Shown: positions 1 to 64,000 of the stretch, one piece after another | Numbering within the stretch: position 1 is the stretch's first letter | How the letters are laid out: the number at the start of each line of letters is the position of its first letter | Assembly (NCBI RefSeq): GCF_003999195.1 | Contig: NZ_RJVR01000327.1 | Location: 1-64,000, forward strand | Source: Streptomyces soli | Lineage (GTDB): Bacteria > Actinomycetota > Actinomycetes > Streptomycetales > Streptomycetaceae | Direction: 5' to 3' | Length of the DNA: 64,000 nucleotides | The notes under the pieces: model-generated | What the model was told of the DNA's origin: nothing | Seen by the model: only the letters and a program-made list of their open reading frames with translations | The model's database searches: none | Translations under genes and position numbers: made by a program

Positions 1-234
1 CTCCTCACCGCCGGCCTCCGTGCCCCCTCCGGCGACGGCGACGTCCACATCTGGCCCTACGACCCCGGCCACACCATGATCGAACTGCGCGGGCGAGAAG
101 GCATCGCCCTCATCGACCTCGTCACGGCCGACCTCCACACCTTCCTCTCCCGCGCCTACGAAGCCGTCCCCGCCGGCCAGGAGGTCCACCACCTCGACGT
201 CGACGCCGCGCTCGCCGCACTGCTGGATCGGTGA
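1..234 (+). CDS. SsgA-like sporulation/cell-division protein (SALP), 3' end only
   Basis: Only the last 77 codons are present; the 5' part lies outside the window. The visible part has the C-terminal signature of the SsgA family: a GDGDVHIWP turn, then a hydrophobic ALIDL-type strand, a helix beginning DLHTFLSRAYEAVP, a PAGQE loop and a closing HLDVD segment before a leucine/alanine-rich tail. SALPs are actinomycete-specific cytosolic proteins that help place septa and peptidoglycan enzymes during sporulation. Which paralogue (SsgA to SsgG) this is cannot be told from the tail. It is followed by about 200 bp of non-coding DNA with an AT-rich patch. The family call is from recognition of the sequence pattern. 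Confidence 0.8.
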   Translation, partial: LLTAGLRAPSGDGDVHIWPYDPGHTMIELRGREGIALIDLVTADLHTFLSRAYEAVPAGQEVHHLDVDAALAALLDR

Positions 235-284
235 AGCACCGTCAAGACTGCGATCTGCCGGTTCCGTATCAGCGAGGTGCTGTC

Positions 285-340
285 AGTAATCACTGCATAA
301 ATTTATATGTCTATAAATCATGTTATCTTCGGACGATGTT
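285..340. promoter_or_regulatory. AT-rich patch with a 10-bp palindrome upstream of the phosphatase gene
   Basis: This stretch is strikingly AT-rich for its surroundings. It holds a perfect palindrome, ATAAATTTAT (297-306), followed by TATAAATCATGTTATC. It lies 100-150 bp upstream of the GTG start at 439. A promoter or a binding site for a nucleoid protein is the likely role, but no consensus -35 box is obvious. Confidence 0.4.
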
Positions 341-438
341 CTCTGACCTCGTGCTGTCGACCGATCGGCTCGACCGCATGACCGACGCGAACGACGCGCC
401 ACCGGCTGTCCGCAACCCACCTCGAAGGAGGGAGGGCC

Positions 439-2904
439 GTGGTGAGCAGCCCTGAGTCGGTGCCCGACGCGGTGCAGGGGTCGGTGGGGCCGGCCGGCGC
501 GGCGATAGCCGTGCTCGACGCGGAAGGGGCGGTGGTCGGGTGGTCGCAGGCCGCCGAGCGGCTGGTCGGCTACTCGGCTGCGGAGGTGGTGGGCCGACCG
601 GCCGCGGTCATGCTGCTCTTTGCCGGGGACGTGGCGGGGGCGTCGGCGTTCGCGGAGCGGTGCCGTGCCCGGGGTGGCTGGTCAGGTCTTGCGGCGCTGC
701 GCCACCGCGACGGCCGCAGGCTCGATGTCAGCCTGCGGGTCTCCCGCTTGTCGGGCCAGGACGGCAGGGCTCATTGGCTGATCTCGGCGACCGACATGGC
801 CGCGGTCCCCTCGTGGGCGGCGAACGGACTGGTGCTGGAGTCGCTGCTCACCCAGGCACCGATCGGGATCATTGTCCGCGACCTGGACCTGCGCTGCACC
901 TGGGTGAACGACACCCTGGAGCGGCAGGACGGCATCCCCCGTGAACAGCGGCTGGGGCGCCGGCTGACGGAGACACTGCCGGGCGTCGCCGAGGCCGAAG
1001 CGGCCGAGAGGGTGATGCGGCAGGTTCTGAACAGCGGCACCCCGGCGATCGACCTCGAGTTCCGGGCATGGCTGCCGGCGGGCCGGCGCAGGGAAAGTGC
1101 GTTCTCGGTCTCCTCCTTCCGCCTCGAGGACGCGGACGGCCACCCGCTGGGCGTGTGCAGCATGTGGGTGGACATCACCGGCAGAGAGCGGGCGCGTGAG
1201 CGCCTGGCGATCCTGAGTGAGGCCAGCACGCGGATCGGCAGCACCCTGGACGTCATGCGGACCGGGCAGGAGCTGGCCGACCTCGCGGTGCCGCTCCTGG
1301 CCGACTTCGTCGCCGTCGACCTGGCGGAGTCGGTCCCGCTCGGCGAGGAGCCCCTGGCCCGGCTGGGGCCGATGGGCGAGCGCATCCCGGTCTTCCGCCG
1401 CGCGGGCCTGGCATCGATCCACCCCGGGGCCCCGGAGGCCGTGTGCGCACGGGGGGAGGCGGTCTTCGTCCCGCCGGCCTCGCCCTACGCCCGTGTCCTG
1501 TTCTCCGGGAAGTCCTACCTGGAACCGGTCCTGGACACCTCCCCCGGCACATGGCTCGATCAGGACCCGGCACGGGCGCAGAAGTTCCACGCGACCGGGA
1601 TCCACTCATGGATGATCGTGCCGATCCACGCGCGCGGCACGGTGCTGGGCGTGGCGGTCTTCGTCCGCACCGAGGACCCGGTGCCTTTCGAGCAGGACGA
1701 TCTGGTCCTCGCGGAGGAACTCGTCTCCCGGGCCGCGCTGTCTCTGGACAACGCCAACCGGTACACGCGCGAGCGCACCGCGGCCCTTGCCCTGCAGCGC
1801 AACCTGCTCCCACAGCGCCTGTCGGGTGGGTCCGCGGTCGAGGTGGCCTCGCGCTACCTGCCGGCCGACATCCACCGCGGCGTCGGGGGTGACTGGTTCG
1901 ACGTGATTCCGCTGTCCGGGGCACGGGTGGCCCTGGTCGTCGGCGACGTGGTCGGGCACGGCATCAACGCCGCGGCGACCATGGGCAGGCTCCGCACCGC
2001 CGTGCGCACCCTCGCGGACATGGACCTGCCCCCCGACGAACTGCTGGCCCACCTGGACGACCTGATCATCCGCCTCATCGAGGAGGACACCGACGCGAAG
2101 GGCCTTGCCACCGCGGTGGTGGGTGCCACCTGCCTGTACGCCGTCTACGACCCGGTCACCCGGCGCTGCACGATGGCACGGGCCGGCCATCCCCCGCCCG
2201 CGATCATCGACCCGCACGGCCAGGTCACCTTCCCCGACCTGCCCGCCGGAACCCCGCTCGGCCTCGGGCTGGCCCCCTTCGCCTTCCAGGCTGTCGAGCT
2301 GGAACTACCCGAGGGAAGCGTGCTCGCCTTCTACACCGACGGCCTGGTCGAGACCCGCGACCAGGACATCGACGCCGGGATGCACTGCCTGGCCACCGTC
2401 CTGGCCCACCCGCGCCTCCCGCTGGAAGACCTCGGCTCGACTGTGGTCGACACGCTGCCGACCCGGGCGCCGTCCGATGACGTCACCCTGCTCCTCGCCC
2501 GCACCCGCACCCTCAGCCCGGACCAGGTGGTCTCCTGGGACCTGCCCAGCGACCCGGCCGTCGTCAGCACCGCCCGGTCCCTGGCCATCCGCCAACTCAC
2601 CAAGTGGGGACTTGAGGACCTGGCCACCACCACCGAGCTGATCGTCAGCGAACTGGTCACCAACGCCGTCCGCCACGGCACCGGCCCCGTCCGTCTGCGC
2701 CTGATCCGGCACCAGGTCCTGACCTGCGAAGTCTCCGACACCAGCAACAGCCTCCCCCGCCTGCGCCACGCCCGGACCACCGACGAGGGCGGCCGCGGCC
2801 TCTTCCTCGTCGCCCAGCTGTCCCACCGACGAGGCACCCGCTACACACCGGACGGCAAAACCGTATGGGCCGAACAGGAACTCACACCCCCGGTACAGCA
2901 GTGA
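439..2904 (+). CDS. PAS-PAS-GAF-PP2C (SpoIIE-type) phosphatase with C-terminal HATPase domain
   Basis: An 821-residue cytosolic multidomain signalling protein. Order: PAS (about 20-115), second PAS (about 130-250, ending in a WVDITGRERA linker), GAF (about 265-440), SpoIIE/PP2C phosphatase (about 455-680, with GGDWFDV, VVGDVVGHG and GHPPPA metal/phosphate motifs) and a GHKL ATPase-like domain (about 690-815, with ELIVSELVTNAVRHG and DEGGRGLFLV). In Streptomyces this architecture is a partner-switching module in which the phosphatase acts on an anti-sigma-factor antagonist and the HATPase may act as anti-sigma kinase. No sigma or STAS partner gene is nearby, so its target is unknown. The GTG start is chosen because GGAGGGAGG lies just upstream. 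Intact and confidently assigned to family. Confidence 0.93.
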   Translation: MVSSPESVPDAVQGSVGPAGAAIAVLDAEGAVVGWSQAAERLVGYSAAEVVGRPAAVMLLFAGDVAGASAFAERCRARGGWSGLAALRHRDGRRLDVSLRVSRLSGQDGRAHWLISATDMAAVPSWAANGLVLESLLTQAPIGIIVRDLDLRCTWVNDTLERQDGIPREQRLGRRLTETLPGVAEAEAAERVMRQVLNSGTPAIDLEFRAWLPAGRRRESAFSVSSFRLEDADGHPLGVCSMWVDITGRERARERLAILSEASTRIGSTLDVMRTGQELADLAVPLLADFVAVDLAESVPLGEEPLARLGPMGERIPVFRRAGLASIHPGAPEAVCARGEAVFVPPASPYARVLFSGKSYLEPVLDTSPGTWLDQDPARAQKFHATGIHSWMIVPIHARGTVLGVAVFVRTEDPVPFEQDDLVLAEELVSRAALSLDNANRYTRERTAALALQRNLLPQRLSGGSAVEVASRYLPADIHRGVGGDWFDVIPLSGARVALVVGDVVGHGINAAATMGRLRTAVRTLADMDLPPDELLAHLDDLIIRLIEEDTDAKGLATAVVGATCLYAVYDPVTRRCTMARAGHPPPAIIDPHGQVTFPDLPAGTPLGLGLAPFAFQAVELELPEGSVLAFYTDGLVETRDQDIDAGMHCLATVLAHPRLPLEDLGSTVVDTLPTRAPSDDVTLLLARTRTLSPDQVVSWDLPSDPAVVSTARSLAIRQLTKWGLEDLATTTELIVSELVTNAVRHGTGPVRLRLIRHQVLTCEVSDTSNSLPRLRHARTTDEGGRGLFLVAQLSHRRGTRYTPDGKTVWAEQELTPPVQQ

Positions 2905-2930
2905 AGTACAACAACCCCCATGACCGCTGC

Positions 2931-2954
2931 AGGTGGAGGTGGAGGTGGAGGTGG
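2931..2954. repeat. Four tandem copies of AGGTGG
   Basis: Four perfect hexamer copies sit at the junction between the end of the phosphatase region and the YbdK-like fragment. Read in the fragment's frame they give alternating Val-Glu, so the repeat has replaced or expanded the authentic coding sequence there. Confidence 0.9.
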
Positions 2955-3316
2955 CGACGCCCATCTGCCACGGCCTGGAAGAGGTGGCAGGTCATCTGCT
3001 GCGATTGCGCCATGCGGCGGGACTCGCCGCCGAGAAGTCGGGCTGCCGTATCGCCGCTTGTGGAACAGCTCCGCTGACGTGCGTCGCTCCCGTGCCGGTG
3101 ACTGACACGCCGCGATACCGGGCCCTGCACGCGGCAGCCCCGCGCTGGGTCGAGGAACATCTGATCAACGGAATGCACGTGCACGTCGGCGTGCCCGACC
3201 GCACTGCTGGGCTCGCCGCCATGAACCGGCTGCGGTGCTGGCTCCCGGTACTCATCGGCATGTCAGCGAACTCGCCCTTCTGGCGAGGTGCGCACGGTAC
3301 CGGGGCGCCGTCGGCG
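2933..3316 (+). pseudogene. YbdK-type carboxylate-amine ligase (GCS2 family), internal fragment
   Basis: About 125 codons match the middle of a glutamate-cysteine-ligase-like carboxylate-amine ligase. Signs are [19 protein letters not shown], a CGTAPL turn, TDTPRYRAL, and above all [13 protein letters not shown] followed by the NSPFWRG motif. The family is normally about 370 residues; here the N-terminal third and the whole C-terminal part are missing. Similarity stops after NSPFWRG and the frame then runs on through unrelated sequence. It overlaps an antisense SpoIIE fragment, so this is a deletion/rearrangement scar. No functional product is expected. Confidence 0.75.
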
Positions 3317-3372
3317 TACTCGGACATCCCGAGCGGCACCCACGGGTCGGGCGGATCGAGCCAGGTCACGGT

Positions 3373-3540
3373 GCTCGCATCCACCCGCTCCGCGACCCGG
3401 GCCAGGCTGCGCTCGTCGTACGCCGCCTCCCGGAAGGAGCCCAGCGTCACCCCCGCCGTCTGTACCCCGTCCAGCCCCTTGCCGCAGACGTCGCCGACCA
3501 GAGCCCGTACTCCGTGCGGGGTCACCCGGCCCTGGCTGTG
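3373..3540 (-). pseudogene. SpoIIE/PP2C phosphatase fragment
   Basis: About 55 codons on the minus strand resemble the central PP2C region of an actinobacterial SpoIIE-type phosphatase: [20 protein letters not shown], then [15 protein letters not shown] and [11 protein letters not shown]. Flanking sequence on both sides is not phosphatase-like. It is a relic of a second phosphatase gene, cut on both sides, lying back to back with the YbdK relic. Confidence 0.65.
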
Positions 3541-3627
3541 TAGATGCCTGCCCCATGCCCCCAGAGCGAGGAGTGGATCGCAAAGGGTTGGCGGGACCTC
3601 GTACAGCACGCCTGACCCGACGCGACT

Positions 3628-5511
3628 CTAGCCGAGCGCGCGGTCGAGATCGAAGGCCGCACTGATCAGGGCCAGGTGAGTGAAGGCCTGTGGGAAGTTC
3701 CCGCACTGCTCCCCGGTGTGGCCGATCTCCTCGGCGTACAGGCCGAGGTGGTTGGCATACGTGAGCATCTTCTCGAACGCGAGTCGGGCCTCGTCCAGGC
3801 GGCCGGCGCGGGTCAGCGCCTCGACGTACCAGAACGAGCAGATCGAGAACGTGCCCTCCTCGCCCCGCAATCCGTCCGGGCTGGCCTGCGGGTCATAGCG
3901 GTAGACCAGCGAGTCGGACACCAGGTCCTCGCCCAGCGCGTCCAGCGTGGCGAGCCACTTCGGGTCGGTGGGCGAGATGAACTTCGCCAGCGGCATCATC
4001 AGCAAGGACGCGTCGAGGACGTTGCTGTCCTCGTGCTGGACGAAGGCGTGCCGCTCGGCGGACCAGCCATTGCGCATGATCCGGCGGTAGATCGCGTCCC
4101 GGGACCGCCCCCAGCGCACGACGTCGGCGGGCAGCCCGCGATGCTGGGCCAACCGCATGGCCCGTTCGATCGCCACCCAGCACATCAGTCGCGAGTAGAG
4201 GAAGTTCTTGCGCCCGCCGCGGGTCTCCCAGACCCCCTCGTCGGGCTGGTCCCAGTGGTCACACACCCAGTCCACCAGCTCGCTGATGCTGTCCCAGTGC
4301 GCACTGGAGATGGGCTGCCCCCACTTGTCGTAGAGGTAGAGGGAGTCGACGAGCGCCCCGTAGATATCCAGCTGCAGTTGGCTGACGGCGTCATTGCCGA
4401 CGCGTACGGGGGCCGAGCCCCGGTAGCCCTCGAGATGGGGCAGCTCACGTTCGGGCAACTCACGGCGTCCGTCGATGCCGTACATGATCTGCAGCGGGCC
4501 GGTGGGGCCGGGCGCCTTGGTTGCGTCAAGTTGTACACGCTCGGAAAGGAAGCCCATGAAGGCTTCGGCCTCATCGGTGAACCCGAGTCTGAGCAGCGCA
4601 TAGACACAGAACGCGGCGTCACGGATCCAGACGTAGCGGTAGTCCCAGTTGCGCTCGCCGCCGATCTGTTCGGGCAGGCTGGTGGTCGGCGCGGCGATGA
4701 TGGCGCCGGTCGGGGCGTAGGTGAGCAGCTTCAGGGTGAGGGCGGAGCGGTGCACCATCTCCCGCCAGCGACCGCGGTAGCGCGACCGGGACAGCCATCG
4801 CCGCCAGAAGCGCACGGTGGCGTTGAACTGCTGCTCCGCCTCGGACAGCGGGCAGAAACGCGGTGCCACGTCGCCGCCGACCTGGTCCAGGGCGAAGACG
4901 GCGGACTCGCTCTCGTGCAGCTTGAATAGCGACCACACGTCCGGGCCGGCAACCTCAATCGGCACACTCGACGTCAGCGCGAGGGAGAGCGAGGGCGACT
5001 CGAAGACCGCCTGGCCGTGCTGCAGGTGCTGCCCGTGCACCGTATGCGGCTGCGCCCCGTACTCGAAGCGGGGGGCCACCCGGGCGCGGAACGGCAGCGA
5101 TCCGCGAACGCACACCACGCGCCGGATCAGCCGATGTCGGTCGGCCTCGCGCGAGTCGCCGACAATCGGCATGAAGTCCTGAATCTCGCCGACGCCGTCG
5201 TCCGCGAAGAAGCGGGTGATCAGCACATTGGTGTCGGGGAAGTAGAACTGCTTTGTGCGGGTCGGGACATCCGCGGCAAGCTCGAAGCACCCACCCCGTT
5301 CGGCGTCCAGGATTGAGGCGAAGACGCTGGGTGCGTCGAAGCGCGGGCAGCAGTACCAGTCGATGGTGCCGTTGGTGCCCACCAGCGCCGCGCTGCGCAG
5401 ATCGCCGATCAGGCCGTGCTCGGCGACCGGCAGATAGCGGGGCGTGTCGGCGCCGCCGAATGCGCCGAAAGCGCTGAACGCCCCAGCGGTCACTTTGGTC
5501 TCAATGGTCAC
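3628..5511 (-). CDS. Glycoside hydrolase family 15 protein (glucoamylase/trehalase-like)
   Basis: A 627-residue cytosolic enzyme. The N-terminal part has the actinobacterial GH15 signature ([20 protein letters not shown], then [20 protein letters not shown]). The (alpha/alpha)6 barrel follows, with [27 protein letters not shown] carrying the conserved Trp/Arg/Asp substrate-binding region and [14 protein letters not shown] near the end. Such proteins hydrolyse alpha-glucosidic bonds; several actinobacterial members are trehalases, but substrate cannot be read from sequence. The GTG at 5511 is preferred over a 57-codon upstream extension because AGGGAGG lies about 6 bases ahead and the extension is low-complexity Arg-rich. 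It stands alone, convergent with debris at its 3' end. Confidence 0.88.
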
Positions 5512-5796
5512 ACCGGACCTCCCTGCGCCGACCCCACTCTTCAGACTAACCAGTCGTCGACGTGCAGGCCTCTGGGAGTGGGCGCGACGCGTAGCCTGCC
5601 CGGTGACCAGAGGGCGGGTACTCCGCGACCGACCGCGCCGCTCATTCGAGTCCTGGTGGTGGGCGCACCGCGCGCCCCGCACCCGGCTGCCCGAGAGTCA
5701 GTCATCTGATCGTTGGTGCCGTGGAAGGGTGCCTGCCCGAAGGACCGGAGGCACCGCCAGGGCCGGTTCGCCACGCGGGCCCAAGACCGAAGAGGG

Positions 5797-6822
5797 TCAG
5801 CGGGCGGTGAGCACCATGCGGAAGCGGGCGGCGCCGGAGAGCATCTTCCGGTACGCCTCATCGGCCCGGTCCAGCGGCATGATCTCGGTCATCGGGCGGA
5901 TCCCGTGCAGCGCGCTGAACGCCATGGTGTCCTGCACGTCCTGCGCGGTGCCGGACGGGTGGCCGCGCACCATCCTGCCTTGCAGGAGAATCTGGAGCGG
6001 GCTGATTTCCATCGGCTCGGGGGTCGCACCGACGACCACCAGCTCGCCACGGTGGGACAGCCCGTCGACGGTCGCCGTGATGGCGTCGGAGTTGGCGGCG
6101 GTGGCCAGAACCACCTTGGCGCCGCCGAGGGACTGCAGCGCGTCTGCGACGGAGGTGTCCGCCGTGCTGTCAATGTAGTGGTGAGCGCCGAGCTGCTTGG
6201 CGAAGTCGGCCTTGGCGGCTCCGCGGGCGATGGCCACGGTCTCGAAGCCCATCGCGGCCGCGTACTTCACTGCCAGGTGGCCGAGGCCGCCGATGCCGAG
6301 TACGGCGACCAGGTCGCCCGGCCGTGCGGAGCTGCGCCGCAGCCCGTTGTACGTGGTCACCCCCGCACAGCCCAAGGGCCCCGCATCCGTCGCCGCCAGC
6401 CCGTCGGGGATCCGCGCCAGGGCGTCCACCGGGGCGATCACCGTCTCCGCGAAACCGCCGTCGTACGTCCATCCGGGGACCTTCAGGTTCACACACACGA
6501 TGAAGTCGCCCTGTCGGCAGGGCGTGCAGTGGCCACAACTTCCGCCGAACCAGCCCACTCCCACCCGGTCGCCCACCCGCCAACCGTGGCTTTGCGTTCC
6601 CTCGCCGAGCTCGTCGATGCGCCCAGCGATCTCATGCCCAGGGACCAGCGGAAACCGGACGCCCGGGAACACGGCATCGACGAATCCGACGTCGCTGTGG
6701 CAGATCCCGCAGGCCTCTACGGCAATCCGTACATGGCCGGGGCCAGGCTTGCGTTCTTCACGCTCGACGATCTCGAACGGCCCGCCGGCGGCGGCTACTT
6801 GCGCGGCTCGATACGTACTCAT
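5797..6822 (-). CDS. Zinc-dependent alcohol dehydrogenase (AdhP/AdhA-like MDR family)
   Basis: A 341-residue medium-chain dehydrogenase. Catalytic-zinc residues are in CGICHSD and GHEIAG. The structural-zinc loop CGHCTPCRQGDFIVC has four cysteines, and GIGGLGHLAVKYA is the NAD(P)-binding glycine motif. It interconverts alcohols and aldehydes; substrate is unknown. Its ATG overlaps the stop of the upstream SDR fragment in an ATGA arrangement, so it was once translationally coupled to an SDR gene that is now truncated. That may leave it without its native promoter. Confidence 0.92.
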   Translation of the reverse strand: MSTYRAAQVAAAGGPFEIVEREERKPGPGHVRIAVEACGICHSDVGFVDAVFPGVRFPLVPGHEIAGRIDELGEGTQSHGWRVGDRVGVGWFGGSCGHCTPCRQGDFIVCVNLKVPGWTYDGGFAETVIAPVDALARIPDGLAATDAGPLGCAGVTTYNGLRRSSARPGDLVAVLGIGGLGHLAVKYAAAMGFETVAIARGAAKADFAKQLGAHHYIDSTADTSVADALQSLGGAKVVLATAANSDAITATVDGLSHRGELVVVGATPEPMEISPLQILLQGRMVRGHPSGTAQDVQDTMAFSALHGIRPMTEIMPLDRADEAYRKMLSGAARFRMVLTAR

Positions 6823-7106
6823 CTCGACCTCTCCCGGGCGCTGATAGGAACGGTCTCCGGAACCATCAGAACATTTCCGGCCCTGTCGCGCGCGTCGGCC
6901 AGCCAGGCGACCCCGGAATCAGACGTCGGTTCGGTGGTGAGGGGCTGGGACAGGGCGGCCTTGACCTGCCTGGTGTCCTCGTCGGCGGGGACTTCGACCC
7001 AGCCGTTGGCCAGGGCTTGCATGGTCTGCTCGGCCACGCTGGCCGCGCTGATCTTCGGTGCGCCCGTCCAGGCACTGAGGTCCGTATTCACAAAAACGGC
7101 GTGCAT
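6819..7106 (-). pseudogene. Short-chain dehydrogenase, C-terminal fragment
   Basis: An open frame of 95 codons whose middle matches the last third of a classical SDR: VFVNTDL, then ISAASVAEQTMQALANG and VPADEDTRQVKAALS. The Rossmann fold and the Ser-Tyr-Lys active site are absent. The remnant begins at the point where a MarR remnant ends, indicating one deletion that fused the two genes. Its TGA overlaps the ATG of the alcohol dehydrogenase gene. Confidence 0.7.
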
Positions 7107-7300
7107 CGGCCGGACGCCGCCAGCTCGCCGAGGCGCAGGGCTTCGGTGTCGGCGAGCTGCCGCAGGAGCGCCACGGCGGCACGGTCCAGTGAGAGGCCGG
7201 CCAGCGCCATGAAGCGGTCGTGCTGCCGGACCCGGTTGGACAGATACGTGATGCGGGTGAGCGCTCGTAAACGTCGAGCGGGGATTCCAGCCGCCCCCGC
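7088..7300 (-). pseudogene. MarR-family regulator, N-terminal fragment
   Basis: Reading the minus strand gives RLRALTRITYLSNRVRQHDR, then FMALAGLSLDRAAVALLRQL and ADTEALRLGELA. This is the dimerisation helix and first half of the winged helix of a MarR regulator. The recognition helix, wing and C-terminus are missing. The frame runs into the SDR fragment and stops at 7088-7090. The original gene would have been a neighbour of the SDR-alcohol dehydrogenase pair, perhaps its regulator. Confidence 0.65.
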
Positions 7301-7321
7301 CGGTGGCGGCCTACCGCTCGC

Positions 7322-8410
7322 TCAGGACGATGCCATCGGGATCCAGAGGGTGAACGTCGCTCCCTTGCCCGGTCCCGGTGATGACGCGGTGACGTCTCCG
7401 CCGTGGGCGCGGGCGATGCCCCGGGCGATGGTGAGGCCGATGCCGCTGCCGCCGGCCGGGGCGGGCCGCCCCGGATGCTCAAGGCGCTCGAACCGGCTGA
7501 AGATGCGGTTCAGGTCGTTATCGGCGAGGCCGACGCCGTCGTCCGTGACGCGGACGATGATGCGGGGTGACGGCTCGGGCTCGCTGTGGACGGAGATGGT
7601 TACGTGCCCGTCCTGATCACACGCGATCAGCGCGTTGCCGAGCAGGTTCACCAGGACCTGGGTGACCCGGTCGGGGTCGCAGAAGGTGATGATCGGGGTG
7701 TCCGCCGCGATGGTGAGGGCCACCCGCAGGTCGTCGTACTGGGGGCGCAGCCGCTCTGCGGTGGCCCGGGCCAGCTCGGCGATGTCGGCGGGTTTCCGGT
7801 GGAGGGCGAAGGCTCCCTCCTCGATCCGGGACAGGCTGGAGAGGTCGGCGGCCAGTCGCCGCAGCCGGTCCAGATCGTCGGCGAGGGAGGCGAACATGGC
7901 ATCGTCCGGCGTGAAGATGCCGTCGGCCATGCCCTCGATCTGGCCGCGCAGGATGGTGATGGGGGTCTTCATCTCATGGGCGATCTCGGAGACCAGCCGG
8001 GCGCGGCGGCGCTCGGTGTCGGCGAGTGCCGCCGCCAGGGTGTTCACGTCCTCGACCAGCGCGGCAAGGCCCGGCTCGCTGGGCAGGTCGAGGACGTCGT
8101 CGTAACGCCCTTCGGCGAGCCGGTGGGTTGCCGTACGTACGGTGTCCAGCGGGCGCAGCAGGAACCGGGACAGGGCGACGGCGGCGAGGACGGCCGCGGC
8201 AGCCCCGATCCAGAAGCCGATCACGTCGGGGTCGACGCGGCGGTGTCCTGGGCCGTTGATCAGCTCTTTGGTCGCCGACATCGACCCCCAGGCGACGAGC
8301 AGGACCATGACATGGGAGAGCACCAGACGGTTGCGCAGCGACATGCGGGCGCGGAACCGACGCAGCCGGGGGCGTCGGCTGCCGGGGGCAGCAGGGCCGA
8401 AGGGCCGCAT
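7322..8410 (-). CDS. Sensor histidine kinase (BaeS/CpxA-like)
   Basis: A 362-residue membrane kinase. Two transmembrane segments (about residues 28-47 and 62-82) flank only a short extracytoplasmic loop. HAMP follows (about 83-135), then HisKA with the phospho-accepting His in EIAHEMKTPIT, then HATPase with the G1 box DDGVGLADND and G2 box GSGIGLTIARGIARAHGG. The tiny sensor loop suggests detection of a signal in or at the membrane. It lies 20 bp downstream of a cognate OmpR-type regulator gene and is surely its partner. Confidence 0.92.
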   Translation of the reverse strand: MRPFGPAAPGSRRPRLRRFRARMSLRNRLVLSHVMVLLVAWGSMSATKELINGPGHRRVDPDVIGFWIGAAAAVLAAVALSRFLLRPLDTVRTATHRLAEGRYDDVLDLPSEPGLAALVEDVNTLAAALADTERRRARLVSEIAHEMKTPITILRGQIEGMADGIFTPDDAMFASLADDLDRLRRLAADLSSLSRIEEGAFALHRKPADIAELARATAERLRPQYDDLRVALTIAADTPIITFCDPDRVTQVLVNLLGNALIACDQDGHVTISVHSEPEPSPRIIVRVTDDGVGLADNDLNRIFSRFERLEHPGRPAPAGGSGIGLTIARGIARAHGGDVTASSPGPGKGATFTLWIPMASS

Positions 8411-8430
8411 AGGGTGTGTCCTTCCTACCG

Positions 8431-9168
8431 CTACGGCCTGTACTGCGGATCCGGGTCGGGGACGCTCTGGACGGGACGGCCGACGAAACGGTAGCCGACG
8501 GTGCGGACGGTGCCCACGAACCGGGGCGCGCTGGCGTCGTCGCGCAGCGCGCGGCGCAGCGTACGGATGTGCACGTCCACGACTCGTTCGTCACCGAAGA
8601 AGTCCTCGCCCCACACCTGGGTCAGCAGTCCGCGCCGGGTGAAGACCCGTCCAGGGGCGCTAGCCATGGCGATCAGCAGGTCGAAGTCGAGGGCGGACAG
8701 GTCCGCCGGATTGCCGTCGACCAGGACCGTCCGCGCGCCCGGATCGATGGTCAGGCCGGCGAAGCCCAGCGTGCCGTCGTCCTCGCTCGCTCCCGGTGCG
8801 CTGTCGGTGCGCCGCAGGATGGCCCGTACGCGCAGCGCCAGCTCGCGCGGGCTGAACGGTTTGGTGACGTAGTCGTCACTGCCGGTGGTGAAGCCGATGA
8901 GCCGGTCCACCTCCTCGTCCCTGGCGGTGAGCATGATCACGGGGACCTGGCTGGACTGCCGGATCCGGCGCAGTACCTGAAAACCGTCGAGCCCCGGCAG
9001 CATCACGTCCAGCACCACCAGGTCCGGCCGGTCGCGGGTGACTGCCTGCAGGCCGGACGGTCCGTCCGGGGCCTCGAGGACCTGGAAGCCGTCCGCCTCG
9101 AGGTAGCCGCGTACGGTCATCCGGATCTTGGGCTCGTCGTCAACGACCAGAACGCGCTGCGTACTCAT
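8431..9168 (-). CDS. OmpR-family response regulator (BaeR-like)
   Basis: A 245-residue regulator. The receiver domain (about 3-115) has the acidic pair in VVDDEPKIR, the phospho-acceptor Asp in LVVLDVMLPGLDGF, the Thr in IMLTARDE and the Lys in VTKPFSP. A winged-helix output domain (about 135-235) ends in HIRTLRRALR and VGTVRTVGYRF. Its start lies inside the 3' end of the upstream transporter/glycosyltransferase frame (29-bp overlap), and the kinase gene follows. Regulation of membrane or envelope functions, possibly the upstream genes, is an inference from this coupling. Confidence 0.93.
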   Translation of the reverse strand: MSTQRVLVVDDEPKIRMTVRGYLEADGFQVLEAPDGPSGLQAVTRDRPDLVVLDVMLPGLDGFQVLRRIRQSSQVPVIMLTARDEEVDRLIGFTTGSDDYVTKPFSPRELALRVRAILRRTDSAPGASEDDGTLGFAGLTIDPGARTVLVDGNPADLSALDFDLLIAMASAPGRVFTRRGLLTQVWGEDFFGDERVVDVHIRTLRRALRDDASAPRFVGTVRTVGYRFVGRPVQSVPDPDPQYRP

Positions 9169-11296
9169 CGTGCTCGCCTTCGGTCAGAGTCGTGGCGCGT
9201 GGGCTGGCGGCGGCGGCCGCAGGGCGTCCGGCGGCCTGGAGGTACAGGTCCTCGAATGTGGACAGCGTACGGCGGATGTCGTGCTCGGCGACGATCTTCC
9301 GGCTGGCCTGTCCCATCCGCCGGCGGGCGGAGGGGGCGTCGAGGAGGGTGGTGAGGAAGGTGGCGAGGGCGCGGACGTCGCCCGGCGGGAAGAGGTAGCC
9401 GTTGCGGCCCGGGTGGACCAGGTGCGGCAGTGCCATCGCGTCGGCCGCGACGACGGGCTTGCCGGCCGCCATGGCCTCCATAGTGGCCAGGCTCTGCAGT
9501 TCGGCGGTGCCGGGCATGCAGAAGACGTCGCAGCGGGCGTAGGCGGCCAGCACCTCCTGGTCGGCGGCCAGGCCGTGGAAGGTGACGCGGTCCTGGATGC
9601 CGAGGTCGCGTGCCAGTGCCTCCAGGGCGGGGCGGCAGGAGCCGTCACCGACGATCTCGGCCCGGACGGGTCGTTGCTCGGCCAGCAGTGCCAGGGCGCG
9701 CAGGAGTTCGTGGACGTTCTTCTCCTTGTCGAGGCGGCCCACGAACAGCACGCGTGGTTCCGTGTCGCCGCCGTCCGCGGTGGGCTGGGAGAAGCGGTCC
9801 AGGTCCAGGCCGCACGACACCGGACGGGCCGGGACGTCCAGGCCGTTTTCGTGCAGCAGCCGCACTGCCCTGGGGGTGGGCGCGGTGACGGCGTGGGCGC
9901 GGCGGAAGACGCGTACGAGGTCGCGCCAGGCGAACCGGCAGGCCGCGTCGGCGACCCGGGCGGGAAGCCGGGTGAAGCCGAGGAGGTTCTCCGGCATGAA
10001 GTGGTTGGTGGCCACCACGGGTATCCGGCGCCGGTGCGCGGCGGCGGCCAGCGTCCGGCAGACGGAGAAGTGGGACTGGATGTGCACCACGTCGGGGGTG
10101 ATCCGCTCCAGCAGCCGGGCCGCGGGCCGGGCGGTCTGCCAGGGCAGGCTGACGCGGAAGGTGGGGTGGAACGGGGTGCGGTGGGAAGGCAGCCGGTGCA
10201 CGGTGATCCCCCTCTCCACGGTGGTACCCGGACCGGCCTCCGTCGCGGGGCAGATGATGTGGACCTCGTGTCCCCGGCCGCGGAGTCCCTCGGCGAGCCG
10301 CTGGGCGAAGTTCGCCGCCCCGTTGACGTCCGGCGGGTAGGTGTCGGCGCCGATGACGACGCGTTGCGGTTGGTCCGGGGGACCTTGCATGGCGTACTCC
10401 TGCGGTGGTGAGGGCCGGCTGTCGGGCGGAAGGCCCGGGGTGAGGTGGGGGAAGGGGGTGGTACGGGTGATGTGGAGCACGCCCGAGAAGGCGAGTCCCC
10501 AGCAGGCCAGTCCAGCGGCGGCGGTGACCGGCGAGAGCCCCGGGGCCTCGCCGAGCAGACCGATCCCGATCACGACGGCGGTGAACGGGTCGGCCAGGGT
10601 CAGACAGGCGACCGTGACCTCCGGCGGTCCCGCTGCCTGGGCGCTCTGGACGAGCAGGAAACCGGCGAGCACCGTGAGCGCCAGAGCGGCGAGCGTGCCG
10701 CACAGCACAAGGCTGACGCCGGACGACGTGAACTCCTCCCCCGCCGCCCGCACCAGTACCGACATGCAGCCGTACGCGCTTCCCGCGCCGATGGCCAGGG
10801 CCAGGCACCGTCCCGGGCCAGGCAGCAACCTGGCGACCACGACGCAGCAGACCAGGGCCGACAGGACCAGCAGCCCGGCCCACAGCTGGGCCGACGCCGT
10901 GACGGAGGTGGCCACGGTGACGTGTGCGGCGAGCGCCGCGAACCCTCCGGCGCCGACGACCACCGCCAGCAGAGCGATCCCGGTGCCCGGGCCGAGGGGG
11001 GCGCGGCGGGCCCACAGCCCCCACAGCACACTCATCACGACGGCGCTCACGCCCAGCGGCTGCACGACTGTCACGGGCGCCAGCTGCAGGGCGACGAAGT
11101 GCAACGCCCCACCCGAGACCTGCAGCACCAGCCCCGCCACCCAGCGCGGTCGCCGGGCGAGCGCCGCCAGTGTGGCGGGCTTCCCCGGCACCGGGCCGGC
11201 GGACGCCGTGTGCGTGGCCTGGTGCTGGAGCCGTGCGCCCACCGTGTAACAGAAAGCGTCGAACAGGGCCAGGGCGATGGCGAGTACGGTCATCAC
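9140..11296 (-). CDS. EamA/DMT-type transporter fused in frame to a GT4 glycosyltransferase
   Basis: One 718-codon frame holds two proteins. Residues 1-290 are a multi-span membrane domain typical of actinobacterial DMT transporters (ARLQHQATHTAS, LQLAPVTVVQPLGVSAVVMS). Residues 303-718 are a GT-B fold glycosyltransferase: GADTYPPDVNGAANFAQRLA, VVHIQSHFS, VLFVGRLDKEKNVHELL and the EX7E-like ELQSLATMEAMAAGKP. An internal ATG at 10390 is preceded by AGGAG with 6-bp spacing, so the transferase may also be made alone. Mannosyltransferases of this type act on membrane lipids. The GTG start at 11296 overlaps the upstream DUF998 stop; ATG at 11293 is an alternative. Whether the fusion is real biology or a lost stop codon is open. 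Confidence 0.85.
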   Translation of the reverse strand: MMTVLAIALALFDAFCYTVGARLQHQATHTASAGPVPGKPATLAALARRPRWVAGLVLQVSGGALHFVALQLAPVTVVQPLGVSAVVMSVLWGLWARRAPLGPGTGIALLAVVVGAGGFAALAAHVTVATSVTASAQLWAGLLVLSALVCCVVVARLLPGPGRCLALAIGAGSAYGCMSVLVRAAGEEFTSSGVSLVLCGTLAALALTVLAGFLLVQSAQAAGPPEVTVACLTLADPFTAVVIGIGLLGEAPGLSPVTAAAGLACWGLAFSGVLHITRTTPFPHLTPGLPPDSRPSPPQEYAMQGPPDQPQRVVIGADTYPPDVNGAANFAQRLAEGLRGRGHEVHIICPATEAGPGTTVERGITVHRLPSHRTPFHPTFRVSLPWQTARPAARLLERITPDVVHIQSHFSVCRTLAAAAHRRRIPVVATNHFMPENLLGFTRLPARVADAACRFAWRDLVRVFRRAHAVTAPTPRAVRLLHENGLDVPARPVSCGLDLDRFSQPTADGGDTEPRVLFVGRLDKEKNVHELLRALALLAEQRPVRAEIVGDGSCRPALEALARDLGIQDRVTFHGLAADQEVLAAYARCDVFCMPGTAELQSLATMEAMAAGKPVVAADAMALPHLVHPGRNGYLFPPGDVRALATFLTTLLDAPSARRRMGQASRKIVAEHDIRRTLSTFEDLYLQAAGRPAAAAASPRATTLTEGEHDEYAARSGR

Positions 11297-11973
11297 CGGC
11301 TCCGGCCACCGCGCAGCGCGTCGGCCATCGCGAACAGCAACGCGACCTCAAGCCCGAGCGTCACCCGCTCCGCCAGCCCGAGCAGCCCGGCGGCCCGTAC
11401 GGCCGCAGGAGACACCGGCCGCGTCACGCTGACGTGCGTACCGAGGAAGAGTAGCGCGGCCGCCGAACTCGCCCAGGACAGGCGGCGTATCCGTCGCGCC
11501 CGCGCGCTCACCGGAAGGTGGCGGCGCAGCCGGCCGGCCAGCAGGAGACCGGCGACGGGCAGCGCGGCCACCGAAGCCCCCGCCGCATGGCGGTGCACCA
11601 GTCCGCTCACGGACGGGACGCCGCCCGCCGGGTCGGTGGGAAAGAGCGCACAGAGCGACAGCCCGGCGCACCCCACCCCCAACGCGGTCGGCGCGATCGT
11701 CCCGACGGGCAGCCGGCTGTGCAGCAGACCGGCGAGCACCACCGCAGACCCTGCTGCGGCGGATCCGACACAGGCCGTGAACAGCTTCGCGGCACCGTCG
11801 TGCAGTGCGTAGTCGCTGAGCGTCTGCGCGACCGGATCCACCTGCTCGGCCCACCCCAGGTGAAGCATCGCGGCCAGAGCGACCGAACCGGCGAGGGCGG
11901 TCCGGGCCGCCGACGTGAGCTGCTCCGTATCAGGGTGACCAGCAGCGGTCGGCGGTGAGAGAAAAGGGTGCAT
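11293..11973 (-). CDS. DUF998-family integral membrane protein
   Basis: A 226-residue protein with about six hydrophobic segments and the DUF998 pattern: a loop with VDPVAQTLSDYALHDGAAKLF before the second helix, a CALFPTDPAG loop, and VHRHAAG before a later helix. Function is not established for the family. The ATG at 11973 is chosen because the preceding in-frame sequence is not membrane-like; an upstream extension to 12084 is formally open. Its TGA overlaps the start of the transporter/glycosyltransferase gene, so the genes are translationally coupled. Confidence 0.8.
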   Translation of the reverse strand: MHPFLSPPTAAGHPDTEQLTSAARTALAGSVALAAMLHLGWAEQVDPVAQTLSDYALHDGAAKLFTACVGSAAAGSAVVLAGLLHSRLPVGTIAPTALGVGCAGLSLCALFPTDPAGGVPSVSGLVHRHAAGASVAALPVAGLLLAGRLRRHLPVSARARRIRRLSWASSAAALLFLGTHVSVTRPVSPAAVRAAGLLGLAERVTLGLEVALLFAMADALRGGRSR

Positions 11974-12420
11974 GCCTGCCACACAACGGGTGCTGGATAA
12001 GGCGCCTACCACTCGTCGTGTGAAGCTTCCATGAAGCGGATCTCCTCCCCGCGCGAGCCGGTCGCCGGAAACCCGCGCGCCCACCAGCTCCCCCGACGGG
12101 GCTGGTGGGTGCGGCAGGATTGGTCAGGCACGCCGGACGGCTGGAAGGTGAGCGCCGTCGACGCCCTCTGAACGGCGGCGCGCTGAACAGCCGCAACACC
12201 GCGTCGAGGGTCTTCTGCCGGCGGCCCGCCTTCGCACTGCGGACCCGTTGACTGCTATGCGTCGACCCTGGCCTGCGCGTTTCGCTTCGCGCCTGAGTCC
12301 AGTTCTTGAGCGCCACCTCCGGCTCCGGGCCTAATTCACACGACATGGCGCAACGGATCTGGAACGCTTCCGGGCCGGGACGCGAACGACCTGGGCGCGG
12401 GCGGACGGAGTATGGGATCG
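11974..12420. other. Gene-free divergent interval
   Basis: About 450 bp lie between the divergent DUF998 and GNAT starts. Apart from the hairpin at 12080-12109, no gene, RNA or repeat can be supported. A minus-strand stretch around 12150-12260 reads like protein but matches nothing I recognise. Confidence 0.4.
12080..12109. terminator. Strong inverted repeat, terminator-like
   Basis: CCCACCAGC (12080-12088) and GCTGGTGGG (12101-12109) form a perfect 9-bp stem. The loop can pair further (CCCC with CGGGG). There is no T-tract, as is usual in Streptomyces. It lies between two divergent genes, so it either ends a transcript of a lost gene or is regulatory. Confidence 0.5.
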
Positions 12421-13101
12421 ATGAGTTTCAAGCTTGAGGGGCCGGTCCTCGAAGGCGCGCTCGTGCGTCTGGAGCCACTGGATCACCGTCATGCGGCGGA
12501 TCTGGCCGTGGCGGCGGAAGAGGACCGCAGCTCGTACCGATTCACCTGGGTGCCCAGGGCGGCGGAGGTCGAGCAGTACATCGATGCGCAGCTCGCCCGG
12601 GCCGCGACCGGGAAGCTCGCCCCGTACGCGCAGGTGGCGAAGTCGTCGGGGCGAGCAGTCGGGGCTACGGCCTACTGGGAGCCACGGTCGTGGCTGGCGG
12701 AAGACGATTTGAGCGCGATCGAGATCGGTTTCACCTGGCTTGCACACTCGGCTCAGGGCACGGGAGTGAACGTCGAGTCCAAGCTCCTCCTCTTCCGCCA
12801 TGCGTTTGAAAGCTGGGGCGTGGCCCGAGTCGATCTGAAGACGGACGCACGCAACAGCCGCTCCCGGGCCGCGATCGAGGGGGTGGGTGCTCGGTTCGAA
12901 GGTGTGCTACGAAACTGGTCCCGGTCATGGGCGCCGGGCGAGGACGGCCGGCTCCGCGACTCCGCGATTTTCTCGATCACCGCTACGGAGTGGCCGGACT
13001 GTCGGTCTCGGCTGGAGAAGCGGTTGGCCGGTGGCCAGGTCGGGGCACAGCGGCGGGCGCTACGCGACCGGCGGCTGTTCGGCGATCCGGACGGCGCCTG
13101 A
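12421..13101 (+). CDS. GNAT-family N-acetyltransferase (RimJ/RimL-like)
   Basis: A 226-residue protein of the RimJ/RimL type, which transfers acetyl from acetyl-CoA to an amino group of a protein or small molecule. The N-terminus [21 protein letters not shown] is typical. The central strand [18 protein letters not shown] corresponds to the acetyl-CoA-binding region, and [20 protein letters not shown] is the family's C-terminal motif. The ATG at 12421 is favoured over 12412 because GGAG lies about 10 bases ahead of it. The gene converges on the ferredoxin gene and overlaps it by 42 bp. Confidence 0.87.
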
Positions 13102-13272
13102 CGGACAGAGGTTGCCGGCTTCGCGGGCGGCGGGCTGGTCGGCAGCTTCGGGGTCGGGCTCGAGGACGGTGACGAGGCCGTCGTCGTCCTGGTCGAAGGT
13201 GCCGGGGGCGGTCAGGGCGCACAGGCCGGCGCCGACGCATACGTCCCGGTCGGCGGTGACGTGCATGGACAC
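13060..13272 (-). CDS. Small [3Fe-4S]/[4Fe-4S] ferredoxin
   Basis: About 70 residues. [11 protein letters not shown] and NLCPSGAV provide the cysteines of a single cluster typical of Streptomyces P450 ferredoxins, with an acidic DQDDDG region between. It shuttles electrons from a ferredoxin reductase to the P450 encoded 20 bp upstream in the same operon. The start is GTG 13272 (AAAGGAG about 5 bases before) or ATG 13266. The gene is short and overlaps the convergent GNAT gene. Confidence 0.9.
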
Positions 13273-13292
13273 TTCCACTCCTTTCGCTGCGG

Positions 13293-14555
13293 TCACCAGG
13301 TGACCGGGAGTTCGTTGACGCCCTGGATCGTCGTGCCGGGGCGCAGCGTCAGTTGCTCGACGGGGACGGCCAGACGCAGCGTGGGAATGCGGTCGAGCAG
13401 GGCGGTGAGGATCACTTCGAGTTCCAGGCGGGCCAGGTTCTGGCCGAGGCACTGGTGCACTCCGTAGCCGAAGGCGATGTGGTGGCGGGGCGAGCGGTGG
13501 ACGTCGAAGGTGTCGGGGTCCTCGAACACCGCCCCGTCGCGGTTGGCGATGGAGTTGGTGACGATCACGCCCTCACCGGCCCGGATGAGCTGGCCGTCGA
13601 TCTCGATGTCGGCCTTGGCGAGGCGACCGCCGGCGACGTCGGCGATGGCCAGATAGCGCAGCAGTTCCTCGACGGCGCCGGGAATGAGGCCGGGGTCGGC
13701 GCGCAGGGCGGCGAGCTGGTCGGGGTGCTCCAACAAGGTGATCACGCTGAGGGAGGTCATCGAGGCCGTGGTCTCGTGGCCGGCGACGAGCAGCAGCAGT
13801 GCGGTCGCGACCAGCTCCTCGCGATCGATCTCGCCGTTGGCCAGTTGCTCGGCGACGAGGCTGCCGAGCATGCCCTGGCCCGCGCCGCCGCCGGGCTCGG
13901 CCTCCAACTTGGTGATCAACCCGCCGAGGTAGCGATCGAGGTCGTCGCGCGCGGCGACCGTATCGGCCGCGTCCGTGGACTGCACCAGACGCCTGCTCGC
14001 GTCCTGGAAGAAGGCGTGGTCGGCGTAGGGCACGCCGAGCATTTGGCAGATCACCATGGAGGGCACCGGCAATGCGAACTGGCTGACCAGGTCGGCGAGC
14101 GGCCCTGCGGCGAGCATCTCGTCGATGAAGCCGTGCACGATCCGCTCGATGTCCGTACGCATGCCCTTGATGCGCTTCACGGTGAAGTCGCTGATCAGCA
14201 TCCGCCGCCGGGTGCCGTGCTCCGGCGGGTCGAGGCTGATGAAGGCGGGGCGGCGGTCCCGCAGGCCCTGGAAGCGCGGCGAGGTGGCGGGAAAGTCGTC
14301 GTGGGTGCGGTCCGAGGACAGCCGGGGGTCGGACAGCAGCTTTCGCGCCGTCTCGTGCTTGGTCACCACCCACGCCTGGCGGCCGTCGTAGAGGGTCACC
14401 CGGCGCAGGGGTTCTTTTTCGTCCCGCAGCCTGGTGTACCCCTCGGGCAGCCGGTACGGGCAGGTGCGGTCGTTCGGGAAGGCGAGGGCGTCTTCGGTGG
14501 GGGGCAGTTCGGTAGGGGCGGTTTCGGTCTGGTGCGTCGCAGCAGTCTCGGTCAT
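13293..14555 (-). CDS. Cytochrome P450, CYP105-like
   Basis: A 420-residue soluble monooxygenase. The I-helix oxygen motif is LVAGHETTASM, the ExxR helix is EELLRY, and the heme loop FGYGVHQCLGQNLARLE carries the cysteine ligand. The overall pattern (FISLDPPEHGTRRRMLISDF and VPSMVICQMLGVPY) suits CYP105, a family of xenobiotic- and macrolide-oxidising enzymes in Streptomyces. It heads an operon with the ferredoxin and is divergent from a TetR gene across a 59-bp gap holding a perfect inverted repeat. This suggests substrate-induced expression. Confidence 0.94.
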   Translation of the reverse strand: MTETAATHQTETAPTELPPTEDALAFPNDRTCPYRLPEGYTRLRDEKEPLRRVTLYDGRQAWVVTKHETARKLLSDPRLSSDRTHDDFPATSPRFQGLRDRRPAFISLDPPEHGTRRRMLISDFTVKRIKGMRTDIERIVHGFIDEMLAAGPLADLVSQFALPVPSMVICQMLGVPYADHAFFQDASRRLVQSTDAADTVAARDDLDRYLGGLITKLEAEPGGGAGQGMLGSLVAEQLANGEIDREELVATALLLLVAGHETTASMTSLSVITLLEHPDQLAALRADPGLIPGAVEELLRYLAIADVAGGRLAKADIEIDGQLIRAGEGVIVTNSIANRDGAVFEDPDTFDVHRSPRHHIAFGYGVHQCLGQNLARLELEVILTALLDRIPTLRLAVPVEQLTLRPGTTIQGVNELPVTW

Positions 14556-14582
14556 CGATCCCCTCGAATCTCCGACGGTTAA

Positions 14583-14597
14583 AGAACTGTCAGTTCT
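14583..14597. promoter_or_regulatory. Probable TetR operator in the P450/TetR divergent promoter
   Basis: AGAACTG-T-CAGTTCT is a perfect inverted repeat with 7-bp arms and one central base. It sits midway in the 59-bp gap between the P450 ATG and the TetR GTG. A second weaker repeat, CTCT-AAT-AGAG, follows at 14596-14606. The position suits a regulator that represses both divergent genes. Direct binding is inferred. Confidence 0.75.
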
Positions 14598-14614
14598 CTA
14601 ATAGAGAGGCTAAA

Positions 14615-15346
14615 GTGCTGCCACAGGGAACGCAACGGCACCTCGGTAAACACTCAGGAGTCACGCTGTCACTGAACGTCAACCCAACCGTCGAATCGGC
14701 CGTCGAATCCGCCGTAGACCACCGTAAAGGGCCCCGCCGCCGCGGCGAGGAACTGGAACGCGCCATTCTGACGGCCGCCCTCGAGGAGCTCACCGAGGTG
14801 GGCTACGCCGGGCTGACCATGGAACGGGTGGCCGCCCGCGCCCGCACCAGCAAGGCCGTCCTCTATCGCCGCTGGCCCGGCCGCGCCGAGCTGGTCGTCG
14901 ACGCGTGCAAGCTGCGCGCCGTCTCCGACGTCGACGTCCCTGACACCGGCGCACTCCGTACGGACGTGATCTCCCTGCTGCAGCAGGTGTCCGCGAAAAT
15001 GGCCAGCGCGCTCGGCGGCATCCTGCGCGGTCTGATCGCCGAGATGACCCGCGATCCCGACTTCGCCAGAATGATCCGGGAACGGGTCCACACCGTCGGC
15101 CCCGCGACGATCCACATCATCCTGGAGCGGGCCGTCGAGCGCGGCGAGGTCGAGCCGTGGATCCTCGAATCCCGGCGGGCCACGGTCGCGATCGATCTGC
15201 TGCGCAATCAGTTCCTGCTCTATGGAGCACCCGTCGAGGACGAGGTCATCAGGGACATCGTCGACGACGTGTATCTGCCGCTGGTCCTGAGCCCGGCCCC
15301 GAACCGGCAGGCTGAGCGCGCGCTGTGCGACGGCCTCAGCTCGTGA
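14615..15346 (+). CDS. TetR-family transcriptional regulator
   Basis: A 243-residue regulator. The N-terminal HTH (about residues 45-95) has ILTAALEELTEVGYAGLTME, then VAARARTSKAVLYRRWPGRA, the usual TetR recognition helix. The C-terminal ligand domain has the VSAKMASALGGILRGLIAEM and TVAIDLLRNQFLLYGAPV pattern of the TetR_C group. The only plausible starts are GTG 14615 or a non-standard codon, and the ribosome site is weak, so the transcript may be nearly leaderless. Divergent from the P450-ferredoxin operon, it is the likely repressor. Confidence 0.9.
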   Translation: MLPQGTQRHLGKHSGVTLSLNVNPTVESAVESAVDHRKGPRRRGEELERAILTAALEELTEVGYAGLTMERVAARARTSKAVLYRRWPGRAELVVDACKLRAVSDVDVPDTGALRTDVISLLQQVSAKMASALGGILRGLIAEMTRDPDFARMIRERVHTVGPATIHIILERAVERGEVEPWILESRRATVAIDLLRNQFLLYGAPVEDEVIRDIVDDVYLPLVLSPAPNRQAERALCDGLSS

Positions 15347-17081
15347 CGGCTCCTGGCCGTTGCATGACGTTCCAGATCCGGGTCGCCACATGCAGGTTCA
15401 GCCTGCTGTCCACGTCGGCGAGATCGGTGCCGCTGATCTCGCGGATCCGCTGGAGCCGGTAGCGGAGCGTGCTGCGGTGGATGGCCAGCGCCTCGGCTGT
15501 CTCGTCGTAGTTCCCGCCACACTCGAAGTACTGGGACAGGGTCTCCACGAGGGCGGTGCAGTGGAGCGCGTCGTAGTCCAGGAGGCGGCCGAGCCAATGC
15601 CGGGCGAACTCCTGGACCTCCTGGTAGTCGTTGCGGGGGCCGAGGAGGCGGTAGAGGCCGAGGTCGTCGAAGGACGTGGTGCCGTACGTTTCGCGGGACC
15701 GCCGGCGGACCTCCAGCGCCCGCAGGGCCTGCTGGTAGGAGCGAGGCATGTCGCCCGGGGCATCGCAGCGGCCCCCGACGCCGATCGCGCCGGCCGCGGT
15801 CCCGGCCTCCCGGGTCAGGGCCGAGTACAGGGCGCCGTCCTGGGGGCTCCCCTGGGTCACCAGCACCACCATGTTCGAGCGGCGGGTCAGCAGCGACCGT
15901 ATGCCGAGGCCCGATGCCGACCGGTCGACGGCACGGACGAAGGAGTCGTCCGCCGTCCGGTCCAGCCACTGGACGGCGACCACGTGGTGGGGCCCGTGGA
16001 GGTCGTGGCCGACCGCCTCGGAGCGGGCGTAGGCGCTCGCGTCGTCCGTGCCGGCCAGCAGATCGTCGACCAGGTCGCGCCTCAGTCGTAGCTCGACCTC
16101 GGCCAGATTCCGTAGATGCGTCAGCTCAAGGGCGAGCGAGGTCGCGGCGTGCTGCAGCGCGAAGACGGTGTGCTCGTCGGCTGTGCCGTCGGGGTCCACG
16201 AGGGCGAGCACCCCGAGCACCTCGCCGCGCGGCTGGGCCAGAGCGATCAGCCGCTCCCTGACCCGCACGGGCTCGAGCCGACGGGCGACCTGCTGCAGCA
16301 TCTCCTCGCGGCGCGCCGGGTCCGCCTTGGGATACGGATCGGGGCGGCCGGGGCCCGCCCAGGCCTTGAGATTGCCGAAACGGTCCTCGATCACCGCGGG
16401 GAGGCCGGTGATCACGTGCAGGGCCCGGGCGATGCCGCTCTCGCCGCCCTCGAGGGCGGCGACCTGGGCGAGAGCGTCATGGACGCCCCGCTGGCGTTCC
16501 AGATCGGACACCGACGTACTCAGCTGCTCCCGCTTGACCGCCAGCTCGTCCCCCAGACGGCGCAGCTCCACGGCGTCCGCACGCTCCCGGCGGCGCGCGG
16601 CCACACCGGCCAGGGCCGCGGCGGCCTGCTGTACGAGCACCGTGAGCAGGAAGGTCTCCTCCTTGCTCGGCCGGGACCGCGCGCCCACGACGAGATAGCC
16701 GCAGAGCCCGCCCAGGCCGCGCAGGGCGAACGCCCAGCCCCAGGCCGAGCCGGAAAGCGCCACAGGCCCGTCCTGTTCGACCAGCTCCCGTACCTGCCGG
16801 TCTACGGCGGCAGTGGCACCGGGCGAGTCGGCAGGGCTGCGGGTCAGGTGCTGATCGACCAGGAGATAGCCGGCCTCGGCGCTGCACGGGCTCACGGAAG
16901 CCACCCGGGCCATCGCCAGGTGGAGGATCTCGCTCTCCTCCTCGCAGCCGGACATGGCGCCGGAGAGTGTGAGCAGGCTGTCCCAGGACCGCACCACCTG
17001 TCGATCCAGGTCGAGAGCGGGCTGGGCTTGTTGCACGTCCCGGTTGGTGTCCGCTGCGATCACCTCGTCGCTGCACCGCAT
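15336..17081 (-). CDS. PucR/CdaR-family regulator with GAF domain
   Basis: About 581 residues. The N-terminal half carries a GAF-like sensor (about 30-175, ESEILHLAMARVASVSP, then WGWAFALRGLGGLCGYLVVG). A helical linker and a second GAF-like region (about 230-340) follow. The C-terminus is the PucR helix-turn-helix: GGNYDETAEALAIHRSTLRY, then RLQRIREISG. Such regulators sense small molecules in nitrogen, purine or sugar-acid metabolism and usually control adjacent genes. It diverges from the stress block starting at 17254, a plausible target. The start is uncertain; ATG 17081 is where recognisable sequence begins. It overlaps the TetR gene tail by 11 bp. Confidence 0.85.
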   Translation of the reverse strand: MRCSDEVIAADTNRDVQQAQPALDLDRQVVRSWDSLLTLSGAMSGCEEESEILHLAMARVASVSPCSAEAGYLLVDQHLTRSPADSPGATAAVDRQVRELVEQDGPVALSGSAWGWAFALRGLGGLCGYLVVGARSRPSKEETFLLTVLVQQAAAALAGVAARRRERADAVELRRLGDELAVKREQLSTSVSDLERQRGVHDALAQVAALEGGESGIARALHVITGLPAVIEDRFGNLKAWAGPGRPDPYPKADPARREEMLQQVARRLEPVRVRERLIALAQPRGEVLGVLALVDPDGTADEHTVFALQHAATSLALELTHLRNLAEVELRLRRDLVDDLLAGTDDASAYARSEAVGHDLHGPHHVVAVQWLDRTADDSFVRAVDRSASGLGIRSLLTRRSNMVVLVTQGSPQDGALYSALTREAGTAAGAIGVGGRCDAPGDMPRSYQQALRALEVRRRSRETYGTTSFDDLGLYRLLGPRNDYQEVQEFARHWLGRLLDYDALHCTALVETLSQYFECGGNYDETAEALAIHRSTLRYRLQRIREISGTDLADVDSRLNLHVATRIWNVMQRPGAVTS

Positions 17082-17253
17082 CCTCGGAGAAAGATCGTGC
17101 CTCCAGTATCCATCCGCCCGCCTGACCCGGCAGGCGGAGCCGGTAGCGGGTTTTTGATCCCACAGGGGCAGGCGCGCACTGCCCGGCCTCGTCACCCTGG
17201 ATGCCGGTGCAGTCCGGCAGGAAAGGCCCCGGCAAGGAAGGACAGGGAACGAC

Positions 17254-17775
17254 ATGGTCGTGATCGACAAGGCTGAACGGGCCATCGCCTCTCGACGTAC
17301 GCCGACGCGGAACGCGCTGTCGACTACCTCTCCGACCAGGGGGTTTCCCGTCGAGAAGGTAGCGATCGTCGGCCACGACGTGCGTCTGGTGGAGCAGGTG
17401 ATCGGCCGGATGGACTACGGCACCGCGGCACTGCACGGCGCGGCGGCCGGTGCCGTCCCCGGCGCCCTCATCGGCTGGATCTTCCGCCTTCTGAACTGGC
17501 TCAACCCCGTCGTTTCGGGGTTGCTACTGGCCCTCTACGGACTGATCTTCGGGGCCATCGTGGGTGCCCTGCTCGGGCTTCTCACGTACGCCCTCCAGGG
17601 CGGCCGCAGGGACTTCGCCTCGGTGAGCGCGATACAGCCCAGCCGGTACGAGGTCGTGGCCGAGGAGGACGTCGCCGACGAGGCGGCCCGGCTGCTGGCA
17701 GGACTGCAGGGGACGACAGGCGACGCTTCCGCCGCGTGGGACGACGGCGGGGCGAAATCCGTCGGGAAATGGTGA
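17254..17775 (+). CDS. YflT-like general stress protein (frame-disturbed N-terminus)
   Basis: A 173-residue protein with the YflT/general-stress-17M pattern: FPVEKVAIVGHDVRLVEQVI, then a glycine-rich double transmembrane stretch (HGAAAGAVPGALIGWIF; LYGLIFGAIVGALLGLL) and a C-terminal IQPSRYEVVAEEDVADEAAR domain. Codons at 17295-17342 do not read like the family. Shifted by one base they give TYADAERAVDYLSDQG, the normal sequence. So two compensating single-base shifts flank this segment, one near 17294 and one in the GGGGG run at 17339-17343. GGAAGGA lies upstream of the ATG. Function of the family is unknown. Confidence 0.82.
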   Translation: MVVIDKAERAIASRRTPTRNALSTTSPTRGFPVEKVAIVGHDVRLVEQVIGRMDYGTAALHGAAAGAVPGALIGWIFRLLNWLNPVVSGLLLALYGLIFGAIVGALLGLLTYALQGGRRDFASVSAIQPSRYEVVAEEDVADEAARLLAGLQGTTGDASAAWDDGGAKSVGKW

Positions 17776-17776
17776 A

Positions 17777-18052
17777 ATGGTGATGCCGATGGTCACCCAG
17801 ACCGATCCGCACCTCGCACTGATAGGCCCGGTGACCCCGCGTACCCCGGAAGGGTGCGAGGAGTGCCTGATCCTGGGTACCCCCTGGGTGCACCTGAGAC
17901 TCTGCCTGACCTGCGGGCACGTCGGCTGCTGCGACTCCTCGCCGGGCAGGCACGCGCGCCGTCATGCCGGTGCCGTGGGTCACCCCATAGTGGCGTCCAT
18001 GGAGCCGGGCGAGAACTGGCGCTGGTGCTTCGTCCACGAGGCCATGGTCTGA
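17777..18052 (+). CDS. UBP-type zinc-finger protein
   Basis: A 91-residue protein that is almost entirely one zf-UBP module: CEEC, then WVHLRLCLTCGHVGCCDSSPGRHARRH and a GHPIVASM tail. In eukaryotes this module binds the C-terminal Gly-Gly of ubiquitin; in actinobacteria it is found beside thioredoxin-reductase-like genes and its role is not established. Its stop overlaps the next gene's ATG (TGATG), so the two are co-translated. A second start at the later in-frame ATG (MVTQTDPH) is possible. Confidence 0.85.
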   Translation: MVMPMVTQTDPHLALIGPVTPRTPEGCEECLILGTPWVHLRLCLTCGHVGCCDSSPGRHARRHAGAVGHPIVASMEPGENWRWCFVHEAMV

Positions 18053-19758
18053 TGGCCGCGGAAGGAGGGCCCGCCGAGAACGTCCCCTTCGAGACCCCCG
18101 ACCTCTACGGGGCCTACCCCCGGCTGACGGACGAGCAGATCGACCGTCTGGCCGCTCACGGAGACCGGTTCCCTTTCGAGCCCGGCCAGGTGCTGATCCG
18201 GGAAGGGGAGCCGTGCGAGCAGTTCTTCGTCGTCCTGAACGGCTCCGTCGCGATCGTCGAGCACTACGGAACGCCGGACGAGCGGATCCTCCAGGTGCAC
18301 GGCCCGGGGCGCTTCCTCGGGGAGATTGGGCTGCTCCAGGGCCAGGTGGGCTTCTACACCGCGGTCGGCCACGACCCGGGAGAAGTCCTCGCCGTGCCCG
18401 TCGACCGGCTGCGTGCCCTGGTGGCCCGGGACGCCGTCCTCGGCGACCTCGTCCTTCGCGCCTGCCTGGGCCGCCGCGCCCTGCTGGCAGGGCTCGGCGC
18501 GGGATTCCGTATCCTCGGCTCGCGCTACTCGGCCGACACGCGGCGGCTGCGCGAGTTCGCCGCGCGCAACCGGCTGCCGCACCGCTGGATCGACCTGGAG
18601 ACGGACGAGGAAGCCGAGGCCCTGCTGCGCCGTTTCTCCATCGGCCCCGAGGACACGCCGATCGTCATCTGGCAGGGCCACCAGCTGCTGCGCAACCCCA
18701 GCAACGCCGAACTGGCCCGGCTCATCGGCCTGCCCGCGCCTTCCTTTGACGAGAGCCCCAGCGACGTGCTCATCATCGGCTCCGGCCCCGCCGGACTGGC
18801 CGCAGCGGTCTATGCCGCCTCCGAGGGACTGAGCACCACCGTCGTGGAGGCGATCGCCACGGGCGGCCAGGCCAGCACGTCATCACGCATCGACAACCTG
18901 CTCGGCTTCCCTTCGGGGATATCCGGTGCCGAGCTGGCCGAGCGCGCCGTGTTCCAGGTGCAGAAGTTCGGCGCCCTGATCAGCGTCCCGGCGGAAGCGA
19001 CCGCGCTGAAGCCGCGTGACGACCACTACGCCGTCACATTCGCCGACGGCGGCACAGCCACCGGCCGTACGGTCATTCTGGCCACCGGCGCCCGGTACCG
19101 CAGGCTCGTGGTCCCCGGGATAGAACGGCTGGAAGGGACGAGCGTCTACTACGCGGCGACCCTGTACGAGGCCCAGCAGTGCCGGACGGATCCGGTCGCC
19201 GTGGTCGGGGGCGGCAACTCGGCAGGCCAGGCCGTGCTCTTCCTCGCCGACCAGGTGCCCCGGGCGTACCTGCTGGTACGCGGCGGAGATCTTGGCAGCC
19301 ATATGTCGCGCTACCTGATCGACCAGATCGAACGCCATCCGCGCATAGAGGTGCTGCTGCACACCGAGGTGAGCGAGGTCATCGGCGATCCCGTCCTGGA
19401 GTCCCTCGTGATAGTGGACAACCGCACCGGAGAGCGCCGCGAACTTGACGCCCGCGCCCTGTTCGTCTTCACCGGCGCCGACCCCAGCACGGACTGGCTC
19501 ACCGGCTCGCTCGCCCTCGACGAACATGGCTTCGTCCTGACCGGTGCCGAGGCGCAGGCTGACACGGCCCCCGGCACCTGGGAGAGCCGGGACCGGAACT
19601 GCATGATCCTCGAGACCACCCTGCCGGGCGTCTTCGCAGCGGGCGATGTCCGCAGCGGCTCAGTGAAGCGGGTGGCCTCCGCGGTCGGCGAGGGGGCGAT
19701 GGCCGTCCACCTCGTCCATGAGCACCTCGGCCACAAGGCCACCAGCGGTACGAGATGA
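18052..19758 (+). CDS. Cyclic-nucleotide-binding domain fused to thioredoxin-reductase-like FAD oxidoreductase
   Basis: A 568-residue protein. Residues about 20-135 form a CNMP domain (FEPGQVLIREGEPCEQFFVV, GPGRFLGEIGLL). Residues about 150-230 form a thioredoxin-fold-like linker. Residues about 240-560 are a two-dinucleotide-binding flavoprotein: IIGSGPAGLAAAVYA, TGGQASTSSRIDNLLGFP, VVGGGNSAGQA and GVFAAGDVRSGSVKR. The redox CxxC of true thioredoxin reductases is replaced by an AATLYEAQQC region, so classical thioredoxin reduction is unlikely. It is translationally coupled to the UBP finger gene. A nucleotide-gated redox sensor is a reasonable guess, not a demonstrated role. Confidence 0.88.
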   Translation: MAAEGGPAENVPFETPDLYGAYPRLTDEQIDRLAAHGDRFPFEPGQVLIREGEPCEQFFVVLNGSVAIVEHYGTPDERILQVHGPGRFLGEIGLLQGQVGFYTAVGHDPGEVLAVPVDRLRALVARDAVLGDLVLRACLGRRALLAGLGAGFRILGSRYSADTRRLREFAARNRLPHRWIDLETDEEAEALLRRFSIGPEDTPIVIWQGHQLLRNPSNAELARLIGLPAPSFDESPSDVLIIGSGPAGLAAAVYAASEGLSTTVVEAIATGGQASTSSRIDNLLGFPSGISGAELAERAVFQVQKFGALISVPAEATALKPRDDHYAVTFADGGTATGRTVILATGARYRRLVVPGIERLEGTSVYYAATLYEAQQCRTDPVAVVGGGNSAGQAVLFLADQVPRAYLLVRGGDLGSHMSRYLIDQIERHPRIEVLLHTEVSEVIGDPVLESLVIVDNRTGERRELDARALFVFTGADPSTDWLTGSLALDEHGFVLTGAEAQADTAPGTWESRDRNCMILETTLPGVFAAGDVRSGSVKRVASAVGEGAMAVHLVHEHLGHKATSGTR

Positions 19759-19903
19759 GCGGGCCGGGGCGACTGCGCTCGTGCTCTCCGGTCGAGCGGC
19801 GGCGGAGGCTTTCGTCCCCGCAGGCGCAGGTCCGAACCCGGGCCCACTTGCCACACTTGACCCAAGCGTCAGCCCGGCAGCGAGGCCCCCACGGGAGAAG
19901 CCC

Positions 19904-21811
19904 ATGACGACCATCGCCGGCTCCGAACTCGGCACCGTCACGACTAGGGTGCCCGCCAGACTCGACCGACTGCCGTGGTCCCGATTCCACTGGCGCATTG
20001 TGATCGGCCTCGGGACCGTCTGGATCCTCGACGGCCTCGAAGTGACCATCGTCGGGGCCGTGGCCTCCCGGATGACCGAGCCGGGCAGCGGCATTCACCT
20101 CACCAGCGCCGACATCGGCACGGCCGCCGCGATCTACGTGGCGGGAGCCTGCTTCGGCGCTCTTCTCTTCGGCCACCTCACGGACCGCTTCGGACGCAAG
20201 AAGCTGTTCATGGTCACGCTGGCCATCTACGTCCTCGCGACCGTCGCCACCGCGTTCTCCCGCGAGCCCTGGTACTTCTTCCTCGCGCGGTTCATCACCG
20301 GCATGGGCATCGGCGGCGAGTACGCCGCTATCAACTCGGCCATCGACGAACTGATCCCGGCCCGCAACCGCGGACAGGTGGACCTGGCCATCAACGGCAG
20401 CTACTGGGTGGGCGCCGCCGTCGGCAGTCTGGCCGCCCTGCTGCTCCTCGACACCTCGATCTTCGCCGCCGACCTGGGCTGGCGGCTGGCCTTCGGCATC
20501 GGCGGCGTCCTCGGCATCGCGATCATGCTGGTGCGGCGCAGCGTCCCCGAGAGCCCCCGATGGCTGTTCATCCACGGGCACGAGGAGGAGGCGGAACGCA
20601 TCGTCGACCAGATCGAGGCAGAGGTGCGGGCGGAAACCGGCCGGGAGCTGCCGGAGCCGGGTGAGCCCATCACCGTCCGGCAGCGCAAGGTCATCCCCTT
20701 CACCGAGATCGCCCGGGTGGCCATGCAGCGCTATCCGCGCCGTGCCCTGCTCGGACTTGCCCTCTTCATCGGCCAGGCCTTCCTGTACAACGCGATTGTC
20801 TTCGACCTGGGGACGCTGCTGCACGGGTTCTTCGGCGTCGGCTCGGGCTCCGTCCCGTACTTCATGGTCATCTTCGCGGTTGCCAACTTCCTCGGGCCGC
20901 TCCTCCTGGGCCGGCTGTTCGACACGGTCGGCCGGAAGCCGATGATCACCGGCACCTACCTCGGCTCGGCGGCCATCGCCGTCGTACTCGCGGTCCTGCT
21001 GTGGAACGGTTCACTGACGGCCTGGTGGTTCTTCCTGCTGGTGTCGGCGACCTTCTTCGTGGCCTCCGCCGGAGCGAGCTCCGCCTACCTGACGGTCAGT
21101 GAGGTCTTCCCCATGGAGACCCGGGCGCTGTCCATCTCACTCTTCTTCGCCGTGGGCACAGGCGTCGGCGGTATCACCGGGCCGCTGCTCTTCGGGCAGT
21201 TCATCCACAGCGGGAACTCCTACCTGGTGGCCATCGGCTTCATCATCGGCGCCGCCGCCATGGCGCTCGGCGGAGTGGCCGAGATCTTCTTCGGCGTCCG
21301 CGCCGAGCAGCAGTCCCTCGAGAACATCGCCAGGCCCCTCACGGCCGAGGAGGCGGACGCGGAGGCGCACAAGGAGCCGTCCCCGCATGCCGTACGCGAC
21401 AGTGCGCGCCCCGCCGAAGTCCGCCGGGCGGCACACGAACAGGACCGGCGGATCGCCGCACGCAACGCCCGCCGCAGCACACACGATCGCGCCGGCTCGC
21501 GCAAATACCGTCCCGGCCCCGGAACCGGCAGCGCGTTCTACTCCCCGGGCATGGTCGGCAGCGCCTCTACCGCGAGCAGGTACTCGGCCATGGCCGACCA
21601 GTCGCTCGACGACGAGATCGAGCAGGTCTCCAAGGCCCTCGCCGAGCACGGACCGACCCGGCGCGAGGATCTTGAACGGATCGTCAGAGGCCGGTCGTGG
21701 GGCCCCCGCCGCTTCTGGCGGGCACTGCGCGAAGCCGTACGGGAGTCGCGCGCGGAGAGCCTGCCCGACGATGTCTACGCTCCGTCCGGATCCCGGACAC
21801 CAGAAAGGTGA
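19904..21811 (+). CDS. MFS sugar-porter-type transporter with C-terminal winged-helix-like extension
   Basis: A 635-residue protein. Residues about 25-470 hold twelve membrane segments with sugar-porter motifs (HLTDRFGRKKLF after the second span, PESPRWL after the sixth). A low-complexity basic linker (about 475-565) follows. A final segment (about 570-625, DEIEQVSKALAEHGPTRRED then LERIVRGRSWGPRRFWRALR) has the pattern of a small winged helix. A DNA-binding tail on a transporter would be unusual. ATG 19904 is chosen for the GGAGAAG just upstream; an in-frame upstream extension to 19718 overlaps the previous gene and is discarded. Substrate unknown. Confidence 0.85.
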   Translation: MTTIAGSELGTVTTRVPARLDRLPWSRFHWRIVIGLGTVWILDGLEVTIVGAVASRMTEPGSGIHLTSADIGTAAAIYVAGACFGALLFGHLTDRFGRKKLFMVTLAIYVLATVATAFSREPWYFFLARFITGMGIGGEYAAINSAIDELIPARNRGQVDLAINGSYWVGAAVGSLAALLLLDTSIFAADLGWRLAFGIGGVLGIAIMLVRRSVPESPRWLFIHGHEEEAERIVDQIEAEVRAETGRELPEPGEPITVRQRKVIPFTEIARVAMQRYPRRALLGLALFIGQAFLYNAIVFDLGTLLHGFFGVGSGSVPYFMVIFAVANFLGPLLLGRLFDTVGRKPMITGTYLGSAAIAVVLAVLLWNGSLTAWWFFLLVSATFFVASAGASSAYLTVSEVFPMETRALSISLFFAVGTGVGGITGPLLFGQFIHSGNSYLVAIGFIIGAAAMALGGVAEIFFGVRAEQQSLENIARPLTAEEADAEAHKEPSPHAVRDSARPAEVRRAAHEQDRRIAARNARRSTHDRAGSRKYRPGPGTGSAFYSPGMVGSASTASRYSAMADQSLDDEIEQVSKALAEHGPTRREDLERIVRGRSWGPRRFWRALREAVRESRAESLPDDVYAPSGSRTPER

Positions 21812-21962
21812 CACCAGAGAGGTGATGAGTGATGACCGCGCCAGTCCGGCAGAACCGAACCCCCGGAACAGGAGACCACCAAGCCTCGCCACGTGGAGAT
21901 CACCGATCACAGCGGCGACCGCAGCGGCTGAGGCCGGCGGTCCGGAGTTTCGGTCCAGCGTT

Positions 21963-22412
21963 TCAGAGGAGCAGATCGAAGACTTCCCGGACCTGGTCCC
22001 AGTGGTGACTCTGCGGGTTCTTGAGGTCCGGGTGGAGGATCTTGAACGTGTGGGCGAGCGCCAGGCTCAGCCCGCCGATGATCTCCGGGTACAACGACTC
22101 GGTCTCCTCATCGGGCGCGCGGTCCAGGACCGGGTGGGTGGCCAGCTGGTCCAGGATCGGCTTGAGCTCGATCTCGTCGTCGATCTTCCGGAAGCGGTGA
22201 ATGCTCTCCTGAAGCCCCTTGGTGATCGGCAGGTCCGAGGGCCGGATGACATCCCGGCCATTGGCCTTCGCGGTCGCCTGCGCGACGATCAGAAGGTCGT
22301 AGAGCTTGGCGTCGACGAAGTCGCTGTAGCGTTTGAGATCACTCTTGTCGACGTTCAGTCCCGCAGCCACGCGGAAGAACCTCTCGAACCTGGACACGGA
22401 CATCACGGTCAT
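21963..22412 (-). CDS. DUF1931-family histone-fold-like protein
   Basis: A 149-residue protein matching DUF1931: MSVSRFERFFRVAAGLNVDK, then DLKRYSDFVDAKLYDLL, KANGRDVIRPSDLPITKGLQ and a C-terminal LAHTFKILHPDLKNPQSHHW. Structures of the family, as I recall, show a pair of histone folds in one chain; DNA binding is plausible but not established. In Streptomyces it is found among stress genes, as here. Terminated by tandem leucines. Confidence 0.85.
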   Translation of the reverse strand: MTVMSVSRFERFFRVAAGLNVDKSDLKRYSDFVDAKLYDLLIVAQATAKANGRDVIRPSDLPITKGLQESIHRFRKIDDEIELKPILDQLATHPVLDRAPDEETESLYPEIIGGLSLALAHTFKILHPDLKNPQSHHWDQVREVFDLLL

Positions 22413-22571
22413 CGCTGCAACCTCCGGGAAGTCCGGCGCCGGGCGGTCGCTCGGCGCCCTCGTCTCCCGAGCCAGCCTGACTCATGAGAGGCGGGGCCGC
22501 ATGCGCACGCCGGGACTAATCACGCCGGTCCTTCTGCTCCCGGCAGGCCGGTGCACCGCCCCCGGACCCTC

Positions 22572-22838
22572 TCAGGCGACCCGTTCCGCCTCGCGCTTCT
22601 GCCGGCGCATGCGCAGGGCCCGCAGCACCCGCAGCGGAAACAACCCGACGAGCGGGGCACGGCGACCCAGATCCTCCCGGTCCTCCCGGTCGAACGCCTG
22701 CGCGTAATGGCAGGCGTCCTCGGCGGACGGATACCGCTTGGCGCCTTCGACACCACATCCGCGCCCGCAGCGCCAGCGCATCGTGTCCCCGGCACCGTAG
22801 AAGCGGAAGCGATGTCCGAGAAGCCTGCAGCGCAGCAT
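22572..22838 (-). CDS. Small cysteine-containing basic protein (zinc-ribbon-like N-terminus)
   Basis: An 88-residue protein. The first 35 residues (MLRCRLLGHRFRFYG, then MRWRCGRGCG) have the CxxxGH...CxxxC pattern of small DUF1660-like zinc ribbons. The C-terminal half is Arg-rich. The start is well supported: GAGGAGG ends 6 bases before the ATG. Function unknown. It is transcribed away from a decayed regulator gene. Confidence 0.65.
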   Translation of the reverse strand: MLRCRLLGHRFRFYGAGDTMRWRCGRGCGVEGAKRYPSAEDACHYAQAFDREDREDLGRRAPLVGLFPLRVLRALRMRRQKREAERVA

Positions 22839-22920
22839 CGTGCCTCCTCTTTCGCCCTCCGGGGCGATACCGGGCTTCTTCCAGCATGAACCCGGCCGCC
22901 GGCTCGCCGTCCATCCATGT

Positions 22921-23431
22921 AACCCGCGCCGCGAGGACGTGGCCGCGCTGAGCGGCATGTCGGTCGACTACTACGTCCGGCTCGAACAGGAACGCGGCCC
23001 GCAGCCCTCCGAGCAGATGACCGCGGCCCTCGCCCGGGGCCTGCGCCTGTCCCTGGAGGAACGCGACCACCTCTTCCGCCTCGCCGGCCACCCCACCCCG
23101 CGCCGCGTCTCCCGCACCGACCACGTCAGCCCCGCCATGATGCGCGTCCTGGACCGCCTCGAGGACACTCCGGCCCAGATCATCACCGACCTCGCCGAAA
23201 CCCTCGCCCAGACCCGCCAGCCCGGAAATCGCCCACCTGTGGGACCAACACGAAGTCGGCCTCCACTACGACGACCACAAGACGGTCGTCCACCCCGAAC
23301 TCGGCCACCTCCAACCGCACTGCCAGGTCCTGCTCGCCCCCGACCAGGCCCAAGCCCTGCTCATCTTCACCGCCACCCCCGGCACCGACAGCTACGAGAA
23401 ACTCAAGCTCCTCGCCGTCATCGGCGCTTAG
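22921..23431 (+). pseudogene. MmyB-like XRE-family regulator, truncated and internally deleted
   Basis: The frame opens in the middle of an HTH (RREDVAALSGMSVDYYVRLE, QERGPQPSEQMTAALARGLR) and continues through the linker (HLFRLAGHPTPRR) to about 23220. The rest of the MmyB ligand-binding domain resumes in another frame only at its end: SPEIAHLWDQHEVGLHYDDH, then VVHPELG and LLIFTATPGTDSYEKLKLLA, with the stop at 23429. The missing middle is roughly 130 codons, and the first helix of the HTH is also lost. No functional product is expected. Confidence 0.8.
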
Positions 23432-23823
23432 ACGGGCTGGGGACGACCGAACAACAGGTCGTAGCCCGGCGGGAGCTGGAGGATGACCCGGCGCATCAGC
23501 TCATCCTCGGCGGCGTCGGCGACGACGCTGAGCACGGCGCTGACGTCCCACTTCGCGGTCTCCTCGGTCGCTCCCTCGATCCATGCGGCTGTTGCCCGCA
23601 CGAACCGCTCAGGGGAGAGCGGCTCGGGCGCCTGGAGCGGGTTGAGAAGTACCAGCGCGTATGTCTCGGGAAGTCGTGCGGCCAACTCGGCTCTCTCGGA
23701 TCCCACCACATGCGCACCCAGAAGCGCGAGGACGACGCGTGCCGCCCGCTCGGCTTCCTGCCGCGAGGAGTATTCGCCCCGTTCCTGGACCGCCTCCAGG
23801 AACGCTTCCCACCGCATCACCAT
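23428..23823 (-). CDS. DUF2267 domain protein
   Basis: A 131-residue protein of the DUF2267 family: AERAARVVLALLGAHVVGSE, then AELAARLPETYALVLL, FVRATAAWI and ELMRRVILQLPPGYDLLFG near the end. These small helical proteins often accompany stress genes in actinobacteria; biochemical role unknown. It converges on the decayed regulator and lies downstream of the Hsp20 gene on the same strand (94-bp gap). Confidence 0.83.
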   Translation of the reverse strand: MVMRWEAFLEAVQERGEYSSRQEAERAARVVLALLGAHVVGSERAELAARLPETYALVLLNPLQAPEPLSPERFVRATAAWIEGATEETAKWDVSAVLSVVADAAEDELMRRVILQLPPGYDLLFGRPQPV

Positions 23824-23917
23824 GCCGGATCCCCTTTCGGACGCGGGTCGCTTCGAGTCACTGCCGCGGTCGCGGAGCGGGCCGGCTTGCCCGGGTGACC
23901 GCCCCGCGTCGGGCGGT

Positions 23918-24343
23918 TCAGCTGCGGAGCTGCCGGGGGCTGTTGCCGCCGCTGATGGCGATCTTGCGGGGCTTGGCCTGCTCGGCGACCGGGATACGGA
24001 GTCGCAGGACGCCGGCGTCGTAGGCGGCGTCGATGCGCTCGGTGTCGAGGGTCTCGCCCAGGAACAGCTGGCGGCTGAAGGAGCCGACGGGCCGTTCGTT
24101 GATCAATACTTCCGCGTTCTCGCCGGCGGTGGGGCGGCGATCGGCCTTGACCGTCAGGACGTTGCGCTCGACGTCGAGGTCGATCGACTCGGGGTCCACC
24201 CCGGGCAGGTCCAGTTCGACGACGCAGGTGTCACCGTCACGGAAGGCGTCCATCGGGATGGCCGCCGGCCTCGCTGTGGTCCCCATCAGCTGCTGCGTCA
24301 GCCGGTCGAACTCACGGAAGTGGTCGGTACGCATGAGCATCAT
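23918..24343 (-). CDS. Hsp20/alpha-crystallin small heat-shock protein
   Basis: A 141-residue ATP-independent chaperone of the IbpA/Hsp18 type. The alpha-crystallin domain (about 35-130) runs from [20 protein letters not shown] through VLTVKADRR to [20 protein letters not shown], with the conserved GVLRL-type motif. It holds denatured proteins in a refoldable state. AAAGGAG lies about 7 bases before the ATG. A consensus sigma-70-like promoter lies 46-75 bp upstream. It is the clearest stress-response gene in the 17-24 kb block. Confidence 0.92.
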
Positions 24344-24388
24344 CGGTCACTCCTTTCCCGGATACGGGACGCACACGGCGACACCACC

Positions 24389-24417
24389 TATATAACTCCA
24401 CGCAGCAAACTTGACAA
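24389..24417 (-). promoter_or_regulatory. Consensus-like promoter of the Hsp20 gene
   Basis: On the minus strand TTGTCA (24417-24412) and TATATA (24394-24389) are separated by exactly 17 bp. This is a near-ideal vegetative-type promoter, rare in such GC-rich DNA. The expected leader is about 40 nt. An inverted repeat CACTC-TTG-GAGTG (24427-24439) lies just upstream and may be a repressor site; it does not match the HspR (HAIR) consensus well. Confidence 0.7.
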
Positions 24418-24469
24418 CCCTCCACTCACTCTTGGAGTGAAAGAAGTGCCAACAGCTCGTGGGCCGGGG

Positions 24470-25033
24470 TCACGCCCTGCTGAGCGGCGTCGCAGCCATG
24501 GCGGCCAGCACGGCGTCGGGGTGGAGGGGAGTTCACGGAAGCGGGCGCCGGTGGCGTGGAAGACGGCGTTGCTGATTGCAGCGGCGGTACCGACGATGCC
24601 GATCTCGCCGATGCCTTGACGCCGAGGGAGCCGAGGTGGGGGTCGTCCTCCTCGATCCAGTGGGCCTCGATGTCGGGGATGTCGGCACTGGCGGCGACGT
24701 GGTACCCGGCGAGGTCCTGTTCGGCGAAGTCGCCGAAGGCGGGGTCGATGTGGCTGCCCTCGCGCAGTGCCATGGACAGGCCCATGACCATGGCACCGAC
24801 GAGCTGGGAGCGCGCGGTGCGGGGGTTGAGGATGCGGCCGGCGGCGAAGACCCCGACGAGCCGCCGTACGCGGGTCTCGCCGGTGTCGGTGTCAACCTGG
24901 ACCTCGGCGAACTGGGCGCAGAAGGAGTGTGGCGTGCGGCTCCATGGGGTGGTTGTGGAGGGCGGAGGGTCTGGTAGGTGGCGTCGATCCGCACCGGGGC
25001 TCGCTCGAAGGCGGCCTCCGCGTCGCCGCGTAC
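24470..25033 (-). pseudogene. Xanthine-dehydrogenase-type molybdopterin subunit (YagR-like), heavily decayed
   Basis: Pieces in different frames match a YagR/XdhA large subunit: [31 protein letters not shown] in the next frame; [40 protein letters not shown] and [10 protein letters not shown] in a third; then [20 protein letters not shown] and a C-terminal [11 protein letters not shown]. Intact subunits are about 700-750 residues; fewer than 190 codons survive. At least three frameshifts and one large deletion are visible. Confidence 0.85.
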
Positions 25034-25034
25034 G

Positions 25035-25589
25035 GGTCCGGCCGTCCGGGCCGAGCAGGTGGACGACGGCGTCGAATGCGGCGAGCGCGACCGCCATGTC
25101 ACCGGGGTAGGTGGCGACGCACAGCTCGGAGGCGCCGAGGATCGCCAGATCGCGGTGCGCGCCCTCGACGGCGGGGCAGCCGGTGCCGGGGGCGCGTTTG
25201 TTGCAGGGCTTGGAGGTGTCCTGAAAGTACACGCAGTTGGTCCGCTGCAGCAAATTGCCGCCGACCGTGGCGGCGTTGCGGAGCTGGCCCGAGGCGCCGG
25301 CGAGGATTGCCTGGGACAGGGCCGGCCAGCGGTCCCGTACGAGGGGGTGGACGGCGAGGTCGGTGTTGCGTACGGCGGCGCCGATGCGCAGGCCTCCGGC
25401 GTCCGTCTCCTCAACGCCATCGAGGGGAAGCCGGGAGATGTCGATCAGGACCTCGGGGGTCTCGACGCCCAGCTTCATCAGGTCGACGAGATTGGTGCCG
25501 CCCGCCAGGAAGCGGGCCCGGGGCGAGCCGGCGAGACCGGCGACCGCGTCGGCGGCGTCCAGGGCCCGGCGGAACTCGAACGGCCTCAT
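25035..25589 (-). pseudogene. FAD-binding subunit of xanthine-dehydrogenase-type enzyme (YagS-like), 3'-truncated
   Basis: The first about 185 codons are good YagS sequence: [71 protein letters not shown] and the [10 protein letters not shown] cysteines of the iron-sulfur-binding loop. It breaks off after [16 protein letters not shown] and joins YagR debris. The C-terminal third (CO-dehydrogenase flavoprotein C domain) is lost. The ATG overlaps the original stop of the preceding subunit gene (ATGA). Confidence 0.85.
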
Positions 25590-26074
25590 CGCGCCACGTC
25601 CTGGATGGCCCGGACGATGTTGGCGTACGCGCCTCAACGGCAGAGGTTGCCGCTCATCCGCTCCTTCACGTCGGCGTCGGACAGCTCCGTCTCACCGGCT
25701 TCGGCAGCCTCGGCGAGCATCCCGGCGGCGGAGCAGATCTGGCCGGAGGTGCAGAAGCCGCACTGGAAGGCGTCGCGGTCGATGAAGGCCCGCTGCAGCG
25801 GGTGGCGTTCGGCACCGTCGGCCAGGCCTTCGACCGTGGTGACCTCGGCACCGTCCAGGGACACGGCCAGCAGCAGGCAGGCGGCCATCCGGCGGCCGTC
25901 GACCAGGACCGTGCAGGCCCCGCACTGGCCCTGGTCGCAGCCGGACTTGGTGCCGGTCAGCCCCAGTTCCTCGCGGAGGGTTTCGAGCAGGGTCGCCCGG
26001 TTGTCAAGCAGCAGGGTGCGGGGCGTGCCATTGATGCGCAGGGCCACCCCGGCCGAGGGGACTTCCGGGTCCAC
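25586..26074 (-). pseudogene. [2Fe-2S] subunit of xanthine-dehydrogenase-type enzyme (YagT-like) with in-frame TGA
   Basis: From GTG 26074 (GAGGAAG 7 bases before) the frame encodes ALRINGTPRTLLLDNRATLL, the first cluster SGCDQGQCGACTVL, and the second cluster QCGFCTSGQI. It then reaches MSGNLCR, TGA (25634-25636), [18 protein letters not shown]. In intact relatives the internal stop position is the second cysteine of NLCRCGAY. A single TGC-to-TGA change explains it. Only about 17 residues follow the stop, but a cluster ligand is removed. With both other subunits broken, this is a dead operon. Confidence 0.85.
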
Positions 26075-26184
26075 GGCGCCACTTCCTCGTCGTACGGCAG
26101 GAGGGCGCCTTACCGGTAACCGAGTGGGGGGTGATCGAAACCTGCCGTACGCGATGTCACCCGGCGGTGCGGCGACTGCCGGTG

Positions 26185-26661
26185 TCAGCGGCGGGCCGCC
26201 AGGGTCTCGGCGAGGCGGTCGATGAAGACCCGCTGCCCCTTGACGAGCTTTTCGCGTGCCTCGTCGAGGCCGAACCATTCGGCCCTGTCGATCTCGGGAA
26301 ACTCCTGGAGGCGCCCCGAGCCTCTCGGCCACTCCATGGTGAAGGTGCCGGGCACGACCAGGGCGGGGTCGAGGTCGCCCTCCACGGCCCAGATGGTGAC
26401 GATCTTGCCGCTCGGCTGCCGGGCCTCGCCGAGCGGGACCGGTTCGCCGTCAGGCACGGGCAGGCCCAACTCCTCCAGGAACTCGCGGCGGGCGGCCGCC
26501 AACGGCTCCTCGCCGGGCTCGTACTCCCCCTTGGGCACCGACCAGGCGGCCTCGTCCTGGCCCTCCCAGAACGGTCCGCCCATGTGCCCGAGGAGCACTT
26601 CGGTCTCCCCGCCCGGGGAGGTGCGGTGGAGCAGGATGCCGGCGCTGCGCTTGACTGCCAC
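26185..26661 (-). CDS. NUDIX hydrolase
   Basis: About 158 residues with a complete NUDIX box, GEYEPGEEPLAAARREFLEE then LGL, the metal-binding helix that hydrolyses nucleoside diphosphates linked to another moiety. The N-terminus VKRSAGILLHR and AWSVPKGEYEPGEE are typical of DNA-mismatch/ADP-ribose-type Nudix proteins of actinobacteria; substrate unknown. GTG 26661 is taken as start since the sequence before it is not conserved-looking. An ATG at 26712 would overlap the divergent channel gene's start. Confidence 0.87.
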   Translation of the reverse strand: MAVKRSAGILLHRTSPGGETEVLLGHMGGPFWEGQDEAAWSVPKGEYEPGEEPLAAARREFLEELGLPVPDGEPVPLGEARQPSGKIVTIWAVEGDLDPALVVPGTFTMEWPRGSGRLQEFPEIDRAEWFGLDEAREKLVKGQRVFIDRLAETLAARR

Positions 26662-26710
26662 GGGCCGATTCTGCCGTGCCGGTCGCCCGGCCGCGCCCGA
26701 TACTGACGCC

Positions 26711-27277
26711 ATGACGGCTCCCCACTACCGGGAACTCGGCCCGCGCCGGCGCCGCAGGCTGCTGCTGCACTCGCTCGTGCGGTCCTCGCTGAGCACGGCA
26801 ACCCTGGTGACCGTCTACTACCTGGCCCCGCTGGACAGCCCGCGCGACGCGGTCCCGCTGGTGCTCCTCGTGCTGGGCCTCGCGGTCTTCGCCGGGCTGA
26901 TGGCCTGGCAGCTCAGGGCCATCGCGCGAGCGCCGTATCCCCGGCTGCGGGCGGTGGAGGCCCTGTCGATGGCGCTGCCGCTGCTGCTGGTGCTCTTCGC
27001 GGCCGCGTACATCCTGATCGAACAAAATGCGCCGGGTGCCTTCTCGGAGCCGCTGAACCATACGGACGCTCTGTACTTCACGGTCACCGTGTTCGCGACG
27101 GTCGGCTTCGGTGACATCGTCCCGGTGACCGCGACCGCCCGGCTCGTCACGACGGTGCAGATGGTGATCGACCTGCTGGCCATCGGCGTGATCGCGAAGG
27201 TCATCCTCGGCGCCGTCGAGACCGGCCTGCGGCGCCGGGAGTCCGGCCGGCCCGACGAACCCGACGCCCTGTCATGA
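26711..27277 (+). CDS. Two-helix potassium-channel-type protein
   Basis: A 188-residue membrane protein. Two hydrophobic segments (about 20-70) precede a classical pore module: an outer helix (ALPLLLVLFAAAYILIE), a pore helix and filter (YFTVTVFATVGFGDIVPVT), and an inner helix (TVQMVIDLLAIGVIAKVILG). TVGFGD is the K+ selectivity filter. The stop overlaps the start of the CLC-type gene (ATGA), so a K+ and a Cl-/H+ pathway are co-expressed, perhaps for volume or pH homeostasis. Confidence 0.9.
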   Translation: MTAPHYRELGPRRRRRLLLHSLVRSSLSTATLVTVYYLAPLDSPRDAVPLVLLVLGLAVFAGLMAWQLRAIARAPYPRLRAVEALSMALPLLLVLFAAAYILIEQNAPGAFSEPLNHTDALYFTVTVFATVGFGDIVPVTATARLVTTVQMVIDLLAIGVIAKVILGAVETGLRRRESGRPDEPDALS

Positions 27278-28572
27278 CCGCCCCCGCCGCCGCCCCCACG
27301 ACGCCGTCCGAGCTGCTGCGGACCCCCGGCTACCGGCGGCTGCTGCTGCTCGCCGCGCTGGTCGGAATCCCGGTCTCGCTGGTCGCCTTCGGCTTCGTGG
27401 CCCTGGAGCACTTCCTGGAGCACCAGACCTGGTCGTCGCTGCCGCACGCCCTGGGGTACGCCACGCCGCCCTGGTGGTGGCCGCTGCCCGCGCTCGGGCT
27501 GTGCGGGGTGCTGGTGGCCTGCGCCGTCGCGTATCTGCCGGGGCACGGCGGCCATATCCCAGCCAAGGGGCTCGGGGTGTCCCCGACGCTGCCCTCCGAG
27601 GTGCCCGGCGTGATGCTGGCGGCGCTGGCCGGCCTGTCGCTGGGTGCGGTGCTCGGTCCGGAGGCGCCGCTGATGGCGATCGGCAGCGGCCTGGCCCTGT
27701 TGACGGTACGCGCGGCCCGGCGGGCGGCGGCGCCGCAGATCGGCGCGGTGTTGGGCGCGGCCGGCTCGGCGGCGGCGATCTCGACCATCTTCGGCAGCCC
27801 GCTGGTGGCCGCCATCCTGATGATCGAGGCCGCAGGGGTGGCCGGCCCGCAGTTGTTCGCGCTGATCCTGCCGTGCCTGCTGGCCAGCGGCGTCGGCGCG
27901 GTGGTCTTCCACGGCTTCGGCGACTGGACCGGCCTGGACATCGACGCGCTGACCCTGCCCACGATCCCGCCGGTCGAGACGGTGGACGCCGGTGACTTCC
28001 TGTGGGGAGTGCCACTGGCGGTACTGATCGCGGCCGTCGTGGTCGCGGCGATGGCTGTCGGCGGCCGGGTCGCGACCTGGACGGCCCGCGCCGTGGTGCG
28101 GCGCACTGTCGCCGCGGCGGTCGCGGTCGGCGTCTGCGGCAGCGCGTACGCACTGGCCACCGACCGCTCGCCGGAGGAGGTCGCGCTCTCCGGGCAGGCC
28201 CTGCTCGCCGAGCTCGCGGCCGATCCGCACTCCTGGCCGGTCTCCGCGCTGCTCCTGCTGCTGTTCTTCAAGGGCCTGGCCTGGAGCGTCTCGCTGGGCG
28301 CCCTGCGCGGCGGTCCGGTCTTCCCGGCGGTGTTCCTGGGCTCGGCCCTGGCCATGGCCTGTTCGGCGCTGCCCGGCTTCGGGGTGACGCCCGCGCTGGC
28401 GGTGGGCCTGACGGCGGGCGGGACGGCTGTGCTGCGTCTGCCGGTTTCGGCGTCGGTGCTGGCCACGCTGCTTTTGGGCAAGGACGCGGCCGATCAGATG
28501 CCGCTGGTCATCGTCGCCTCGGTGGTGGCCTGCGCCGCCGGTGAGTTGCTGCGCGGCCGGTTCACGACGTGA
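27274..28572 (+). CDS. CLC-type chloride channel/transporter
   Basis: A 432-residue membrane protein with about ten or more spans. CLC signatures are LGAVLGPEAPLMAIGSGLA (the GxEGP-like motif, here GPEAP), GSAAAISTIFGSPLVAAILM and LGALRGGPVFPAVFLG (the GxFxP-type motif). It is expected to move chloride across the cytoplasmic membrane, as a channel or a Cl-/H+ exchanger. Coupled by a 4-bp overlap to the potassium channel gene upstream; converges on the NAD(P)H-binding protein gene by 11 bp. Confidence 0.9.
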   Translation: MTAPAAAPTTPSELLRTPGYRRLLLLAALVGIPVSLVAFGFVALEHFLEHQTWSSLPHALGYATPPWWWPLPALGLCGVLVACAVAYLPGHGGHIPAKGLGVSPTLPSEVPGVMLAALAGLSLGAVLGPEAPLMAIGSGLALLTVRAARRAAAPQIGAVLGAAGSAAAISTIFGSPLVAAILMIEAAGVAGPQLFALILPCLLASGVGAVVFHGFGDWTGLDIDALTLPTIPPVETVDAGDFLWGVPLAVLIAAVVVAAMAVGGRVATWTARAVVRRTVAAAVAVGVCGSAYALATDRSPEEVALSGQALLAELAADPHSWPVSALLLLLFFKGLAWSVSLGALRGGPVFPAVFLGSALAMACSALPGFGVTPALAVGLTAGGTAVLRLPVSASVLATLLLGKDAADQMPLVIVASVVACAAGELLRGRFTT

Positions 28573-29176
28573 TGGCCACAGCCTGCCTCACGTACTCGCC
28601 CTTGCCGAGCTCCTCCAGCATGAAGTGGGCGACGTCGGCGTACGAGATCTTCGAGGTGAGCCCGAGCCGCAGATCCGTACCTGCGCGGTAGCGCCCGGTG
28701 CGGGGGCCGCCCCCGAGGACGGCCGGGCAGACGATGGTCCACTGGTCGCCTTCGGCCCGGACGAGGGCATCCTGGCGGTTCTTGTCCAGCATGATCTGCC
28801 GGATGGCCACGGACATGGCGTAGAAGTACAGGTCCTTGCGGCGGCCCTCGCCGGTGTCGTAGCAGCCCACGGCGATCAGGCGGCGTACGCCCTTGTCCCT
28901 CATCGCCGGAAGGATCGCGCGCATGCCGTCGGTGCAGACGGTGACGCCCCACGGCTTGCGGGTGCCCAGGGCGCTGAGGACGGCGTCGGAGCCCTCGATC
29001 GTACGCGCCACGGCGGCGGCGTCCTGTACGGAGCCGGGCTCGACCCGCAGCCCCTCGCGGGCCGGAAGGGCGGCGGGATCGCGGACCAGGGCCGATATCT
29101 GGTGGCCGCCGGCCAGGGCCTGGTCGACAAGTTGGCGGCCGACGTGGCCGGTGGCTCCGAATACGGCCAGGCGCAT
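28562..29176 (-). CDS. NAD(P)-binding atypical SDR (NmrA/BVR-B-like)
   Basis: A 204-residue single Rossmann domain: RLAVFGATGHVGRQLVDQAL at the N-terminus and SDAVLSALGTRKPW, typical of the atypical SDR group that includes biliverdin reductase B and NAD(P)H-binding YwnB-like proteins. The YFYAMSVAIRQIMLDKNRQD helix and WTIVCPAVLGGGP complete the fold. Function probably reductase or NADP sensor. ATG 29176 starts directly on the first strand and is preferred over 29182. Confidence 0.85.
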   Translation of the reverse strand: MRLAVFGATGHVGRQLVDQALAGGHQISALVRDPAALPAREGLRVEPGSVQDAAAVARTIEGSDAVLSALGTRKPWGVTVCTDGMRAILPAMRDKGVRRLIAVGCYDTGEGRRKDLYFYAMSVAIRQIMLDKNRQDALVRAEGDQWTIVCPAVLGGGPRTGRYRAGTDLRLGLTSKISYADVAHFMLEELGKGEYVRQAVAITS

Positions 29177-29219
29177 GTCCATCCACCTCTTCCGGGGGCG
29201 GGCGCCCCCAGCGGTCAGC

Positions 29220-29774
29220 CTACGGCTGCGCGGCCCCTGACCCGGAGTCGGGCGCCTGCTGTTCCCGTTCCCGCAGGATTTTGGCGCGGTGCGTCAGCAC
29301 GGCCGCGGCCGCGAGGGCGCTCGCGGAGAAGGCCACGGCCCCCACCCAGGGGCGGTCGAGGCAGTGGCCGGTGAGGTGGTCGAGCGAGTAGCGGCCGGGC
29401 CCCGCGATGCCGATGCCGGCGGCGGAGTAGCCGAGGAAGGCGGGCAACTCGAAGCCGCCGGACATGGCGAAGAAGCCGGCTGGGGCGTGCACCGAGACGG
29501 CTCCGGCCATGGCGCCGGCCGCGGCCGCACCGGCGGCGGGGGTGGCCAGGCCAAGGGCGAGCAGGGCGCCGCCGCCGGCCTCGCCGAGTCCGGCGGCCAG
29601 GGCGCTCGGCTTGCTGGGCACGAAGCCCATGTGCTCCATGGCGGAGGCGGTGCCGTCCAGGCCGAGACCGCCGAACCACCCGAAAAGCTTCTGGGCGCCA
29701 TGGGCGAACAGCACGCTGCCGAGGCCGAGACGCAGGGCGAGCAGTCCGAGGTCCTTCCGGTTGAACTGGGCCAT
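29220..29774 (-). CDS. DoxX-family membrane protein
   Basis: A 184-residue protein. DLGLLALRLGLGSVLFAHGA then QKLFGWFGGLGLDGTASAME is the DoxX hallmark, followed by KPSALAAGLGEAGGGALLAL and two further spans, four in total. DoxX proteins are proposed to link to redox stress and thiosulfate or quinone chemistry; function here is unknown. The start is set by AGGAGAGG upstream of ATG 29774. Divergent from zwf with a 230-bp gap. Confidence 0.87.
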   Translation of the reverse strand: MAQFNRKDLGLLALRLGLGSVLFAHGAQKLFGWFGGLGLDGTASAMEHMGFVPSKPSALAAGLGEAGGGALLALGLATPAAGAAAAGAMAGAVSVHAPAGFFAMSGGFELPAFLGYSAAGIGIAGPGRYSLDHLTGHCLDRPWVGAVAFSASALAAAAVLTHRAKILREREQQAPDSGSGAAQP

Positions 29775-30007
29775 GACCGGGTCCTCTCCTGGCGGCGGAT
29801 AGGTGTCCAGTCTTCGCGCCTGCCCCGTCCGGCGCCGCCCAGGCTGGTCCGATCGGGCATGCCGCGCACCCACGCGGCGCTCCGGAGGTGATCTCGGACG
29901 GGTTCGCGGGTACGAGCCCACGGCGGGCCCGGAAACAGACCCGGGAACAACCACGTCCGTTCGGCGGTTCGCTCGCACAGAGCAACTCGGAAGGAGCCCT
30001 GATCAGG

Positions 30008-31585
30008 GTGAGTAGTCCAACGGCCGAGGCCGGCGCGGCAGGGTCTGCGGCGAAGGGAAGCGCAGAATGGCACAACCCGCTTCGCGCCCCGTTCGACCGC
30101 CGTCTGCCCCGTATCGCCGGCCCGTCCGGCCTGGTGGTCTTCGGCGTCACCGGTGACCTGTCCCGTAAGAAGCTGATGCCGGCCGTCTACGACCTGGCCA
30201 ACAGAGGCCTGCTGCCACCCGGCTTCTCCCTGCTCGGCTTCGCCCGCCGGGACTGGGGGGACGAGGACTTCGCGCAGGTCGTCCACGACTCGGTGAAGGA
30301 ACACTCGCGGACCGAGTTCCGCGAGGAGGTCTGGCAGCAGCTCGCCGAGGGCATGCGTTTCGTGCCCGGCGAGTTCGACGACGACCAGGCCTTCGAACGG
30401 CTGCGCGAGGCGGTGGGCGAGCTCGACAAGGAGCGGGGGACGAGCGGCAACTTCGCCTTCTACCTCTCGGTGCCGCCCAAGTTCTTCCCCAAGGTGGTGC
30501 AGCAGCTCAAGAAGCACGGCCTGGCCGACGCCCCGGCCGGCTCCTGGCGGCGCGCGGTCATCGAGAAGCCCTTCGGCCACGACCTCAAGAGCGCCGAGGC
30601 GCTCAACCAGGTCATCCACGAGGTCTTCCCGCCCCAGGAGGTCTTCCGGATCGACCACTACCTCGGCAAGGAGACGGTCCAGAACATCCTGGCGCTGCGC
30701 TTCGCCAACACGATGTTCGAGCCCATCTGGAACCGGTCGTTCGTCGACCACATCCAGATCACCATGGCCGAGGACATCGGCATCGGCGGCCGGGCCGGCT
30801 ACTACGACGGCATCGGCGCCGCCCGCGACGTCATCCAGAACCACCTGCTGCAGCTCCTCGCGCTCACCGCGATGGAGGAGCCCTCCGGTTTCGACGCCGA
30901 GGCCCTGGTCACCGAGAAGCTCAAGGTCCTCAAGGCCGCCAAGCTCCCGGACGACCTGGGCAAGCACACCGTGCGCGGCCAGTACGCCGCCGGGTGGCAG
31001 GGCGGCGAGTTGGTCGTGGGCTACCTGGAGGAGGAGGGCATCAATCCGCAGTCCAAGACCGACACCTACGCCGCCATCAAACTGGAGATCGACAACCGCC
31101 GTTGGGCGGGCGTGCCGTTCTATCTCCGCACCGGCAAACGCCTGGGACGCCGCGTCACCGAGATCGCGGTGGTCTTCCAGCGGGCTCCCCACTCCCCCTT
31201 CGACACCACCGACACCCAGGAGCTGGGGCAGAACGCCCTGGTCATCCGGGTCCAGCCGGACGAGGGCATCACGGTGCGCTTCGGCTCGAAGGTGCCGGGC
31301 ACCTCGATGGAGATCCGGGACGTGACGATGGACTTCGCGTACGGCGAGTCCTTCACCACGGCCAGCCCGGAGGCGTACGAGCGGCTGATCCTGGACGTCC
31401 TCCTCGGTGACGCCAACCTCTTCCCCCGCCTCCAGGAAGTTGAGGAGTCCTGGAAGATCCTCGACCCGATCGAGGAATACTGGGACAAGCACGGCCGGCC
31501 CGAGCAGTACACGGCCGGGACCTGGGGCCCGAAAGCGGCGGACGAGATGCTCGCACGAGACGGCAGGAGCTGGCGCCGGCCATGA
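30008..31585 (+). CDS. zwf: Glucose-6-phosphate 1-dehydrogenase
   Basis: A 525-residue cytosolic enzyme. It oxidises glucose 6-phosphate to 6-phosphogluconolactone with NADP, the first step of the oxidative pentose phosphate pathway. Seen: the coenzyme motif VVFGVTGDLSRKKLMPAVYD, EKPFGHDL, the active-site motif RIDHYLGKETVQNILALRFA and RWAGVPFYLRTGKRLGRRVTE. GTG 30008 follows GGAAGGAG and is the likely start; the frame is open further upstream to 29888. It overlaps opcA by 4 bp. Confidence 0.95.
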   Translation: MSSPTAEAGAAGSAAKGSAEWHNPLRAPFDRRLPRIAGPSGLVVFGVTGDLSRKKLMPAVYDLANRGLLPPGFSLLGFARRDWGDEDFAQVVHDSVKEHSRTEFREEVWQQLAEGMRFVPGEFDDDQAFERLREAVGELDKERGTSGNFAFYLSVPPKFFPKVVQQLKKHGLADAPAGSWRRAVIEKPFGHDLKSAEALNQVIHEVFPPQEVFRIDHYLGKETVQNILALRFANTMFEPIWNRSFVDHIQITMAEDIGIGGRAGYYDGIGAARDVIQNHLLQLLALTAMEEPSGFDAEALVTEKLKVLKAAKLPDDLGKHTVRGQYAAGWQGGELVVGYLEEEGINPQSKTDTYAAIKLEIDNRRWAGVPFYLRTGKRLGRRVTEIAVVFQRAPHSPFDTTDTQELGQNALVIRVQPDEGITVRFGSKVPGTSMEIRDVTMDFAYGESFTTASPEAYERLILDVLLGDANLFPRLQEVEESWKILDPIEEYWDKHGRPEQYTAGTWGPKAADEMLARDGRSWRRP

Positions 31586-32523
31586 ACATCGACCTGACAC
31601 AGACCACTTCAAGCAAAATCAACTCCGCGCTGATCAAGGCCCGCAGGGCCACCGGAAGCCCGGCCGTCGGCATGGTGCTGACCCTCGTCATCGTCACCGA
31701 CGAGGGCAACCACTACGACGCCCTCAAGGCCGCCAGCGACGCCTCGAAGGAACACCCGTCGCGGATCCTGGTCGTCATCAAGCGCCCGGGCCGCACCCAG
31801 CGCGACCGCAAGAACACCCGCCTGGACGCCGAGGTACGGGTGGGCGGGGAGACCGGCACCGGCGAGACCGTCCTGCTCCGGATGCACGGCGAACTGGCGG
31901 ACCACGCGCACAGCGTGGTGCTGCCCCTGCTCCTGCCGGACGCGCCCGTCGTCGTCTGGTGGCCGGTCGACGCAGCCGAGAATCCGGCCAATGACCCGCT
32001 CGGCGCCCTGGCCCAGCGGCGGATCACCGACGCGTACGCCGTCGAGCAGCCGCTGAGGCAACTGGCGCTGCGGGCCGCCTCGTACACCCCCGGCGACACC
32101 GATCTGTCCTGGACCCGGCTGACCCCGTGGCGCAGTATGCTCGCCGCCGCGCTCGACCAGGCCCGGGCCACCGTCACCTCGGCGGCCGTGGAGAGCGAGG
32201 CGGACAACCCGAGCGCCGAACTGCTGGCCCGCTGGCTGGGCGCGCGGCTGCGGGTGCCGGTGGAGCGGGTGGTCACCGAAGGCCCGGTGGTCACCGCCGT
32301 ACGGCTGCGCACGCCCGACGGCGAGATCCACATCGACCGGCCGGAGGGGCCGTTGGCCAGGCTGTCGATTCCCGGCCAGCCGATCCGGCATCTGGCGCTC
32401 AAGGTGCGGACGACCGCGGAGCTGATCGCCGAGGAGCTGCGCCGGCTCGACCCGGACGAGGCGTACGCGGAGGCGCTGCGCTACGAGGAGAAGCCGGTCG
32501 AGGGCGCGACAGCCGCTGCCTGA
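31582..32523 (+). CDS. opcA: Glucose-6-phosphate dehydrogenase assembly protein OpcA
   Basis: A 313-residue protein needed for assembly or redox activation of glucose-6-phosphate dehydrogenase. Signatures: MNIDLTQTTSSKINSALIKA, TLVIVTDEG, SRILVVIKRPG, PDAPVVVWWP, DLSWTRLTPWRSMLAAALDQ and a C-terminal RRLDPDEAYAEAL. The ATGA overlap with zwf is the usual actinobacterial arrangement. tal, tkt and pgl are not adjacent, so this may be a second, stand-alone zwf-opcA copy. Confidence 0.95.
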   Translation: MNIDLTQTTSSKINSALIKARRATGSPAVGMVLTLVIVTDEGNHYDALKAASDASKEHPSRILVVIKRPGRTQRDRKNTRLDAEVRVGGETGTGETVLLRMHGELADHAHSVVLPLLLPDAPVVVWWPVDAAENPANDPLGALAQRRITDAYAVEQPLRQLALRAASYTPGDTDLSWTRLTPWRSMLAAALDQARATVTSAAVESEADNPSAELLARWLGARLRVPVERVVTEGPVVTAVRLRTPDGEIHIDRPEGPLARLSIPGQPIRHLALKVRTTAELIAEELRRLDPDEAYAEALRYEEKPVEGATAAA

Positions 32524-32526
32524 CGG

Positions 32527-33399
32527 CTACTTCAGGAGTCTGGACAGGCGGCGGTCCGCGAGGGGCTTGCCGCCTGTCTGGCACGTCGGGCAGTACTGGA
32601 GCGAGGAGTCGCTGAAGGAGACCTCTCGCACGGTGTCGCCGCAGACCGGGCAGGGCTCACCGGTGCGGCCGTGCACGCGCAGGCCGCTCTTCTTCTCGGC
32701 CTTGAGCTTGCCGACGTCGATGCCGCGTGAGCGCTCGATGGCCTCGCCGAGGGTGCTGCCGATGGCCTGGTAGAGCCGGGCGATGTCCTCCTCGGTGAGG
32801 CTCGCGGCGAGTTTGAAGGGCGACATACGGGCGACGTGCAGCACCTCGTCTGAGTAGGCGTTGCCGATGCCCGCGATGACTCTCTGGTCGCGCAGCACTC
32901 CCTTGATCTGCCGTCGTTCGCCGCTGAGCAGCGCCGTGAACGCCTCCAGGGTGAAGGCCGGGTCGAGGGGGTCGGGGCCCAGCCGCGCGATGCCGGGTAC
33001 GTCCGCCGGGTCGGCGACGACGTAGACTGCGAGGCTCTTCTTGGTGCCCGCCTCGGTGAGGTCGAAGCCGGTGTCGGCGTCGGGCTCGGCGAGGACCACC
33101 CTCAGCGCCAGCGGGCCCTTGCCGGGGCGCGGCGGTGTGTCGGGCAGCTTCTCCTTCCACTGCAGCCAGCCGGCGCGGGCGAGGTGGAAGACCAGGTGCG
33201 GCCCGCCCTCGGTGGCGATGTCGAGGAACTTGCCGTGCCGGCGCACGCCGCTGACCGTACGCCCCTCAAGGGCGCTCAGCGGGGGGTCGTATGTGTTCAG
33301 GACACTCACCGCGACCGGCAGCACCCAGCCGATGGCACGGCCGGTGAGCCGCTCGGTGAGGAATCCGGCGAGCGCTTCGACCTCCGGGAGCTCCGGCAT
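32527..33399 (-). CDS. Fpg/Nei-family DNA glycosylase/AP lyase
   Basis: A 290-residue base-excision-repair enzyme. MPELPEVEALAGFL supplies the catalytic Pro2-Glu3 pair. The H2TH region includes QIKGVLRDQRVIAGIGNAYS then DEVL. A C-terminal zinc finger has CPVCG and YCPTCQTGG. It removes oxidised bases and nicks the abasic site. It is shorter in homology to classical MutM than to the actinobacterial Nei-like/Fpg2 group, so no symbol is given. Convergent with opcA (4 bp apart). Confidence 0.93.
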   Translation of the reverse strand: MPELPEVEALAGFLTERLTGRAIGWVLPVAVSVLNTYDPPLSALEGRTVSGVRRHGKFLDIATEGGPHLVFHLARAGWLQWKEKLPDTPPRPGKGPLALRVVLAEPDADTGFDLTEAGTKKSLAVYVVADPADVPGIARLGPDPLDPAFTLEAFTALLSGERRQIKGVLRDQRVIAGIGNAYSDEVLHVARMSPFKLAASLTEEDIARLYQAIGSTLGEAIERSRGIDVGKLKAEKKSGLRVHGRTGEPCPVCGDTVREVSFSDSSLQYCPTCQTGGKPLADRRLSRLLK

Positions 33400-33469
33400 A
33401 CGCCCAGTGTGCCGCAGCGCGCGGCGGACTGCATGGCAACTGTTCCGTCGTCCGCCACAGTTCGTTTCC

Positions 33470-33625
33470 GTGACTCCTCCCCCTCGTAAACAAGGGGGCT
33501 TCTCACTCGACTCCAAGGAGTCTCATGACGGCCAAGCCCTGACCGCTGCCGAGGCAGATGCGGAGCATATCGCGGCTCCGGCACTCAGGATGCGTTTCCC
33601 GCCCGGCCTGAAGGCCGGGATTCCC
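33470..33625. mobile_element. Non-autonomous IS200/IS605-related element (PATE/MITE-like), 156 bp
   Basis: Its left 30 bp (GTGACTCCTCCCCCTCGTAA plus a hairpin) match the left edge of the complete IS at 54651. Its right 35 bp (TTCCCGCCCGGCCTGAAGGC plus GGGATTCCC) match the right edge of that IS at 56469. Both terminal hairpins are present, one with a single mismatch, but there is no transposase. About 90 bp of unrelated passenger sequence lies between. The TnpA encoded at 55952 could act on it in trans. Exact end points are uncertain by a few bases. Confidence 0.8.
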
Positions 33626-33685
33626 ACGCAAGGAGAGAGATGGAGAACTGGACAGCGGACGGGCTGACCTGAATGATCAGGGACC

Positions 33686-34378
33686 ATGGCTGAACCTCTC
33701 CCGATGCCCGCCGTCCCGAAGGGCGTGGCGGGGCGTGCGCTGGACCCGACCGAGGTGATACCCCACCCCCGGCCGCTGCAGCCGAGCGAGCCCGGCGGTG
33801 CCAGGGTGATCAGCGGCGAGGTCGTCGGTGCCCGGCACCGCGCGCGGCGGGCACGCCGCCCAGGGCCCGGTTCGGCGGTCACCGTGGTGCTCTCGGCGAC
33901 GGGCGCGGTCGCGGGGCTGTCCCTGCTGATGCCGCACGGCGGGTCGTCGACCACAGCACAGGCCCACACCCCGCAACCGCCGAAGTCGGCCGCGGAGGAC
34001 ACGGCGGATGTCGCCTCCGAACCGGTCGCGACGGGGTCTGTCGTCGGCGCGAAGGCTGACGTCGCGCAGCAGGCGTCCACGTCGGACCGTGCGAACAGTT
34101 CCGGGACTTCGGCGGCGACGACCACGTCCACCACCTCCGTCGTGACGGCCGCCACGACGACCGGCAGCGGCAAGCACGCCAGGGCCAGCGGCACATGGGA
34201 CACCAACGACTGGCAGGAGGCCATCGCACGGGCCGCCGCCGCCCAGCGGGCTTCCCAGCAGGACCAGACCGGCCGGCACCGCGCCCCCACCGGATCCGGG
34301 ACCGCGTCCGGATATCAGGGGAGCCAGGACGGCCAGGCGTCTGCGGGCGGCCGGAACCAGAGCACGTGGCGGCACTGA
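33686..34378 (+). CDS. Hypothetical single-pass membrane protein with Ser/Thr/Ala-rich tail
   Basis: A 230-residue frame with a Pro-rich cytosolic N-terminus, a basic stretch (RHRARRARRPG), one hydrophobic segment (about 64-82, AVTVVLSATGAVAGLSLLM) and a long Thr/Ser/Ala/Gln-rich extracytoplasmic tail. No domain is recognised. The tail's low complexity and lack of close neighbours make this less certain than other calls. The ribosome site is weak. A long open frame on the opposite strand is considered a shadow. Confidence 0.5.
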   Translation: MAEPLPMPAVPKGVAGRALDPTEVIPHPRPLQPSEPGGARVISGEVVGARHRARRARRPGPGSAVTVVLSATGAVAGLSLLMPHGGSSTTAQAHTPQPPKSAAEDTADVASEPVATGSVVGAKADVAQQASTSDRANSSGTSAATTTSTTSVVTAATTTGSGKHARASGTWDTNDWQEAIARAAAAQRASQQDQTGRHRAPTGSGTASGYQGSQDGQASAGGRNQSTWRH

Positions 34379-34385
34379 CATAACG

Positions 34386-35005
34386 TCAGGAGAGCTCCTG
34401 CTCGGCCCAGATGGTCTTTCCGGCGGGGGTCTGCCGGGTGCCCCAGCACTGGGTGAGAGGCGACCAGCAGCAGACCGCGACCGCCTTCGTCGAAGAGCGG
34501 GCCCCGGCGCAGGTGAGGGGCGGTGCTGTTGGCGTCCGAGACCTCGGTGATGAGGGTGGTGTCGCGGATCAGGCGCAGCTGTATGGGGCCACCGCCCGCG
34601 TAACGGATGGCGTTGGTGACGAGTTCGCTGACCACCAGCTCCGTGGTGAACACCATCTCGTCGAGTCCCCACTCCTCCAACTGCTCAGCGGCCATCTTGC
34701 GGGCCTCGGCGACGATGGCCGGATCGGAGAGCAGCACTCGTCCTTGAGCGGGAAGAAGTACATGGACCACGCGTGCTCGCGGGCGTGGCCGGGGGCGCGG
34801 GCGTAGCTCTCCCGGGTCAGCGTCTCGCCGGTAGGTCGCGCAGGGGGCGCCCGATGACGTCGGCGGGCTCCCGGCCGAGCAGCCGAGCGGCGGCAGGGTC
34901 ACAGGCGACGACGGTCCCCCGGGCATCGACCGCGACGGCAGGGACCACGGGCGCTGTGCGCCCGCGGCCTTCGTCCTCGCCACCTCGGTCGGCCTCTGTA
35001 CCCAT
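34386..35005 (-). pseudogene. PAS-HATPase remnant of a SpoIIE-type phosphatase
   Basis: From ATG 35005 the minus strand starts a PAS domain (VVACDPAAARLLGREPADVI, then GRPLRDLPA). It shifts frame into ETLTRESYARAPGHAREHAW then SMYFFPLKDE, a second PAS piece. It then jumps to the C-terminal HATPase in a different frame (SDPAIVAEARKMAAEQLEEW, ELVVSELVTNAIRYAGGG, DEGGRGLLLVA), and after another shift ends LTQCWGTRQTPAGKTIWAEQ and ELS. GAF and PP2C domains are missing. Three frames are needed over 620 bp, so it is a pseudogene, though the HATPase core alone is open and could be made. Confidence 0.75.
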
Positions 35006-35141
35006 TGACAGGTCTCTCGTCCTCACCACGGCTTACCCTCAGGATGATCCCTCCTCTCTCCGGTCTCAAGCGGCGCGTGGCACCCTGTGCACAGCGCTGC
35101 CCACCGTTGACACTGAGACAAGGTGATCGTGAGGAGCGCGC

Positions 35142-36710
35142 GTGACAGTGACGATCGGCACCGGCCCGGTGATGAGCAGGGTCCGCCGGGCAGCCCTGAG
35201 GTCCTCGGGGTGGCCCGCGTCGCCATGGGCCCGGGGAGCGGCGGCCGTCTCGGCCGGGGCGCTTCCGGCACTGGCCTTTCCGGCGCCGTCGCTGTGGTGG
35301 CTGGCCTACGGGGCGCTGGTGCCGTGGCTGCTGCTGGTCAGATCGGCGCCGACGGGGCGGCGCGCTGCGCTGGACGGGTGGCTCGGCGGCGCCGGCTTCA
35401 TGATCGCCGTACATCATTGGCTGTGGTCCAGCCTGCATGTGTTCATCGTGGTCCTTGCGCTGCTGCTGGGAGCACTGTGGGCGCTGTGGGGGTGGCTGGT
35501 GCGCCGACTGCTCGGCGGGGCGCCGGGTGCCGGGCGGGTGGGCGCGGGGCTGGTGCTGGTGCCGTGCGGCTGGCTGATGGTGGAGCTGGCCCGCTCCTGG
35601 GAGTACCTGGGCGGCCCGTGGGGGCTGATAGGGGCCAGCCAGTGGCAGGTGGCGCCGGCGCTGCGGCTGGCGTCGGTGGGCGGGGTCTGGCTGATCAGCG
35701 CGCTGGTGCTCGCCGTGAACACGGCGCTGGCCGTGCTGATCGCCGTCCCCCGGGCCCGGATCCCCGCCTGCGTCGCGCTGGCGCTGGTGGCGGTCGCGGC
35801 GGACGCGGTGTGGCTGTGGGCGCCGGTGCCGGGCACCGGCGGGGCGCGGGTGCGGGTCGCGGTCGTACAGCCGGGGGTGATCGAGAGTGCGCAGGGCCGC
35901 TTCGACCGGGGCGAGCAGCTGACCCGGACGCTCGCGGGGCGGGGCGTCGACCTGGTGGTGTGGGGCGAGAGCAGCGTCGGCTTCGACCTGACCTCGCGTC
36001 CGGACATCGCCCGCCGCCTGGCCGCCCTGTCCCGCGACGTCGGCGCCGATGTGCTGGTCAACGTCGACGCCCGGCGGTCCGACGGCCACGGCATCTCCAA
36101 GACCTCGGTGCTGATCGGCCCGGACGGGCAGGTCGGCGCGAGCTACGACAAGATGCGCCTGGTGCCGTTCGGCGAGTACATCCCGGCCCGCTCACTGCTG
36201 GGCTGGGCCACCTCGGTGGGCAAGGCCGCCGGTGAGGACCGGCGGCGCGGCAGCCACCAGGTGGTGATGGACACCGGACACCTGCGGATAGGCCCGCTGG
36301 TCTGCTTCGAGTCGGCCTTCCCCGACATGAGCCGCAGCCTGGCGGGCAAGGGCGCGCAGCTACTGGTGGCCGAGTCCTCGACCTCGTCCTTCCAGAACAG
36401 TTGGGCCCCCGAGCAGCACGCCTCGCTGGCCGCGCTACGGGCCGCCGAGTCCTGGCGCCCCATGGTGCACGCCACGCTCACCGGCGTCAGCGCGGTGTAC
36501 GACGCCCGGGGGCGGCAGATCGGCCCGCGGCTCGGTACGGACAGCAGCACCACCGCCGTCTACGAGGTGCCGCTGTCGCAGGGGCGCAGCCCGTACGACC
36601 GGTACGGGGACTGGGTGGTGAAGCTGGCGATCGGTCTGCTGGCGCTGGCCGCCGCCTACGAGGCGTACGCGGTGGCGGCGGTCAGGCGGTCTGCGCGCCG
36701 ATCTCGGTGA
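35142..36710 (+). CDS. lnt: Apolipoprotein N-acyltransferase
   Basis: A 522-residue membrane enzyme that N-acylates the lipoprotein N-terminal cysteine. About six to seven N-terminal spans (with WGWLVRRLL, GPWGLIGASQW) are followed by a nitrilase-like periplasmic domain. Its catalytic triad is visible: Glu in LVVWGESSVG, Lys in SYDKMRLVPFGEYIP, Cys in GPLVCFESAFPD. A last hydrophobic helix closes the protein. GTG 35142 has GAGGAG just upstream. The gene stands alone, preceded by a decayed phosphatase gene and overlapping the convergent oxidoreductase gene by 29 bp. Confidence 0.93.
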   Translation: MTVTIGTGPVMSRVRRAALRSSGWPASPWARGAAAVSAGALPALAFPAPSLWWLAYGALVPWLLLVRSAPTGRRAALDGWLGGAGFMIAVHHWLWSSLHVFIVVLALLLGALWALWGWLVRRLLGGAPGAGRVGAGLVLVPCGWLMVELARSWEYLGGPWGLIGASQWQVAPALRLASVGGVWLISALVLAVNTALAVLIAVPRARIPACVALALVAVAADAVWLWAPVPGTGGARVRVAVVQPGVIESAQGRFDRGEQLTRTLAGRGVDLVVWGESSVGFDLTSRPDIARRLAALSRDVGADVLVNVDARRSDGHGISKTSVLIGPDGQVGASYDKMRLVPFGEYIPARSLLGWATSVGKAAGEDRRRGSHQVVMDTGHLRIGPLVCFESAFPDMSRSLAGKGAQLLVAESSTSSFQNSWAPEQHASLAALRAAESWRPMVHATLTGVSAVYDARGRQIGPRLGTDSSTTAVYEVPLSQGRSPYDRYGDWVVKLAIGLLALAAAYEAYAVAAVRRSARRSR

Positions 36711-37581
36711 CGATCCGTTCGCACAGCTCGTGGGTGCGAAGGCTGTCCTGCCCGTCGAGCAGTTTCCCGCTGCGTACGGCGTCCAGGAAGGTATGGGTGA
36801 TCTGTTCGAAGCCGCGCTGCCTGGCCACCGGTACCCAGTCGCCACGGCGGCGGAGGGTGGGCTGGCCCTTGTGGTCGATGACGTCGGCGATGTTGAGGAC
36901 CTCGCGCTTGGTGTCCTCGCCCGACACCTCGAGCCGCTCCTCGGTGGAGCCGCTCATCCGGTTCATGACGCCGATGGCCGTGAAGCCGTCACCGGACAAC
37001 TGCAGTACGACGTGGTGCACGGCTCCGTCGCGCGTCTTGGCCCGTACGGCGGTGTCCTGGACCGCGCCGGGGAGAAGGAAGCGCAGGGTGTCGACGACGT
37101 GGATGAAGTCGTCGTAGACGAAGGTCCGCGCACTCCCGGGGAGGCCGATCCGGTTCTTCTGCATCAGGATCAGGTCGCGGGGGTGGTCCAGGCACTGGGT
37201 GTAGGCGGGCGCGTAGCGGCGGTTGAAGCCGGTCATGAGGCTGACGCGGCGGTCGGCGGCGAGCTGGACGAGGTGTTCGGCACCGCCGAGGTCGGCGGCG
37301 AGGGGCTTGTCGAGGTAGACCGGGACGCCGGCCTCAAGGAGCCGCTCGGCGATCCCGACGTGGTCGCCGGTGGGCGCGTGCACGAAGGCGGCGTCAAGTC
37401 CCTGGTCAAGCAGGCCGTCGAGGGTGGGGTGGCGGTGCGCGATGCGGTACGCGTCACCGACCCGGTCCAGGGTGGCGCGGCTGCGGGTGTGCAGATGCAG
37501 GTCCAGGCCCGGCTGGGCGGCGAGCACCGGCAGGTATGCCTTCTGGGCTATGTCGCCCAGCCCTATTACCCCGATCTTCAT
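36682..37581 (-). CDS. Gfo/Idh/MocA-family oxidoreductase
   Basis: A 299-residue NAD(P)-dependent sugar-type dehydrogenase. The Rossmann motif is MKIGVIGLGDIAQKAYLPVL, with DAAFVHAPTGDH and VPVYLDKPLA (the EKP-like motif, here DKP) and a C-terminal alpha/beta dimer domain with FIHVVDTLRFLLPG. Substrate unknown. ATG 37581 is used; an ATG four codons upstream is equally possible. Divergent from the DinB gene, 55 bp apart. Confidence 0.87.
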   Translation of the reverse strand: MKIGVIGLGDIAQKAYLPVLAAQPGLDLHLHTRSRATLDRVGDAYRIAHRHPTLDGLLDQGLDAAFVHAPTGDHVGIAERLLEAGVPVYLDKPLAADLGGAEHLVQLAADRRVSLMTGFNRRYAPAYTQCLDHPRDLILMQKNRIGLPGSARTFVYDDFIHVVDTLRFLLPGAVQDTAVRAKTRDGAVHHVVLQLSGDGFTAIGVMNRMSGSTEERLEVSGEDTKREVLNIADVIDHKGQPTLRRRGDWVPVARQRGFEQITHTFLDAVRSGKLLDGQDSLRTHELCERIVTEIGAQTA

Positions 37582-37636
37582 GTGGCTCAGCATATTGCGT
37601 CGCGGCTGCCCGGCCGCGGCGGCCATGATGGCCGCC

Positions 37637-38149
37637 ATGACCACCAAACGCATCGACCCGCCGAACGTCGCCGACGAGCGCACCCTCCTCGAAGGCTTCC
37701 TGGAATTCCACCGCGACACCCTGGCCCTCAAATGCGAGGGACTCACCGACCCGCAGTTGCGCGAGGCGACCGTGCCGCCGTCCGAGCTGACGCTGCTGGG
37801 GCTCGTACGACATCTGGCCGAGGTGGAGCGGGGGTGGTTCCGCGATGTCCTCGCCGGGGAGGAGGCGCCGCCGCTCTACTACAGCGAGGCCGACCGTGAC
37901 GGGGAGTTCCACGACCTCGACGAGGCGGATACCGCGGAGGCCTTCGCGACCTGGCGGGACGAGGTGGAGCACGCGCGGGCGGTGGCCCGCGAGCGTTCGC
38001 TGGACGACCTCGGCAGCCGGGTGCGGAAGGGCGAACGCGAGGAGTTCTCGCTGCGCTGGATCTACATCCACATGATCGAGGAGTACTCGAGGCACAACGG
38101 CCACGCCGATCTGATCCGCGAGCGGATCGACGGCGAGACGGGCGAGTAG
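37637..38149 (+). CDS. DinB-superfamily protein (DUF664, thiol-transferase-like)
   Basis: A 170-residue four-helix protein: LLGLVRHLAEVERGWFRDVL carries the first metal-binding His and MIEEYSRHNGHADLIRERID carries the HxxxH pair. Actinobacterial members use mycothiol as cofactor for S-transfer and detoxification; substrate cannot be read. The start is ATG 37637 just before the first helix. Isolated gene. Confidence 0.88.
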   Translation: MTTKRIDPPNVADERTLLEGFLEFHRDTLALKCEGLTDPQLREATVPPSELTLLGLVRHLAEVERGWFRDVLAGEEAPPLYYSEADRDGEFHDLDEADTAEAFATWRDEVEHARAVARERSLDDLGSRVRKGEREEFSLRWIYIHMIEEYSRHNGHADLIRERIDGETGE

Positions 38150-38220
38150 GCCGGCCCGCCCACCAAGATCACTCTTTGGGGGCATACCCAACCTCCGCCC
38201 GGTACGTGAGAGTTGTCCGG

Positions 38221-38640
38221 GTGCGTCTACTGACAGTGGTGGTGGTCCTGGCGGCGGCTTCGGCCGTCTCCGGGTGTGTGACTGTGTCCCCTGGGCCTGC
38301 CGGGCCCGAGCCCGCCTCGGGGCCTGTGGCGCCCTCGCCGGTGGGGCGGCCGGCGCCGATGGTCCAGGGGCCGGCGCTCGAGGCGCTGGCCACCGTACGG
38401 CCCGAGCCGGCGGAGTCGCCGAAGCGGAAGCCGGAGCACCGGGCCGCGCCTCGGGCAGCGGTGAACCAGCCGGTGCGGCGCCACCGTCAGGCGCCTGCTC
38501 CGGCCGCGGAGAGGCCGCTCCCCCGCGGTGTGCCCAAGGTCCCCGGTGGCGGCAATGTCTGCGACATGGGCGAGAAGTACGGGGGCTGGACGGGCCAGAG
38601 CGACGCCTCGCGAATCTGCCGGCGGGCCTACGGCAACTGA
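38221..38640 (+). CDS. Small secreted lipoprotein-like protein
   Basis: A 139-residue protein: a basic start, a hydrophobic stretch (LLTVVVVLAAASAVSGC) with a lipobox at VSGC, then a Pro/Ala/Arg-rich spacer and a conserved-looking C-terminus (GNVCDMGEKYGGWTGQSDAS then RICRRAYGN) with two cysteines that may pair. Start GTG 38221 is chosen because it puts the lipobox at a proper distance; GTG 38206 is possible. The role is unknown, but this C-terminal motif recurs in Streptomyces secreted proteins by my recollection. Confidence 0.72.
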   Translation: MRLLTVVVVLAAASAVSGCVTVSPGPAGPEPASGPVAPSPVGRPAPMVQGPALEALATVRPEPAESPKRKPEHRAAPRAAVNQPVRRHRQAPAPAAERPLPRGVPKVPGGGNVCDMGEKYGGWTGQSDASRICRRAYGN

Positions 38641-38690
38641 AGGCCTCCGGCAGCTGAAGGCTTACGGCACTGAAGGGCTACGGCAACTGG
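38626..38690. repeat. Four tandem copies of the lipoprotein gene's 3' end
   Basis: Imperfect units of 15-17 bp at 38626, 38643, 38660 and 38676 all resemble GCCTACGGCAACTGAAG. The first contains the last codons and stop of the lipoprotein gene. The fourth overlaps the stop region of the convergent TPR gene. Replication slippage is the likely origin. Confidence 0.85.
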
Positions 38691-39118
38691 TCGGAGCCGG
38701 TCAGGCGCAGCTCCATGCGCCCGATGGCGGCCCGGACCCCGTCGCCGTACTCGTCGTCGCCGAGCCCGCTGCAGGCCTCCCGGGCCCGGCTGAGGTGGCT
38801 TCGCGCCATGCGTTCCTCGCCCACCTTCCAGTAGGAGGCGGCGAGGTTGAGGTGCAGCGAGGGATAGAAGCCGCGCGCCGTCTCTCCGCTCATGCCGGAG
38901 GCGGCGCGCAGCGCCCGTCCGTCCCAGACGAGTTCTTCCTCCGGGTCGTCCTGGGTGTCGGCCATGTAGTGCGCCAGCGTGCAGCGGTGGAGGGGGTCGC
39001 CGTCCTCGCCGATCTCCTCCCACAGGGCGAGGAAGCGGTTGCGTGCCTCCTCGCGGTCCCCGCCGTGCAGCAGCATCACCACCTGGCCGATCCGCGTCAT
39101 GACCTCGTCATTCACCAC
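38678..39118 (-). CDS. TPR-like small protein
   Basis: A 146-residue helical protein with tetratricopeptide-like pattern: LLHGGDREEARNRFLALWEE, CTLAHYMADTQDDPEEELVW and LHLNLAASYWKVGEERMARS then HLSRAREAC. It is likely a protein-protein interaction scaffold. Its C-terminus runs into the tandem repeats, so the last few residues may not be ancestral. Ten bases separate it from the methyltransferase gene on the same strand; possibly co-transcribed. Confidence 0.8.
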   Translation of the reverse strand: MVNDEVMTRIGQVVMLLHGGDREEARNRFLALWEEIGEDGDPLHRCTLAHYMADTQDDPEEELVWDGRALRAASGMSGETARGFYPSLHLNLAASYWKVGEERMARSHLSRAREACSGLGDDEYGDGVRAAIGRMELRLTGSDQLP

Positions 39119-39127
39119 GAGCCAACG

Positions 39128-40060
39128 CTATACGCCCAGTCTGACAAATCGCGTCAGGCGCGTGCCTCCCGTCAGGCGCGTGCCGTGGTCAGCAGATGCC
39201 CTCCCCCAGCCTTCGGCCGGTGGGGGCACCTCCCAGCCGCCAGGCTGGTGGGGGTCCCCCCGGACGGAGTCTGGGGGAGAGGACCCCCATGTCGCTTCGC
39301 TCCCACCCAGCAGCGTGGGAGCGGTCTCCACGGCCCGGAGCGCTTCGAGGACCAGGGCCCGGCGCTCGGGGTCGTCGAGGTGGGCGTCCATGTCGACCAT
39401 GAGCCAGGCGGTGCCCTCGAGCCCGTAGCGCACGGCGTCGGCGAGGCCGGCCTCGGCGAATTCGGCGGGGATCTCGTCGGGGTCGTGGAAGTAGGCGTCC
39501 GTGAACAGGTCTACGTCGCCCGTGGGCCGCAGATGGCCGGTGGCCAGGACCTCGTCCTTGAGGGCCCGCACCTCGCGTTCGAAGTAGCGGGCGGTCCTGA
39601 GGCCGTCGTGCAGCCCCGCGTAACGGCTGATGGTGGCCGCAGCGACCAGCCCGCCTGGGCGAGCGACCCGGCGGGCCTCGGCCAGGGCCTGTACTCGGTC
39701 CGCCCGCTCGGGGAGGTGGTAAAGCGGCCCGAGCATCAGCACGACGTCGTACGAGCCGTCCCCGTACGGCAGGTCGCGGGCGTCGCCGGGCCGCGCGGTC
39801 ACGCCGGGGAGCCGCCCGGCCTGCTTCACGTGCAGCGGCACCGGGTCGATGACCTCGACCTCGTGGCCGTCGGCGGCGAGCCATTCGGCGTGCACTCCGC
39901 TCGCCCCGCCCACGTCGAGCACGCGGCTGGGGGCGGGCGGCAGTGCGCGCCTCAGGACGTCCTGGGTGCGCCAGAATTCCAGCCGGTTGACGCCGGCACG
40001 GAGTCGGCCGTCCTCCTCGCCCTGCTCGTAGTAGGCGAGGACATGGAGTTCGAGAGCCAT
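39128..40060 (-). CDS. SAM-dependent methyltransferase with altered C-terminus
   Basis: A 310-residue class I methyltransferase: RVLDVGGASGVHAEWLAADG (motif I), GDARDLPYGDGSYDVVLMLG (motifs II/III) and HLPERADRVQALAEARRVAR then PGG. Substrate unknown. From about residue 248 the sequence (GSEATWGSSPPDSVRGDPHQ and on) is encoded by a GC-rich palindromic Streptomyces intergenic repeat inserted in the gene. Ancestral protein presumably ended soon after AVETAPTLLG. The enzyme core is intact. Activity is likely preserved. Confidence 0.82.
   Translation of the reverse strand: MALELHVLAYYEQGEEDGRLRAGVNRLEFWRTQDVLRRALPPAPSRVLDVGGASGVHAEWLAADGHEVEVIDPVPLHVKQAGRLPGVTARPGDARDLPYGDGSYDVVLMLGPLYHLPERADRVQALAEARRVARPGGLVAAATISRYAGLHDGLRTARYFEREVRALKDEVLATGHLRPTGDVDLFTDAYFHDPDEIPAEFAEAGLADAVRYGLEGTAWLMVDMDAHLDDPERRALVLEALRAVETAPTLLGGSEATWGSSPPDSVRGDPHQPGGWEVPPPAEGWGRASADHGTRLTGGTRLTRFVRLGV
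39199..39322. repeat. GC-rich palindromic Streptomyces repeat inside the methyltransferase 3' end
   Basis: Contains several stem-forming blocks: CCCCCAGCCTTCGGCCGGTG then GGGG, CCAGCCGCCAGGCTGG, and GGGTCCCCCC, as well as GCTCCCAC/GTGGGAGC at its right edge. Such elements normally sit between Streptomyces genes. Here it supplies coding sequence for the tail of the methyltransferase. Confidence 0.75.
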
Positions 40061-40100
40061 GCTTGATGGTCGAAGATCCGCGCCGCCCCGGGCAAGGCAA

Positions 40101-40784
40101 TTACGCGGCGCCCAGGTCCGGGATCCGCCAGTCGACCGGGTCGTGGCCCTGCGCCTTGACCGCCTCGTCGATCTGCGTGAAGGGGCGGCTGCCGAGGAAG
40201 AGCTTCGCGGACAGCGGCGAGGGGTGCGCGCCCTGCACGACGGCGTGCCGCGAGGTGTCGATCAGGGGCAGCTTCTTCTTCGCGTAATTGCCCCACAGGA
40301 CGAAGACCGCCGGGTCGGGCCGCCCGGAGACCGCCTTGATCACCGCGTCCGTGAACTTCTCCCAGCCCTTTCCCTTGTGCGAGTTGGCCTCGCCCTCGCG
40401 GACGGTCAGCACCGCGTTGAGCAGCAGGACGCCCTGATGGGCCCACGGCATGAGATAGCCGTTGTCCGGGACCGGGTACCCGAACTCCTCCTTCATCTCC
40501 TTGTAGATGTTCCGCAGCGAGGGCGGGGTCTTCACCCCGGGCCGCACCGAGAAGCACAGGCCGTGCCCCTGGCCCTCGCCGTGGTACGGGTCCTGGCCCA
40601 GGACCAGCACCTTGACCTGGTCGTACGGCGTCGCATCCAGAGCGGCGAAGACCTCGTCACGCGGCGGGAAGATCTTGTGCGCGGCCCGCTCGGCCTCGAC
40701 GAACTCGGTCAGCTCCTTGAAGTAGGGCTTGTCCAACTCCCCACCGAGGACGGCCTGCCAGGACTCGGGCAGCATGCTGGGCAC
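40101..40784 (-). CDS. ung: Uracil-DNA glycosylase, family 1
   Basis: A 227-residue repair enzyme that excises uracil from DNA. All family-1 motifs are present: the catalytic-Asp water-activating loop GQDPYHGEGQGHGLCFSV, VLLLNAVLTV, VFVLWGNYAKKK and the minor-groove loop HPSPLSA. GTG 40784 has GGAGG at an 8-bp spacing and is preferred over the ATG three codons later. Upstream of it lies the left copy of the 84-bp direct repeat. Confidence 0.96.
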   Translation of the reverse strand: MPSMLPESWQAVLGGELDKPYFKELTEFVEAERAAHKIFPPRDEVFAALDATPYDQVKVLVLGQDPYHGEGQGHGLCFSVRPGVKTPPSLRNIYKEMKEEFGYPVPDNGYLMPWAHQGVLLLNAVLTVREGEANSHKGKGWEKFTDAVIKAVSGRPDPAVFVLWGNYAKKKLPLIDTSRHAVVQGAHPSPLSAKLFLGSRPFTQIDEAVKAQGHDPVDWRIPDLGAA

Positions 40785-40820
40785 GTCTGGAACCTCCGGT
40801 ACACGATCCGTTACTGGAGC

Positions 40821-40904
40821 TCAACGTACCGGGGACCACTGACAATCGCTCACGCGGCGTCGAGCCGGTCCCGCACCTCCGGAGCGAGGTCCGGCTCTGC
40901 GGCC
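40821..40904. repeat. Left 84-bp direct repeat (island boundary)
   Basis: 75 of 84 bases agree with 50480-50563 in the same orientation by manual alignment. The repeat spans the non-coding DNA before ung and the last 18 codons or so of the MFS gene. The right copy contains the 3' end of the aldo/keto reductase gene plus about 29 bp beyond it. This suggests that the AKR 3' end was the insertion site. Confidence 0.9.
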
Positions 40905-42049
40905 GTCCAGCGGATCTGTGTGCTGCACAGGGATACGAAGACCGCCGAGGCGGCGACGGCGCCCAGGCCCCACACGAGCCCCGTGGAGTTCGCTATGAAG
41001 CCGATGACCGGCGGTCCTGCGAGCAGGCCGATGGTTCCCATGGTGGCGACCAGGGTCAGTGCGTCCGAGCCCTGTCCCGCGGCAGCTACGTAGACGCAGG
41101 GGGTGACGGCTGCGATACCCAGCCCGACGCAGGCGAAGCCGATCAGGGCCGGCACCACGCCACCGCTCAGGAGGGCGAGCGCCAGCCCGGCGCCGGCAAG
41201 TGCGCTACCGCCACGGACAATCCGGCCGTCGCCCCAGCGGCTGCGCCACCCGTCAGCGAAGAGGCGAGCCATGACCATCATGACGGAGACGACAGCGATG
41301 CCCATGGGCGCCAGTTCCGCCGATGCCTTGGCGACGTCCTTCATGTAGAGGGCCGACCAGTCGTTCATGGCGCCTTCTGTCACGGTGCCGAAGGCCATGG
41401 CGGAGCCCATCCACAGCGTCATGCGCGCGGGTAGGGTCCACTTGGTGCGGCTCTTCTTCTCCTGCTGCTTCTCAGCGGGCTGCTCCTGGGGCAGCAGTCC
41501 CGACCTGGCGTACCCGACGAGCAGCAGCAGAATGACGGTGGCCACACCGAAATGCACGGCCACGGTCGAGGTCACCGTGTTCAGGCCCGAAGCCAGGAGC
41601 GCGGCGCCCAACGACCCACCGCTGAAGGTCGCATGCAGCTTGGACATGACGTTTCGCTGGTATGTGGCTTCGAGCGCGGCTCCCTGGGCGTTCATGGCGA
41701 CGTTGAGGCATGCCACGAGAACTCCGTCGCAGCACATGATCACCAGAGCGATCGGGTAGTTCGGCGCCACGGACAGCACAAGGAGCAGCAGCGCGAGGCC
41801 GAGAGCCGACACCAGCGAGAGGCGCCGGGAACCCAGCCGTCTCATCAGCATGGCCACCAGGGGAAACGATGCAGCCGCGCCGACACCGGTGGCCATCAGC
41901 AGCAGGCCGACTTCCGCCGCGGTCAGGCCAAGGTGTGTCTTGATGGCAGGGAGCCGCGATGCCCAGGTGGCGTACTGGAAACCCAGGCAGCAGAACAGAG
42001 CGGCGATTGCCAACTGTGCTCGGCGGAATGGATCGTGAACGCGGAACAT
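40850..42049 (-). CDS. MFS exporter of the five-gene operon
   Basis: A 399-residue transporter with 12 predicted spans; the N-terminus RAQLAIAALFCCLGFQYATW then ASRLPAIKTHLGLTAAEVGL is typical of the YbjJ/FucP-like MFS group. Last gene of the operon, 5 bp after the GNAT gene, so product export is the natural inference. The last about 18 residues (from TAAEPDLAPEVRDRLDAA) lie within the 84-bp direct repeat and mirror the aldo/keto reductase's C-terminus, so the tail is chimeric. Confidence 0.87.
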   Translation of the reverse strand: MFRVHDPFRRAQLAIAALFCCLGFQYATWASRLPAIKTHLGLTAAEVGLLLMATGVGAAASFPLVAMLMRRLGSRRLSLVSALGLALLLLVLSVAPNYPIALVIMCCDGVLVACLNVAMNAQGAALEATYQRNVMSKLHATFSGGSLGAALLASGLNTVTSTVAVHFGVATVILLLLVGYARSGLLPQEQPAEKQQEKKSRTKWTLPARMTLWMGSAMAFGTVTEGAMNDWSALYMKDVAKASAELAPMGIAVVSVMMVMARLFADGWRSRWGDGRIVRGGSALAGAGLALALLSGGVVPALIGFACVGLGIAAVTPCVYVAAAGQGSDALTLVATMGTIGLLAGPPVIGFIANSTGLVWGLGAVAASAVFVSLCSTQIRWTAAEPDLAPEVRDRLDAA

Positions 42050-42054
42050 ATGAA

Positions 42055-42624
42055 TCAGCCCACTTCGTCTTGCGATGAATGCCCGCGCAGCAAACCGCTG
42101 GTTGGTTTCGTTTTCTCGGTACGGTCTGCCGGCACCGCCCGGGACATGTACACCGGAGTCGCGCCGTAACCCCCCGCGGGGACCACCCCGTGGTGGACGG
42201 TGAATCCGTTCGCCGACCAGAAGGTCTCACTGCCGGCAACGGCGACCAGCGAGATCTGCTCGTACTCCTGCGACCCGGCCGTTGCGGTGAGGTGGTGCAG
42301 GAGACGCTTCGCAAGCCCCCTGCCGCGGAGATCCTCGGCAATGACGAGATCATGGAGATGCAGATTGCGCGAGCGGAAAACGATCTCCTCCGTGCGGGTC
42401 AGATCCGGATACTCGAACATCGGGTAGGGCAGGGCCAATAGGTAGCCCGCCAGTCGCTGTTCGACATTCAGCACAAAGCATGTGGTCGGCGACACGCGGA
42501 CTCTGGACTCCAGCGCGGTCCGCTCCTCCGACAGTCCGATGGCGGAATACGCACTGCTTTCCAGCGCTACTATGTCGCTCCAGTCGCCGTCGGAGACAGG
42601 GCGTATGCGTACGTCGCTGCTCAT
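42055..42624 (-). CDS. GNAT-family N-acetyltransferase of the five-gene operon
   Basis: A 189-residue acetyltransferase. IVFRSRNLHLHDLVIAEDLR then GRGLAKRLLHHLTATA contains the acetyl-CoA pyrophosphate-binding motif (RGRGLA). FWSANGFTVHHGV is the C-terminal motif. Substrate is not evident. The preceding decarboxylase would generate an amine, so N-acetylation of that amine is a reasonable hypothesis. Its ATG overlaps the decarboxylase stop (ATGA). Confidence 0.85.
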   Translation of the reverse strand: MSSDVRIRPVSDGDWSDIVALESSAYSAIGLSEERTALESRVRVSPTTCFVLNVEQRLAGYLLALPYPMFEYPDLTRTEEIVFRSRNLHLHDLVIAEDLRGRGLAKRLLHHLTATAGSQEYEQISLVAVAGSETFWSANGFTVHHGVVPAGGYGATPVYMSRAVPADRTEKTKPTSGLLRGHSSQDEVG

Positions 42625-43808
42625 CTGCGAGTGCCCTCCATGCCGCCTATGCACGTGTAGGGAAGCGGGCTGAAGCCGTTGAATCCCTGTGTCATGTAGC
42701 TCATGGCGTAGGCTCCGCTGGAGAGCACCCAGACCGGATCTCCCGATGCGAGCGCTTCGGGCACCTGGACCAGGCCGTGCTCACGGGAATAGGCGTCATC
42801 GCTGTCGCAGGTGGGCCCTGCGACCCTGGCTAAAACGTGTTCGCCGTCACGATGCGAGGGGAAGACGAGCCGGTACTGCAACTCGTCCATCTCATAGAGG
42901 CCGTTGAACTTGCCACAGCTCAAATACAGCCAGTACTGACGTTCACCGTTCAGGTTCTGTCGCCTGGACAGCCGGGAGACGTGTGCCCGGATGGCGCCGT
43001 GGTCGGCGACGAGATGGCGCCCGGGCTCCACGATGAAGTCGAGGTGGTGTCCGGGCACCTCCCTGCACTGCTGCATGCCCTCGCGGATGATGGCGAATAT
43101 CTTGTCCATCGGCGGGTCGAGCGGCTCGCCCCGCTTGTCGAGATAACCGAGAGCCGGCAGGCCGCCGCCGAGATTGACGTAATCCAGCGATATGCCACCC
43201 CGGTGCAGAACCGCGAGCACGTCGACAAGGCGCTCGAAAGCGCTTTGCCAGCCTTCGGACGTCATTTGCTGTGAACCGACGTGAACAGACAGCCCGGCCG
43301 GCTTCAGGCCTGCCTCCCGCGCTTTTTCCAACACGAGCACCGCATCGGCGGCCGAACAGCCGAACTTGCTGGTGAGCCCCCAGAGCGCTCCCTGCCCGTC
43401 AGTGGCCAGCCTGCAGAACACCCGAGCACCGGGAGCACAGGCTGCGATCGCCGCCACGTCTTCCAGACTGTCGGTGGCGAAGTCCCTGATGCCCAGACGG
43501 TACGCGTCGATGATGTCCCGGTCGGACTTGATGGTGTTGCCGTAGTGAATTCTTTCGAGGGGGACGCCGGAGCTGATCGCCTGCGTAATCTCGTTGGGTC
43601 CTGCCGCGTCGACTCCGGCGCCCTTCTCCGCCAGGCGGGAAATCACCTCGTCCACGGGACAGGCCTTCATGGCGAAGCGAACGGAGACTCCTGGCAGATC
43701 CCGTACGAGAGCTTCGTAGCGTGCTTCGATTCCTGCGAGATCGAAGATGATCTGGTCCTCGCCGGCGGCGGCCAGGGCGGCGAGCATGGATACGTTCTCG
43801 TGCATCAT
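42621..43808 (-). CDS. Ornithine/lysine-decarboxylase-like PLP enzyme (fold type III)
   Basis: A 395-residue alanine-racemase-fold decarboxylase. The PLP lysine is in VRFAMKACP, the LSVHVGSQ and VNLGGGLPALGY loops bind the cofactor phosphate, and the active-site dimer motif GPTCDSDD has the Cys and Asp typical of ornithine/lysine/diaminopimelate decarboxylases. IVEPGRHLVADHG is the glycine-rich PLP motif. It should decarboxylate a basic L-amino acid, perhaps one modified by the PhyH enzyme. ATG 43808 (8 bp after the preceding stop) fits the family start; ATG 43874 would overlap 58 bp. Confidence 0.87.
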   Translation of the reverse strand: MMHENVSMLAALAAAGEDQIIFDLAGIEARYEALVRDLPGVSVRFAMKACPVDEVISRLAEKGAGVDAAGPNEITQAISSGVPLERIHYGNTIKSDRDIIDAYRLGIRDFATDSLEDVAAIAACAPGARVFCRLATDGQGALWGLTSKFGCSAADAVLVLEKAREAGLKPAGLSVHVGSQQMTSEGWQSAFERLVDVLAVLHRGGISLDYVNLGGGLPALGYLDKRGEPLDPPMDKIFAIIREGMQQCREVPGHHLDFIVEPGRHLVADHGAIRAHVSRLSRRQNLNGERQYWLYLSCGKFNGLYEMDELQYRLVFPSHRDGEHVLARVAGPTCDSDDAYSREHGLVQVPEALASGDPVWVLSSGAYAMSYMTQGFNGFSPLPYTCIGGMEGTRR

Positions 43809-43816
43809 CGATGGTT

Positions 43817-45127
43817 TCAGCCAGGCTGCCGTTGAAGCTGGGTGGTTCTGCTCGCGTGAATCATTGGTGCCCATGCCTCGATCAGCAGTGCGAAGTCATT
43901 GTTGTCCTGCTGGGCTTCGTCGAGCAGTCGCTCCCGGCGTGACGCCACGATGTCGGCGAACTCGGCGTACTTGCCGCCCAGCTTTCGATAGGACCGGTCG
44001 ATCGTGTCCAGCCGCTGGATGTTCTCCGCTCGGTCCAACAGGGTGCTCTCCCTGACGAACTCGGTGATCGCGGGTATGCGTACCTGGTCCCGATCGTCGA
44101 GCAGTGACTCGCCGGCCTCTGCCATCCGGTCGTAGACGAAGTTGAAGTAGAGCATCGACAAGAAGAACTTCACGAACCGCATCTGGTACGCGATGAATCC
44201 AGGACCGGTTCGACGTTCCGGCGTGTAGAAGTTCACAAGGTGGCGATTGTGCAGAACGCCGGGCAATGCCGCGTCGTGGACAAGGTGAATGAGGAAGTAG
44301 TCGCTGCCGATGGTGTCCGTCGCGGGCGGCAGCGGCACCCATTCCTGCACCTGGTGGAAGGCGATGTTGCTCATGTCGACCCGCATGGGGTCGACGATGG
44401 TCAAGGTCGAGTGATCGTGGGTGAACGCCTCGGAGCCGGCTCCCCGGAACGACTCGTCGACGAGCTCCCTTTTCCTCTCGTCCGACCAATGGCCGGGCGC
44501 CCACAGGCTGACCACGTCGTAGTAGGCGTCGCGGTCGAGGCGGTACATCTCACCGATGTCCACGGACATCTCGCCCACAAAGGAGCTGCCCACCATCGTC
44601 ACCGGCTTGTGCGCGTGATTCGGGTCCAGCGTGGTCTCGTCCACGCCGTCCACCGCGTCGCTCGCACGTTTTCCGATCGACATGAGCTCGTGGTGGATGG
44701 GAAAGACCGGCGCGTCGTTCACGACCTGATAAAGGATGTCCGAATCCCGGCGGTGGATGGACTCGCAGCCCAGCGCGGCACCGATCAGGAACGCACGGTT
44801 GGTGCAGGCGCCGTAGGAGAGATCGGACGGGAGCATGAGCTCCAGCACCAGCTCGGGCTTGGCGACACCGGCATGGTGGATCACCCGCTGCAGAAACTCC
44901 CGCTGCTCCGCTTCGCCGAGGTGGTGCACGATCACATTCGGCACGGTGGGCGACTCGTGGGCGACCTTCGCGTGCTCCGTGAGGGCGGGCTCGTCGGAGG
45001 AGTCCAGAATCAGGAGGTGGACCTCGACGTCGAAGTGCTCGGCGGCGTAGGCCGCCTCCTCAAGGACAGCCGATATCGTCTCGGCGCAGGCCCTGTTGGT
45101 CGGGAGAGTCAGACAGATTTTGCGCAT
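43817..45127 (-). CDS. GT-A-like protein of unknown function (DUF6271-like)
   Basis: A 436-residue protein. The N-terminus ICLTLPTNRACAETISAVLE then HLLILDSS and LPSDLSYGACTNRAFLIGAA then ESIHRRDSDI have the layout of a GT-A nucleotide-sugar-binding domain with a DxD-like RDSD motif. The rest (SMLYFNFVYDRMAEAGESLL) is helical and unfamiliar. I believe this is the family catalogued as DUF6271, but this is from memory. It may be a glycosyltransferase or an amide/ligase-like enzyme. It overlaps the PhyH gene by 19 bp and precedes the decarboxylase by 8 bp. Confidence 0.65.
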   Translation of the reverse strand: MRKICLTLPTNRACAETISAVLEEAAYAAEHFDVEVHLLILDSSDEPALTEHAKVAHESPTVPNVIVHHLGEAEQREFLQRVIHHAGVAKPELVLELMLPSDLSYGACTNRAFLIGAALGCESIHRRDSDILYQVVNDAPVFPIHHELMSIGKRASDAVDGVDETTLDPNHAHKPVTMVGSSFVGEMSVDIGEMYRLDRDAYYDVVSLWAPGHWSDERKRELVDESFRGAGSEAFTHDHSTLTIVDPMRVDMSNIAFHQVQEWVPLPPATDTIGSDYFLIHLVHDAALPGVLHNRHLVNFYTPERRTGPGFIAYQMRFVKFFLSMLYFNFVYDRMAEAGESLLDDRDQVRIPAITEFVRESTLLDRAENIQRLDTIDRSYRKLGGKYAEFADIVASRRERLLDEAQQDNNDFALLIEAWAPMIHASRTTQLQRQPG

Positions 45128-46173
45128 ACCCGTTCCTCGTTCGACGGTTCGAGGTCCCGCTCGCTCCAGGATTCAAGACCCAGCAGCTTGGCACCCAGGT
45201 CGGTCAGCTTGGCGGTGTCGTACCTGAGGGATTCATGCCTCGTGGCATCACCGACGAGCGTCTTGTTCCACTCCGGCGTACTGAGATGGCGCCATGAGTT
45301 GACGCGGGAACGCCTCAGTTCCTGATGCGACTCCAGCGCAGGCATCATGGAGAGGTACTGGACGGCTCGAACGCCGTTCTCCGAGGTGTTGGGTGCCACT
45401 CCGTGTGCCAGCAGACCGTTCCAGATCAGCAGGTCGCCGGCCTTGAGCTCAGGCCGGACCACGGGGAACTCCGTCCGGTCGATGTTGGGCCGGATCGGGT
45501 CCCGGTCCGCCGGCTGGAGCGCCGCCCACCGGTCGAACTGACGGAACAGCTCGGGCGCGCACTGGAAGCCGCCTTGTTCCGGGTTGGTGTCGTTCAGCGC
45601 GATGATCCCCTGGACCCGCTGCGGCGGCACACCGAGCGTGGTGTCGATGTCCCAGTGGAGGTTGATGTCGAACCCGCGCTCCGTGGGGGCGATCAGCGCG
45701 CGGTCGCGGTTCTTGATGTTGGGCGGATTGAGATTGAGCCGGTCCAGAGTCACCCATAGCTCTTCGCAGTCCCACACGTCGACGAAGGCGTCGTAGACCC
45801 GCTGCGCCTGGCGGCTGTCCCATATGAGCTGGTGCTGGTACGCCTCGACGAACCCGTAGATGTGCAGTTCCCGGTCGAGATCCGAACGGAACTCGCGTTC
45901 CTCGTACCAGGTGTCCGGCCGGGCCGGATCGAGCCCCTGGAAGTCCCAGGCGAACTCCAGCAGGCGATCCGCCGAGGCGGCAGGAATCGCCTGCTTCACC
46001 ACGACGTAGCCGTAGGTTTGCCAGAAGGTTAAGTCCTCCTTTGACAACACCCGGAGCTTCTGCGTTTTTCGGAGATCCCGCAACGGCGTCTCGGCAAGAT
46101 ATGTGTCGCCGTCCCGGCTGAAATACGGGACGTCCGAGGGGGCTCGATGAAGATAGTGGTAGGGCGCCGGCAT
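45109..46173 (-). CDS. Phytanoyl-CoA-dioxygenase-type Fe(II)/2-oxoglutarate oxygenase
   Basis: A 354-residue PhyH-family protein, first gene of the operon. The Fe-binding HxD is in FDINLHWDIDTTLGVPP. The distal His is in LLIWNGLLAHGVAP, followed by NTSENGVRAVQYLSMMPA with the 2-oxoglutarate-binding Arg. Family members hydroxylate or desaturate acyl-CoAs, amino acids or natural-product scaffolds. With a basic-amino-acid decarboxylase two genes later, an amino-acid substrate is plausible. ATG 46173 is chosen because TTGGAG precedes it by 7-8 bases; a longer frame upstream to 46266 is not conserved-looking. Confidence 0.85.
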   Translation of the reverse strand: MPAPYHYLHRAPSDVPYFSRDGDTYLAETPLRDLRKTQKLRVLSKEDLTFWQTYGYVVVKQAIPAASADRLLEFAWDFQGLDPARPDTWYEEREFRSDLDRELHIYGFVEAYQHQLIWDSRQAQRVYDAFVDVWDCEELWVTLDRLNLNPPNIKNRDRALIAPTERGFDINLHWDIDTTLGVPPQRVQGIIALNDTNPEQGGFQCAPELFRQFDRWAALQPADRDPIRPNIDRTEFPVVRPELKAGDLLIWNGLLAHGVAPNTSENGVRAVQYLSMMPALESHQELRRSRVNSWRHLSTPEWNKTLVGDATRHESLRYDTAKLTDLGAKLLGLESWSERDLEPSNEERVCAKSV

Positions 46174-46461
46174 ACGTCGCTCCAAGGCTCGAATCTCTTG
46201 AGTGGACCGCTCCCAGACCGTCCCTGCGCCGGGACCCATCGGCTGCGTGGAGATACATCGGCGCATTCGGCGCCGACGACAGCAATCGCGCGTAGCTGTC
46301 GGTAAGGAATTTGATACGCACAGCGATGGGCGTCGTTGCCAGGGCGAACGGGCGCAGGGCGAGGGGCACTTGGCGTGTCCTCATGGGTTCCACCGGTCAA
46401 CTTGCGCACCGCGAGGGGTATTGCGACGCGCAGGTCACTTCCTGAACTCGTGTCACACCAA
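46174..46461 (-). other. Long untranslated leader before the PhyH gene
   Basis: About 280 bp separate the probable promoter from the PhyH start. A minus-strand frame opens at ATG 46384 (MRTRQVPLALRPFALATTPI, then VRIKFLTDSYARLLSSAPNA) and looks protein-like for about 50 codons before running on out of frame over PhyH. It could be a small upstream gene, a relic or chance. No riboswitch or RNA gene is recognised. Confidence 0.35.
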
Positions 46462-46489
46462 AATGGACTAGACCAACTCCGTGTGTCAA
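46460..46489 (-). promoter_or_regulatory. Promoter with DasR-like operator for the five-gene operon
   Basis: On the minus strand TTGACA (46489-46484), an 18-bp spacer and CATTTT (46465-46460). Within it, 46462-46477 reads AATGGACTAGACCAAC on the plus strand, matching the published DasR consensus A(C/G)TGGTCTAGACCA(C/G)T at 12 of 16 positions. The promoter is 287 bp ahead of the PhyH start. Confidence 0.5.
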
Positions 46490-46706
46490 CTGCCGAATTG
46501 GAAAGTTCCGGTGCTCGAAACACACGGGATCGCCGGTTCACGTAGAGCTGATGGCCAGCCCGCACAGAAGAAGGAGCCATTCCGCTTTGGTGGGCACGAT
46601 GGTGACCGCGCCACTACGTAAGGTGTGATCGACGGCCGCCGAGACGGCATGGCCTGCCGGCGGGACGCAGGCCCGACGAGCCCGGCCAGGGTGAACGATC
46701 TTCCTG

Positions 46707-46736
46707 TTGACACTGCGGATTGGACTAGGCCAGTAT
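46707..46736 (+). promoter_or_regulatory. Promoter with DasR-like operator for the GH3 hexosaminidase gene
   Basis: TTGACA (46707-46712), an 18-bp spacer and CAGTAT (46731-46736). The 16-mer ATTGGACTAGGCCAGT (46719-46734) overlaps the spacer and -10 and fits the DasR consensus at 13 of 16 positions. DasR is the GntR-type GlcNAc regulator known to control chitin and N-acetylglucosamine genes in Streptomyces, so the fit to a hexosaminidase gene is good. Confidence 0.65.
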
Positions 46737-46738
46737 CC

Positions 46739-46754
46739 ATTGGTCTGTACCAAA
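46739..46754. promoter_or_regulatory. Second DasR-like half-site pair before the hexosaminidase gene
   Basis: ATTGGTCTGTACCAAA contains the near-palindrome TTGGTC-TG-TACCAA and agrees with the DasR consensus at 11 of 16 positions. It lies immediately downstream of the -10, 47 bp before the ATG. Confidence 0.45.
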
Positions 46755-46800
46755 GCAGCGGTGCGATCGGCGTGTCGGCACTACTCGGAAGGCCCAGCTG

Positions 46801-48312
46801 ATGTCCTCCAGCAAGCACAGCAAGGAGTTGCGACGACTCGCGCTCTCCGTCCTGCAGCCGGGCTTCGTGGGCACCGAGACGCCAGACTGGGTGCTGCGCG
46901 ACATCAGTGACGGCCTGGCATCTGTCGTGCTCTTCGCTCGCAACATCGCCTCGCCCGAACAGGTCGCCAGGCTGACCGCCCAACTCCGGGCCGAGAACCC
47001 GTCGTTGATCATCGCGATCGACGAGGAGGCGGGGGATGTCACCCGCATCGAATCCTCGACCGGCTCCACCCGGCCCGGCAACTTCGCCCTCGGCGCCGTC
47101 GACGACATCGAGTTGACCGAGTCCGTCGCGCGCGACCTGGGCCGCCAGTTGCATGCCGCCGGCGTGAGCCTCAACTACGCGCCCAGCGTGGACGTCAACT
47201 CCAACCCTGACAACCCCATCATCGGGGTCAGGTCATTCGGCGTCGACGCCGCGCTGGTGTCCCGGCATGCCGCCGCGTGGGTCCAGGGACTCCAGTCGGC
47301 CGGTGTCGCCGCCTGCGCCAAGCACTTCCCCGGCCACGGGGATGTCGCCATCGACTCCCACCACGGCCTGCCCACCTACGACGCCGACCTCGACGAGATC
47401 GCCGCGCAGGCACTGCCCCCCTTCCGGGCCGCTCTGGAGGCCGGCGTACGCGCGGTCATGAGCGCCCACCTCCTTGTACCGGCCTACGACCCGGATCTTC
47501 CGGCGACCCTCAGCAGCCGCATCCTCAACGGCCTGCTCCGCAAGGAGCTCGGCTTCGACGGTCTGATCGTCACCGACGCCATCGAGATGGGCGGGGTGAC
47601 CAACCGCTACGGCATCGAAGGCGCCACGGTGAAGGCCCTCGTCGCCGGCGCCGACGCCATCTGCGTCGGCGGGGAGCACGCCGATGAGGCGACCGTCGAC
47701 CTCATCGTCGGCGCTCTCGTCCGCGCGGTGTCCTCCGGGGAACTCACCGAAGAGCGCCTGGCGGAGGCGTCCGACCGCGTCCAGGCGTTCGCCGACTGGT
47801 CGATCCGCTTGGGCCAGGCCGTCCCGGTCAACCCCATCAGCGGCGACATCGGCTTTGTCGCCGCCCGGCGCGCCATTCGGCTGAGCGGCTCCGTGGACGA
47901 CATCCTCCCGCTGACCGCCCCTCCGCACGTGGTGGAGTTGGTGCCCTCCACCAACCTGGCCATCGGGAAGGAGACGCCGTGGGGTGTCGCCGTTCCGCTG
48001 CGCGAACGACTGCCCGGAACCACCTTCGTCCGTGTGCATCACCAGGAGTTGGCGACTGATCCCGGCGTCCTGGAGAAGTACGGGCTGCTGCCTGCCTCGG
48101 GACGGCCGATGGTCATCGTCGTCAGGGACGCTTCCCGGAACAAGTGGATGGGCAACGCCCTCGCGGACCTCGCCAAGGCGCGTCCCGACGCGATCGTGGT
48201 GGAGATGGGGCTGCCCGGTGCCTCCGGCCCCGGCGCAGTCCAGATCTTCACTCACGGCGCCACCGCTGCCTCCGGCGTCGCCGCCGCGGAGTTCCTCATC
48301 GGTGCCCGATAG
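46801..48312 (+). CDS. GH3 beta-N-acetylhexosaminidase (NagZ-like)
   Basis: A 503-residue GH3 enzyme. The NagZ hallmark KHFPGHGDVAIDSHHGLP carries the flexible catalytic His and Asp. IIAIDEEAGDVTRIE and GLIVTDAIEMGGV (catalytic Asp nucleophile) complete the site. It releases terminal GlcNAc from chito-oligosaccharides or peptidoglycan fragments. A C-terminal extension of about 130 residues follows the barrel. There is no signal peptide, so it is intracellular. GGAAGG precedes the ATG. The promoter carries DasR-like sites, agreeing with a role in aminosugar use. Confidence 0.92.
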   Translation: MSSSKHSKELRRLALSVLQPGFVGTETPDWVLRDISDGLASVVLFARNIASPEQVARLTAQLRAENPSLIIAIDEEAGDVTRIESSTGSTRPGNFALGAVDDIELTESVARDLGRQLHAAGVSLNYAPSVDVNSNPDNPIIGVRSFGVDAALVSRHAAAWVQGLQSAGVAACAKHFPGHGDVAIDSHHGLPTYDADLDEIAAQALPPFRAALEAGVRAVMSAHLLVPAYDPDLPATLSSRILNGLLRKELGFDGLIVTDAIEMGGVTNRYGIEGATVKALVAGADAICVGGEHADEATVDLIVGALVRAVSSGELTEERLAEASDRVQAFADWSIRLGQAVPVNPISGDIGFVAARRAIRLSGSVDDILPLTAPPHVVELVPSTNLAIGKETPWGVAVPLRERLPGTTFVRVHHQELATDPGVLEKYGLLPASGRPMVIVVRDASRNKWMGNALADLAKARPDAIVVEMGLPGASGPGAVQIFTHGATAASGVAAAEFLIGAR

Positions 48313-48315
48313 ACC

Positions 48316-48945
48316 TCACCGCTGCGGCGTCTCGGCGGATCGCTCGCGAGATGGGGGCGAGGGTTCGGTCGCGAAGCGGGCGGTGATCCGTGCGGCGCCG
48401 GCAGCGGCCCGGGAAATGGCGGTCAGGATGCCCAGGATTGCGATGAGGACGCCGCAGCCGGTCAGGATCCACCAGCCGAGGTGGCTGGCTGCCATCAGGG
48501 TGCCGTGAATCGGTCCGTGCCCGCGCGCACTGACGATCGAGCCGAGGACGGCCACGCCGAGGCTGTTGCCGATCTGACGCCCGGTGGTGGCGATGGCGGC
48601 GGACACCCCGGCCTGGGAGCACGGCATGCCGGAGGCGGCTGTGTTGGTGACCGGGGTGTTGACCAGGCCGAATCCGGTGCCGAACAGCAGGACCGGCGTG
48701 GGCGTGTCGGGGGTCAGGTGGTCAGTACGAGGGCGGCGGCGATCAGCGCGCCGGCGGCGATCAGCGGCGGGCGCGGGCAGCGGGCAGCGGTCAGGCGGCC
48801 GGAGAGCTGGAAGGCGATCGCGGTGCCGGCGGCCATCGGCGCGATCAGCAGGCCGGCGTGCAGTGCGCTGTAGCCCCGTACCTCCTGCAGCTAGCGGGTG
48901 TTTCAGGAACAGGAAGCCTGCCAGGGCCAGGAAGTATCGAGGTGT
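48316..48945 (-). pseudogene. DHA2-type MFS transporter, C-terminal remnant
   Basis: Minus-strand pieces match the last five spans of a drug:H+ antiporter: FLFLNTRYLQEVRGYSALHA reconstructed over an extra A and a TAC-to-TAG change near 48905, LLIAPMAAGTAIAFQLSGRL, then after a frame change TPTPVLLFGTGFGLVNTPVT, SAAIATTGRQIGNSLGVAVL and a final GWWILTGCGVLIAILGILTA. The N-terminal half is absent. At least two frame disruptions and one stop. Confidence 0.8.
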
Positions 48946-49595
48946 GGCAGACGATCGAGGAGAACGCCCCGGCCACGACCCTGTTCGCCACCTCCACCTC
49001 CGGCATCCCCGCCTCCGACATCGCCACCACGCCTCGCCGACCCGAACGCCTGGTGGTGGGCCACCCCTTCAACCCGCCGCACCTGGTGCCGCTCGTGGAG
49101 ATCGTGCCCGGTGAGCGCACCAGCGAGGAAACCGTCGAGCGCGCCCGTGCCTTCTACACCGCGTTGGGCAAGAGCCCCCAGGTGCTCCACAAGGAGGTTC
49201 CCGGCTTCGTGGCCAACCGCCTGCAATCGGCGCTCTTCCGTGAATGCGTACACCTGGTTGCCGACGGAGTCGTCACCGAACAGGAACTGGATGCCATCGT
49301 CACCTCCTCCATCGGGCTGCGCTGGGCGGTTGCAGGACCGTTCCAGACGTTCCACCTCGGCGGAGGGCAAGGAGGTCTGGAGCACTTCGTCACCCACCTG
49401 GGCCCCGGCATGGAAAAGCGCTGGGACCAGATGGCGCGTGAACACGTTGCCTTCGACGACGCCACCGTGGACACCCTGAGCGAACAAGCGCAGAACTTCG
49501 GCGCCGGCATCGACCAGCTGGCCGCCGAACGCGACCGCAAGCAGATCGTCCTCATGCGTGCCCTCGCCGAGACTCCCAACGCGCAGCGGGCGTAA
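48943..49595 (+). pseudogene. 3-hydroxyacyl-CoA dehydrogenase, N-terminally truncated
   Basis: About 215 codons read TTLFATSTSGIPASDIATTP, then RLVVGHPFNPPHLVPLVEIV and LHKEVPGFVANRLQSALFRE. These are the distal part of the NAD domain and the C-terminal 3HCDH domain. The dinucleotide glycine motif (first about 90 residues) is missing because the frame begins at the junction with the transporter remnant. Without the NAD site no dehydrogenase activity is expected. Resembles the L-carnitine-dehydrogenase/hydroxyacyl-CoA group. Confidence 0.8.
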
Positions 49596-49679
49596 CACCG
49601 CGATCGAGCACCCCGCCGCACGCCAGGGGGCCCGCCCCGGCCCCAACTCACCCATTCTCCTTTGCGGAAAGCCCACACC

Positions 49680-50335
49680 ATGAACTCGCTCACCGAAAAG
49701 ATCTCCCAGGCCGTAGCCCACCCGCTCACCGGCGACGACGACTTCGACATCCACAACGCCCTGCATGACGTCCTGGCCGAAATCGGCATGCGTCCCGAGG
49801 ACAGCGGCGGGCCTGATCACCTTCCTGGGAGCCGACCCGATCGTCCCCTCCACCATCCGTCTGGGAGCCGTGCCGGCGCTGGGCATGACCGCCAAGTCCG
49901 TTGCCCTCGCGTCATTGTGGCGACACCGCGGGGGCGAAGGCCAAAGGAACCGCCGGCCGCCCGGCCCTGCCGCCCATCGGCGTCGTCAACGACTACGTTC
50001 TGTCGTGGCTGGCCACCACCGGAATCATCCGTGCCCTCATCCTGCGCGACACCCAGGGCGGCAGCTACAAGGTCAGCCTCAGCCTCAGCCGTGTGTCCGC
50101 CTGGATCCTCAGCCTCGGTGTCTTTGACCGTGGCTACGCCCATGAAGTCGCCGGCACAGGCGGCCCCGACTCCCAGCACGCCTACCTCGCCCCTGACCAA
50201 TTCTCCGACCAGACCCCCTGCGGCCTCTACACCGGTGTCACGGACCAGGTCGTCATGTCCGCGACGCCAGGCCGCTTCCGGACGATTCTCGTCCCCCGCG
50301 GCAGCGGCGCCCCCGTCTGGCTGCCACAGCTCTAA
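49680..50335 (+). pseudogene. CaiB/BaiF-type CoA-transferase remnant
   Basis: Three frames are needed. The first reads MNSLTEKISQAVAHPLTGDD, then DVLAEIGMRPEDSGG. The next gives GLITFLGADPIVPSTIRLGA, then MTAKSVALASLWR. The third gives GDTAGAKAKGTAGRPALPPI, then VNDYVLSWLATTGIIRALIL and LSLSRVSAWILSLGVFDRGY, ending VPRGSGAPVWLPQL. This matches a class III CoA-transferase with the middle deleted. Assignment to class III is from pattern and is the less certain part. Confidence 0.65.
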
Positions 50336-50479
50336 CCCAGGCAATGCGTTGGCCTTCCGCAACGCTGGTCTCGACGCCCACCTGTCCACCGTGGCCAGCC
50401 TGCTTGACGGGGGACGGTCCTCCGGGCCGGTCGGCCACCGGCTGCACGTCCTGGACGCATGCCTCGCGCAGAACGCCGG
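50336..50479 (+). other. Unassigned debris at the right edge of the island
   Basis: About 140 bp between the CoA-transferase remnant and the right repeat. One frame reads NALAFRNAGLDAHLSTVASL, LDGGRSSGPVGHRLHVLDAC, which looks like part of a protein but I cannot place it. Frame position suggests another truncated gene. Confidence 0.35.
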
Positions 50480-50563
50480 TCAACGTGCCGGGGACCACTG
50501 ACAGTCGTTCACGAGGCGTCGAGCCGATTCCGCAACTCCGGGGCGAGGTCCAGCTCTGCGGCC
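50480..50563. repeat. Right 84-bp direct repeat (island boundary)
   Basis: Same orientation as 40821-40904; nine mismatches and no gaps by manual alignment. It includes the last 18 codons and stop of the aldo/keto reductase gene and 29 bp beyond the stop. The native AKR gene keeps this copy. Confidence 0.9.
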
Positions 50564-51492
50564 GGAAGCAGCTCGTCGAGCTGGGCCACACTGCTCACGC
50601 CCAGGATCGGCAGCACCGGCACCGCCCCGCCGAGGAGCCAGGCCAGCACGACCTGGTTGGGGGTCGCGCCCAGCTCCGACGCCACTTCGCGGAGCACGCG
50701 CAGCCGCGCCGCCGAGCCGTCGTGCGCGTACTGGGCCAGGAGCGGCTTGTCGTCCCGCGTATAGGCACCCGCGATGAGCGTGGAATAGCCGAGCAGGATC
50801 AGGTCGGGCTGGGTGCCCGCGTAGTCCAGCAGCTGGTCGTCCACATGGCGCTGGCAGCCGAAGCGGGCCCCCTGCCGCGGCTTGAGGAAGGTGTGCCGCT
50901 GCTGCACGACCTGGTAGCCGGGCAGCCCGCGCTCGGCGGCGAGGCGGCGGGCCTCGGCGATGTGCCAGGCGGGGTGGTTGCTGACGCCGAGAGTGCCGAC
51001 GGTGCCGTCGGCGACCAGGTCCGCGAAGGCTCCGACGGTCTCCTCCAGCGGGACGCGCCGGTCCTCGATGTGGGCGTAGTACAGGTCGATGCGGTCGGTG
51101 CCGAGCCGCTTCAGGCTGCCCTCGGCGCCCGCGCGAATGGTCTCGGCGGCCAGGCCCTCGGCGTTCCCGAGGTCGCCGTCGTCGTCGATCCAGCGGGTGC
51201 CGCGTGAGAGGTCCGGCCGGGCGCCGACCTTGGTGGCGACGACCATCCGGTCGCGGGCGCCGCGGTCGGCCAGCCAGCGGCCGAGGGCGAGTTCGCTCTC
51301 GTCGCCGGTGGCGCCGTCCACCCAGCAGGCGTAGTTGTTGGAGGTGTCGACGAAGGTGCCGCCAGCCTCCATGAAGCGGTCGAGGATCGCGAACCCGGTC
51401 TTCTCGTCGACGGTCGTGCCGAAGGGCAGGACTCCCAGGCACAGCGCGCTGACCTCGGGGCCGGTCCCGCCGGCGAGTGTGCGATAGCGCAT
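50509..51492 (-). CDS. Aldo/keto reductase
   Basis: A 327-residue NADPH-dependent carbonyl reductase with a TIM barrel. The catalytic tetrad is visible: Asp/Tyr in VDTSNNYACW, Lys in VVATKVGA, His in YYAHIEDRRV. LGVSNHPAWHI and the NADPH-binding ILGVSSVAQLDELLPA end the barrel. ATG 51492 is the natural start (MRYRTLAGGTGPEV). The 3' end forms the right 84-bp repeat. Confidence 0.92.
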   Translation of the reverse strand: MRYRTLAGGTGPEVSALCLGVLPFGTTVDEKTGFAILDRFMEAGGTFVDTSNNYACWVDGATGDESELALGRWLADRGARDRMVVATKVGARPDLSRGTRWIDDDGDLGNAEGLAAETIRAGAEGSLKRLGTDRIDLYYAHIEDRRVPLEETVGAFADLVADGTVGTLGVSNHPAWHIAEARRLAAERGLPGYQVVQQRHTFLKPRQGARFGCQRHVDDQLLDYAGTQPDLILLGYSTLIAGAYTRDDKPLLAQYAHDGSAARLRVLREVASELGATPNQVVLAWLLGGAVPVLPILGVSSVAQLDELLPAAELDLAPELRNRLDAS

Positions 51493-51598
51493 GGTGCGTA
51501 CTCCCTGCGTAGAAAAAGGTGCACAGCCCCTGTTGCTGGTTGCTGTCAGGGACTGTGCACCTTGGAGTACGGACGAGGGCAAGCCCTCCCGAACGGAC

Positions 51599-52357
51599 TC
51601 AGCCCACGAAGGCGTTGAGCTGGATGCCGCCGTCGATGACGAGGGTCTGGCCGGTGATCCAGCCGGCCGCGTCCGAGAGGAGGAAGGCGGCCGCGCCGCC
51701 GATGTCCTCGGGCACGCCGAGCCGCTTGAGGGGGTACGCGGCTGCCGCCTCCTCCTCGCGGCCCTCGTAGAGCGCGGCGGCGAACTTGGTCTTGACGACG
51801 GCCGGGGCGATGGCGTTGGCGCGGACGCCGGGGGCCATCTCGGCGGCGAGCTGGACCGTGAGGTTGATCATCGCGGCCTTGCTGATGCCGTACGCGCCGA
51901 TGAACGGGGAGGCATTGATGCCGGAGACGGAGGCGATGTTGACGATGGCGCCGCCGTGCTCCTTCTGCCAGGCCTTGTAGGTCTGCTGGGCGAAGCCGAG
52001 GGCGGAGACGACATTGGTCTCGAAGACCTTGCGGGCGACGCCGAGGTCGAGTTCGGCGATCGGGCCGAAGACCGGGTTCGTACCGGCGTTGTTGACGAGG
52101 TAGTCGACGCGGCCGAAGGCCTTCATGGTGCGCGCGACGGCCTCCGCCTGGTGGGCCTCGTCGTGGGCCTTGCCGGCGACGCCGATGACGCGGTCGGAGC
52201 CGAGCCGCTCGACTGCCTCCTTCAGGGCGTCCTCGTTGCGGCCGGTGATGGTGACTCGGTCGCCACGGGCGACGAGTGCTTCGGCGATGCCGTAGCCGAT
52301 GCCACGGCTGGCGCCGGTGACGAGGGCGACGCGACCGCTGTCGGGCTGAGAAGTCAT
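51599..52357 (-). CDS. SDR-family oxidoreductase
   Basis: A 252-residue classical short-chain dehydrogenase: TGASRGIGYGIA cofactor motif, NNAG, Ser in ASVSGINASPF, and the Tyr-x-x-x-Lys pair in YGISKAAM. The ending WITGQTLVIDGGIQLN is typical of FabG-like SDRs. Substrate unknown. It follows the FabG-type gene by 20 bp and is probably its operon partner, perhaps in acyl or steroid-like catabolism. Confidence 0.9.
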   Translation of the reverse strand: MTSQPDSGRVALVTGASRGIGYGIAEALVARGDRVTITGRNEDALKEAVERLGSDRVIGVAGKAHDEAHQAEAVARTMKAFGRVDYLVNNAGTNPVFGPIAELDLGVARKVFETNVVSALGFAQQTYKAWQKEHGGAIVNIASVSGINASPFIGAYGISKAAMINLTVQLAAEMAPGVRANAIAPAVVKTKFAAALYEGREEEAAAAYPLKRLGVPEDIGGAAAFLLSDAAGWITGQTLVIDGGIQLNAFVG

Positions 52358-52377
52358 TACGGGGTCTCCTGTGCGCG

Positions 52378-53139
52378 TCAGTTGAGCGGGCCGCCGGCCA
52401 CGTACAGGACCTGGCCGGAGACGAAACCGGCGTCGTCGCCGGTGAAGAAGGCGATGGCGTTGGCGATGTCGTCGGGCTTGCCGACCCGCTGGACGGGGAT
52501 CTGGGTGGCCGCTGCGGCCTGGAACTCCTCGAAGCCCATGCCGATGCGGGCGGCGGTGGCTGCGGTCATGTCGGTGACGATGAAGCCGGGGGCGACGGCG
52601 TTGGCGGTGACACCGAACTTGCCGAGCTCGAAGGCAAGGGTCTTGGTGAAGCCCTGCAGACCGGCCTTGGCGGCGGAGTAGTTGACCTGGCCGCGGTTGC
52701 CGAGTGCGGAGGAGGAGGACAGGTTGACCACGCGGCCGAACTTGGCGTCCACCATGTGCTTCTGGACGGCGCGGGTCATCAGGAAGGCGCCGCGCAGGTG
52801 CACGTTCATGACCGTGTCCCAGTCCGAGGCGCTCATCTTGAACAGCAGGTTGTCGCGGAGCACGCCCGCGTTGTTGACCAGGATCGTCGGCGCGCCCAGC
52901 TCCTCGGCGACGCGGGCGACCGCGGCTTCGACCTGGGCCTCGTCGGACACGTCGGCACCGACGGCGATGGCCTTGCCGCCCGCCGCCGTGATCTGCTCGA
53001 CGGTGTCCTTGCAGGCGCCCTCATCGAGGTCGAGTACGGCGACGGCGCGGCCATCGGCGGCCAGGCGCACGGCCGTGGCGGCGCCGATGCCGCGCGCGGC
53101 CCCGGTGACGATCGCTACGCGCTGCTCGGTGGTCGACAT
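52378..53139 (-). CDS. fabG: FabG-type 3-oxoacyl-ACP reductase
   Basis: A 253-residue SDR close to FabG: TGAARGIGAATAVRLA, NNAGVLRDNLLFKM, the active-site NLSSSSALGNRGQVNYSAAK then AGLQGFTKTLA and the family-typical ANAVAPGFIVTDM. GFVSGQVLYVAGGPLN ends the chain. It reduces 3-oxoacyl thioesters with NADPH, though here, beside another SDR, it may be a catabolic hydroxyacyl-CoA-type enzyme rather than the housekeeping FabG. A palindrome upstream may be a TetR site. Confidence 0.85.
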   Translation of the reverse strand: MSTTEQRVAIVTGAARGIGAATAVRLAADGRAVAVLDLDEGACKDTVEQITAAGGKAIAVGADVSDEAQVEAAVARVAEELGAPTILVNNAGVLRDNLLFKMSASDWDTVMNVHLRGAFLMTRAVQKHMVDAKFGRVVNLSSSSALGNRGQVNYSAAKAGLQGFTKTLAFELGKFGVTANAVAPGFIVTDMTAATAARIGMGFEEFQAAAATQIPVQRVGKPDDIANAIAFFTGDDAGFVSGQVLYVAGGPLN

Positions 53140-53188
53140 CTGTTCTCCTCAGCCTGTGATTCAGCCCTGTGGTTCGGCCGCCGCGTCA

Positions 53189-53202
53189 TGAGCGACCGCT
53201 TA
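53189..53202. promoter_or_regulatory. Palindromic operator-like site before the FabG-type gene
   Basis: TGAGCGACCGCTTA has arms TNAGCG and CGCTNA around AC, 50-63 bp upstream of the FabG-type ATG. The pattern is like TetR-family sites of fatty-acid catabolic genes in actinobacteria. No candidate regulator gene is adjacent. Confidence 0.5.
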
Positions 53203-53283
53203 GTAGGTCCCGTAGCCGAAACCGTAGGAGCGTCGTGACCCTGTGTCAACGCCAGCGCGGCCGATGTGGCTCAGCGCACCGCC

Positions 53284-53667
53284 TCAGCGCACCAGAAGAT
53301 CCAGCAAGCGGTCCACTTCCCGCTCCGGGTCCGCGGTCAGCCCGGTGTGGATCGGCCCCGGCTGCACGATGGTGCTGCGCGGCGCGGTCAGCCAGCGGAA
53401 CCGCCGCCCCGGATCTTCCCCGGCCGCCTGCCCGGCCATGTCGCCGCCGGCGCAGATGGCCTCGTAACCGCGCAGCGCGGCCCGTACGCCGTCCATGTCC
53501 ACGTCGGCGTCCAGGCAGGCGAGGCGGGTCTCGTCCAGGTGCACCCGGGCCCCGAGGAAGGACTTGGCCCGGCAGTACACCAGCACCCCGGCATTGATCT
53601 GCTCGCCGCGCTCGATGCGCGGGACAACACGCACCAACGCGTACTCGAACACGTCCCGCCCGGTCAC
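53284..53667 (-). CDS. DUF3037-family protein
   Basis: A 127-residue protein: YALVRVVPRIERGEQINAGV then LVYCRAKSFLGARVHLDETR, the DUF3037 pattern, ending GPIHTGLTADPEREVDRLLD. Function unknown. GTG 53667 overlaps the upstream kinase stop by 4 bp (GTGA), and this pairing with a HipA-like kinase gene recurs across bacteria, so they work together. Confidence 0.87.
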   Translation of the reverse strand: MTGRDVFEYALVRVVPRIERGEQINAGVLVYCRAKSFLGARVHLDETRLACLDADVDMDGVRAALRGYEAICAGGDMAGQAAGEDPGRRFRWLTAPRSTIVQPGPIHTGLTADPEREVDRLLDLLVR

Positions 53668-54485
53668 TTCGCGGCCTTCCCCTCGACCCAGGTGCGCAGC
53701 CACTCCGGCGGCGGCTGTTTCTCCTTCTCCTGCGGCGCGAGCTTGATCCGCTCATGTACGGATCCCGCCCGGGCCAGCAGCACCTTCTCGTACGCCCGGC
53801 GCACCTCGTCGGGGCTCTCGAAGCCCGGCTCGTCCACCAGCCACTCGTCCGGGATGAGCGACGTGACCTCGCGCAGCAGCTCGCCGGTGACCTTCGGGGC
53901 CAGCGCCTGGGCGGCGGCGCCGATGTCCGGGGTGAAGCGGGACAGGGCGTGGTCGGAGGCGTCGTACGGCTTGTCGGCGGCCTGGTCGGCCGCCTTCCAG
54001 CTGTGGTGGAAGATCAGCGAGGCCCCGTGGTCGATCAGCCAGAGGTCCTTGTGCCAGACCAGCATGTTGGGGTTGCGCCAGGACCGGTCGACATTCCCGA
54101 TGAGGGCGTCGAACCAGATCACGCGCCCGGCCTCTTCCGGCCCCACCCCGAAGACCAGCGGGTCGAAGCCCAGCGACCCGGGCAGGAAGTCCATGCCGAG
54201 GTTGAGGCCTCCACTGGCCTTCAGCAGGTCCTGCACCTCCTGGTCCGGCTCCCCCAGCGCGATCACCGGATCGAACCAGAACCTCACCAGCTCCGGCACC
54301 CGCAACCCCAGCCGCCGGCCCAACTCCCCGGCGATCACCTCGGCCACCAGCGCCTTGCGGCCCTGCGCGGCCCCATGGAATTTGACGACGTACGTACCGA
54401 GATCGTCGGCCTCGATGACGCCCGGCACCGATCCGCCCTCCCGCAAGGGGGTCACGTAGCGGGTCCCTGTTACTTCGGTGAGCAT
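53664..54485 (-). CDS. HipA-like kinase
   Basis: A 273-residue HipA-type kinase lacking the N-terminal HipA subdomain. TYVVKFHGAAQG has the phosphate-binding Lys, VIWFDALIGNVDRSWRNPNM has the catalytic Asp and Asn, and LWLIDHGASLIF has the DFG-like metal Asp. Classic HipA phosphorylates glutamyl-tRNA synthetase with HipB as antitoxin; no HipB is here. The partner is DUF3037 instead. A perfect inverted repeat overlaps the start region. Confidence 0.85.
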   Translation of the reverse strand: MLTEVTGTRYVTPLREGGSVPGVIEADDLGTYVVKFHGAAQGRKALVAEVIAGELGRRLGLRVPELVRFWFDPVIALGEPDQEVQDLLKASGGLNLGMDFLPGSLGFDPLVFGVGPEEAGRVIWFDALIGNVDRSWRNPNMLVWHKDLWLIDHGASLIFHHSWKAADQAADKPYDASDHALSRFTPDIGAAAQALAPKVTGELLREVTSLIPDEWLVDEPGFESPDEVRRAYEKVLLARAGSVHERIKLAPQEKEKQPPPEWLRTWVEGKAAK

Positions 54486-54486
54486 C

Positions 54487-54509
54487 GCACCAGATTAACG
54501 ACCTGGTGC
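54487..54509. promoter_or_regulatory. Perfect inverted repeat immediately upstream of the HipA-like kinase
   Basis: GCACCAG (54487-54493) and CTGGTGC (54503-54509) flank the 9-bp ATTAACGAC. The repeat begins 1 base beyond the kinase ATG. It would cover the ribosome-binding region, so it may be an operator or an mRNA hairpin that limits translation. Confidence 0.55.
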
Positions 54510-54686
54510 ACGATAGGGAGTGGATCAGCCTGCGGCGTCATGTGGCTTCGTTTGCAAGGCGCCGGGATGCGATCAGGGTGGTTTCCTGTGGGCGTTCGCG
54601 CGTGCGATGGCTGCGCTGTGTACATACCCATACATGCGAGGGTCCACGGCGTGACTCCTCCCCCTCGTAAACGAGGGGGCTTCTCG

Positions 54687-55901
54687 TTACGCCGGGTTGG
54701 CGTTGCGACGGACCAGCCCGGCCCGTAGAACGTTGGTGGCTCCCACCGTGTCGGCGTGCGCGTTGTGGCCGCACTCCTGACAGTGGAACTTCTCCTGGGT
54801 GGGCCGGTTCTCCTTCGAGACGTGCCCGCAGTTGGGGCACGTCCGGGAGGTGTTGCGGGGGTCCACGGCGATCACTTCCCGTCCGGCGCTTTCAGCCTTG
54901 GCGTGCAGGATCGTCAGGAACACCCCCCATCCGGCATCAGCAATGCTGCGGTTGAGTCCGGCCTTCGCCGTCGCCCCGTTGGGCAGGAATCCGCCCGGCC
55001 GGTCGGGGTCGGGCTTCGGTGCCGGGGCCTTGCCCATGTTGCGAATCTTGAGATCTTCGTGCGCGATGACGTCGTGCTCACGCACCAGTGCGAGCGCGGT
55101 CTTGTGCGCGTGGTCGAGTCGCTGGCGGCGCACCTTGCCGTGCAGCCCCGCGACCTTCTCCACCGCCCGCTGGTGGTTGTTGGTGCGGTCCTTGGCCTTG
55201 CGGCGCGGGAACCGCGACAACGCCTGCTGCGCGGCTTCGAGCCTCGCGGCGGCGGTGCGGGCGTGGCGCGGGTTGGGGACGAACCCGCCACTGGAGTCGG
55301 CGAGGAAGTTGGCGATACCCAGGTCGATTCCGACCACACTGCCGGTCGCGGGCAACGGGGTCGGCTGCTCCTGCTCGGCGGTCACCATGACGAACCACTT
55401 GCGGCCCTCGCGCTTCACGCTGACGGTCTTGACGTTGCCGACCACCGGTCGGTGCTGGTTAACCTTGACGTGGCCGACGCCCTGGAGGCGGACGCGGGTC
55501 ACCGGGTCGTGCGGGGTGGAGTCCCACCGGCAGCCGTCCCCGTCTTTCGGGAACTCCACCGTGTCGAACCAGTTCACGCCACGAAAACGTGGGTATCCGG
55601 GCGTCTCGCCGGACTTCACCCGGCGGAAGAACGCGGCGAACGCCTTGTCCAACCGGCGCAGCGTCGCCTGCTGCGAGCTGAACGACCAACGTCCCTGACG
55701 TTCCGGGTCGAATGCCCGGATGTCCTTGAGCTGTGCGGACTGCATGCCGTACGTGACGCTGGTCTTCGACGGGTGCCGGTAGGCGTCGCGGCGCTCCTGC
55801 AAGGCACCGTTGTACAGGGAGCAGTGATCCCGCAGCATCTCGGTGAGTGCTTGGGTCTGGCCCATGGTGGGCCGCATGAGGAACTTGTACGTACGGATCA
55901 T
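54687..55901 (-). CDS. tnpB: TnpB RNA-guided endonuclease
   Basis: A 404-residue TnpB. RuvC catalytic acids are visible: Asp in VVGIDLGIANF (about 194), Glu in IAHEDLKIRNMG (about 285) and Asp in HADTVGATN near the C-terminus. The zinc finger is CPNCG and CQECG. These proteins cut DNA guided by an RNA from the element's right end and help keep it in the genome. All catalytic residues are kept, so the nuclease is probably active. The start MIRTYKFLMRPT is at 55901, with GGAGGGGG before it. The stop is 36 bp from the element edge, where the guide RNA scaffold would lie on the minus strand. Confidence 0.93.
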   Translation of the reverse strand: MIRTYKFLMRPTMGQTQALTEMLRDHCSLYNGALQERRDAYRHPSKTSVTYGMQSAQLKDIRAFDPERQGRWSFSSQQATLRRLDKAFAAFFRRVKSGETPGYPRFRGVNWFDTVEFPKDGDGCRWDSTPHDPVTRVRLQGVGHVKVNQHRPVVGNVKTVSVKREGRKWFVMVTAEQEQPTPLPATGSVVGIDLGIANFLADSSGGFVPNPRHARTAAARLEAAQQALSRFPRRKAKDRTNNHQRAVEKVAGLHGKVRRQRLDHAHKTALALVREHDVIAHEDLKIRNMGKAPAPKPDPDRPGGFLPNGATAKAGLNRSIADAGWGVFLTILHAKAESAGREVIAVDPRNTSRTCPNCGHVSKENRPTQEKFHCQECGHNAHADTVGATNVLRAGLVRRNANPA

Positions 55902-55951
55902 CCGGCCCACCCCCTCCGGTCGAGTTCTCTTGATCATACTACACTTGGTGT

Positions 55952-56380
55952 ATGTCACCACGCTGGGAACCAGACCCCGATATCCGACGGGGAAATCACG
56001 TCGTCTACCACCTGCATGCCCATTTGGTGTTCGTGACCAAGTACCGGCGGGAGATCTTCGATGACCAGATGCTGACGCGCTGCGCGGCGGTCATGCGGGA
56101 CGTGTGCGAGTCCTTCGAGGCCGAGCTGCACGAGTTCAACGGCGAAGGCGATCACGTACATCTGCTCGTGCACTACCCGCCGAAGGTCGCCCTGTCCAAG
56201 CTGGTCAACAGCTTGAAGGGCGTCAGCTCCCGATACCTGCGGGCGGAATACACCGACCGGATCAACCGGATCGGCACAGGGCCGGTGTTCTGGTCCCCGT
56301 CGTACTTCGCGGGGTCCTGCGGCGGCGCACGGCTGAGCATCGTCAAGGACTACATCGAGAACCAGAAGCGGCCAGCCTGA
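55952..56380 (+). CDS. tnpA: TnpA Y1 transposase (IS200 type)
   Basis: A 142-residue HUH-Y1 transposase. The metal-binding pair is in GDHVHLLVHYP, and the catalytic Tyr is in VKDYIENQ near the C-terminus; HLVFVTKYRREIF is the typical first strand-helix. It moves single-stranded element DNA through terminal hairpins. Full length for the family, divergent from tnpB with a 50-bp gap, so the element is autonomous. Confidence 0.92.
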   Translation: MSPRWEPDPDIRRGNHVVYHLHAHLVFVTKYRREIFDDQMLTRCAAVMRDVCESFEAELHEFNGEGDHVHLLVHYPPKVALSKLVNSLKGVSSRYLRAEYTDRINRIGTGPVFWSPSYFAGSCGGARLSIVKDYIENQKRPA

Positions 56381-56512
56381 CCGTTAAAACGGAGGCGCAG
56401 AGAGCTCCGGCGCTCCGCGCCTCCGGTCCAGGCATCGCATTCCCGCCCGGCCTGAAGGCCGGGATTCCCTGCGAAGATCAAGGGATGGACTTGACGGAGA
56501 TTCCCCGGCAGG

Positions 56513-58588
56513 TTGGCCCGTACCCGGCGCTTCACCCTCGGCGTCCCTCGTGGTTACACCGTCTCGCCGGACGGGGAGCGGGTGTTCTTTCTGCGTACCG
56601 GCGGGGGCGAGGACCCGGTGAGCCGCCTTTGGCTGTGGGAGGACGGGCGGGAACGGGTACTCGCCGATCCCGCGGCCCTGGACGCGCGGTCCGGCCCGGT
56701 CCCCGAGGAGGAGCGGATACGGAGGGAGCGGGCCCGGGAGCGCGCGAGCGGTGTGGTCGCGTACGCCACGGATTCCGCCGGGAGGATGGCCGCGTTCGCG
56801 CTGGACGCCGGGCTCTGGACGGCCGGCACGGACGGCGGTGTGCCCCGGCCGGTGCCCACCCCCGGGCCTGTGGTCGACCCGCGGCCGGATGCGGCGGGGC
56901 ACCGGGTGGCGTACGTCAGCGGAGGCGCGCTGCGCGTCGTGGACGTGGCGGACGGCGCCGACCGCGCGCTGGTGGCGCCGGAGGCCGCCGAGGTGTCGTA
57001 CGGCCTGGCGGAACATGTCGCCGCCGAGTCGATGCACCGGCGGCGCGGTTACTGGTGGGCGCCGGACGGGGAGCGCCTGCTGGTGGCCCGGGTCGACAAC
57101 TCCCCTGTCCAGCGCTGGTGGATCTCGGACCCGGCCAATCCGCACGTCCCGCCCCGGGAGATCCGCTACCCGGCGGCGGGCACCGCCAACGCGGATGTGT
57201 CGCTGCATGTGGTCGGGCTCGACGGCGGCCGCCGGGAGATCCTCTGGGACCGGGCGGCTTTCGAGTACCTGGTCGCGGTGGCGTGGGACGCGCACGGCCC
57301 GCTCCTGGTCGTCCAGAGCCGCGACCAGCGCACCACGCGCGTCCTGGCCGCCGATCCGGACACCGGCGCGACGGAGTTGCTGCACGAGGAGCACGACCCG
57401 TCCTGGGTCGAGATCATTGCCGGCACACCGCTGCGCACGGCCTCCGGTGCCCTGGTGCGGACCTCCGACGCGGACGGCTCGCGGCGGCTGGTGATCAGCG
57501 GGCGCGCGGTGACCCCGCCGGGGCTCCAGGTGTTCCAGGTCCTGGGCTCGCAGGGCGAGTCGGTGCTCTTCACCGCGAGTGATGAGCCGACCGAGGAGCA
57601 CCTGTGGTCGTACGGGCCCGAGCAGGGCCTCGTACGGATCAGCGAGGACTCCGGCGTGCACTCCGGGGCGGCGGGCGGCGGCACGCTCGTGCATCACGCC
57701 TTCACGGAGCGGGGCCACGGAACGCGCGTACTGCATGACGGCAAGCTGGTCGGCGTCATCGCGTCCGTGCAGGCGGAACCGCTGGTCGCGCCCCGGGTGA
57801 CCTGGCTGAGCGCCGGCAAACGCGAAGTGCGTACGGCCCTGCTGCTGCCGTCCTGGTACGAAGCCGGTTCGGGGCCGCTGCCGGTGCTGATGGCCCCCTA
57901 CAGCGGACCGGCGACCCAGCTGGTGGTCCGGGCGCGGCACGCGGGGCTGTGCGAGGCGCAGTGGTTCGCGGAGTGCGGCTTCGCGGTGGTGATCGCGGAC
58001 GGCCGGGGGACGCCGGGACGCGGGCCGGCATGGGAGAAGTCGGTACGCGGTGACAAATACGGGCCCGTACTGGAGGACCAGGTCGCGGCGCTGCACGCGG
58101 CGGCGGCTCACTGCCCGGACCTCGACCTGACCCGGGTCGGCTTCCGGGGCTGGTCGTACGGCGGCAGCCTGGCCGCGCTCGCGGTAATGCGCCGCCCGGA
58201 TGTCTTCCACGCGGCCGTGGCGGGGGCTCCCGCCGCCGACCCATGGCTGTACGACATGCACTGGACCGAGCGCTTCCACGGCCACCCCGACGTGGAGCCG
58301 GAAACCTACCGCCGGTCCTCGGTGGTCGCGGAGGCGGCCTCGCCGGCCCGCCCGCTGCTGCTGATCCACGGCCTGGCGGACGACAACGTGGTCGTCGCCC
58401 ACACCCTGCGGCTGTCGGCCGCACTGCTGGCGGCGGGCCACCCGCACAGCGTGCTACCGCTGCCATCGGCCACGCACATGCCCACCGACGAGACGGTGGT
58501 GAGTGCGCTGCTCACCCACCAGCTGGGATTTCTTCGCGATGCGCTCGGTGTGTCGGAGCGGCCGGAGGAGAATTCCGGGAAATCGTGA
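56513..58588 (+). CDS. S9 prolyl-oligopeptidase/dipeptidyl-peptidase-IV-type serine peptidase
   Basis: A 691-residue frame. A DPP-IV-like beta-propeller (about 5-400, GYTVSPDGERVFFLRT at the start) precedes an alpha/beta-hydrolase domain with Ser in RGWSYGGSLAALA, Asp in HGLADDNV and His in SATHMP. It cleaves peptides, often after proline. The IS ends about 16 bp before ATG 56485. Read from that ATG the first codons give MDLTEIPRQV and then are out of frame by one base with the enzyme (extra G near 56515). Initiation might instead be at TTG 56513. Expression is doubtful. Confidence 0.85.
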   Translation: MARTRRFTLGVPRGYTVSPDGERVFFLRTGGGEDPVSRLWLWEDGRERVLADPAALDARSGPVPEEERIRRERARERASGVVAYATDSAGRMAAFALDAGLWTAGTDGGVPRPVPTPGPVVDPRPDAAGHRVAYVSGGALRVVDVADGADRALVAPEAAEVSYGLAEHVAAESMHRRRGYWWAPDGERLLVARVDNSPVQRWWISDPANPHVPPREIRYPAAGTANADVSLHVVGLDGGRREILWDRAAFEYLVAVAWDAHGPLLVVQSRDQRTTRVLAADPDTGATELLHEEHDPSWVEIIAGTPLRTASGALVRTSDADGSRRLVISGRAVTPPGLQVFQVLGSQGESVLFTASDEPTEEHLWSYGPEQGLVRISEDSGVHSGAAGGGTLVHHAFTERGHGTRVLHDGKLVGVIASVQAEPLVAPRVTWLSAGKREVRTALLLPSWYEAGSGPLPVLMAPYSGPATQLVVRARHAGLCEAQWFAECGFAVVIADGRGTPGRGPAWEKSVRGDKYGPVLEDQVAALHAAAAHCPDLDLTRVGFRGWSYGGSLAALAVMRRPDVFHAAVAGAPAADPWLYDMHWTERFHGHPDVEPETYRRSSVVAEAASPARPLLLIHGLADDNVVVAHTLRLSAALLAAGHPHSVLPLPSATHMPTDETVVSALLTHQLGFLRDALGVSERPEENSGKS

Positions 58589-58694
58589 ACACGGGGCCGG
58601 GGAGATCCGTATGACCTTGCGAGGGTGGTCACTCGCCCCACCGGGCGACCGCTCCCCCGCCGCCCGGTCCGTACAAGGCAACAGGAAGTGAAGC

Positions 58695-59165
58695 ATGGCC
58701 GAGACGTCCCGTACCTCAGGATCGCCGACCCGCCGCAACGTCGTCGCAGGGGTGGGCGCAGCCGGCCTCGCCGCCGCGCTGGTTGCCTGCGGCAATTCCA
58801 ACAACACCAGCACGGGATCCGGCACGGTGTCCTCCTCGCCATCGGAGGGCGGTGCCTCGTCGTCGGCCGGCGGGAGTGGTTCGGTGCTGGCCAAGACCAG
58901 CGACATCCCGTCAGGGGGTGGCACGGTCTTCGCCGACCAGAAGGTCGTGGTGACCCAGCCGACCGCGGGTGAGTTCAAGGCCTTCTCCGCGGTCTGTACG
59001 CACCAGGGCTGCATCGTCAAGGATGTGTCCGGCGGCACCATCAACTGTCCCTGCCACGGCAGCAAGTTCAAGATCGCTGACGGCAGCGTGGCCAACGGCC
59101 CGGCGACGCGGCCGCTGCCCGCGGCCAACATCAAGGTCAGCGGCGATTCAGTGACGCTCGCCTGA
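58695..59165 (+). CDS. Rieske [2Fe-2S] lipoprotein
   Basis: A 156-residue protein. A twin-arginine-like start (PTRRNVVAGVGAAGLAAALV) leads to a lipobox-like LVAC. A Ser/Gly-rich spacer and a Rieske domain follow: CTHQGC and CPCHGS ligate a [2Fe-2S] cluster with two Cys and two His. It is probably exported and attached to the membrane outer face. Such small Rieske proteins are common in Streptomyces; the redox partner is unknown. No gene of a bc1 or oxygenase complex is adjacent. Confidence 0.9.
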   Translation: MAETSRTSGSPTRRNVVAGVGAAGLAAALVACGNSNNTSTGSGTVSSSPSEGGASSSAGGSGSVLAKTSDIPSGGGTVFADQKVVVTQPTAGEFKAFSAVCTHQGCIVKDVSGGTINCPCHGSKFKIADGSVANGPATRPLPAANIKVSGDSVTLA

Positions 59166-59400
59166 GGCTGGGGCGGCGCCCCGTCGCCGCCGGCTCTCGA
59201 TGACCTCACCGGCTGTGGTGACGGTCGAGACCAGGGCCAGGGTGTGCCGGACGACTGCCTGCGCGTAGTCGGCCGGCACCCCGGCGATGGCGTCGGCGGG
59301 CACCACGGCTTGGTGGCCGAGGTTGACGGCGGCGTCGAAGACGGCGTTGGGCACCGCCACGTTCGCCGAGACGCCGGTGACGACGATCGTGGGCTGACGC
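59148..59400 (-). pseudogene. Isochorismatase-family hydrolase, C-terminal fragment
   Basis: About 80 codons read TIVVTGVSANVAVPNAVFDA, then AVVPADAIAGVPADYAQAVV and LALVSTVTTAGEVIESR. This is the last third of a cysteine hydrolase, where the active-site Cys position (VTGVxxNxCV-type) reads Ala. The N-terminal two thirds are replaced by the LysR gene's end. The frame runs through to a stop at 59148, overlapping the Rieske gene tail. Confidence 0.7.
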
Positions 59401-59401
59401 C

Positions 59402-60316
59402 TCACTCGGACACGCCCTGGACCTGCTCCCCCACCTTCCGCAGCGCGTCCACCGCCACCCTGATCGCGGGCCTGCGGTCCGCGTCGGAGCGCCAGACCGC
59501 GTAGATGTGCCGGCGCATGGTGTGGCGTACGGGCACCGCCCGCACCCCCTCCGGCAGCGGGCCGCGCCCAAGGCGTGGCGCGACGGCCACCCCGAGCCCG
59601 GCGGCGACCAGGGCCAGCACGGTGTGGTGCTCCTCGGCATGGTGCGCGATGCGCGGCTCGACGCCCTTGCCGCGCAGGGTGAACAGCAGCCATTCGTGGC
59701 AGAAGCCGCCGTCGGGCCAGGCGATCCAGTCGTCGTCCGCCAGCTCGACGAGGTCGACCTCGGCCCGGTCCGCGAGGGGGTGGCCGGGCGGCAGCGCCAC
59801 GTCGGCGAGGTCGTCGAGCAGCGGCGCCTTGGCGAGCCCGCCGGGCAGCGACATCGGCTTGTTGTACCAGTCGAGGACGACCGCCAGGTCGATGTCGCCG
59901 CGCAGCAGCTTGACCAGCGCGGGCTCGGGCTCCATCTCCTGGACCATCGCCCGCAGCTTCGGGTACTCCTGCCGCATCGCCAGCAGCGCCTGCGGGAACA
60001 GCCCGCGTACGGAGGTCGGGAACGCCCCCATGCGCAGCTCGCCGACCGGCGCTCCGCGGTGCGCCTCCAGGTCGGAGTGGGCCAGCTCGACCAGGGACAG
60101 GATGCGCCCGGCGTGCCCGGACAGCAGCTTGCCGGCGTCGGTGAGCCGGACGCCGCGGCCGTTCTTGGCGAGTAGCTGCTGACCGGTCTCGCGTTCGAGC
60201 TTGCTCATCTGCTGGGAGATGGCGGAGGTCGTGACGTGCAGGACGTCGGCGGCCGCGCTCACGGAACCGTAGGTCGACACGGCGTGGAGGATGCGGAGCC
60301 GCTCCAGGTTCAACAT
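59402..60316 (-). CDS. LysR-family transcriptional regulator
   Basis: A 304-residue regulator. The winged HTH is at the N-terminus (LRILHAVSTYGSVSAAADVL then HVTTSAISQQMSKLE) and the co-inducer-binding domain follows (GELRMGAFPTSVRGLFPQAL, VLALVAAGLGVAVAPRLG). Divergent from the EamA-type gene, with the 74-bp gap likely holding its operator, so control of that exporter is a fair inference. Confidence 0.92.
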   Translation of the reverse strand: MLNLERLRILHAVSTYGSVSAAADVLHVTTSAISQQMSKLERETGQQLLAKNGRGVRLTDAGKLLSGHAGRILSLVELAHSDLEAHRGAPVGELRMGAFPTSVRGLFPQALLAMRQEYPKLRAMVQEMEPEPALVKLLRGDIDLAVVLDWYNKPMSLPGGLAKAPLLDDLADVALPPGHPLADRAEVDLVELADDDWIAWPDGGFCHEWLLFTLRGKGVEPRIAHHAEEHHTVLALVAAGLGVAVAPRLGRGPLPEGVRAVPVRHTMRRHIYAVWRSDADRRPAIRVAVDALRKVGEQVQGVSE

Positions 60317-60390
60317 GTAAGTGATCCTACGCGATCGCGGTTACGCAATCTCCCTTGTCCTAAGAGGTCGCAAGGGCCATGGTGTACGGC

Positions 60391-61389
60391 ATGAGCGCAA
60401 CCACCCCCGCACGGCCCGCCGCAACATCCGAACCCGCCCCGTCCGCTGTCGCGGTTGACCGCCCCTCGCGCCGTCCGGCGCTCGACTGGCGGATCCGCTG
60501 GACCGTACTCGCGCTCATCTGGGGCTTCAGCTTCCTCCTCATCAAGGTCGGTACCGAGGCCTTCGCCCCGCTCCAGGTCACCCTGGGCCGCATGGGCTTC
60601 GGCACGGCGGTCCTCGTCGCCACTGTCGGGGTCAAGCGGGAGCGGATCCCGCGCGGGGCGTGGACCTGGGGGCATCTGGCGGTCGCGGCTTTTCTGCTCA
60701 ACACGCTGCCGATGTCGCTCTTCTCGTACTCCGAGCTGACCATCCCCTCCACCCTCGCCGGGATCTGCAATGCCACGACCCCGCTGTGGAGCATGGTGCT
60801 GTCGGTCGTCGCCTTCTCCGAGGACCGGCCGACCCGCCAGCGGGTGATCGGGGTCGGCGTCGGCTTCCTCGGCGTCCTCACCGTCCTCGGCGCCTGGCAG
60901 GGCTTCTCCGGGCAGGACCCGGCCGGTACGGCGATGGCTCTGGCGGCCGGCGCCAGCTACGCCGTCGGCTGGATCTACGTCCGCCGGACCCTGAGCGACA
61001 GCGGCAACTCGGCCCTGTCGATGTCGGCGCTCCAACTGCTGCTCGCCACCGCCCAGCTCGCGATCGTCACCCCGCTCTTCACTTCCGTGCCGGCGTCGTT
61101 CCCGGTCGTGCCGCTGCTCGCGGTCATCGCCCTGGGTGCCATCGGCACCGGTTTCGCCTTTCTGGTGCAGTACCGCCTGGTCGCCGAGAAGGGCCCGACC
61201 ATCGCGACCATGGTCACCTACCTCATCCCGGTCATCGCCACCGCGGCGGGCGTCACGATCCTCGGCGAGCACCTGAGCTGGAACGAGCCGGTCGGCGCCC
61301 TGGTCGTGCTGGCCGGCGCCGCCCTGACGCAGCGCCGGCCCCAGGACCGGCCCCAGGATCAGCCTCAGCCGAAGCGCCCGGCCCGGTAG
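60391..61389 (+). CDS. EamA-family DMT transporter
   Basis: A 332-residue membrane protein with ten spans in two EamA repeats: LALIWGFSFLLIKVGTEAFA, NATTPLWSMVLSVVAFSED, then YRLVAEKGPTIATMVTYLIP and TILGEHLSWNEPVGALVVLA. These export amino acids or metabolites. ATG 60391 is preferred over 60379. Its end overlaps the convergent MocR gene by 25 bp. Confidence 0.9.
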   Translation: MSATTPARPAATSEPAPSAVAVDRPSRRPALDWRIRWTVLALIWGFSFLLIKVGTEAFAPLQVTLGRMGFGTAVLVATVGVKRERIPRGAWTWGHLAVAAFLLNTLPMSLFSYSELTIPSTLAGICNATTPLWSMVLSVVAFSEDRPTRQRVIGVGVGFLGVLTVLGAWQGFSGQDPAGTAMALAAGASYAVGWIYVRRTLSDSGNSALSMSALQLLLATAQLAIVTPLFTSVPASFPVVPLLAVIALGAIGTGFAFLVQYRLVAEKGPTIATMVTYLIPVIATAAGVTILGEHLSWNEPVGALVVLAGAALTQRRPQDRPQDQPQPKRPAR

Positions 61390-62696
61390 GGGCGCACCGC
61401 GTCGGCGATGGCGTCCGCCAGGGCCGGCAGCTCACCGGCGTCGAGCGGTGACACGGTCACCCGTACGCCAGGTGGCGAGGCCAGCCGGAAGCGGGCGCCC
61501 GGGGCGACGGCCCAGCCGGACTGGAGGAGGCGGGTGACCGCGCCGGTCTCGTCGGGCACCGGGACCCAGACATTCATGCCGCTGCGCCCGTGGGCGGGTA
61601 CGCCCCGCTCGGCCAGCGCCCGCAGCAGCCCGTCCCGGCGCTCGGCGTAGGAGGCGGCGACCGCGTCGGCGTCCACGGCGCCGGTGCGCCACAGGTGCAC
61701 CACGGCGTCCTGGAGGAGATGGCTGACCCAGCCGGGCCCGAGGCGGTGCCGGCCGCGGACCCGGTCGACGGTGACCGGGTCGCCGGTGAGCACGGAGAGC
61801 CGCAGGTCGGGGCCGTACGCCTTGGCGGTGGACCGCACCAGCATCCAGTGCCGGGTGCTGCCGGCCAGCGGGCGCAGCGGCAGCTCGACGAGGCCGTGGA
61901 CGTGGTCGTCGTCGATGACGAGCACGTCCGGGTGTCCGGCCAGCACCGTACGCAGTTCGGCCGCCCGCGCGGCGGAGATCACGGCCCCGGTCGGATTCTG
62001 GCCCCGGTCGGTGACCACCAGGGCTCGCGCGCCCTGCGCCAGCGCCCGCTCGACGTCGCCGGGCAGCGGGCCGTCGTCGTCCACCCCGACGGGCACCGGC
62101 CGCATCCCCAGCGCCGTGAGGATGTCGAAGACGCTGCCCCAGCCCGGGTCCTCGACGGCGACCGCGTCGCCGGGGCGCAGATGCGCGGTGAGGGCGCGCT
62201 CGATGGCGTCCAGCGAGCCCGAGGTGACGCCGATCGGGCCGTCCGGCACGCGGTCGGCGTCGAAGGCCTCGCGGGCCAGCCGGCCCAGTTCCTCGTCCAC
62301 GGCTGAGCCGCCGTACAGCATCGGGCGCTGCGCGTGCCGGGCCGCCGCGGCCGCCAGCGCGTCGGCGAGCCGGGGCAGCAGCGCGAGGTCCGGATTGCCG
62401 GTGGCCAGGTTCCGTACGCCCGGCGGCACCTCGATGCTGATCTCGTCCCGGGCACTGGTCGCGGGGCGAGGGCGTACCCGGCTGCCACGCCGGCCCGCCG
62501 TCTCGATCACCCCCCGGTCGCGCAGCAGGCGGTAGGCCGCGGCGACGGTGTTCGGGTTCACGCTCAGCTCGGTGGCGAGCTCGCGCAGCGGCGGCAGGGT
62601 CGCCCCGGGTTGCAACGCGCCCTCGCCGATGGCGCGTTCGACGTCGGCGGCAATTTCGGCTGCGCCGCGCCCGGTGATCGTATAGTCTCCTAGCAC
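61365..62696 (-). CDS. MocR/GntR-family regulator with aminotransferase-like domain
   Basis: About 443 residues. The winged helix (VERAIGEGALQPGATLPPLR then ELATELSVNPNTVAAAYRLL) is followed by a fold-type I PLP domain with the cofactor Lys in RSTAKAYGPDLRLSVLTGD. Such proteins sense PLP and regulate vitamin B6 or GABA genes. The divergent PNPOx-fold gene fits a B6 or flavin link. GTG 62696 may be leaderless: a TAATCT -10-like box ends 6 bases before it. Confidence 0.88.
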   Translation of the reverse strand: MLGDYTITGRGAAEIAADVERAIGEGALQPGATLPPLRELATELSVNPNTVAAAYRLLRDRGVIETAGRRGSRVRPRPATSARDEISIEVPPGVRNLATGNPDLALLPRLADALAAAAARHAQRPMLYGGSAVDEELGRLAREAFDADRVPDGPIGVTSGSLDAIERALTAHLRPGDAVAVEDPGWGSVFDILTALGMRPVPVGVDDDGPLPGDVERALAQGARALVVTDRGQNPTGAVISAARAAELRTVLAGHPDVLVIDDDHVHGLVELPLRPLAGSTRHWMLVRSTAKAYGPDLRLSVLTGDPVTVDRVRGRHRLGPGWVSHLLQDAVVHLWRTGAVDADAVAASYAERRDGLLRALAERGVPAHGRSGMNVWVPVPDETGAVTRLLQSGWAVAPGARFRLASPPGVRVTVSPLDAGELPALADAIADAVRPYRAGRFG

Positions 62697-62715
62697 AAAC
62701 AAGATTATGCACTAG
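62690..62715. promoter_or_regulatory. Imperfect palindrome in the MocR/PNPOx divergent promoter
   Basis: CTAGCACA (62690-62697) and TGCACTAG (62708-62715) match as an inverted repeat at 6 of 8 positions, flanking AACAAGATTA. The site covers the MocR start and -10. It is a candidate MocR operator. Confidence 0.5.
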
Positions 62716-62731
62716 TTCAAAGGATCGCGCC

Positions 62732-63385
62732 ATGACCGACACTGCCGAATACCGGGCGACCGACCGCACCGTCCCCACCCGCAGCGCCGACCGCGCCTCC
62801 TACGACCGCGAGCTGGTCCACTCCATCCTCGACGAGGCCTACGTCTGCCACCTCGGCTTCGTCCGCGACGGCGCGCCCGTCGTCCTCCCGACGCTCTACG
62901 CCCGCGTCGGCAACCGGCTCTACGTTCACGGCTCCACCGGATCCCGCCCGCTGCGCGGCGCCGCCGCCGACCCGGGCCTCGCGGTCTGCCTGACGGTCAC
63001 GCACGTGGACGGTCTCGTGCTGGCCCGCTCCGCCTTCCACCACTCCATCAACTACCGCTCGGTCGTCGTCCACGGCACCGCCCGCCAGGTCGCCGACCCG
63101 GCCGAGCGCGCCGAGGCGCTGGACGCCCTGGTCGACCACATCGTCCCGGGCCGGGCCGACGACTCCCGGCGAGCCAACGCCAAGGAGCTCGCCGCCACCG
63201 CCGTCATCCGCCTCGGCCTCGACGAGGTCTCCGCCAAGGTCCGCACCGGCGGCCCCAACGACGACCCCGAGGACCTCGCCCTCCCCCACTGGGCCGGCGT
63301 CCTGCCCCTCTCGCGTACGCACGGCGCCCCCGTCCCCTCCGACGACCTCGACCCGTCCGTCGCCCTCCCCGCCTACCTCGCCTGA
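62732..63385 (+). CDS. PNPOx-fold flavin-binding protein (NimA/pyridoxamine-oxidase-like)
   Basis: A 217-residue split-barrel protein: LDEAYVCHLGFVRDGAPVVL then PTLYARVGNRLYVHGSTGSR and SINYRSVVVHGTARQV. It binds FMN or a similar cofactor and may act on pyridoxamine-like or nitro compounds. AAAGGA lies 7 bases ahead of the ATG. It is divergent from the MocR regulator and followed 9 bp later by a PaiB-like gene. Confidence 0.87.
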   Translation: MTDTAEYRATDRTVPTRSADRASYDRELVHSILDEAYVCHLGFVRDGAPVVLPTLYARVGNRLYVHGSTGSRPLRGAAADPGLAVCLTVTHVDGLVLARSAFHHSINYRSVVVHGTARQVADPAERAEALDALVDHIVPGRADDSRRANAKELAATAVIRLGLDEVSAKVRTGGPNDDPEDLALPHWAGVLPLSRTHGAPVPSDDLDPSVALPAYLA

Positions 63386-63394
63386 GGACCGACC

Positions 63395-64000
63395 ATGCTC
63401 ATCCACCCCTGGGACGCCGCCCTCAACGACGCCGAGTGGCAGGGCTGGCTCACCGCCCACGACTTCGGGCAGCTCGCCGTCAACGGCGCTCCCGGCGAAC
63501 CGCCGTTCGTCCAGCCGCTGCACTTCTCGTACGACGCCGGGCGCGGCGAGGCCGTCACCCACCTGGCCCGGCCGAACCCCATCTGGCCTGCGATTGCCGC
63601 CGCCCCGCAGGTCACCCTCAGCGTCGTCGACGACTACACCTTCATCCCCGGCCCCTGGCACGCCCCCGACGACGCCCCGCCCGAGCACGGCACGCCCACC
63701 AGCTTCTACGCCGCCGTCCAGCTGCTCTGCACGGCGCACATCGTCGACGACCCCGAAGCCAAGGCCGACCTCCTGCACCGCCAGCTCGCCCACTTCCAGC
63801 CCGCCGGCGACTACGCCTCCGTCGTCCCGGACCTCGCCCCCTTCGGCCGCATGCTCCCCGGCATCCGCGGTCTCCGCCTCGAAGTCACCGACGTCCGCGC
63901 CAAGTTCAAATACGGCGCCAACAAGCCCCGCCCCATGCAACACGCCGTCGCCGCCCGCCTCGCGGACCGCGACTCCCCCGGCGACGCCGCCGCCCGCACC
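63395..64000 (+). CDS. PaiB-family FMN-binding protein, 5' part
   Basis: The first 202 codons are in the window; the gene continues past the edge. LAVNGAPGEPPFVQPLHFSY, LARPNPIW, YTFIPGPWHAP, PTSFYAAVQLLCTAHIVDDP and PGIRGLRLEVTDVRAKFKYG are characteristic of PaiB-like FMN-binding negative regulators. It lies 9 bp after the PNPOx gene, so both are probably one operon under MocR control. The complete protein is about 210 residues, so little is missing. Confidence 0.88.
   Translation, partial: MLIHPWDAALNDAEWQGWLTAHDFGQLAVNGAPGEPPFVQPLHFSYDAGRGEAVTHLARPNPIWPAIAAAPQVTLSVVDDYTFIPGPWHAPDDAPPEHGTPTSFYAAVQLLCTAHIVDDPEAKADLLHRQLAHFQPAGDYASVVPDLAPFGRMLPGIRGLRLEVTDVRAKFKYGANKPRPMQHAVAARLADRDSPGDAAART

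Follow-up and report, generated by a model that had tools for sequence, protein, structure and literature searches.

Our analysis revealed a five-gene operon that is conserved across many Streptomyces-type bacteria and has apparently escaped description until now; it seems to be wired into the GlcNAc/DasR switch alongside a chitobiase variant of its own. In Streptomyces, GlcNAc and DasR tie feast-or-famine sensing to antibiotic production, and the product of this operon is probably a small molecule for export, connected with the use of chitin. In the open-access literature, we found no earlier description of the operon, of DUF6271 or of this gene combination, in agreement with the first-pass annotation, which had proposed the operon as undescribed; nor did we find a report linking DasR with phytanoyl-CoA and a decarboxylase. 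The features of the locus, given as positions in the 64-kb window (the whole stretch of DNA analysed), are as follows:

45109-46173, minus strand: PhyH-family Fe(II)/2OG oxygenase, which opens the operon (Pfam PhyH, 5e-12)
43817-45127, minus strand: DUF6271 protein, predicted to be GT-A-like with a GT75-like fold (PF19787, 2e-233)
42621-43808, minus strand: fold-III PLP decarboxylase of the ornithine/lysine/DAP type (Orn_Arg_deC_N, PF02784, 1e-40)
42055-42624, minus strand: GNAT acetyltransferase (Acetyltransf_1, 3e-10)
40850-42049, minus strand: MFS transporter, final gene of the operon (MFS_1, 5e-22)
46464-46475, minus strand: dre-like DasR box TGGTCTAGTCCA upstream of PhyH, matching the consensus core at 11 of 12 positions
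46707-46732, plus strand: TTGACA and then dre-like TGGACTAGGCCA at 46721-46732, ahead of the GH3 gene
46741-46752, plus strand: another dre-like site, TGGTCTGTACCA, also ahead of the GH3 gene
46801-48312, plus strand: second NagZ/DasD-type GH3 beta-N-acetylglucosaminidase (Glyco_hydro_3, 5e-74)

The five open reading frames occupy positions 40850-46173 of the minus strand in the order PhyH, DUF6271, decarboxylase, GNAT and MFS, joined in gene order by a 19-bp overlap, an 8-bp gap, a 4-bp overlap and a 5-bp gap. The first-pass annotation had described five tightly packed genes in one direction; its ORFs and all four of its junctions are exact, and Pfam matches bear out the families it named for all five. 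It had also contrasted the operon with its surroundings in base composition. The two counts on which this relied are right (58.3% and 76.7% GC), but single 60-bp samples exaggerated the contrast, the operon having 64.5% GC versus 70.8% in the remaining window. The operon overlaps the window's GC minimum for stretches of equal length (mean 70.0%, sd 2.0, minimum 63.5%). An Rfam scan across the 64-kb window returned no matches.

Inspection of wide flanks showed all five genes together at 28 of 50 DUF6271 loci, while Bowmanella has the first four in common. As five genes are kept together across genera, their arrangement cannot be put down to chance. The idea of a conserved operon behaving as one unit is thus upheld, and a check for the opposite outcome, the genes occurring separately, did not find them so. 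DUF6271 itself is present in 132 of the 298 Streptomycetaceae genomes (44% of the sample). In other genomes, PhyH-DUF6271 or DUF6271-GNAT pairs have other partners, namely a condensation-domain protein, an aaRS-like protein or ATP-grasp, and the GNAT stays beside DUF6271 where the locus has no PhyH or decarboxylase. These changes of partner show the decarboxylase and GNAT to be exchangeable modules rather than links of an obligatory chain. The order of reactions proposed at first is a guess that gains no support here. The five-gene unit is real but was drawn too small: it also includes DasR-type boxes and a GH3 gene of the DasD/NagZ type. In several lineages, a GntR/UTRA regulator and das-type transport genes adjoin the operon, and in Bowmanella a single stretch of 10 kb contains the cluster along with an ABC transporter ATPase, a GH3 protein, a TonB receptor and a CBM5/12 protein.

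The GH3 gene is divergent from the operon, and the boxed intergenic region is common to both. Operators of the dre type, for which the consensus A(G/C)TGGTCTAGACCA(G/C)T was used, lie near promoters at 46464, 46721 and 46741, the operon promoter having the pattern TTGACA-N8-TGGTCTAGTCCA with TTGACA at 46489-46484. A DasR-type box is found within 600 bp upstream of PhyH at 56 of 68 Streptomycetaceae loci, versus 0.6 in shuffles. Most of the remaining loci are boxed too, either farther upstream or ahead of another first gene, and in rearranged loci the box precedes the new first gene. Four genomes (G138, G004, G031 and G020) have perfect 12/12 palindromes. S. coelicolor DasR binds the identical 12-mer TGGTCTAGTCCA as a dre element (PMC4398421). 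The 12-bp operator core, this asymmetric form included, is therefore common to our operon and the DasR/GlcNAc regulon (dasABCD, chitinases, SCO6032-SCO6033). The likeness extends to gene layout: at SCO6032-33, too, a hexosaminidase gene borders a divergent region that both sides share (PMC4398421). Unlike in the known regulon, the genes under the putative boxes here form a biosynthetic-type operon with DUF6271. From these similarities, we infer that DasR binds at this locus and that the operon together with its divergent GH3 neighbour may constitute a single DasR-controlled cluster. No DasR-type box was found in the Bowmanella cluster, which counts against such control.

Structural modeling supports the first-pass view of DUF6271 as a GT-A-like enzyme and suggests that it folds like GT75 NDP-sugar mutases. 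The AlphaFold2 model (pLDDT 92) has the GT75 fold, a GT-A domain followed by a helical C-terminal region. GT75 NDP-pyranose mutases (MtdL, Hyg20, plant UAM/RGP) provide the nearest fold to residues 1-427, with MtdL the best match (Z 23.2, rmsd 3.4, 310 residues aligned) and plant UAM scoring Z 20.4. The second-best folds (Z 14-17) are the retaining small-acceptor GT-A enzymes MPGS, GPGS and MGS, which are soluble, use small acid acceptors and share no more than 12-15% identity with DUF6271. At the sequence level, unlike for the fold, homology to an RGP protein is undetectable: hhalign against one RGP/GT75 protein gave no match, a search of solved structures returned no relatives, and PF19787 is the only Pfam match, placing DUF6271 outside the RGP family PF03214. 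GT75 mutase activity consists in Mn2+-dependent NDP-pyranose/furanose conversion and involves a conserved autoglycosylated Arg, R158 in OsUAM1. At the level of alignment columns, the invariant DUF6271 positions between 128 and 294, where a counterpart of this residue would be expected, contain no Arg. Motif residues R127, D130 and H293 are retained even in a homologue with 19% identity, and DUF6271 resembles MtdL, as described in PMC9937993, in having an acidic motif past the first half together with a late H-x-R motif. For this uncharacterised family, a fold, a class of candidate donors and a regulatory setting are thereby available.

The 354-residue PhyH protein starts at ATG 46173, a start matching its homologues, within a longer ORF (385 residues) that begins at 46266. 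Its HxD...H iron triad (H204, D206 and H288 in 385-residue numbering) is invariant in 15 homologues, including that of Bowmanella. A sequence search against solved structures found no relatives of PhyH, and its AlphaFold2 model (pLDDT 48) was too poor for fold comparison. The decarboxylase has Lys/Orn decarboxylase 2plj as its best match among solved structures and shares the PLP Lys (K70, invariant in 14 homologues) and the GPTCDS motif with fold-III Lys/Orn and DAP decarboxylases. It stands apart from these known types in its specificity region, SCGKFNGLYE, where the specificity helix is unlike that of ODC in the alignment, and in scoring far under the cut-off of every specific NCBIfam model (135 of 298 bits for lysA). 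The GNAT gave a single marginal match to solved structures (E 0.05). MFS proteins of full operons are 61-82% identical.

How might these modules work together? A rise in GlcNAc-derived metabolites from chitin or wall turnover would take DasR off the boxes in 46174-46800, and its release would allow expression of the operon and GH3 sides alike. PhyH might then hydroxylate an amino-acid-like substrate, and DUF6271 might add or rearrange a sugar from an NDP-sugar, for which UDP-GlcNAc would suit the regulation. The ODC-like enzyme would decarboxylate, leaving an amine, the GNAT would acetylate and the MFS protein would export. The most likely product would be a small (glyco)conjugate, N-acetylated and carrying an amine, that encounters beta-N-acetylglucosaminidases, with the dedicated or altered GH3 maintaining chitobiose breakdown in the producer. 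That the operon is GlcNAc-induced and yields an exported N-acetylated amine, plausibly hexosaminidase-directed and coupled with self-protection, is our preferred reading, a tentative one that we place somewhat short of probable. Its fullest form is rather doubtful: a widespread, hitherto unrecognised family of DasR-controlled natural-product operons would make a metabolite that is induced by GlcNAc and aimed at hexosaminidases, with DUF6271, as a new family of GT75-like enzymes, building it from a hydroxylated, decarboxylated and N-acetylated amino acid, and its producers would repeatedly have evolved altered DasD copies that tolerate it. The compound should be GlcNAc-inducible, and part of its function should be readable by a simple GH3 assay. 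Streptomyces hexosaminidase and chitinase inhibitors include nagstatin, siastatin B and allosamidin; these were considered as operon products and set aside, as nothing in the present data connects them with the operon.

The suggestion of self-protection comes from the GH3 gene. Its protein has the GH3 domain with the KHFPGH(G/N)GxxxxDSH loop, retaining the catalytic KHFPGHGD...DSH and nucleophile Asp of DasD/NagZ enzymes, and its closest solved beta-N-acetylglucosaminidase is 6k5j. It is a paralogue of the das-type copy on contig C131 of genome G000 and belongs to a separate, operon-linked clade, 55-60% identical to das-type copies. A second GH3 is present in 39 of 132 genomes with DUF6271 versus 5 of 166 without it (p 7e-11), and in 34 of the 39 it lies within about 3 kb of the operon. 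Housekeeping (das-type) DasD copies that are themselves operon-linked have Asn183 beside the catalytic loop in eight of eight cases versus none of 51 unlinked copies, and these eight come from three lineages, with at least three origins. The recurrent Asn183 offers a testable marker for contact between the metabolite and a chitin-degradation enzyme. As in self-resistance clusters, an extra or altered copy of a candidate target, here a housekeeping enzyme with altered loop residues, sits beside the operon at a common boxed promoter region. Unlike in typical clusters of that kind, the copy is not universal among carriers, and its protective role is one we infer. Most DUF6271-containing genomes have no second GH3, and several five-gene genomes (G138, G004, G257 and G020) have a sole DasD, unlinked and unaltered; an altered GH3 is therefore not obligatory, and we rejected the notion that every producer needs one.

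The same gene can be read differently. DUF6271 might add a temporary GlcNAc-type group as a handle that a dedicated GH3 variant later removes, with the rest of the scheme unchanged. This is doubtful but would fit the second-copy clade, which keeps its catalytic residues, shares the boxed region with the operon and departs from housekeeping DasD at many sites, among them aromatic 91 to Arg, Trp126 to Tyr and Gly77 to Ala/Ser, which is what a new substrate would demand. Judged from sequence, Arg91 in particular could mark a new substrate rather than protection. However, some operons have no linked GH3 at all, and linked das-type copies have changed mainly at Asn183. Alternatively, GH3 might be a mere physical and regulatory neighbour, co-inherited with the operon and under the same GlcNAc control, with a product (a signal, a metal-binding compound or an antibiotic, for example) unrelated to hexosaminidases. 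DasR does control unrelated secondary metabolites (PMC4398421), and only the 39 genomes noted above have the second copy; yet two different GH3 paralogues are linked, and the das-type copies changed the identical loop residue in three lineages, making a bystander role unlikely. A catabolic operon, with MFS uptake and breakdown of an aminosugar conjugate from chitin or cell wall, is very improbable: GlcNAc catabolism does typically come with DasR-type boxes and with GH3 genes nearby, and the Bowmanella stretch fits it, but GT-A enzymes and GNATs are generally anabolic, and the partners of PhyH-DUF6271 in sister clusters, which we count for biosynthesis, build rather than degrade.

Re-reading of the window reproduced exactly the five ORFs and the spacing that the first-pass annotation had described, and Pfam confirmed the families of all five genes (PhyH, DUF6271, ODC-like decarboxylase, GNAT and MFS; 40850-46173, minus strand). 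NCBIfam assigned a specific function to none of them. The operon has a GC content of 64.5% versus 70.8% in the rest of the window, and the lowest-GC stretch of operon length in the window overlaps it. Two features lie at its upstream side:

46173, minus strand: most likely start of PhyH, at a conserved ATG; the ORF is open up to 46266
46801-48312, plus strand: GH3 beta-N-acetylglucosaminidase of the NagZ/DasD type, the next gene upstream, divergent from the operon

Just downstream of MFS, the gene at 40101-40784 (minus strand) resembles by eye a uracil-DNA glycosylase; therefore, the operon probably ends at MFS.

The possibility that the five genes are merely scattered, raised together with the operon proposal, is contradicted by their co-occurrence across loci. 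A DUF6271 scan of GTDB species genomes yielded 28 loci, 17 of which have all five genes, mostly in the same order and with identities of about 43-83%; two loci (L013 and L025) start with the decarboxylase instead. Among 50 loci with wide flanks, which include some near-copies of one genome, 28 have the five genes, 10 only DUF6271 and GNAT, and 9 only PhyH and DUF6271. Of the 298 Streptomycetaceae genomes sampled, 132 have DUF6271, and within a 396-genome sample of the phylum the gene is confined to this family; the scan of GTDB species genomes placed one locus outside it, in Nucisporomicrobium (L029). In the marine gammaproteobacterium Bowmanella, PhyH, DUF6271, decarboxylase and GNAT are followed by two GT2 genes, and the same stretch encodes a GH3, a TonB receptor and a CBM5/12 protein. 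This operon (within L027:1-16000) lacks MFS, and a MATE-like transporter follows the GT2 genes. In several genomes (L020:4024-6251, G084, G038, G158 and G204) DUF6271 is fragmented or in tandem, the duplicates apparently decaying.

The intergenic region 46174-46800 contains three sites (at 46464, 46721 and 46741) close to TGGTCTAGACCA, on which the DasR operator A(G/C)TGGTCTAGACCA(G/C)T is centered (PMC4398421). Sites with at least 10/12 matches occur within 600 bp upstream of PhyH in 56 of 68 partly non-independent loci, where shuffles expect 0.6 and 5.6% of random 600-bp windows from the same loci have such a site. Most of the loci without a box there are explained by a site further up or before another gene: upstream of the decarboxylase where this gene is first (L013, L025 and L072), before a co-directional GH3 (L005), at -658 (L010) or as a perfect 12/12 palindrome further upstream (G138, G004, G031 and G020). 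G257 has only an 11/12 site about 1.5 kb upstream, and in Bowmanella no DasR-type site was found upstream of PhyH. The boxes have a stereotyped layout, TTGACA followed after ~8 bp by TGGTCTAGTCCA, which is also seen upstream of DUF6271 in most DUF6271+GNAT loci and before several linked GH3 genes. Purified DasR binds the TGGTCTAGTCCA 12-mer as a dre of S. coelicolor (scr5239). In that species the 12-mer is also located ahead of dasA/dasR and between the hexosaminidase gene SCO6032 and SCO6033, where binding occurs in vivo (PMC4398421). From these matches we infer that DasR may bind at the window operon.

Regulatory and transport genes of related type adjoin several clusters; neighbor types were assigned by Pfam for the L007 regulator and the L010 transport genes, and by sequence likeness elsewhere. 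Upstream of the linked GH3 and operon, L011 has genes for a GntR/UTRA-type protein, a solute-binding protein and a permease; the same gene clusters, in the same order, recur in L010, L012 and L014. A gene like the L011 regulator directly precedes PhyH in L082, and one GntR/UTRA-type gene adjoins the cluster in each of L004 and L007.

The GH3 next to the window operon is a second copy, 57% identical to the canonical NagZ of the same genome, which by eye adjoins ABC permease-like and SIS-domain-like genes. Copies similar to this second one (P0007-like; E <= 1e-185, 298 genomes) were found in 39/132 genomes with DUF6271 versus 5/166 without it (Fisher p 7e-11, genomes treated as unrelated). Going by the listed coordinates, the distance to DUF6271 is about 3 kb or less for 34 of these 39. 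At alignment position 77, the second-copy clade has Ala/Ser (48/48) and unlinked canonical enzymes Gly (50/51); at position 91 the clade has Arg and canonical enzymes an aromatic residue. Eight further operon-linked copies are of canonical type, apart from this clade. Position 183 is Asn in every one of these eight and in 0/51 unlinked canonical enzymes, a pattern at a position chosen after alignment inspection rather than a prior prediction. It aligns with Asp230 of B. subtilis NagZ, two residues before Asp232 of the D-x-H dyad. In the IQ-TREE phylogeny, the linked label changes at least three times, as forced by well-supported branches. Together with the Asn183 distribution, this means that the catalytic loop of operon-adjoining GH3 enzymes has changed repeatedly, a pattern that either target modification or altered processing would be expected to leave. 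Since their catalytic residues are kept, the linked enzymes are no dead relics. Some operon carriers have no altered GH3.

The AlphaFold2 model of DUF6271 (PF19787), built from 30 homologs, is confident (pLDDT 92), and its best matches in a fold search are two GT75 proteins, MtdL at Z 23 and UAM of rice at Z 20, followed by MPGS (17) and GPGS (15). Residues invariant even in comparison with a 19%-identical protein from an Apilactobacillus kunkeei plasmid include P9-T10-x-R12, D42, R127-x-x-D130, T272-x-G274-x-D276-Y277 and H293. In MtdL, Asp111 and His287 hold Mn2+, with Arg289 nearby (PMC9937993); DUF6271 H293-N-R295 resembles this H-x-R, a likeness of motif without residue-level superposition. 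A search for sequence homology with GT75 detected none, and DUF6271 homologs have no invariant Arg in the stretch expected from GT75. We conclude that DUF6271, as modeled, would be an NDP-sugar-dependent GT-A enzyme, either a mutase or a transferase, and do not class it as GT75.

The cluster product is most likely a GlcNAc-inducible, exported, N-acetylated amine or glycoconjugate tied to hexosaminidase action; this model is weakest on which substrate and sugar donor would be used and on whether GH3 serves protection or processing. The enzyme superfamilies and DasR-controlled clusters are already known, and in open-access papers we found no description of the five-gene combination or of DUF6271.

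The same PhyH (68-82% identity in Streptomycetaceae) and DUF6271 also occur with other partners. In L075 and L089 they are accompanied by a condensation-domain protein that stands alone, a class-II aaRS-like protein and MFS; on S. clavuligerus plasmid pF1D18A (L089:7193-16650), PhyH-DUF6271-condensation-MFS is followed by two transketolase genes, with the aaRS-like gene divergent. Another variant (L084:5161-14663) combines a PGM1-like ATP-grasp protein, a DAPDC-like decarboxylase, PhyH, DUF6271, a GT2-like protein, MFS and a linked GH3. The distant DUF6271 of A. kunkeei, a honeybee bacterium, resides in a compact plasmid cluster (L090:8912-19310) with two ATP-grasp ligases, a methyltransferase, a class-IV aminotransferase, a split transketolase, an aaRS-like protein and a carrier protein. 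Judged by their gene content, the variant clusters point to biosynthesis around a putative amino-acid-like building block.
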